From a virus: 20,366 bases of DNA. The stretch is taken from positions 1 through 20,366 of IMG/VR virus record IMGVR_UViG_3300025889_001201. One strand, written 5' to 3'. The stretch's first letter is position 1; every line of letters begins with the position of its first letter. Below, piece after piece: positions 1 to 20,366 of the stretch. The translations under genes and the position numbers were made by a program. The notes under the pieces were generated by a model that worked only from the letters and a program-made list of their open reading frames with translations, had not been told where the DNA came from and did not search any database.

Positions 1-186
1 AGTCAGAACGCCTGCACCTGTGACGGTGTAGTTGGTTCCAAGCACCTGTGTCGTTTCTACTCCAGTCGACGAGCGCAGCACTACCAAGAGCTGGCTGTTC
101 GCAAGGAAGTAAAACGGGACGGCAAACACGACGGTAGCGCCGTTGCCAGAATAACTGACTCGAGATGTCGATGATGAAACGGTCAT
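1..186 (-). CDS. Tail fibre / tail spike protein, N-terminal part (runs off the left edge)
   Basis: An open frame of 62 codons starts at the ATG at 186-184 and is still open at base 1, so only the N-terminus is present. The protein begins MTVSSSTSRVSYSGNGATVV and continues with FAVPFYFLANSQLLVVLRSS, then TTQVLGTNYTVTGAGVL. This beta-rich start (VSYSGNG, F.VPF.F, then a T.YTVTGAG turn) is one I know from the N-termini of many podoviral tail fibre or tail appendage proteins, where it attaches the fibre to the tail. The start follows the TAA of the giant ejection gene after 3 nt, and a GGAG sits 6 nt upstream inside that gene's last codons, so translation is probably coupled. The position, directly after the gene 16-like gene, matches T7 gene 17. 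The receptor-binding part lies outside the window, so fibre versus spike cannot be decided. Confidence 0.8.
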   Translation of the reverse strand, partial: MTVSSSTSRVSYSGNGATVVFAVPFYFLANSQLLVVLRSSTGVETTQVLGTNYTVTGAGVLT

Positions 187-189
187 GGT

Positions 190-3100
190 TTACTCCACTA
201 CTTCAGATGGGGCCAGCAAGAACTCCTGCCCCTGCTCGCGTTCGACCCTACGCTCCATACGTCGCAGGCTGCCCGGGTCGAGGGCCTCCTGAATCTGATA
301 AAGGATCAGGTAATCCAGAACTATACGGGTATAGAACAAGTTCATAAACGGCGTGTTGGAGATCAGCATACGGAATGCCGAAGAGGCCACATCGTCCCCG
401 CGCATGGCTCGCTGCCGCAAATCATCAAGATCGCTGATAACGCCGAATGTCGGGCCAACCAGAGTGTCGATGATGTTTCTGCCGAACCTGTTGTTCTGCC
501 CCAACAAGAAGTCGCCGTAAATGCCAAGCGCACCACCTTGTAGCATGGCAGCAGTCCATGTCTGCGGCAACGTCGGATCTCGAGGCTCCTTGCCTTTGAT
601 CAAATCCTTGGCAACCATTGCGACGTATCCAAAGGCGGTCATCGCCAAAATCATCTGCGCGAGCCCCAACATATCGCCCTTGCCATACTTGATGTATTCG
701 CCGAGTGAGTTATAGCCGCGGCCATAAATCTCTCGACCAAATACTTGACGGGTAAGCGCAGTCGGGAAGCCCTTGAACTGAGCGATGTATCGAGCGATCT
801 CACCCCAGAATGTGCCGGGCTTGATGCCGCGAGTCCAGAAGTAGCGCGATCGCACATCAGGTTCGATAACAGCAGTCATGGCTTGATCAACGATGAAGTT
901 GCGCAAGCGATCGGACAAGTCTCGGCGAGCATTGGCAACCGCTGTCTCAGTCGTCGAGCGCCCGATCGTATTGAGATACGATAGTATCGCTTCTTGCGGC
1001 AATCTGCTGACTGCCTCCGGCACAACGTAGAACTTGCCTTTGCTATCAGATACAAACCCGCGGCGCAGCAGATCCCATTCTGGAGCTGTGATTCCGTATT
1101 GCTCAAACAATCGTTTTGCGCTCGCATCAAGCCCGTCAAAGCCGGTGTTACGCAAGTTGCCGAGCCAGTTAGCGGTGCCGAGCTCCATGCCTTCTCGCAA
1201 GGTGTCAGTCCACCAAGCCAGTCCGTTGAGACGGAAGAAGATTCGCATCAGGTCAGCAGACCCGGCAGACATGATGTCATCCGAGTCAAAGCGCATCGCG
1301 ACGCCGCCGATAATCCCCTCGGCTACGCTGTCGATCATGTTCAGAATTTGTTTCCGCTCGCCCTTGGCGCGCCCTTGGAGCAGATTGCCGATACCCTCGC
1401 CGATACCAGAGAGCAGGCCACCTCGGCCCTGATATCGAATTTGGCTAGCGTATACGGGAAGATCCGTGACCGCTGAGATCACAGCGCCGCCGAGCTTTGC
1501 CATCGATTGCACGACTCGGATGTTAGATCCAACTCGAGCACTAATCTGGCTGCCCGGCACATTGGCTCTGCCGTCCAACATCGTCAACAAATTAGTTGCT
1601 TCATCTTTGGAATCTGCAAAGTCAGCTCGAGCTTCTGGATCTCCACGCAAGGATGCTTCAATCTCAGCCATTGATGCCTTGAGCGTGTATTCCGGATTCG
1701 GGCCAAGAATGCGCATCATGCCGGCCTGCTGTGCAGCGCGACTCAAGTCGCCGAGAATGGCCTCGTTTAACTTACCGGAGCCGAACTTCTCAAGATAGTC
1801 AAACTCCGAATCGGCATCAAGAAAGTAGATGACGCGAGACTGTGACGCGCGACGGGCAAGTGAGCCCGGCGTCGTATACGCAGCAGCTTCCGCATCAACA
1901 GCAGACAAATGCCGACCGGCAGCCAGATCGTCGTAAACAATATCAAGGAACTCCTCGAGATTCTGACCCGGCTCCAGAGTGCGATCGACATCAAGCCGCT
2001 GCCGAACAAAAGCTTTCCACTCTTCTGCGCCAGCCGTGCGGATCTTGGTGAAGTCGTGCTGCTGCCGGGTGATGTATCCGGTCAGGTCACGAATCCATGC
2101 GCCGAATCGATTGCGAGTATTGCGAGCATCCTCGCGATACTTGTAAACAATCTTCGCAATCGTCACGGCCTCGGGGACAATCCCCTCGAGCCGCGGGTTT
2201 GGCCGGCCCATCTGATATAGCGCGCGAGCGACATCGCGGCCATAGGCGTTGCTCATGAAAGCCTCGCCGACGCCAGCCTGCTCAAGCTCTGCGAGCATTC
2301 CCTTTGTCCAGCGCGTGAAGTAGGTGCGCTGCCAATGGAACACAGAATCTTTCGACCCGAACCGAGCAAACGATGAGCCGCCGAGAACAGACAGGATTCC
2401 CTCTCGCGGGTTTTGCGCAAATTGCGAAATGACCCGGCCAACGATCTTGGTTCTAGCAGCCAGCGTCAGCGCGGCGTTACGAGCAGCAATTGTGGCATCG
2501 AGCTTGACGTTGTTAGCAACAGCATTGGCTGCGCGAATAGCATCGCTCTGGAGCGAGTCAGCAGTCTCGTCTGCGGTGAACTGAGCTTGCGCTTTCTTCA
2601 ATCGTGAGCGAACCGTGCGGTTTTCGGTCTTGAGTTGCTCAAGTAATTGGTCGATCTCATATGCGCCGAGCTGATTGTTCGTCGCGGCCTGCATTGCAGC
2701 CCGAGCAGCGTCGTCATTGCCGATGCGCTCTGCCGCGGCACGAACCGCGCGAGCGTAGATATCGGCTCGCTGTATAGCATCGTTGAACGGGCGCAGTTCC
2801 GCATTGGATTCAGGTGCGTTGTACACGCCACCCTCTTCGGCAACCGAGCGCATACGCTTGGCATCCTTAAGAGAGACTTTGCGCAGATAGTCAAACGCAG
2901 GGCTGGTGTCTGGCGATACTCGAGCGCGACGATCCTCTGGGAACGGCGATCGCATATCGGGATTAAACGCTGTGACGTATCGGCCATCAGGAGAAATAAA
3001 TACGCGATCAACAACGAAGTCTTGAATCGCGTTAAGCGTCTCCATGTTTCTGCCGATAGCAAATAAAAACTGTCCTTGAGCCTCAAGAGCAGTTCGCAGC

Positions 3101-6100
3101 AATGCCACTCTTGCCGCAGCAGATCCTTTTCGAAGTTGCTCACTAGGCAATACAGCAAGATTGCGAACAACCAGTTTCGCGTTGGTCACAGCGATAACAA
3201 CAGCGTCCTCGTCAACCTCGATTTGCTTGGCAATATTGACAAGCCTTTCGGGAGTGGTCAGCGGCTGACCGCCAATATCCATTAGCTTCTTTGGATCGGA
3301 CTGCCCAAAGTCCTTGGAAATTGTTTGCGCGTTGCCATCTGCATCGATCACCGTGTACTGATTCGTATCAACGATGACATGACCTTTTGGATCAACCCCC
3401 ATTTTCGCAATAAACTTCGACACACTACGAGTGAAGTCGATGTCTGCTGTGCTCGCATTTGGATTGGTGCTTGGGTGGTTGTGCAGCATATACACACCCT
3501 TTGCACCCAAGAAGATAGCGCGCTGCACTAGTTCACCCAAGAATTGTTTGCCTTCGCCAACAAAGCCAACAGCAGACCCCGGCAAGCGAGATGTCAGGCC
3601 AGCTTGCGCAATGATGTTGTCGTTACGGTCAACGAAGAAATACCGCAGCGTCTCAAAACGAGGATCGCGGTAAACTTGCGCTAGCACAGCAAGGTCGGCG
3701 TGATCGGCTACTTTTTGCCCAACAAGCGAGACTCTTTGACGCTCTGCATACTGATCAGAGAGGGAGAGGGCGAGTATAGAGTCGGCTGATCGTAAGTCCT
3801 CCACGGCCCTAACCGCTTGCCGTTGGGCAGCAACTGCCCCCGGGCCAGCCTGCGTTCGAACAGGGCCTTCGGCGAGGTAACGTTGGAGTCCTTCATTTAC
3901 GGTTAAGCCTCGAGAAACCTCGAGATCTCCTCGCCCTGTTCGTCTTGCGAGTTGCTCGGCCTGTAGCTCTTCATCAACTGCGCGAGTGACTCCGGAGATT
4001 GCGTCTCTGGAGATTCCTCGCTGCTCGGCAAGTTTGGCTGCGGCGTTTGCGTAGTCTGGGGCTGCGTCGTCTGCATATCCTGCTTCGACTTCTGCATCTG
4101 ATGCTCCTGCTGCGTCATATAGTCGCTTTTCCGGATACCAAAGTAAAGCCTGCAAGTCGGCCATTGTCAAATCTGGATTGTCCTTTTGGAGTCGCTCCAG
4201 AACAGCATTAAATACCTTGCGAATACGGCCTCTTTCAGGCGGCCCATCAGGTATTTCTTTTTGGCCGTCAAGATACTTTGACAAGGCGTTACCAGTCTTG
4301 CGGATCTCATCCCCGAGACCAACCCTTGGCTTGTCTTTTTTGGGTTTTCCGACAATTTCATTTAACGCTTTTTCATCAAAGCCTGCGCCAATCGCATTTA
4401 ATGCGGTGCGGTTTTGCTTGTTCGTGCTTGCTTTAGCAATAGCAAACGCAAGTTCGTCAGGGCGGGCAACAGCAACGCGCTTGCCAAGAATGCGCTCGAG
4501 CTCTTTGCGCTGCGCGCTGTCCAGCAAACGGACAAGGCTGGTTAGGGATTTGCGCTTGGCGCGAACCTGCGCCGGGTTTTCCTCAATCAGAGTGCCAGTC
4601 CAGCGGCCCCAAGTGCGAACCAGCCACCGATCCATTGTAAGCTGCTCAAAATTGCCATACAGATTTGAGAAGAATCCGTTGCCAATTTTTGGCCCGAGGA
4701 TGGCAGAGCCATATACCTCGGTTGACATATTCTCGCCACCAACTTTAAGCCCAGAGAATGCGGTGATGTTTTTCACCGTATCCTTGTTTCGCATAAATTT
4801 CTCAAGAGCATCGAATCCATGCTGCTTGAGCATTACGTTATAAAGGCGCAATCCGTCATCTATTTGCGAAGCTGCCGTGCCGATTCCGACATTGACAGGC
4901 ATTTCTCCTGTCTTTCTCCATGACTCGTATGCCTTCATCGCCAGCTCAAAGTTTTTGTTTACCTTGAGTCCGTTAGACGTAACAGCCAGCGCCCAAGTAA
5001 AGGCGAGACGATCCTCACGGCTAGACAAAATCTCCGGATGGATTAACGAGATAATTCGCAGAGCCTTGGTAACTTTCTCGTTATACCAACCGATCGCGTT
5101 CGAGTTATCGCGTAAGGCAATGCGAGCTTCGCGCAAGGCCATGCGAATAAGGTATCGCTCAACATCAGGCGTGAACTCTGTAAGATCGACACCAGCTTCT
5201 CGAGCAGCGGCGTTAACCGCATCTTGGATGTCTTTCTTGAACTCGCGATTGTTTGCGAACTCTCGACCTTTAGCGCGCTCAAAAGCAGCCTCGACGTTCG
5301 ACACATTGTCGACGGTAGTCGGGATTTCGCCGTACTCGGCAGCCTCTTCCTGCACTAGTCGATTCGCGCGGAACTGGCTTTCGGTGTTGACCGCGGCAAC
5401 AGCCTCGTCAGCGGCGGCAACGGCCTCATCAAGTGCCTGTGCAGCGGCATCAAGCGCAGGAACTGCTCGCGGCTCTGGGATCTCTGCGGCAGCTTCAAAG
5501 TCCACCATTGCAGCCTGATCTGGGCGAGCGTTCTCAATGGCCGCGTTGCGAGCAGAGGTGAGCGGATCTACCGGGCTCTTCTGTCGCTGCGACGGATCAA
5601 GGCCGACGATCGGCTCGACGTTGATTTGGCGGCTATCCATCGCCTGCGCAACACCGGTAGACAGAGCGGCACGGCGGGTTTCCGGCAGCACTTGCTCTGC
5701 GATATTGCGAGCACTTCCCGGCATGGTTTCCGCGTCGATTGCGCGTAGGATCTCCATATCCTCTGCTGACAGCGGCTTGTTGGCCTCTATTTTATCCAGC
5801 AAGCGACGAGCTTCTTGTGCTCGAGCAAGACGCAGCACCTCGCGCTGTGCGCGCTCAGACCGAGCCTTAGCGTCGATCTGCAAGTCAATCGATGAATCCT
5901 CTTCGGCGCGCAATTCGGCCTCGGCTTGTTTGCGAGCGGTGCGTTGCCGCAATTTACGCACAGCCTTAACGTCAGCTATTTCTGGCCCATAGACCGCAAC
6001 ATCCTCATCTCGCAGACGAGCTTCTATTTGGGCGATGCGAGCATCCAACGGCAACGTAGATCCGGCCTGATCGCCAACACGAGCAAGCGCAGCTTCAGCA

Positions 6101-7002
6101 TCGTCCAGTTCACGCAGCAACTGCTGGCGGTTAATGGCAGGCGCATCAGCAGCTCGAGCGATCAGCTCCTCGCGCGTTCTGGCGATGATTACATCGTCTG
6201 GATCAAGCGCCCTCGGAGTCGGCTCAAGCTCGCCAATCGGAGGCAGGCTCTGATCGGCCTCGATAGCCTGACGCACGGCAGCATCAACAGGACGCTCCAC
6301 AGGCAGCGGAGGAAGCCCCCGAGAACGCCTATAAGCCTCAGAGACAGCACCGCCTATGCTGTGCAGGCCGCCACCCAAAGCAGTGCCAAATGCGATATTA
6401 AGCAGCGAGTCTGCCGCGTCGTAGTCAGCCTGCTCTAGCCGAGCCGTAGATAAAATGATCGGCTCAATTACAGCAGCACCGACCGCACCTTCAATACCGC
6501 CAACGCCAGCACGAACCGCAGTTCTTCCGGCAAACGTTGTTCTAGCGCGCAACAAAGCAGAGTATCGAGCAGAACCAACAACTGGAATAAAGCCAGAAAC
6601 GATGTTAACAGGATCGAAAAACGATACGCCAAGCCCAACCGCTAATCGAGCAGCACCACGACCAAAGCCGCCGGGACTGGTAGCAAACTTTTCGTTTCTT
6701 GCGTTTTCAATTCGTTTTCGCTGAATCAGAATATCAAGTGCTTCTTGTGTAATGCCCTGATCTGGAACAGTTAGTTGCGTGTCAAGTCGCGCATCAGCCA
6801 GTTGCGCTCTAGCCGCTTCAGCAGAAATAGGATTTCCAATTCGATACGCTTCACGCAAGTTTCTTCCGCGCTGGATTGCTTGAATAGGATTAAATTCAAA
6901 CGTTTCTCGAGCGGTCTCAATTAGCTCCTCGCCAAGAGAAAGCTCTCGAGTTTCAAGTTGCGGCTCGCGACGACGAACATCTAGAAGACCTTCAAAGCTC
7001 AT
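190..7002 (-). CDS. Giant internal virion / polyvalent protein with RadC-like JAB domain (T7 gp16 position)
   Basis: This 2270-residue protein sits where T7 has gene 16 (1318 aa), the DNA-ejection protein that crosses the host envelope. Residues about 35-225 contain FNPIQAIQRGRN, a SFFDPVN motif and hydrophobic stretches at about 118-143, 164-184 and 198-222, typical of phage internal virion proteins. Residues about 230-560 are charged, Ala-rich and helical. Residues about 620-1000 form a globular region with GPKIGNGFFSNLYGNF, TMDRW (M790) and LQALLWYPEKRLYD, a pattern I associate with phage polyvalent proteins. Residues about 1085-1225 are a RadC-type JAB domain: E1157, then HNHPSTNPNASTAD at 1174-1187, matching the RadC metal motif spacing (H1174, H1176, S1184, D1187). 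Residues about 1900-2270 carry several hydrophobic helices and end in a conserved NLFYTRIVLDYL..LDPGSLRRMERR tail. I see no lytic transglycosylase motif. Start: ATG overlaps the upstream stop as ATGA. An ejected multidomain protein is inferred; the enzymatic role is unknown. Confidence 0.85.
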   Translation of the reverse strand: MSFEGLLDVRRREPQLETRELSLGEELIETARETFEFNPIQAIQRGRNLREAYRIGNPISAEAARAQLADARLDTQLTVPDQGITQEALDILIQRKRIENARNEKFATSPGGFGRGAARLAVGLGVSFFDPVNIVSGFIPVVGSARYSALLRARTTFAGRTAVRAGVGGIEGAVGAAVIEPIILSTARLEQADYDAADSLLNIAFGTALGGGLHSIGGAVSEAYRRSRGLPPLPVERPVDAAVRQAIEADQSLPPIGELEPTPRALDPDDVIIARTREELIARAADAPAINRQQLLRELDDAEAALARVGDQAGSTLPLDARIAQIEARLRDEDVAVYGPEIADVKAVRKLRQRTARKQAEAELRAEEDSSIDLQIDAKARSERAQREVLRLARAQEARRLLDKIEANKPLSAEDMEILRAIDAETMPGSARNIAEQVLPETRRAALSTGVAQAMDSRQINVEPIVGLDPSQRQKSPVDPLTSARNAAIENARPDQAAMVDFEAAAEIPEPRAVPALDAAAQALDEAVAAADEAVAAVNTESQFRANRLVQEEAAEYGEIPTTVDNVSNVEAAFERAKGREFANNREFKKDIQDAVNAAAREAGVDLTEFTPDVERYLIRMALREARIALRDNSNAIGWYNEKVTKALRIISLIHPEILSSREDRLAFTWALAVTSNGLKVNKNFELAMKAYESWRKTGEMPVNVGIGTAASQIDDGLRLYNVMLKQHGFDALEKFMRNKDTVKNITAFSGLKVGGENMSTEVYGSAILGPKIGNGFFSNLYGNFEQLTMDRWLVRTWGRWTGTLIEENPAQVRAKRKSLTSLVRLLDSAQRKELERILGKRVAVARPDELAFAIAKASTNKQNRTALNAIGAGFDEKALNEIVGKPKKDKPRVGLGDEIRKTGNALSKYLDGQKEIPDGPPERGRIRKVFNAVLERLQKDNPDLTMADLQALLWYPEKRLYDAAGASDAEVEAGYADDAAPDYANAAAKLAEQRGISRDAISGVTRAVDEELQAEQLARRTGRGDLEVSRGLTVNEGLQRYLAEGPVRTQAGPGAVAAQRQAVRAVEDLRSADSILALSLSDQYAERQRVSLVGQKVADHADLAVLAQVYRDPRFETLRYFFVDRNDNIIAQAGLTSRLPGSAVGFVGEGKQFLGELVQRAIFLGAKGVYMLHNHPSTNPNASTADIDFTRSVSKFIAKMGVDPKGHVIVDTNQYTVIDADGNAQTISKDFGQSDPKKLMDIGGQPLTTPERLVNIAKQIEVDEDAVVIAVTNAKLVVRNLAVLPSEQLRKGSAAARVALLRTALEAQGQFLFAIGRNMETLNAIQDFVVDRVFISPDGRYVTAFNPDMRSPFPEDRRARVSPDTSPAFDYLRKVSLKDAKRMRSVAEEGGVYNAPESNAELRPFNDAIQRADIYARAVRAAAERIGNDDAARAAMQAATNNQLGAYEIDQLLEQLKTENRTVRSRLKKAQAQFTADETADSLQSDAIRAANAVANNVKLDATIAARNAALTLAARTKIVGRVISQFAQNPREGILSVLGGSSFARFGSKDSVFHWQRTYFTRWTKGMLAELEQAGVGEAFMSNAYGRDVARALYQMGRPNPRLEGIVPEAVTIAKIVYKYREDARNTRNRFGAWIRDLTGYITRQQHDFTKIRTAGAEEWKAFVRQRLDVDRTLEPGQNLEEFLDIVYDDLAAGRHLSAVDAEAAAYTTPGSLARRASQSRVIYFLDADSEFDYLEKFGSGKLNEAILGDLSRAAQQAGMMRILGPNPEYTLKASMAEIEASLRGDPEARADFADSKDEATNLLTMLDGRANVPGSQISARVGSNIRVVQSMAKLGGAVISAVTDLPVYASQIRYQGRGGLLSGIGEGIGNLLQGRAKGERKQILNMIDSVAEGIIGGVAMRFDSDDIMSAGSADLMRIFFRLNGLAWWTDTLREGMELGTANWLGNLRNTGFDGLDASAKRLFEQYGITAPEWDLLRRGFVSDSKGKFYVVPEAVSRLPQEAILSYLNTIGRSTTETAVANARRDLSDRLRNFIVDQAMTAVIEPDVRSRYFWTRGIKPGTFWGEIARYIAQFKGFPTALTRQVFGREIYGRGYNSLGEYIKYGKGDMLGLAQMILAMTAFGYVAMVAKDLIKGKEPRDPTLPQTWTAAMLQGGALGIYGDFLLGQNNRFGRNIIDTLVGPTFGVISDLDDLRQRAMRGDDVASSAFRMLISNTPFMNLFYTRIVLDYLILYQIQEALDPGSLRRMERRVEREQGQEFLLAPSEVVE
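5393..5431 (-). repeat. Tandem 21-bp repeat encoding the heptad DEAVAAA
   Basis: Two near-identical 18-base stretches, gcggcaacRgcctcRtca, lie 21 bp apart inside the giant ejection gene and encode the heptad DEAVAAA followed by DEAVAAV. A third degenerate copy (QALDEAVA context) borders it. The heptad period and Ala/Glu content fit a helical coiled-coil or linker before the globular domains. It is a small in-frame repeat, not a mobile or regulatory element. Confidence 0.6.
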
Positions 7003-9104
7003 TCTGCAAACCCACGCGCAGTTTTGGAAGATTCAAGAAGACGCTCTGCCCTTCGTTCTCCAGCATAACCCTTTGTTGCAGACCTATTCTTAATATCTTG
7101 CCAAGAATAAGTAATATAAGGCGGTTCCTTGCCCGGTCTTTCAACAGGCTGACCATCTTTCATCAAGATAACAACTTGGTCATTCTGCATTGTCTGCCAA
7201 TATGATCCGCGAACAACCCCAAAGCCAAGCTCTTTAGTTGCCTCGTTCTTAAAATCACGAAGCCCTGTGCGAAGTTCTGAGTTACTAACAGTAATAGGCT
7301 TGCCATCAAGAAACTTCGGAACTCTAATAGTTGCGTCATCAACTTCTGCAAGATTGTAACGCTCTCCAACAACTTCTTGATACGCCTGCTCAACAGCAGA
7401 ATTAACTCCTTTACCGGCCCGAATGTAATCAACAGCAAGCCGATAAATTGCGTCTTGCATAATGATCTTGGTTTCGCTGTCGCCAGCTTGACCATAAAAA
7501 GACGCTTCAATTTGCTGGAAAGCATCAGAGATGGAATCTTTAACGTCTTTTGGAGATGTTCCTGATGGAAGCAATTTATTAAAATCATCTTCCTTAATCT
7601 GAGACAACTCAATAAGCCGATTGGCCGGCCCCTCTCTCATGCCAGCGCCGATAGCAACAGCCGATCCGGGAAGCTCTTTAATTAACTGCGGAAAAATCTT
7701 TTTCCAAGCCTTGTCTCCCCACCGATTTTTTTCTTGCAAGATTACGGCAGAACCAATAACAGCTCCGTCTCGCGGGTCTCTGCTATAGGTTCTGTTAATA
7801 ATGTCATCGGCAATGGCCTTCGGAAGAATTGATCTATTCTCAATTCCGATTCTTCTTGCCTCGCTGTCGATCATGTTGACGAACCGCTCCGAGGCTGCCC
7901 TCTGCTCTTGCGGCGTTTGTGCAGCACCGATTGCATTATAAGCCTGACTAACGGCTGGGTTCCTTTGCATGATGTAGCCGCCCGGATCATCTTCTTGCGC
8001 CTTTACCATTCTGGCGTAAGACTCGGACACCATCTCATATCGCTTCAGGTCGCCGGCAGCGCCTTTTTGCTGGGTTGGGCGCATAGCCTCAATCTTAGCT
8101 GCGGCCTCTGATCTAGGCATGGTCGACAAAGAAATAATTGTCGCACCAGCATCATACATCTTGCGATAGTCTTCGTATTTATCAGCAATTCCAGCGGCGG
8201 CAAATTGCGCACGACTAAATGGCTTTTCGGGAATGATGCCAACGCTGATGGCAGCAAGCTGATCGTCAATATCGGAAGATAACTTATCCCTTGCTTCTGC
8301 TTCTCGCGCTCTGCGCTCCTGCTCCATGATCGCAATGCGGCGCTCTGCTGCCGCCTTGACGTTATCAACAGAGTCAGCATCCAAGGCATCAAGATAGGCA
8401 AAGCCGGTCTGACCGGGTGGCTTTTCAAGAGCTTTTAAGACTTGCTGCGGATTCTTATTAGCAGCAGCAATGCCAGCATCTTGCGCAAGAATGGCGCGGT
8501 TCTGATCGTAAAATTTAGCGGAAGCCTGCTTGTCTTCAATTCTAGATGCAGATAACTTTAAACTCTCAGAAGCTTCTGAGAATTTTGAAGGATCTACCTG
8601 AACAAGTCTGCGAGAAGCGTTGAAGGTCTCGCTTTCAGTTCTGACTGTTTTTGCAACAGAGCTGCGAGCTTGAAACACAGAAGAATTCTTCTGCACATCA
8701 AGGCCCTGAATTGATGCTCTTTCTGTGAACCAAGCGCGAGCCTTATCTGACTTGATATTTGGCAGATACTCATTGACCAATTCTTGATATCGAGCGGTTG
8801 CTTTATCTGAAAACCCGTCAAAGTCGTCAGCGTCCTCTGCTTCTTTTTGCAGTCGCTGCTCTTCTTCCATCCACCGACTTGCTAATTCAACAGACTTAGA
8901 TGAAGCATCAATCGCCGCCTCATCTTCACGGCGTTTCTCAATCTCCAGATTGCGACGCTCAATCATCTGGCCGGCAGCCACAGCGCCTCGAGCAATGGCC
9001 TCACCGGCTTGACCTAAACCAGACTGGATGCGCCCGAGCCCTCCGACATCGGGAGCAATGACGCGCGGCGTCGTCTGCTGTCGATAGAACTCGAGCTTTG
9101 CCAT
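6999..9104 (-). CDS. Internal virion protein (T7 gp15-like position)
   Basis: The 701-aa product is close in length to T7 gp15 (747 aa) and lies between the gp14-like and gp16-like genes. The N-terminus (MAKLEFYRQQTTPRVIAPDV, then Gly/Ala-rich GLGQAGEAIARGAVAAGQMI) is followed by a long charged helical stretch with many E/K/R/Q residues. Most of the protein reads as helical and coiled-coil, with no enzyme motif I can recognise. In T7 the equivalent protein joins gp16 to form the ejection tube in the periplasm; the same role is inferred from position. It starts 2 nt after the gp14-like stop and its TGA overlaps the start of the giant gene (ATGA at 7002-6999), which suggests coupled synthesis of partner proteins. 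The coding DNA from about 7000 to 8900 is visibly AT-richer than most of the window. Confidence 0.8.
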   Translation of the reverse strand: MAKLEFYRQQTTPRVIAPDVGGLGRIQSGLGQAGEAIARGAVAAGQMIERRNLEIEKRREDEAAIDASSKSVELASRWMEEEQRLQKEAEDADDFDGFSDKATARYQELVNEYLPNIKSDKARAWFTERASIQGLDVQKNSSVFQARSSVAKTVRTESETFNASRRLVQVDPSKFSEASESLKLSASRIEDKQASAKFYDQNRAILAQDAGIAAANKNPQQVLKALEKPPGQTGFAYLDALDADSVDNVKAAAERRIAIMEQERRAREAEARDKLSSDIDDQLAAISVGIIPEKPFSRAQFAAAGIADKYEDYRKMYDAGATIISLSTMPRSEAAAKIEAMRPTQQKGAAGDLKRYEMVSESYARMVKAQEDDPGGYIMQRNPAVSQAYNAIGAAQTPQEQRAASERFVNMIDSEARRIGIENRSILPKAIADDIINRTYSRDPRDGAVIGSAVILQEKNRWGDKAWKKIFPQLIKELPGSAVAIGAGMREGPANRLIELSQIKEDDFNKLLPSGTSPKDVKDSISDAFQQIEASFYGQAGDSETKIIMQDAIYRLAVDYIRAGKGVNSAVEQAYQEVVGERYNLAEVDDATIRVPKFLDGKPITVSNSELRTGLRDFKNEATKELGFGVVRGSYWQTMQNDQVVILMKDGQPVERPGKEPPYITYSWQDIKNRSATKGYAGERRAERLLESSKTARGFAE

Positions 9105-9106
9105 GA

Positions 9107-9649
9107 TTACCTACCTACGTTCCGAAGCATACGCGGGCCAGTCACATAAACTCGCGGCTTCACTTTTCTGCTAGAGATTTTGACTTCTTGCAGATCATTA
9201 ATTGTCGGCTTAGTCGGCATCTTGCCGCCAGCGGCAGAAAATGCCATCAGAGCATTAGTGCCAGCAGAAAGAATTGCCGGCCCCCATAGCGGCTTTGCGG
9301 CACGAGTAGCGCCGGCCTCAAACATCAGCCCGCGTCGGCGACCCTCGCCTTCGTATCGGATATTGAGCGCATCCAGCTCGGCAGCGGTTGCAGCCTGCGA
9401 GTAGACATCAGCAAAGGATGTTGACTCTAGCAGTCCCAACTGCGCACCGGCAGCGCGAGTCTCACCGAATGCCTCACGAGCCTGCCTACGCTGAGTTTCT
9501 TCAGCGGCTCCAGCTTCCAGAGATGCAGCGCGAGCCTGCTCCTCTAACCCTCTAGCTTGTGCTTCGCCGACTTTGCGAGCCTGCGCTGTTTCAGCGATCG
9601 TGCTGACAGCAGAGGCGGCAGCGGCGATAAATGGTATGAACTGCGCCAT
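9107..9649 (-). CDS. Internal virion protein (T7 gp14-like position)
   Basis: The 180-aa protein matches T7 gp14 (196 aa) in length, order and character. It opens with an Ala-rich hydrophobic segment (FIPFIAAAASAVSTIAETAQ), continues with a long Ala/Glu/Gln/Arg helix (about residues 25-110), and has a second Ala/Gly-rich hydrophobic segment (WGPAILSAGTNALMAFSAAGG, about 120-145) before a basic C-terminus. This matches small phage ejection proteins that insert into the outer membrane at the start of DNA delivery; that role is inferred. The ATG overlaps the preceding TAA by one base (TAATG), and a GAGG sits about 8 nt upstream. Confidence 0.75.
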   Translation of the reverse strand: MAQFIPFIAAAASAVSTIAETAQARKVGEAQARGLEEQARAASLEAGAAEETQRRQAREAFGETRAAGAQLGLLESTSFADVYSQAATAAELDALNIRYEGEGRRRGLMFEAGATRAAKPLWGPAILSAGTNALMAFSAAGGKMPTKPTINDLQEVKISSRKVKPRVYVTGPRMLRNVGR

Positions 9650-10074
9650 TACTGAATCCTCGAATACATCGCCATATCTTGACCGCTCGTCCCAAACGAA
9701 CGCATCAAGCCTTCAAACTCAAACCGCAGCATCTTTGCCCATCGATGCCCCTGCGGGAAACGAGCATCCACATACGCCTCAATCCGGCGATACGGGCGAG
9801 TGTTTAGGTAGTCGTCGACAATTCGCGTGAGGCCAACCATGTGCGGCCCTGCGTCTTTTGCAAGCCAAGCCCATGCTGCATATCGGTTCGCCCACATCTC
9901 TGCCACGCCTGCGCACATGACGGGCTTCTCGCCAGCCAGTACGGTGTAGGCGGGGCCGGCTTCCACAAGCTGCTCGCAGTAATCGTCGTCGAATACGAGC
10001 GGAGCCATGACTTGTTGCGCATCTTGCAGCACCATCGCTCGCAGATATTTAGCGTTGAACGAAACGACTTCCAT
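9649..10074 (-). CDS. GNAT-like phage protein (T7 gp13-like position)
   Basis: The 141-aa product is almost the size of T7 gp13 (138 aa) and occupies the same place, between tail tubular protein B and the gp14-like protein. The layout looks like a small GNAT fold: an N-terminal DAQQVMAPLVFDD helix, a VLAGEKPVMCAGVAEMW strand-turn region, WAWLAKDAG, and a C-terminal RRIEAYVDARFPQGHRWAKM strand-helix with GLMRSFG. Phage proteins of this type are often labelled acetyltransferases. I do not see a clean acetyl-CoA loop (R/Q-x-x-G-x-G/A), so a structural or assembly role is as likely as catalysis. Start and stop both use one-base TAATG overlaps with the neighbours, and GGAGG lies 4 nt before the ATG. 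Confidence 0.75.
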   Translation of the reverse strand: MEVVSFNAKYLRAMVLQDAQQVMAPLVFDDDYCEQLVEAGPAYTVLAGEKPVMCAGVAEMWANRYAAWAWLAKDAGPHMVGLTRIVDDYLNTRPYRRIEAYVDARFPQGHRWAKMLRFEFEGLMRSFGTSGQDMAMYSRIQ

Positions 10075-12944
10075 TAGTCCTCCGTCCTCAATCTCGGGTA
10101 CATCGCAACCACCGTCAGCGGCAGCGGTTGGTCAGCCAGCACCCAGATCCGGCCATCGGTTTCGTATCCACCCGGATACGGGAACTTGTCGGTGTCGCCG
10201 GTCAAGATTGGTGGCGTCTCATCCATGTAGTCTGACAGCGATCGATACAGGATGTAATCCGTGTTCGTCGCATCCGGCCCGACCTTGCCACCGAGACTTG
10301 CATAGAGGCGCATCACGATCTGATGGTATCGCTTCGTCTTACCTTGCGCCGTGCCATCCGTAGCACCCGCATCAATCCTTTGAGTGGCAAGCGTAGACGT
10401 ATACGGCAGGCCGATCTGCGCTCGAGCAGCAGCCACTGGCAGCGTGATAGATCCATTGGACACAATCAGGTTTTCAACTTCTGCGCCGTCAGCCAGAGCA
10501 GAAACAGTCTGCCCCTCAAGATGCCAGAGACCCTTGATAACCGTAGAAGTCATGCGCCAGCCATTGGCCGGGATCTCATTCTCAGTTTGGAACGGAGAAA
10601 GAATCGTGCAACGAACTTCACCCTCATTGACATAGCTTGTGATTAACGCTCGAGAGGTGCGCCATTGCTCGATAGATTCATCGAAATAGCGAACTCGGAT
10701 TTCTCGGCCAACATCTCCAGCAACAAACACATCATCATTCATTGCGATAAATTCGTTGGCTTCAGTCAGCAAGAAATCATCAGCTTCTGTTGTCAATTCA
10801 AACAGCGATGTCACCGTGAACGGGACATTCGTAGCACCGCGAACAATCGCGCCAGAACCCGGCAACAATGCTTCTGCTACAGCGCCATCAAATTCAAGAG
10901 AGGTATCAAGATAAACCGCTCCCTCAATATCATCATTCTGCTCAAAGCCTTCAGCAAAATACTCAACGTATTTGCGAGTGTTTGCGCCGGAAACAGACGT
11001 TTCAGACAATATCTTGAATCCATCTTCAAGCAGCAAAAACGAGCCATCTTCAAGCAGTTGATAGTTGGCTATAGATGCAGACGTAATCAATCGCTCAACA
11101 ATCACCCAAACGTCGTTGACACTAGCATCTGGGCTAGTAATGACTTGCGCTGACTTGACCTTGGAATTTGTTCCCGCAATCGGATGACGGTGCCAGCCAT
11201 AGACGTTCTGCTCTCGATCATAGGTCATGCCAAGCAGGCGACCATTAGAGAGCACCGTCCAGATGATGTTATCCGGCTCCTTCTGGTACGCCATTTCGAC
11301 AATGCCGGACTGCGTGATCTCGGGATACAGCACGTTCATGTCGCGCGGAACCCAAGAGTCAGATTGAATGTCGAACCGCAACTCGAGAATGCGCCGGCCA
11401 CCGATGCGCACAAACAGCACAGAATCTTCGACCAGCACCGGCTCCAGCTCTCGCGAACCTTCAGCCGACTGGATCTCATACTTGACGTTTTCTGGGCCGA
11501 GCACTTGGTTCGGCGTGATCTCTTGCACGGCAACTTCGGAGCCTGCCGTACCAACGAGCAGCACATCCGATGCCGTCATCCAGCGGATCTTGTCGACCGT
11601 GCCAACCGAGAGCGTCAGCGAGATAGCGTTATCAGCCAAGATCTCACCGAGCGTATCGGGCGACATCGATAAATAGTCACCGGCTACCGACGCATAGATT
11701 TGCTGGTTGCCCGACCACCACAAACGATCGCGCCAGAAAGCGACCTTGTACGGGAACGCAGCGCCTGTCGCCTCACCCCATGCGCCGATCCGATAACGGC
11801 AATCGTCACCAGCAACGACCTCGGCAGGAGCAATGCCCGGGCCGATAATGTCGACGGTCACGTTTTGCGCGTCCGTAATCGCCGTCACCTTGACGATGAC
11901 GTAACCGGGATGCAGATATTCCCAAGTCACCGCACCGTCAGACTCGGTGCCTTCTTCGTGGATAGGGCGCACAGAGCCCGTTGTAGCGGAGTTCTGGGCT
12001 TCGTAATATTTGCCATCAGACTTGCGCAGATTGGTCGCTGTGACCGCCTTATTCGTTTCCCAAGGAGGTGTCGTGATGTTGACCGGCTCCAGCCGGAGCA
12101 GCATCCCAACGTGCTCGTTCTCAAATATGTTTGTCGTACAGGCAAGCGAGACGCCAGTACCAGATGATGCGCCGAGCGTGAAATTCTTGTAGTCGATTGG
12201 CTCGACTTGGAACGGGCCATCGGTCGGAGCGTAAGTCGCGAATGCCCAGCTCGTGTTACCACTACGGGTCAACGTGCGCGGCGCATAACCCTCGCATCCG
12301 ATATAGAGCACATCACCAGACTGGACGATAGAAAGAGCGCAGCCGCCCTCTGCGTTCGTTAAATCGGCCTCGGTGTACGGACTCGCAATCTCATAGACTT
12401 TTTGCAGATCGCCGTTGTAAACGTATGTGCCATAGTTAGTCGTGTCAATGGCATTGCCAAACCAGTCTTTCAGAGAAAAAGTATTTGCGCCGGTATTAAC
12501 GCTCGAAACCTGTACATATCGGCCATTGAGCTCGGTCATGCCCTCGACGCCGCTCACAAGGAACCAGTCGCCGTTAGCAGGATCGGTGCCGGTGTACGTC
12601 AATATGCCCGGGTTGGCTTTTGTGATATCAGTGATATCAAGTGTGTCACCGAGTACCACACCGCGATCGGTGAAGAAACGAACGTACTGATCGCCGAACT
12701 CGAGCACATAGGCTTGATCGAACGAAAACTCAAATCGCTTGAGATACGAAACTTTGTCCTGATACTTGGTCGGCAAAACGAACCGAGTACCCGGCATTCG
12801 CTTGGCCGGCCCCTGCACCGTTGGAACAAAACGCTCCATCTTGTAGCAAGAGCTCGAGTATTTCTCGAAATCGACGCGGCCAGATAGGAGTGGGCCGACC
12901 TCGCCGCCGTTGAAATTCGAGATCGCAGGCGAAACCTTTGCCAT
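10074..12944 (-). CDS. Tail tubular protein B / tail nozzle (T7 gp12-like)
   Basis: The N-terminus SPAISNFNGGEVGPLLSGRV, followed by KYSSSCYKMERFVPTVQGPA and a KRMPGTRFV motif, is the hallmark start of podoviral tail tubular protein B, which builds the nozzle at the tail tip and holds the ejection channel closed until infection. Further family-like features are repeated beta-propeller-type strands (YEIASPYTEADL, VLYIGCEG, PYKVAFWRDRLWWSGN about residue 405) and a C-terminal FPYPGGYETDGRIWV with PLPLTVVAMYP. At 956 aa it is longer than T7 gp12 (794 aa). Part of the excess is a region at about residues 600-750 with two blocks of acidic octapeptide repeats encoded by AT-richer DNA. It starts 3 nt after the tail tubular A stop and ends in a TAATG overlap with the gp13-like gene. 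Confidence 0.92.
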   Translation of the reverse strand: MAKVSPAISNFNGGEVGPLLSGRVDFEKYSSSCYKMERFVPTVQGPAKRMPGTRFVLPTKYQDKVSYLKRFEFSFDQAYVLEFGDQYVRFFTDRGVVLGDTLDITDITKANPGILTYTGTDPANGDWFLVSGVEGMTELNGRYVQVSSVNTGANTFSLKDWFGNAIDTTNYGTYVYNGDLQKVYEIASPYTEADLTNAEGGCALSIVQSGDVLYIGCEGYAPRTLTRSGNTSWAFATYAPTDGPFQVEPIDYKNFTLGASSGTGVSLACTTNIFENEHVGMLLRLEPVNITTPPWETNKAVTATNLRKSDGKYYEAQNSATTGSVRPIHEEGTESDGAVTWEYLHPGYVIVKVTAITDAQNVTVDIIGPGIAPAEVVAGDDCRYRIGAWGEATGAAFPYKVAFWRDRLWWSGNQQIYASVAGDYLSMSPDTLGEILADNAISLTLSVGTVDKIRWMTASDVLLVGTAGSEVAVQEITPNQVLGPENVKYEIQSAEGSRELEPVLVEDSVLFVRIGGRRILELRFDIQSDSWVPRDMNVLYPEITQSGIVEMAYQKEPDNIIWTVLSNGRLLGMTYDREQNVYGWHRHPIAGTNSKVKSAQVITSPDASVNDVWVIVERLITSASIANYQLLEDGSFLLLEDGFKILSETSVSGANTRKYVEYFAEGFEQNDDIEGAVYLDTSLEFDGAVAEALLPGSGAIVRGATNVPFTVTSLFELTTEADDFLLTEANEFIAMNDDVFVAGDVGREIRVRYFDESIEQWRTSRALITSYVNEGEVRCTILSPFQTENEIPANGWRMTSTVIKGLWHLEGQTVSALADGAEVENLIVSNGSITLPVAAARAQIGLPYTSTLATQRIDAGATDGTAQGKTKRYHQIVMRLYASLGGKVGPDATNTDYILYRSLSDYMDETPPILTGDTDKFPYPGGYETDGRIWVLADQPLPLTVVAMYPRLRTED
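11020..11057 (-). repeat. Direct repeat encoding LLEDG octapeptides in the nozzle gene
   Basis: The 14-base word ctgcttgaagatgg (minus strand) occurs twice, at 11057-11044 and 11033-11020, 24 bp apart. It encodes QLLEDGSF then LLLEDGFK (residues about 629-645) in an 8-residue period. A second protein-level block at residues 717-738 reads LTTEADDF, LLTEANEF, IAMNDDVF in the same period. The repeats are in frame and look like short beta-hairpin or beta-helix units added to the nozzle protein. Confidence 0.7.
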
Positions 12945-12947
12945 GCG

Positions 12948-13550
12948 TTACAGCCTCGCCAAGATCCAAGTCTGGTCTGCGAGAGACTCCGGTGGGTTTT
13001 CGATCGCGTTAGCTATGACGGCATCCTTTATCGAGTTTCGATAATCGTTATAGGCCATCTGCTTCTGCTCCGCGCTAGCCGTCAAAGGCTCGGCGAGAAT
13101 GTACGCAAGGTATGCGGAGAAAGCCATATCAAACGCCGCATCGAACTGCACCGGGTCAGTTACCCGAGACAGATAACGCAGCTTCAACGGGCCGGCCTGA
13201 TTCGAGAGAATGTACTTGCCCTCGATCACATATTCCTGCCCACCAGTCGATATCAGATCAGATAGATCCGGCGACGGATACCATTGGCCGACTTGCAGGA
13301 TGCGCATACAGTCGGCTGGCAACGGATACTGATAGGCCCAATCCCAAAGAGGGGTCGTGGTATCCGCAGCAAGGTTTGCTCGTTTGATACAAAAGCGCCA
13401 AGAGAATCGGCGCTGGAGATAATCCCGTGTCATATCGAACACGGCATTCACCTCACGGGCAGGCTTAGTGTTGTCCGTGAGATTCAAAATGCGCAAATCC
13501 CCGAGCTTCGTCAGCGCGAGGTTTGCGATTGCTACGTTACTAGCGGCCAT
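12948..13550 (-). CDS. Tail tubular protein A / head-tail adaptor (T7 gp11-like)
   Basis: The 200-aa product begins VAIANLALTKLGDLRILNL and continues with PAREVNAVFDMTRDYLQRRF, then SWRF. This is the characteristic start of phage tail tubular protein A / gatekeeper adaptors, which bridge portal and nozzle. The LPADCMRILQV and AYLAYILAEPLTAS segments are also typical, and the length matches T7 gp11 (196 aa). It directly precedes tail tubular protein B, its assembly partner. The ribosome site is weak (GGGG about 7 nt upstream), and only 18 nt separate it from the preceding small gene. Confidence 0.9.
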   Translation of the reverse strand: MAASNVAIANLALTKLGDLRILNLTDNTKPAREVNAVFDMTRDYLQRRFSWRFCIKRANLAADTTTPLWDWAYQYPLPADCMRILQVGQWYPSPDLSDLISTGGQEYVIEGKYILSNQAGPLKLRYLSRVTDPVQFDAAFDMAFSAYLAYILAEPLTASAEQKQMAYNDYRNSIKDAVIANAIENPPESLADQTWILARL

Positions 13551-13568
13551 CGGGAGACCCCGAGACCG

Positions 13569-13763
13569 TTAAGCCGGCGGCCAAATATCTTGAATGATCG
13601 CGTCCTTGATTGACTCGATCGCGTACAGAACTTCATCTTTGTTCATGTTCGCAGCAAGATCAACGCGCAATTCAACATCGGTGGTCGCAGTTGAGGAGTT
13701 GCCCTCGGTGACGTTACGAACGCCCTGCTCGCCACGATCAATACCGTAAAAACGCTCTGCCAT
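13569..13763 (-). CDS. Small conserved phage structural-region protein, 64 aa
   Basis: The protein MAERFYGIDRGEQ... contains VTEGNSSTATTDVELRVDL, KDEVLYAIESIKDAIIQDIW and ends in PPA. I recognise this layout (short Gly-rich start, ST..DVELRVD strand, K.EVL.A...I..AI..D.WPP end) from small proteins encoded next to capsid genes in other podoviruses, but no function is known to me. It follows the capsid/decoration genes and a hairpin, and precedes tail tubular protein A. An AGGAG lies 6 nt before the ATG, inside a perfect 12-bp palindrome, so initiation may depend on RNA folding. Confidence 0.75.
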   Translation of the reverse strand: MAERFYGIDRGEQGVRNVTEGNSSTATTDVELRVDLAANMNKDEVLYAIESIKDAIIQDIWPPA

Positions 13764-13768
13764 GATTC

Positions 13769-13780
13769 TCTCCTAGGAGA
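13769..13780 (-). promoter_or_regulatory. Palindrome enclosing the ribosome-binding site of the 64-aa gene
   Basis: TCTCCTAGGAGA is a perfect 12-bp palindrome, and its right half in the minus-strand RNA is the Shine-Dalgarno AGGAG of the gene starting at 13763. The RNA can form a short stem (with flanking U.G and U-A pairs) around a CUAG loop that would hide the site. It sits directly after the terminator-like hairpin. Sequestration is inferred; the palindrome could also be a protein or restriction-type site. Confidence 0.4.
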
Positions 13781-13816
13781 AAGGGGCAGGCCGGTTTCCC
13801 GACCCGCCCCAGTTTT
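13780..13816 (-). terminator. GC-rich hairpin after the capsid/decoration genes, terminator-like
   Basis: In the minus-strand RNA, GGGGCGGGUCGG (13810-13799) pairs with CCGGCCUGCCCC (13794-13783) over 12 bp with two G.U pairs, closed by a GAAA tetraloop. It is preceded by AAAACU and followed by UUUCUCC. In the plus-strand RNA the two G.U pairs become A.C mismatches, so the helix is fitted to the minus transcript. The weak U tract suggests partial read-through, comparable in position to the T7 late terminator after gene 10. Confidence 0.65.
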
Positions 13817-14317
13817 TTACGCCGCGTAACGAACTCGCAAGGAGATCGTGCCAGCAGCCGATCCGACAGTCACGCCAGTCGCGCAGATGTCGTAGTCCTT
13901 CGACGGGTCAGAGGTCAACCCGAGAAGCTGCCACAACTCCTGATCGACCTTCGAGATGTTGGTCGCCGTCGTCTCATAAGTGGCATCCGTGAAGGCATGG
14001 GCGCTCGAGAGATCAAGCGCATCGCCAAACAGATTCACCGAAACAACAGCACCACCAGCATCAGCGGTGTCGTAGACGCCGAGATCGTAGTCCGTGCCAG
14101 CCGTGATCGCGTCGTTGGCATACTCCACCGTGGAGATACGCGCATTCGACGGAACGCGAACGAAACGGAACACCGAACCATCGTCGTCACCAGCGGCCAC
14201 TTCCACGGTGCCGACAGATTCGCGAAGGAATCCACCGACAACGCGGGGGCTGTTGAGCACAGCGGGGCTGGCATCGGCATTGCTGATAGCGGAACTCTTA
14301 GTGTTTACAACTGCCAT
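13817..14317 (-). CDS. Putative capsid decoration / head protein, 166 aa
   Basis: This gene lies directly downstream of the major capsid gene (14-nt gap). The protein is rich in Ala, Ser, Thr, Val and Asp and almost free of Lys. It reads as mostly beta strand: VGTVEVAAGDDDGSVFRFVR, VPSNARISTVEYAND, DYDLGVYDTADAGGAVVSVN, then a C-terminal AGTISLRVRYAA. Small beta-rich proteins of this kind next to a capsid gene are often decoration or head-stabilising proteins; that is inference from position and composition. GGAG lies 9 nt before the ATG. The TAA runs directly into a terminator-like hairpin. Confidence 0.7.
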   Translation of the reverse strand: MAVVNTKSSAISNADASPAVLNSPRVVGGFLRESVGTVEVAAGDDDGSVFRFVRVPSNARISTVEYANDAITAGTDYDLGVYDTADAGGAVVSVNLFGDALDLSSAHAFTDATYETTATNISKVDQELWQLLGLTSDPSKDYDICATGVTVGSAAGTISLRVRYAA

Positions 14318-14331
14318 TTTCCCTTACTCCC

Positions 14332-15219
14332 TTATTCCGCGCACAGGATGTCAACGACCTTCTTCTCTTCCGTGCGGGTAGCACCGAAGGTACCCATCAG
14401 ATAGATCTGATACGGGTGCGAGGAGAGGTCACGACGCTGCGTGATGTCAGACATGATGTCGTTCCACATACCGAGGTGAACGCCCGAAGGCACCCACACA
14501 GGGCAGCGGCGATGGCTTGAGCTCGTCGGCAGACGCTCGGTGTGGATGAAGTTGATGCCAAGGAACTGCATCACTTTTCCATCCTTCATCACCGGAGTGT
14601 CGCTGTTGAAGTCGCTCGAGACCACTTGGATCTGGCCCAAGAGATCGTCGTGCTGCTCGGCAGAGATGGCGCAGTACACCGGCTCCGCGTCGAGATCAAC
14701 CTCGTTTTCCATCAGGATGCGACGCGCTTCGCGCAGCTTGTCGACCGTGAGGCCCACGTTGCCAGAGGCAGCGTAGTTCACAGCAACGCGCTGGTTTGAA
14801 GTGTCGAAGCCCGTGGTCGTGCCGCCAGCTTCGCCCGTCTTGTTGTCGCCGAGCATACCGCTGATGATCACATCGTCCATCGCACGGCCCATCGCGTAGA
14901 GACCGTTCTGCGCATAGGCAGACTGCGGGTCAGCGAGGAGACGGAGCTTGTCGAAGTTGTCGATCAGGTCAGCCCAATCGAAATCTTCCGGGAACACCCA
15001 ACGACGGTTGTTCGGGGTGTTGACCGGAACGATCGGCTGGTAGCGGGTCGAAACCGCACGAGCAGCGGTAGCACCGTACTGCGTGACGACTTCAGACTGC
15101 TTGCCCTTGTACGAACCAGTCTGCACAGACGAGCGCAGCTTGGAGCCCTTTTGCTGCAAAAGCAGCGAGATGTTAGTGCCGTACTGTACGGCATAAACTG
15201 ATGCAATATTGTCGGCCAT
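14332..15219 (-). CDS. Major capsid protein (HK97-fold, podovirus type)
   Basis: The 295-aa protein follows the scaffold gene and has the layout of podoviral major capsid proteins: a helical N-arm (SVYAVQYGTNISLLLQQKGS), an extended segment (VQTGSYKGKQSEVVTQYGAT), PIVPVNTPNNRRWVFPEDFD, a long spine-helix region (DPQSAYAQNGLYAMGRAMDD, then VIISGMLG), an A-domain with a KLREARRILMENEVDL helix and AISAEQHDDLLG, and a C-terminal MGTFGATRTEEKKVVDI segment. It is somewhat shorter than T7 gp10A (345 aa). It has a strong ribosome site (GGAGGG, 5 nt before the ATG) and its own long leader downstream of a terminator, consistent with separate high-level expression. Confidence 0.92.
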   Translation of the reverse strand: MADNIASVYAVQYGTNISLLLQQKGSKLRSSVQTGSYKGKQSEVVTQYGATAARAVSTRYQPIVPVNTPNNRRWVFPEDFDWADLIDNFDKLRLLADPQSAYAQNGLYAMGRAMDDVIISGMLGDNKTGEAGGTTTGFDTSNQRVAVNYAASGNVGLTVDKLREARRILMENEVDLDAEPVYCAISAEQHDDLLGQIQVVSSDFNSDTPVMKDGKVMQFLGINFIHTERLPTSSSHRRCPVWVPSGVHLGMWNDIMSDITQRRDLSSHPYQIYLMGTFGATRTEEKKVVDILCAE

Positions 15220-15224
15220 GATAG

Positions 15225-15230
15225 CCCTCC
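15225..15230 (-). promoter_or_regulatory. Strong ribosome-binding site of the major capsid gene
   Basis: GGAGGG ends 5 nt before the capsid ATG at 15219 and directly follows a run of seven T on the minus strand. It is among the strongest ribosome sites in the window and fixes the start of the capsid gene. Confidence 0.75.
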
Positions 15231-15367
15231 AAAAAAACTAAATATGTAGTGTTTCTCGGATGGCTTGTCCGTTACCGGGGCCAGAATCCTTGCGAGATAC
15301 GCTCTCACCGATCGGTCGTCTTTCCGACTGTCAGTTGGGGTCTTACGACTTGCCCTGTCCTATGCGC
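15231..15367 (-). other. Untranslated leader of the major capsid gene
   Basis: About 140 nt between the terminator and the capsid ribosome site contain no gene on either strand. The minus-strand RNA could form short hairpins: GTCG/CGAC around GAAAGA, and a perfect 10-bp palindrome ACCGATCGGT at 15307-15316 that could also be an operator. I found no clear sigma70 or T7-type promoter here. If the terminator at 15368-15400 works, a start site inside this stretch or read-through is needed to express the capsid gene. Confidence 0.4.
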
Positions 15368-15400
15368 AAAAAAAGAGACCCGAGATTTCTCCCGGGTCTC
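15368..15400 (-). terminator. Rho-independent terminator between scaffold and capsid genes
   Basis: On the minus strand GAGACCCG (15400-15393) and CGGGTCTC (15382-15375) form a perfect 8-bp stem, extendable by AGA/TCT inside the loop, followed at once by seven T (15374-15368). This is the standard intrinsic terminator layout. Its place in front of the capsid gene, not after it, is unusual and implies attenuation, read-through or a promoter further down. Confidence 0.85.
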
Positions 15401-15421
15401 AAGGCTAGCTCTCACAGGAGA

Positions 15422-15450
15422 ATACGCCGAGGATAGTACCTCGCGCGTAT
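15422..15450 (-). other. RNA hairpin just after the scaffold stop codon
   Basis: In the minus-strand RNA, AUACGCGCGAGG (15450-15439) pairs with CCUCGGCGUAU (15432-15422) with one bulged base and a six-base UACUAU loop. No U tract follows, so it is not by itself an intrinsic terminator. It could protect the scaffold mRNA end or be a processing site. The loop coincides with the -10 box of a promoter candidate. Confidence 0.6.
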
Positions 15451-15461
15451 CACACTAGCAA
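15433..15461 (-). promoter_or_regulatory. Candidate sigma70 promoter between scaffold and capsid genes
   Basis: On the minus strand TTGCTA (15461-15456) and TACTAT (15438-15433) are separated by exactly 17 bp, each matching four of six consensus bases. Transcription would begin near 15426 and meet the terminator at 15400-15368 after about 30 nt, giving either a small RNA of about 60 nt or read-through into the capsid gene. This is a pattern match only. Confidence 0.35.
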
Positions 15462-16319
15462 CTACTCTGTAAACAGCTCTGGGTTAGCCATTCGTTGCAA
15501 TCGCATCATCTCCTCGATTGCACCCTGACGGATCTTTTCGTCACGGTTCATGTAACGACCCATGAATTCTTGATCAGCGAACATTCCAGCGATCTTGTTC
15601 TTCGCAGCCTGCGGGGTGAGCGCGCCACCGGATGCGGCTTCCGACGCGACGAACGAACCTTCAGCAAACGATGAGCCGATGGCATGGAACAACTTGATCA
15701 TCGGCCCGGTGCCGATCGCCTGCTCCAATCTCTCGAGACCGTCAGCATCCAGCCCAGCGTCTGCACCAAACTTGCCGACAGCACGTTTAGCGAGCTCGAT
15801 GTTTTGATCAGCCGCTGCGCCCCACTCTCGACGCAATGCCGAGAACTCCTCCTCAGACTTGCTCAGAAATGACTCACGCTCCATCTCTATCCGTTGTGTG
15901 GACGTTTGATTCCACCACTCGGCGAGCCCCTTGGCTTGCTTATTAGTCAGCCCCAACTCATGGAGCACGGGAGCGACCGCCTGAGCGAACGAGCCGTCAT
16001 CCCCTTCCGGTACTGGCAACTCGTACTTATCGGCGCTCTCAGGGCGTCCTAGGCGGTTATAGACGGCATCCCAGCCCTCTGCATCGTCATCTGACTTGGG
16101 CGCGAGAATCGTGCGTCCGGCCTTGTCAGCGCCGAATACCTTCTCGAGATTCTGATACGACAACAGGGCGTCAGCCGGCCCCTTCCATCCTTTGGCTTTG
16201 ACCAGCTCTCCAAGCTGGCTTGCCGTTCCTTGGTCGATCCCTTCCGGCGCGTACCACGCGGGAGCCGCTGCCGGAGCAGTCGGGTTGCCTGCTTCCGCAG
16301 ACCCTTGATCGTCACTCAT
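15462..16319 (-). CDS. Capsid assembly scaffolding protein (T7 gp9-like)
   Basis: The 285-aa acidic protein has the family start: a disordered Ala/Pro-rich N-terminus (residues 1-22), then WYAPEG, KAKGWKGPADALLSYQNLEK (41-60), VFGADKAGRTILAP, and W..VYNRLGRPESADKYELP (about 83-102). This SY.NLEK...LGRP...Y pattern is characteristic of podoviral scaffold proteins. Two helical regions follow, and the C-terminus is helical and charged (FADQEFMGRYMNRDEKIRQG), as expected for the part that contacts coat protein. Length is close to T7 gp9 (307 aa), and it lies directly upstream of the major capsid gene. It overlaps the preceding gene by 8 nt, with AGAGGA about 8 nt before the ATG. Confidence 0.88.
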   Translation of the reverse strand: MSDDQGSAEAGNPTAPAAAPAWYAPEGIDQGTASQLGELVKAKGWKGPADALLSYQNLEKVFGADKAGRTILAPKSDDDAEGWDAVYNRLGRPESADKYELPVPEGDDGSFAQAVAPVLHELGLTNKQAKGLAEWWNQTSTQRIEMERESFLSKSEEEFSALRREWGAAADQNIELAKRAVGKFGADAGLDADGLERLEQAIGTGPMIKLFHAIGSSFAEGSFVASEAASGGALTPQAAKNKIAGMFADQEFMGRYMNRDEKIRQGAIEEMMRLQRMANPELFTE

Positions 16320-16623
16320 CGATGAATTCCTCTTGTAGATTGGTCAAGGTCTTTTCGTCCAGTTGCAGCGCCTCGACAATGAGCTGCACCGTTTCTTGGC
16401 GACCGACCATGCGGCCAACCTCGAACATATCTGTCGCACCGGACTTGTCCACGGCGACAGGCGGTTTCCCGTAGCGGGAGAATCGCTTCAGATGGGCGAG
16501 GATGATTTGCCCGTCTTGCGATAACTGATTCGTCTTGCCATCAATCAAGGCTCGCTTGTAGGCGCGAGACCGGAACAGCACCCGAGCAACCCGGGCGCGC
16601 ATCACAGCAACCATGCTAGGCAT
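16312..16623 (-). CDS. Bbp19-like phage protein, 103 aa
   Basis: The protein reads MPSMVAVMRARVARVLFRSR, then LSQDGQIILAHLKRFSR, and a C-terminal DMFEVGRMVGRQETVQLIVE, ALQLDEKTL. The F/Y..L....G..IL..L..F layout with a central hydrophilic stretch and a GR...V.LI...L.LD tail matches the Bbp19-like family of small phage proteins. No function is known to me. The start is taken as the ATG at 16623, which overlaps the upstream stop by one base (TGATG). A TTG one codon earlier and an ATG at 16614 are alternatives, and the ribosome site is weak, so coupling to the upstream gene is likely. Placed just before the scaffold, it may be a head-assembly accessory (inference). Confidence 0.65.
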   Translation of the reverse strand: MPSMVAVMRARVARVLFRSRAYKRALIDGKTNQLSQDGQIILAHLKRFSRYGKPPVAVDKSGATDMFEVGRMVGRQETVQLIVEALQLDEKTLTNLQEEFIDE

Positions 16624-16916
16624 CAATCACCCATCAGTTGTTTGGCGTTGTGAGCGACCACAAACGCATAGAGCACATTCAGCGCCACCCATCCTAGAAC
16701 CGGCATGGAATTCAGCGACGCAATGAAAACCATAATCAGCATTGATCGAGATAGCACCAGTCCCTCGACGACGCCGATCTTCTCAAACAGCTTGCGCAAA
16801 ACTGGATTCATCTCTCGACCGCCGCGACGCAGAATCTCATGCGTCAGGATTCCATCTGCCACCACAAGACAGCAGAGGAACGACAGCAGAATCAGGCTCA
16901 TCGGTTCCGCAACCAT
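16623..16916 (-). CDS. Small membrane protein, 97 aa, DUF5658-like
   Basis: Three hydrophobic segments are visible: about 5-20 (PMSLILLSFLCCLVVA), 50-68 (VLSRSMLIMVFIASL) and 72-88 (PVLGWVALNVLYAFVVA). Between the first two lies DGILTHEILRRGGREMNPVL, resembling the D...T...L..GG.E.NP motif of DUF5658-type membrane proteins. I chose the ATG at 16916 because GGAG lies 8 nt upstream. An ATG at 16901 makes an ATGA overlap with the preceding stop and would give 92 aa. The frame is open further upstream, but that part is hydrophilic and lies within the preceding gene. It could be an inner-membrane protein helping lysis or superinfection exclusion; neither is shown by sequence. Confidence 0.7.
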   Translation of the reverse strand: MVAEPMSLILLSFLCCLVVADGILTHEILRRGGREMNPVLRKLFEKIGVVEGLVLSRSMLIMVFIASLNSMPVLGWVALNVLYAFVVAHNAKQLMGD

Positions 16917-17962
16917 GTCAGATACTCCGCGCCCTCCTCTGGCTCCCACCAAACCTTGACCATATCTGGATGCGTCGGTGGCAGCAGCGGATTGATCGTT
17001 GTCAGCGCGCAAGGAGAGAATGCGTTATCGCGAAAGCCCTTTTCTTTTGCGTATCGATCATAAACCTTATAGCTCGCTACCTTCAGCAAATGCATCGTGA
17101 TCCCGTTGATGGGGTCTTTGAGCACCGAGTAGGCGCTCTCGTGCTTATGGCCTGCGACGTAGATGTGATCTCGAGTGCCGAGCATCGCGGCTTTCATCGG
17201 GCCGTGAGCCGGATTCCACACCGACGAGCCTGCGTGATCGTGGCGAGCATTCACACGCACCTCTGCGCCATTCGGAAACTTCAAGGCGATGCGGGCCTCG
17301 CTGGATTTGTAGTTTGAGACTTGCTGCTTTGCGATCCATTTGAGCGGATCTCCTGCTCCAGACCACAGATCGTGATTCCCGGCTAGCATATAAAGCCAGC
17401 GACAACGATCAACAAACCATTCTGCTAATCGCCAAGCCTGCGCAGCAGATGTTGCTTGTTCACCGTAAAGCTTTGCTAAACGGCCAACCCAATTGTTCAG
17501 GCTATCCCCGACATTGCAGGCGAACAGTCCCTCAACCTTGCGACAGAGCTCGGTGTGACGCTCGAGCGCCTCGATATCGGTGCCGTCATCATCAACGTGC
17601 GGATCGCCAAAATGCAGCAGCCCAATCGGCCCCGGAATCTTGATGCGAATCGGGATGAGCTTGCTCGCTTCCTCATGCTCGCGCTTGTGTGCAAACTTGC
17701 GCTTGCGCTGCTCGATCAACTCTTCGATAGATACGTCGTCGTCCGGTATCGGAGTGAACTCAAACGCTTCGTGATTCGGTGTTTGCTTGCCCGGCTGGTA
17801 GGTTGAGTCCGGTACAACAATACCGTTCGCTCTCATTCGTTTTAGTCGGTACAACAGGGTGCGCTCATTCATCCCAAGCTCTGATGCCGCATTGGAACGA
17901 ATGCCCCTGTACTTCTGTAGCGTCGCAATGATTTGATCATCAGTCGCCTTTGCAGAAACCAC
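16898..17962 (-). CDS. Helix-turn-helix plus calcineurin-like metallophosphoesterase fusion
   Basis: The 354-aa protein joins two modules. Residues about 6-50 form a Fis-type helix-turn-helix (DDQIIATLQKYRG, NAASELGMNERTLLYRLKRM). Residues about 112-275 hold the full metallophosphoesterase motif set: D120-x-H122 in LLHFGDPHVD, G152-D153, GNHD at 195-198, HDH at 241-243 and GHKH at 271-274. Such enzymes use two metals to cut phosphodiester or phosphate ester bonds. With a DNA-binding module attached, a nuclease acting on DNA is plausible but inferred. The start is a GTG at 17962, supported by AGAGGTGAT just upstream; the ATG four bases earlier is out of frame. It lies between lysis and head genes, an odd place for a nucleic-acid enzyme unless it helps packaging or genome processing. 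Confidence 0.88.
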   Translation of the reverse strand: MVSAKATDDQIIATLQKYRGIRSNAASELGMNERTLLYRLKRMRANGIVVPDSTYQPGKQTPNHEAFEFTPIPDDDVSIEELIEQRKRKFAHKREHEEASKLIPIRIKIPGPIGLLHFGDPHVDDDGTDIEALERHTELCRKVEGLFACNVGDSLNNWVGRLAKLYGEQATSAAQAWRLAEWFVDRCRWLYMLAGNHDLWSGAGDPLKWIAKQQVSNYKSSEARIALKFPNGAEVRVNARHDHAGSSVWNPAHGPMKAAMLGTRDHIYVAGHKHESAYSVLKDPINGITMHLLKVASYKVYDRYAKEKGFRDNAFSPCALTTINPLLPPTHPDMVKVWWEPEEGAEYLTWLRNR

Positions 17963-17965
17963 GCA

Positions 17966-18238
17966 TCACCTCTTTCTAGTTACTTTGATGCCGAGTTCCT
18001 TTCGGCGCTCTTCGGTGCGATCGTCATCGCGCACCGCTGTCCATTCCAAATGCCCATCAACGAGCCGATATTGCTCTTTGTGAACCAGAGCGCAGTCGCA
18101 GCATTCGGTATGGGTATAACCCTTGACTCGATACCAAACCCCGTCATACATCTGGATTACGGGGATAGATACATCCTTGCTTCGTCCTGCCTTCGGCTTA
18201 CCAGACCGGGCAGAACCTTTCCTGCGGCTTTTGTCCAT
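17966..18238 (-). CDS. Small Cys-rich phage protein, 90 aa, overlapping the lysozyme gene
   Basis: The N-terminus is strongly basic (MDKSRRKGSARSGKPKAGRS), followed by a compact domain with VKGYTHTECCDCALVHK (Cys 46, 47, 49, with His 43 and 53) and a charged C-terminus. The cysteine/histidine cluster suggests metal binding. I have seen the YTH.ECCDC pattern in small phage proteins but know no function. The start at 18238 is supported by GGAG 8 nt upstream and creates an 82-nt overlap with the lysozyme gene in another frame. A start at 18151 would avoid the overlap and give 61 aa, but has no ribosome site. An earlier in-frame ATG at 18265 has only weak support. Confidence 0.7.
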   Translation of the reverse strand: MDKSRRKGSARSGKPKAGRSKDVSIPVIQMYDGVWYRVKGYTHTECCDCALVHKEQYRLVDGHLEWTAVRDDDRTEERRKELGIKVTRKR

Positions 18239-18666
18239 TTCATGAACTCCGATGCAGCGCCCCAATAGTCGCCACGGTTGTGCTTCATGCGCAGCGTCGA
18301 TCGCTGGAGATTGCCGAGACCGACGTTAAAGGCAAAGCTCACCAATGCGTCGAACTGGCCTTGACGATCAGGATCAACAGAGCAATATCGGGCCACGCCT
18401 GACTCAAACCGTTTAAGGTCTTGAGCAAGGAGAGCGTCCACTTCGTCAATGTCCCAGACACGGTTATCCTCGGGCTTTAGCGGATAGTCCCGGCGTAGAG
18501 GGAAATTGCCATTATCGGCGGTTCGCACCACCGGCAAACGAGCCTGCTCGGGATAGAGCATATGGCCGACGCCCACCGTCCAAAGCTTGGCAGGGCATAA
18601 ATACGGTCGCAGGCGCACACCTTCGTGTTTCTTAATCGACGCGAGCGCCTGCTCGCTTGTGTTCAT
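18157..18666 (-). CDS. Endolysin, GH24 (phage-type) lysozyme
   Basis: The 169-aa product is a soluble peptidoglycan hydrolase that cleaves the MurNAc-GlcNAc glycan strand. The catalytic start IKKHEGVRLRPYLC...WTVGVGH has E15, then 8 residues, C24, then 5 residues, T30: the E-8-D/C-5-T triad in its cysteine form, as in P1 Lyz. The C-terminal half has FDALVSFAFNVGLGNLQRST and GLVSRRQDEARMYL, both typical of the family. The 36-72 loop is longer than in T4 lysozyme. No signal or SAR segment is visible, so export should depend on the holin. Its ATG overlaps the upstream stop (ATGA at 18666-18663), placing it directly after the holin-like gene. Confidence 0.93.
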   Translation of the reverse strand: MNTSEQALASIKKHEGVRLRPYLCPAKLWTVGVGHMLYPEQARLPVVRTADNGNFPLRRDYPLKPEDNRVWDIDEVDALLAQDLKRFESGVARYCSVDPDRQGQFDALVSFAFNVGLGNLQRSTLRMKHNRGDYWGAASEFMKWTKAAGKVLPGLVSRRQDEARMYLSP

Positions 18667-19148
18667 CTTTTGCTAAATGCCTGTGTCCCGAACCAAAAAG
18701 CAATGATGCTGGACAGAATCAACATTTCATCTTCGCCAAAGACGTTATCCATAGCCACGGCAAAAGGGATGCCGGTGCTATATGCGTACCATACACCAGT
18801 TGCATTCAAAACAACAAGTTCCAGCACAAAGATATAAGTTACGACAGGTCTGACCGAGGCTCGAAGATTGATGATCCAGCGGCTAGCACCCTTGCCGATC
18901 TCGGTATCGTGCTTGTACAGCGCAACCCGTTCCTCGGCATAAGTCTGGGCCAGCACTTGCTCGGTCTTGATCTCCTCAATCTTTTCCTGCGAGGCAAAGC
19001 CCTTGGCAGCCAACTCGAGCTCCCGTTCCTTCTGCATACGCAGGATGGCGAGCTCATGCGACTTGTCTTGCCGATCTTGGAAGAACTCGAGGATCTTCGG
19101 GAGGCCACCAGCGAGAAACGACAGAAACGTCGACAACATAGTCATCAT
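18663..19148 (-). CDS. Holin-like membrane protein, 161 aa (3TM holin type)
   Basis: The protein has an N-terminal hydrophobic segment (LSTFLSFLAGGLPKILEFF, about 5-23), a long charged coiled-coil stretch (about 26-85), then SRWIINLRASVRPVVTYIFV leading into a membrane span at about 102-122 and a second at about 141-157, ending FGTQAFSKR. The WI.NLRASVRP motif before two C-terminal spans is typical of the three-span holin family first noted in gene transfer agents. It is translationally coupled to the lysozyme. The ATG at 19148 has GAGG 8 nt upstream; two further ATGs follow within four codons, so a dual start (holin/antiholin style) is possible but unproven. Confidence 0.75.
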   Translation of the reverse strand: MMTMLSTFLSFLAGGLPKILEFFQDRQDKSHELAILRMQKERELELAAKGFASQEKIEEIKTEQVLAQTYAEERVALYKHDTEIGKGASRWIINLRASVRPVVTYIFVLELVVLNATGVWYAYSTGIPFAVAMDNVFGEDEMLILSSIIAFWFGTQAFSKR

Positions 19149-19158
19149 GGCGGCAGCC

Positions 19159-19305
19159 TCACTTTTTGTTGATTAGATCGAATAGGGTCTTGATCTTATC
19201 CTCAAGCACGGCGACTCGGAGATCTAGCTTTGACAGGACGATGATCAGCGTGATGAGCGCGAGAATCACCGGCCATGCGCGGGTGAAGATCTCGAACAGC
19301 TCCAT
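19159..19305 (-). CDS. 48-aa single-span membrane protein in the lysis region
   Basis: A short open frame encodes MELFEIFTRAWPVILALITL and continues IIVLSKLDLRVAVLEDKIKT with a basic end. Residues about 10-25 form one membrane span, followed by an amphipathic helix with heptad-like leucines. The ATG lies one base after the upstream TGA (TGATATG), with no clear ribosome site, so translation would rely on re-initiation. Its stop is 10 nt before the next gene, leaving no gap in the operon. The size, topology and position between a membrane protein and the holin-like gene make it a plausible lysis accessory (small holin, antiholin or spanin-type partner), but no family is recognised. Confidence 0.7.
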   Translation of the reverse strand: MELFEIFTRAWPVILALITLIIVLSKLDLRVAVLEDKIKTLFDLINKK

Positions 19306-19306
19306 A

Positions 19307-19540
19307 TCACTTATCTGCTTTAGTCGTTGAAAGTTGGTTGATCAGATTAAAAATATCGTCCAGCGTCCGGCGAATGTGCTGCACATCATCTCGGTAGTCG
19401 ACCTTGGTAACGTAAACGTGCGGCATATTGCGCACATCCCGATCAAGCTGGTTAATCGAGCGGCTGATGTTATTGAGAACCCAACCGCCCAAGAAACCGG
19501 ACACGCCGACCAATACGTTGAAAAGCATCTGCGCATCCAT
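19307..19540 (-). CDS. 77-aa N-terminally anchored membrane protein
   Basis: One hydrophobic segment (MLFNVLVGVSGFLGGWVLNN, residues 5-24) is followed by a helical, charged domain (SINQLDRDV, MPHVYVTKVDYRDDVQHIRR, LDDIFNLINQL). The FLGGW.LN...S...LD.DV...P..YV.K.DY pattern recurs in small phage proteins encoded near portal or lysis genes, usually annotated only as hypothetical or holin-like. The anchor plus periplasmic-length helix resembles an inner-membrane spanin component, though it is short. I start at the ATG 19540, two bases after the portal stop, because GGGAG lies 7 nt upstream; a TTG at 19546 is the other in-frame option. Confidence 0.75.
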   Translation of the reverse strand: MDAQMLFNVLVGVSGFLGGWVLNNISRSINQLDRDVRNMPHVYVTKVDYRDDVQHIRRTLDDIFNLINQLSTTKADK

Positions 19541-19542
19541 CG

Positions 19543-20366
19543 TCAAACTCCCGGGACTGCTCTACGCGGGGCCGATGCCGCGATCTGTTCGGCCTTAGCA
19601 AATCGTTCAGCGGCCTGCCCAGCGATCGGAGCCGCGGCCAGCAGGGCTTGCGTCTGCTCGGCTTGAGCGTCAGCAGCATCCATCTCCTCGAGCTCCTCGT
19701 CGGTGCGCAGCGCCTTGGCCGGCACACCGTTGGCCTCGGCAATGAGCTTGATCGCCTCGTCTGCATTGATTCGACGCAGCACCGACATATCGCCAGAGAC
19801 TTGCGCGACCGGCAGCATGGCTTCGATCGTGCGCAGGATGCCGGCAGCCTCTTCGGTTTTCATCAGCCGAGCAAGCGGCCCCTGATATTTCGGCAAAATC
19901 TCGCCGCCCGAGGATAGGTACTCGAGCAGCACAGGCGGCGGCTCCGGCAGCGAAAAGCTCGCCGACAGCAGATCGAGCTCGCGATCGATAACCGGCCCCA
20001 AGAACTCCGACTGCTGGCGACCCATCGTCGGCCCGAGCAAAGCGCCCTTTTCCTGTGCGCGCTGGAGCACTTCGGTCGCTGTCATGGCTCGAGGCTCTTC
20101 AACCAAAATCTGGAACAATGTGACCAAGAACGAGTCGTTCACGGCCTTGCGCTTCTGGTCAGCCATCTCGATGCCGATCGGCAGATTGCCGCCGGTTATC
20201 AGAGGCTGCACGAGCGGCGTACCGTCGTCTCGCAGATATCCGTAGTTCAATGCGTTAGGACGCACGGAGAAGGCGTTTAACGCCCCCTCCTCGGTCAGGA
20301 TGAGCGGCGGGTCAACCATGCGGTGCGCCATCCGAAGCATGGTCTTTTCCATCTCTTGCAGCGACT
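19543..20366 (-). CDS. Portal (head-to-tail connector) protein, C-terminal part (runs off the right edge)
   Basis: The frame is open to the right edge (SLQEMEKTMLRMAH before the visible ATG at 20352), so the ATG is internal and the N-terminus is missing. The visible 270 or so residues contain MTATEVLQRAQEKGALLGPT followed by GRQQSEFLGPVIDREL, the conserved TATEV...E....LGP...R...E.L.P.I.R segment of T7-type portal proteins. Then come a PPPVL..YLSSGGEILPKYQGPLARL segment and an Ala/Glu-rich C-terminal tail (about the last 60 residues) that may face the capsid interior. Portal first in this gene order agrees with T7 gene 8 leading the structural block. Its stop overlaps the next gene's region closely, suggesting coupling. 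Confidence 0.9.
   Translation of the reverse strand, partial: SLQEMEKTMLRMAHRMVDPPLILTEEGALNAFSVRPNALNYGYLRDDGTPLVQPLITGGNLPIGIEMADQKRKAVNDSFLVTLFQILVEEPRAMTATEVLQRAQEKGALLGPTMGRQQSEFLGPVIDRELDLLSASFSLPEPPPVLLEYLSSGGEILPKYQGPLARLMKTEEAAGILRTIEAMLPVAQVSGDMSVLRRINADEAIKLIAEANGVPAKALRTDEELEEMDAADAQAEQTQALLAAAPIAGQAAERFAKAEQIAASAPRRAVPGV

Follow-up and report, generated by a model that had tools for sequence, protein, structure and literature searches.

The stretch of DNA analysed here (the window, a virus contig of 20,366 bases known from sequence alone) codes for a 2270-aa protein that we interpret as an ejection-protein backbone built around a swappable slot. The cargo in this slot would be made up of nucleic-acid- or nucleotide-processing domains delivered to the cytoplasm early in infection, a reading to which we assign a probability of about 0.5. 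Its two halves differ in firmness: sequence comparison gives good support to the architecture, a backbone with an exchangeable cargo slot, while the chemistry of the cargo is something that we infer. A preliminary description of this DNA had already pointed to a JAB domain in the middle of the protein; the two backbone modules (phrog_3003 and phrog_684), a 457-aa helical domain and a degenerate second JAB at aa 1240 to 1352 were absent from it (Table 1).

Gene neighbourhood and ejection backbone

The gene is a single intact open reading frame on the minus strand, with its ATG at position 7002 and its stop at position 190, and the plus-strand frame over the same interval is full of stops. The preliminary description had the frame and its length right and gave no strand. 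It had also assigned the gene to the position of T7 gene 16, which agrees with the order found on the same strand: portal, lysis genes, scaffold-position gene, capsid, tail tube A, tail tube B, gp13-like gene, gp14-like gene, gp15-position gene and, at the end, the 2270-aa ORF (the names tail tube A and B come from position and size). This order fits a T7-like ejection cassette. The gene at the gp15 position, which codes for 701 aa, gave no family match in either Pfam or PHROGs. As for the size of the protein, described earlier as nearly twice the T7 length, it is indeed longer, but the measured factor is 1.7, T7 gp16 having 1318 aa (PMC8954989).

Some other genes deserve mention. Between the lysis genes and the scaffold-position gene, the product of a gene at positions 16898 to 17962 (minus strand) joins a Fis-type HTH at its N terminus (PF02954, 5.6e-8) to a calcineurin-like phosphoesterase (phrog_7339, DNA repair exonuclease). 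The tail tube B protein (10074 to 12944, minus strand) has a sub-threshold match to E1_FCCH (PF16190, 3.3e-6). In Vibrio phage 1.182.O, the gene preceding the gp14-position gene is annotated as an acyl-CoA N-acyltransferase (compare the gp13-position gene of the window, 9649 to 10074).

Two PHROGs families make up the backbone of the 2270-aa protein, phrog_3003 covering aa 21 to 549 (3e-44) and phrog_684 covering aa 1436 to 2268 (1e-173). These N and C modules are two adjacent genes in Pseudomonas phage Ab31 (579 and 858 aa) and in Vibrio phage 1.182.O (about 566 and 825 aa), and they are likewise adjacent, cargo-free genes in all 19 further genomes examined. In the window protein and its relatives, they are fused around approximately 880 aa of cargo. 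With T7 gp16, the window protein shares its place after the gp13-, gp14- and gp15-position genes and a layout in which hydrophobic stretches close to the two termini flank a long central part. However, apart from the difference in length, sequence profiles of the backbone matched neither the T7 gp16 chains nor any other solved ejection protein or structure in the PDB set, and the agreement is one of position and topology only. No lytic transglycosylase domain was detected in the window protein by Pfam.

Table 1. Features of the 2270-aa protein and of the genes next to it (positions in the window)
Feature	Position	Strand	Evidence
Whole 2270-aa polyvalent ejection protein (putative)	190..7002	-	same length class intact in relatives
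N-terminal ejection module, aa 1-549	5356..7002	-	phrog_3003
Hydrophobic segments, aa 119-220, candidate membrane-inserting region	6343..6648	-	hydropathy scan
Cargo domain 1, aa 560-1016, all-helical, HhH-GPD-glycosylase-like (tentative)	3955..5325	-	relatives, AF2 model, fold search, motif
HhH-GPD-like motif, aa 770-800, GPKIGNGFFSNLYGNFEQLTMDRWLVRTWGR	4603..4695	-	K772 and D791 invariant in 39/39
Helical linker, aa 1036-1088, conserved with the JAB module	3739..3897	-	AF2 model; retained in L114 and L115
Cargo domain 2, RadC-type JAB, aa 1092-1230	3313..3729	-	Pfam, alignment, AF2 model
E1117, invariant JAMM/RadC glutamate	3652..3654	-	62/62 relatives
H1174-N-H1176, metal ligands	3475..3483	-	62/62 relatives
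S1184 ... D1187	3442..3453	-	S in 61/62, D in 62/62 relatives
Cargo domain 3, second JAB in degenerate form, aa 1240-1352, lacks HxH and E	2947..3285	-	profile comparison, secondary structure
C-terminal ejection module, aa 1436-2268	199..2697	-	phrog_684, virion structural protein family
Hydrophobic segment, aa 2109-2137, candidate membrane segment	592..678	-	hydropathy scan
701-aa gene, T7 gp15 position	6999..9104	-	stop overlaps the ATG of the 2270-aa ORF; named by position alone
gp14-like internal virion protein	9107..9649	-	phrog_418
gp13-like internal virion protein	9649..10074	-	phrog_4177, weak phrog_308

An exchangeable cargo slot

A scan with the helical (mid) domain showed that the order of backbone and cargo of the window protein is common to 14 contigs, 11 of which hold a complete ORF of 2277 to 2341 codons. 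Eleven other complete fused ORFs, of 1851 to 2914 aa, have different cargo at the same place between the N and C modules. Pfam was run on eight of the latter and found ddrB-ParB in five, ART-PolyVal in five and PBECR5 in one; seven of the eight have one or more of these domains, and nothing clear was found in the remaining one (L239). There are also intermediate arrangements in which the JAB and the helical linker are kept while the mid domain is either absent (locus L114) or replaced by GP88 ahead of the JAB (locus L115). Considering that ddrB-ParB, ART, PBECR5 or GP88 are found in the same slot of relatives with the same backbone, the slot is exchangeable, and the variation among the fused ORFs and these two loci shows that the gain, loss and exchange of cargo domains do not depend on the delivery backbone. 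In L115, the GP88 domain (PF17338; positions 700 to 2010 of the locus, approximately aa 234 to 670 of its ORF) comes with a cysteine-rich stretch directly before the RadC JAB. In the fused N and C proteins of loci L230 to L245, a recurring order places ddrB-ParB behind the N module and ART-PolyVal closer to the C module.

These data support the classification of the 2270-aa protein as a phage-type polyvalent protein on an ejection-protein backbone, in line with the preliminary description, which had likened it to the polyvalent proteins. Like those described by Iyer, Burroughs, Anand, de Souza and Aravind in 2017 (PMC5512222), it is very large, has multiple domains and is encoded among virion genes, in this case those of the portal, capsid, tail tube and internal virion proteins. 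The effector-type domains that it carries between its two backbone modules are several: a RadC JAB, a degenerate JAB and the 457-aa domain. It is unlike them in having RadC as its sole Pfam domain, the other cargo domain lying outside Pfam. Named polyvalent domains (LPD, ART, ddrB-ParB, MPTase, PBECR) are a frequent mark of these proteins that stands outside the published definition; Pfam found none besides RadC in the window protein, and same-backbone relatives have ddrB-ParB, ART-PolyVal and PBECR5.

The RadC-type JAB domain and its degenerate copy

Sequence and structural model together argue strongly that cargo domain 2 is a genuine RadC-type JAB. The Pfam RadC family (PF04002) matched it at 1.5e-11, with 44.7 bits against a curated cutoff of 22.1, and the profile match to chromosomal RadC proteins reached 98.3% (1.6e-14). 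The AF2 model of the region (pLDDT 85.4) has a JAB fold, and its best structural match is Chlorobium RadC, 2qlc (Z 13.9 over 121 residues, 2.4 A; Foldseek 2e-7). Between the window and those relatives for which dS could be estimated, dN/dS was 0.06 to 0.16, with synonymous sites near saturation in distant pairs. The domain is both conserved and under purifying selection, and therefore the Pfam match is not a product of chance.

In an alignment of 62 relatives (20 to 51% identical to the window JAB), the residues R1112, E1117, H1174, N1175, H1176, P1177, D1187 and H1208 are invariant. The RadC-type domain and the residues H1174, H1176, S1184 and D1187 had been recognized in the preliminary description, and their conservation bears this out. 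The catalytic glutamate is another matter. It had been placed at E1157, a position occupied by Glu in only 10 of the 62 relatives and ruled out by this lack of conservation; the invariant Glu is E1117, located 57 residues ahead of H1174 and aligned with the HEVF Glu of chromosomal RadC proteins. The domain thus has in common with the RadC family its fold, the E/HxH/S..D set and a conserved His in the strand that follows the JAB motif. It differs in being embedded in a giant protein, in being followed by a degenerate JAB and in the spacing from E to HxH, which is longer than in chromosomal RadC.

The first and second JAB (JAB1 and JAB2) were related to each other by profile comparison (probability 94%, E 9e-8). 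The same tandem is found in short proteins of approximately 370 aa on Nitrosomonas conjugative plasmids, the best plasmid relative of the module being WP_107787995.1, which shares both JAB1 and JAB2 with the window protein but is free-standing and has only 368 aa. In a quick tree of uncertain rooting, the Nitrosomonas plasmid clade nests within the giant proteins of virus contigs. On one of these conjugative plasmids (L010, positions 5889 to 9912), a polyvalent gene with ArdC-N, MPTase and DUF5710 adjoins a free-standing JAB1-JAB2 gene, and JAB genes like this one recur in many Nitrosomonas genomes.

A scan for the JAB detected 70 loci in virus contigs and 44 in bacterial genomes, and a repeat scan for close relatives returned the same contigs. 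Most of the viral loci lie within giant ORFs (1500 to 4700 aa) with unrelated backbones. According to Pfam, one of these proteins combines SLT, ddrB-ParB, RadC, ART and LPD38 (L126), another PBECR5, ddrB-ParB and RadC (L118), and a third LPD5, LPD1 and RadC (L129). Dozens of giant phage proteins contain a RadC JAB whose metal site is intact. The 2017 survey stated that RadC occurs only in the polyvalent proteins of conjugative elements, yet it mentions prophages elsewhere in the text (PMC5512222); the phage-type examples found here go beyond the conjugative-element-only statement.

The helical domain and its tentative resemblance to DNA glycosylases

Giant polyvalent proteins from other podoviruses contain the 457-aa helical domain at 47 to 59% identity, and in two of these proteins LPD22 and ART-PolyVal were identified as well. 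At least 453 stretches in virus contigs encode the domain. No Pfam family fits it. DUF7178 gave a weak match in 11 of 39 members (best E 0.02), and no DUF7178 members were found in the 143 genomes searched or in the controls. Purifying selection acts on this domain as well (dN/dS 0.07 to 0.11, window against relatives where dS was estimable, with distant pairs near synonymous saturation). Among the records with this domain, L012 and L013 code for giant proteins of 2792 and 3125 aa that combine the helical domain with LPD22 and ART-PolyVal; their annotation reads "crystallin beta/gamma" or hypothetical. The crystallin label, present on relatives from two Manatee Spring records, was unsupported in the one scanned, where Pfam identified LPD22 and ART instead. 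Limnohabitans phage DC33 (39 kb), with tailed-phage-like genes, is filed in its record under Inoviridae.

We tentatively suggest that this domain resembles an HhH-GPD DNA glycosylase with an Ogg1/Nth-like K772...D791 motif. The resemblance was noted from the motif, ahead of any fold search: K772 and D791 are 19 residues apart and invariant. The Lys-Asp spacing of Ogg1 is also 19. In 2.95 million aa, the motif G.K[TVI][AG]x14-16Dx4Rx3R, a pattern written post hoc from both families, matched only the helical domain and endonuclease III. The AF2 model is all-helical (pLDDT 84.4), and a fold search in which 912 chains were aligned placed the human MutY homologue first (Z 7.2, 199 residues, 5.0 A) and a 3-methyladenine glycosylase (AlkA-like) second (Z 5.8, 178 residues), the third row falling to Z 3.6. 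For a helical model, Z scores of 7.2 and 5.8 with an rmsd of 5 A are middling. Foldseek against the PDB found nothing significant, only unspecific helical matches, and hhalign found no match to HhH-GPD (PF00730) proteins (probability 0.3%). Considering the lack of an HhH-GPD profile match and of Foldseek significance, the middling Z scores and the post hoc pattern, we call the domain glycosylase-like and not a glycosylase. In summary, its tentative likeness to Nth, MutY, Ogg1 and AlkA lies in the similarity of the all-helical fold, the spacing of the Lys and the Asp, and the Arg pattern after the Asp, whereas it is considerably larger than these enzymes and has no profile-level match to them.

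Probable delivery and possible function

The 2270-aa protein probably enters the bacterium by ejection, together with the DNA of the virus. Judging from the position of the gene, the virion structural family of its C module and the biology of T7 gp16, it would be packaged and then ejected ahead of the DNA. In T7 gp16, the segment flanked by the two membrane regions comes to lie in the cytoplasm of the host (PMC8954989); by analogy, the cargo located between the two hydrophobic regions would reach the cytoplasm at the point of DNA entry. Once there, it would act early in infection, with nucleic acid or nucleotides as its target. With a Lys and an Asp that recall those of bifunctional DNA glycosylases, the HhH-GPD-like domain would recognize or excise a base. 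The intermediate produced in this way, or a related substrate, would be processed by the metal-dependent RadC JAB, which has an inactive JAB as its partner. As a result, the incoming phage genome might be protected, or host DNA or a defence signal might be damaged. We know of no established biochemical activity or agreed function for RadC, a very widespread bacterial domain, and therefore its substrate here is a guess. A bolder and more doubtful proposal is that the ejection machine of podoviruses serves to carry exchangeable cargo, this lineage injecting an HhH-GPD-like base-excision module (glycosylase/lyase) and a tandem RadC JAB as a DNA-processing complex that waits at the entry site for the phage genome.

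The preliminary description had suggested that the JAB may be an ejected metal-dependent effector, either an isopeptidase or nuclease-like. An isopeptidase would remove host Ubl modifiers and thereby disarm Ubl-conjugation defences (type II CBASS with Cap3, Bub/Bil-like operons), or it would free Ubl from phage proteins. It is well established that CBASS employs Ubl conjugation against phages (PMC10097602), no residue of the E/HxH/S..D set is missing, the tandem of an active and a degenerate JAB recalls MPN+/MPN- pairs, and the JAB model can be aligned with JAMM1 bound to SAMP2 (Z 8.6), AMSH (8.4), BubCD (8.4) and Cap3 (7.3) as well. However, RadC 2qlc is far closer than the best of these JAMM-type structures, the RadC clade has been argued to lack the groove for the ubiquitin tail and to be probably nucleic-acid-processing (Iyer et al. 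2017; PMC5512222), and the cargo partner of the JAB resembles a DNA enzyme and not a Ubl enzyme. The isopeptidase reading is thus not supported as it was stated, and we consider it unlikely.

The cargo domains might also be non-catalytic, serving as a scaffold or DNA-binding mass in the ejectosome and retaining their folds by chance. The large variation in slot size that is tolerated and the clear degeneration of JAB2 are in keeping with this, but the metal-site residues of JAB1 and the pair K772/D791 are invariant over divergent sequences (identities of 20 to 51% in the JAB set and down to 47% in the helical set), as expected of active sites, which makes such a passive role rather improbable. 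We give slightly less credence to a processing protease that, like MPTase, would cut the polyprotein and release the ejected parts as separate units. Polyvalent proteins often carry an MPTase for such cutting (PMC5512222), and Pfam finds no MPTase in the window protein or in five giant JAB proteins (L115, L118, L126, L129 and L134). Nevertheless, the short plasmid JAB proteins of approximately 370 aa have nothing to cut in cis, and the same backbone is found with ddrB-ParB or ART cargo and neither JAB nor MPTase by Pfam; therefore, processing is not generally needed. Finally, since the virus is known only as a sequenced contig, one could imagine a protein that is not ejected and acts late inside the producing cell, for example in genome packaging or maturation, but this is very improbable given that the gene ends a gp13/gp14/gp15-like cassette and overlaps the gene upstream, and that its backbone families are annotated as internal virion or virion structural proteins.

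Implications for phage biology

The delivery class, polyvalent proteins and the presence of RadC within polyvalent proteins are already known. Delivery by ejection proteins is well studied, but most of what is known of their role as interchangeable enzyme carriers comes from computational studies of polyvalent proteins. To our knowledge, no virion-delivered RadC or HhH-GPD-type glycosylase was previously known. In the literature searched, we found no description of a RadC JAB combined with glycosylase-like cargo, nor of the helical cargo domain, the JAB1-JAB2 tandem or one ejection backbone with interchangeable cargo. For RadC or a glycosylase in ejected phage proteins, the search retrieved the 2017 survey only; its coverage of subscription papers was incomplete, and priority is unproven.

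If the proposed reading of the 2270-aa protein is true, it would represent the first virion-delivered RadC or HhH-GPD-type glycosylase, and RadC would be placed in a defined step of early infection. The helical domain is widely encoded in virus contigs and yet has no Pfam family. The occurrence of RadC with an intact metal site in giant phage proteins, some of them with ART, ddrB-ParB, SLT and LPD38, provides a setting in which to seek the activity of RadC. In addition, a single backbone can be traced through its cargo-free state as two genes and its fused forms, in which the same slot holds several types of cargo, and hence the delivery of cargo becomes testable by swapping.
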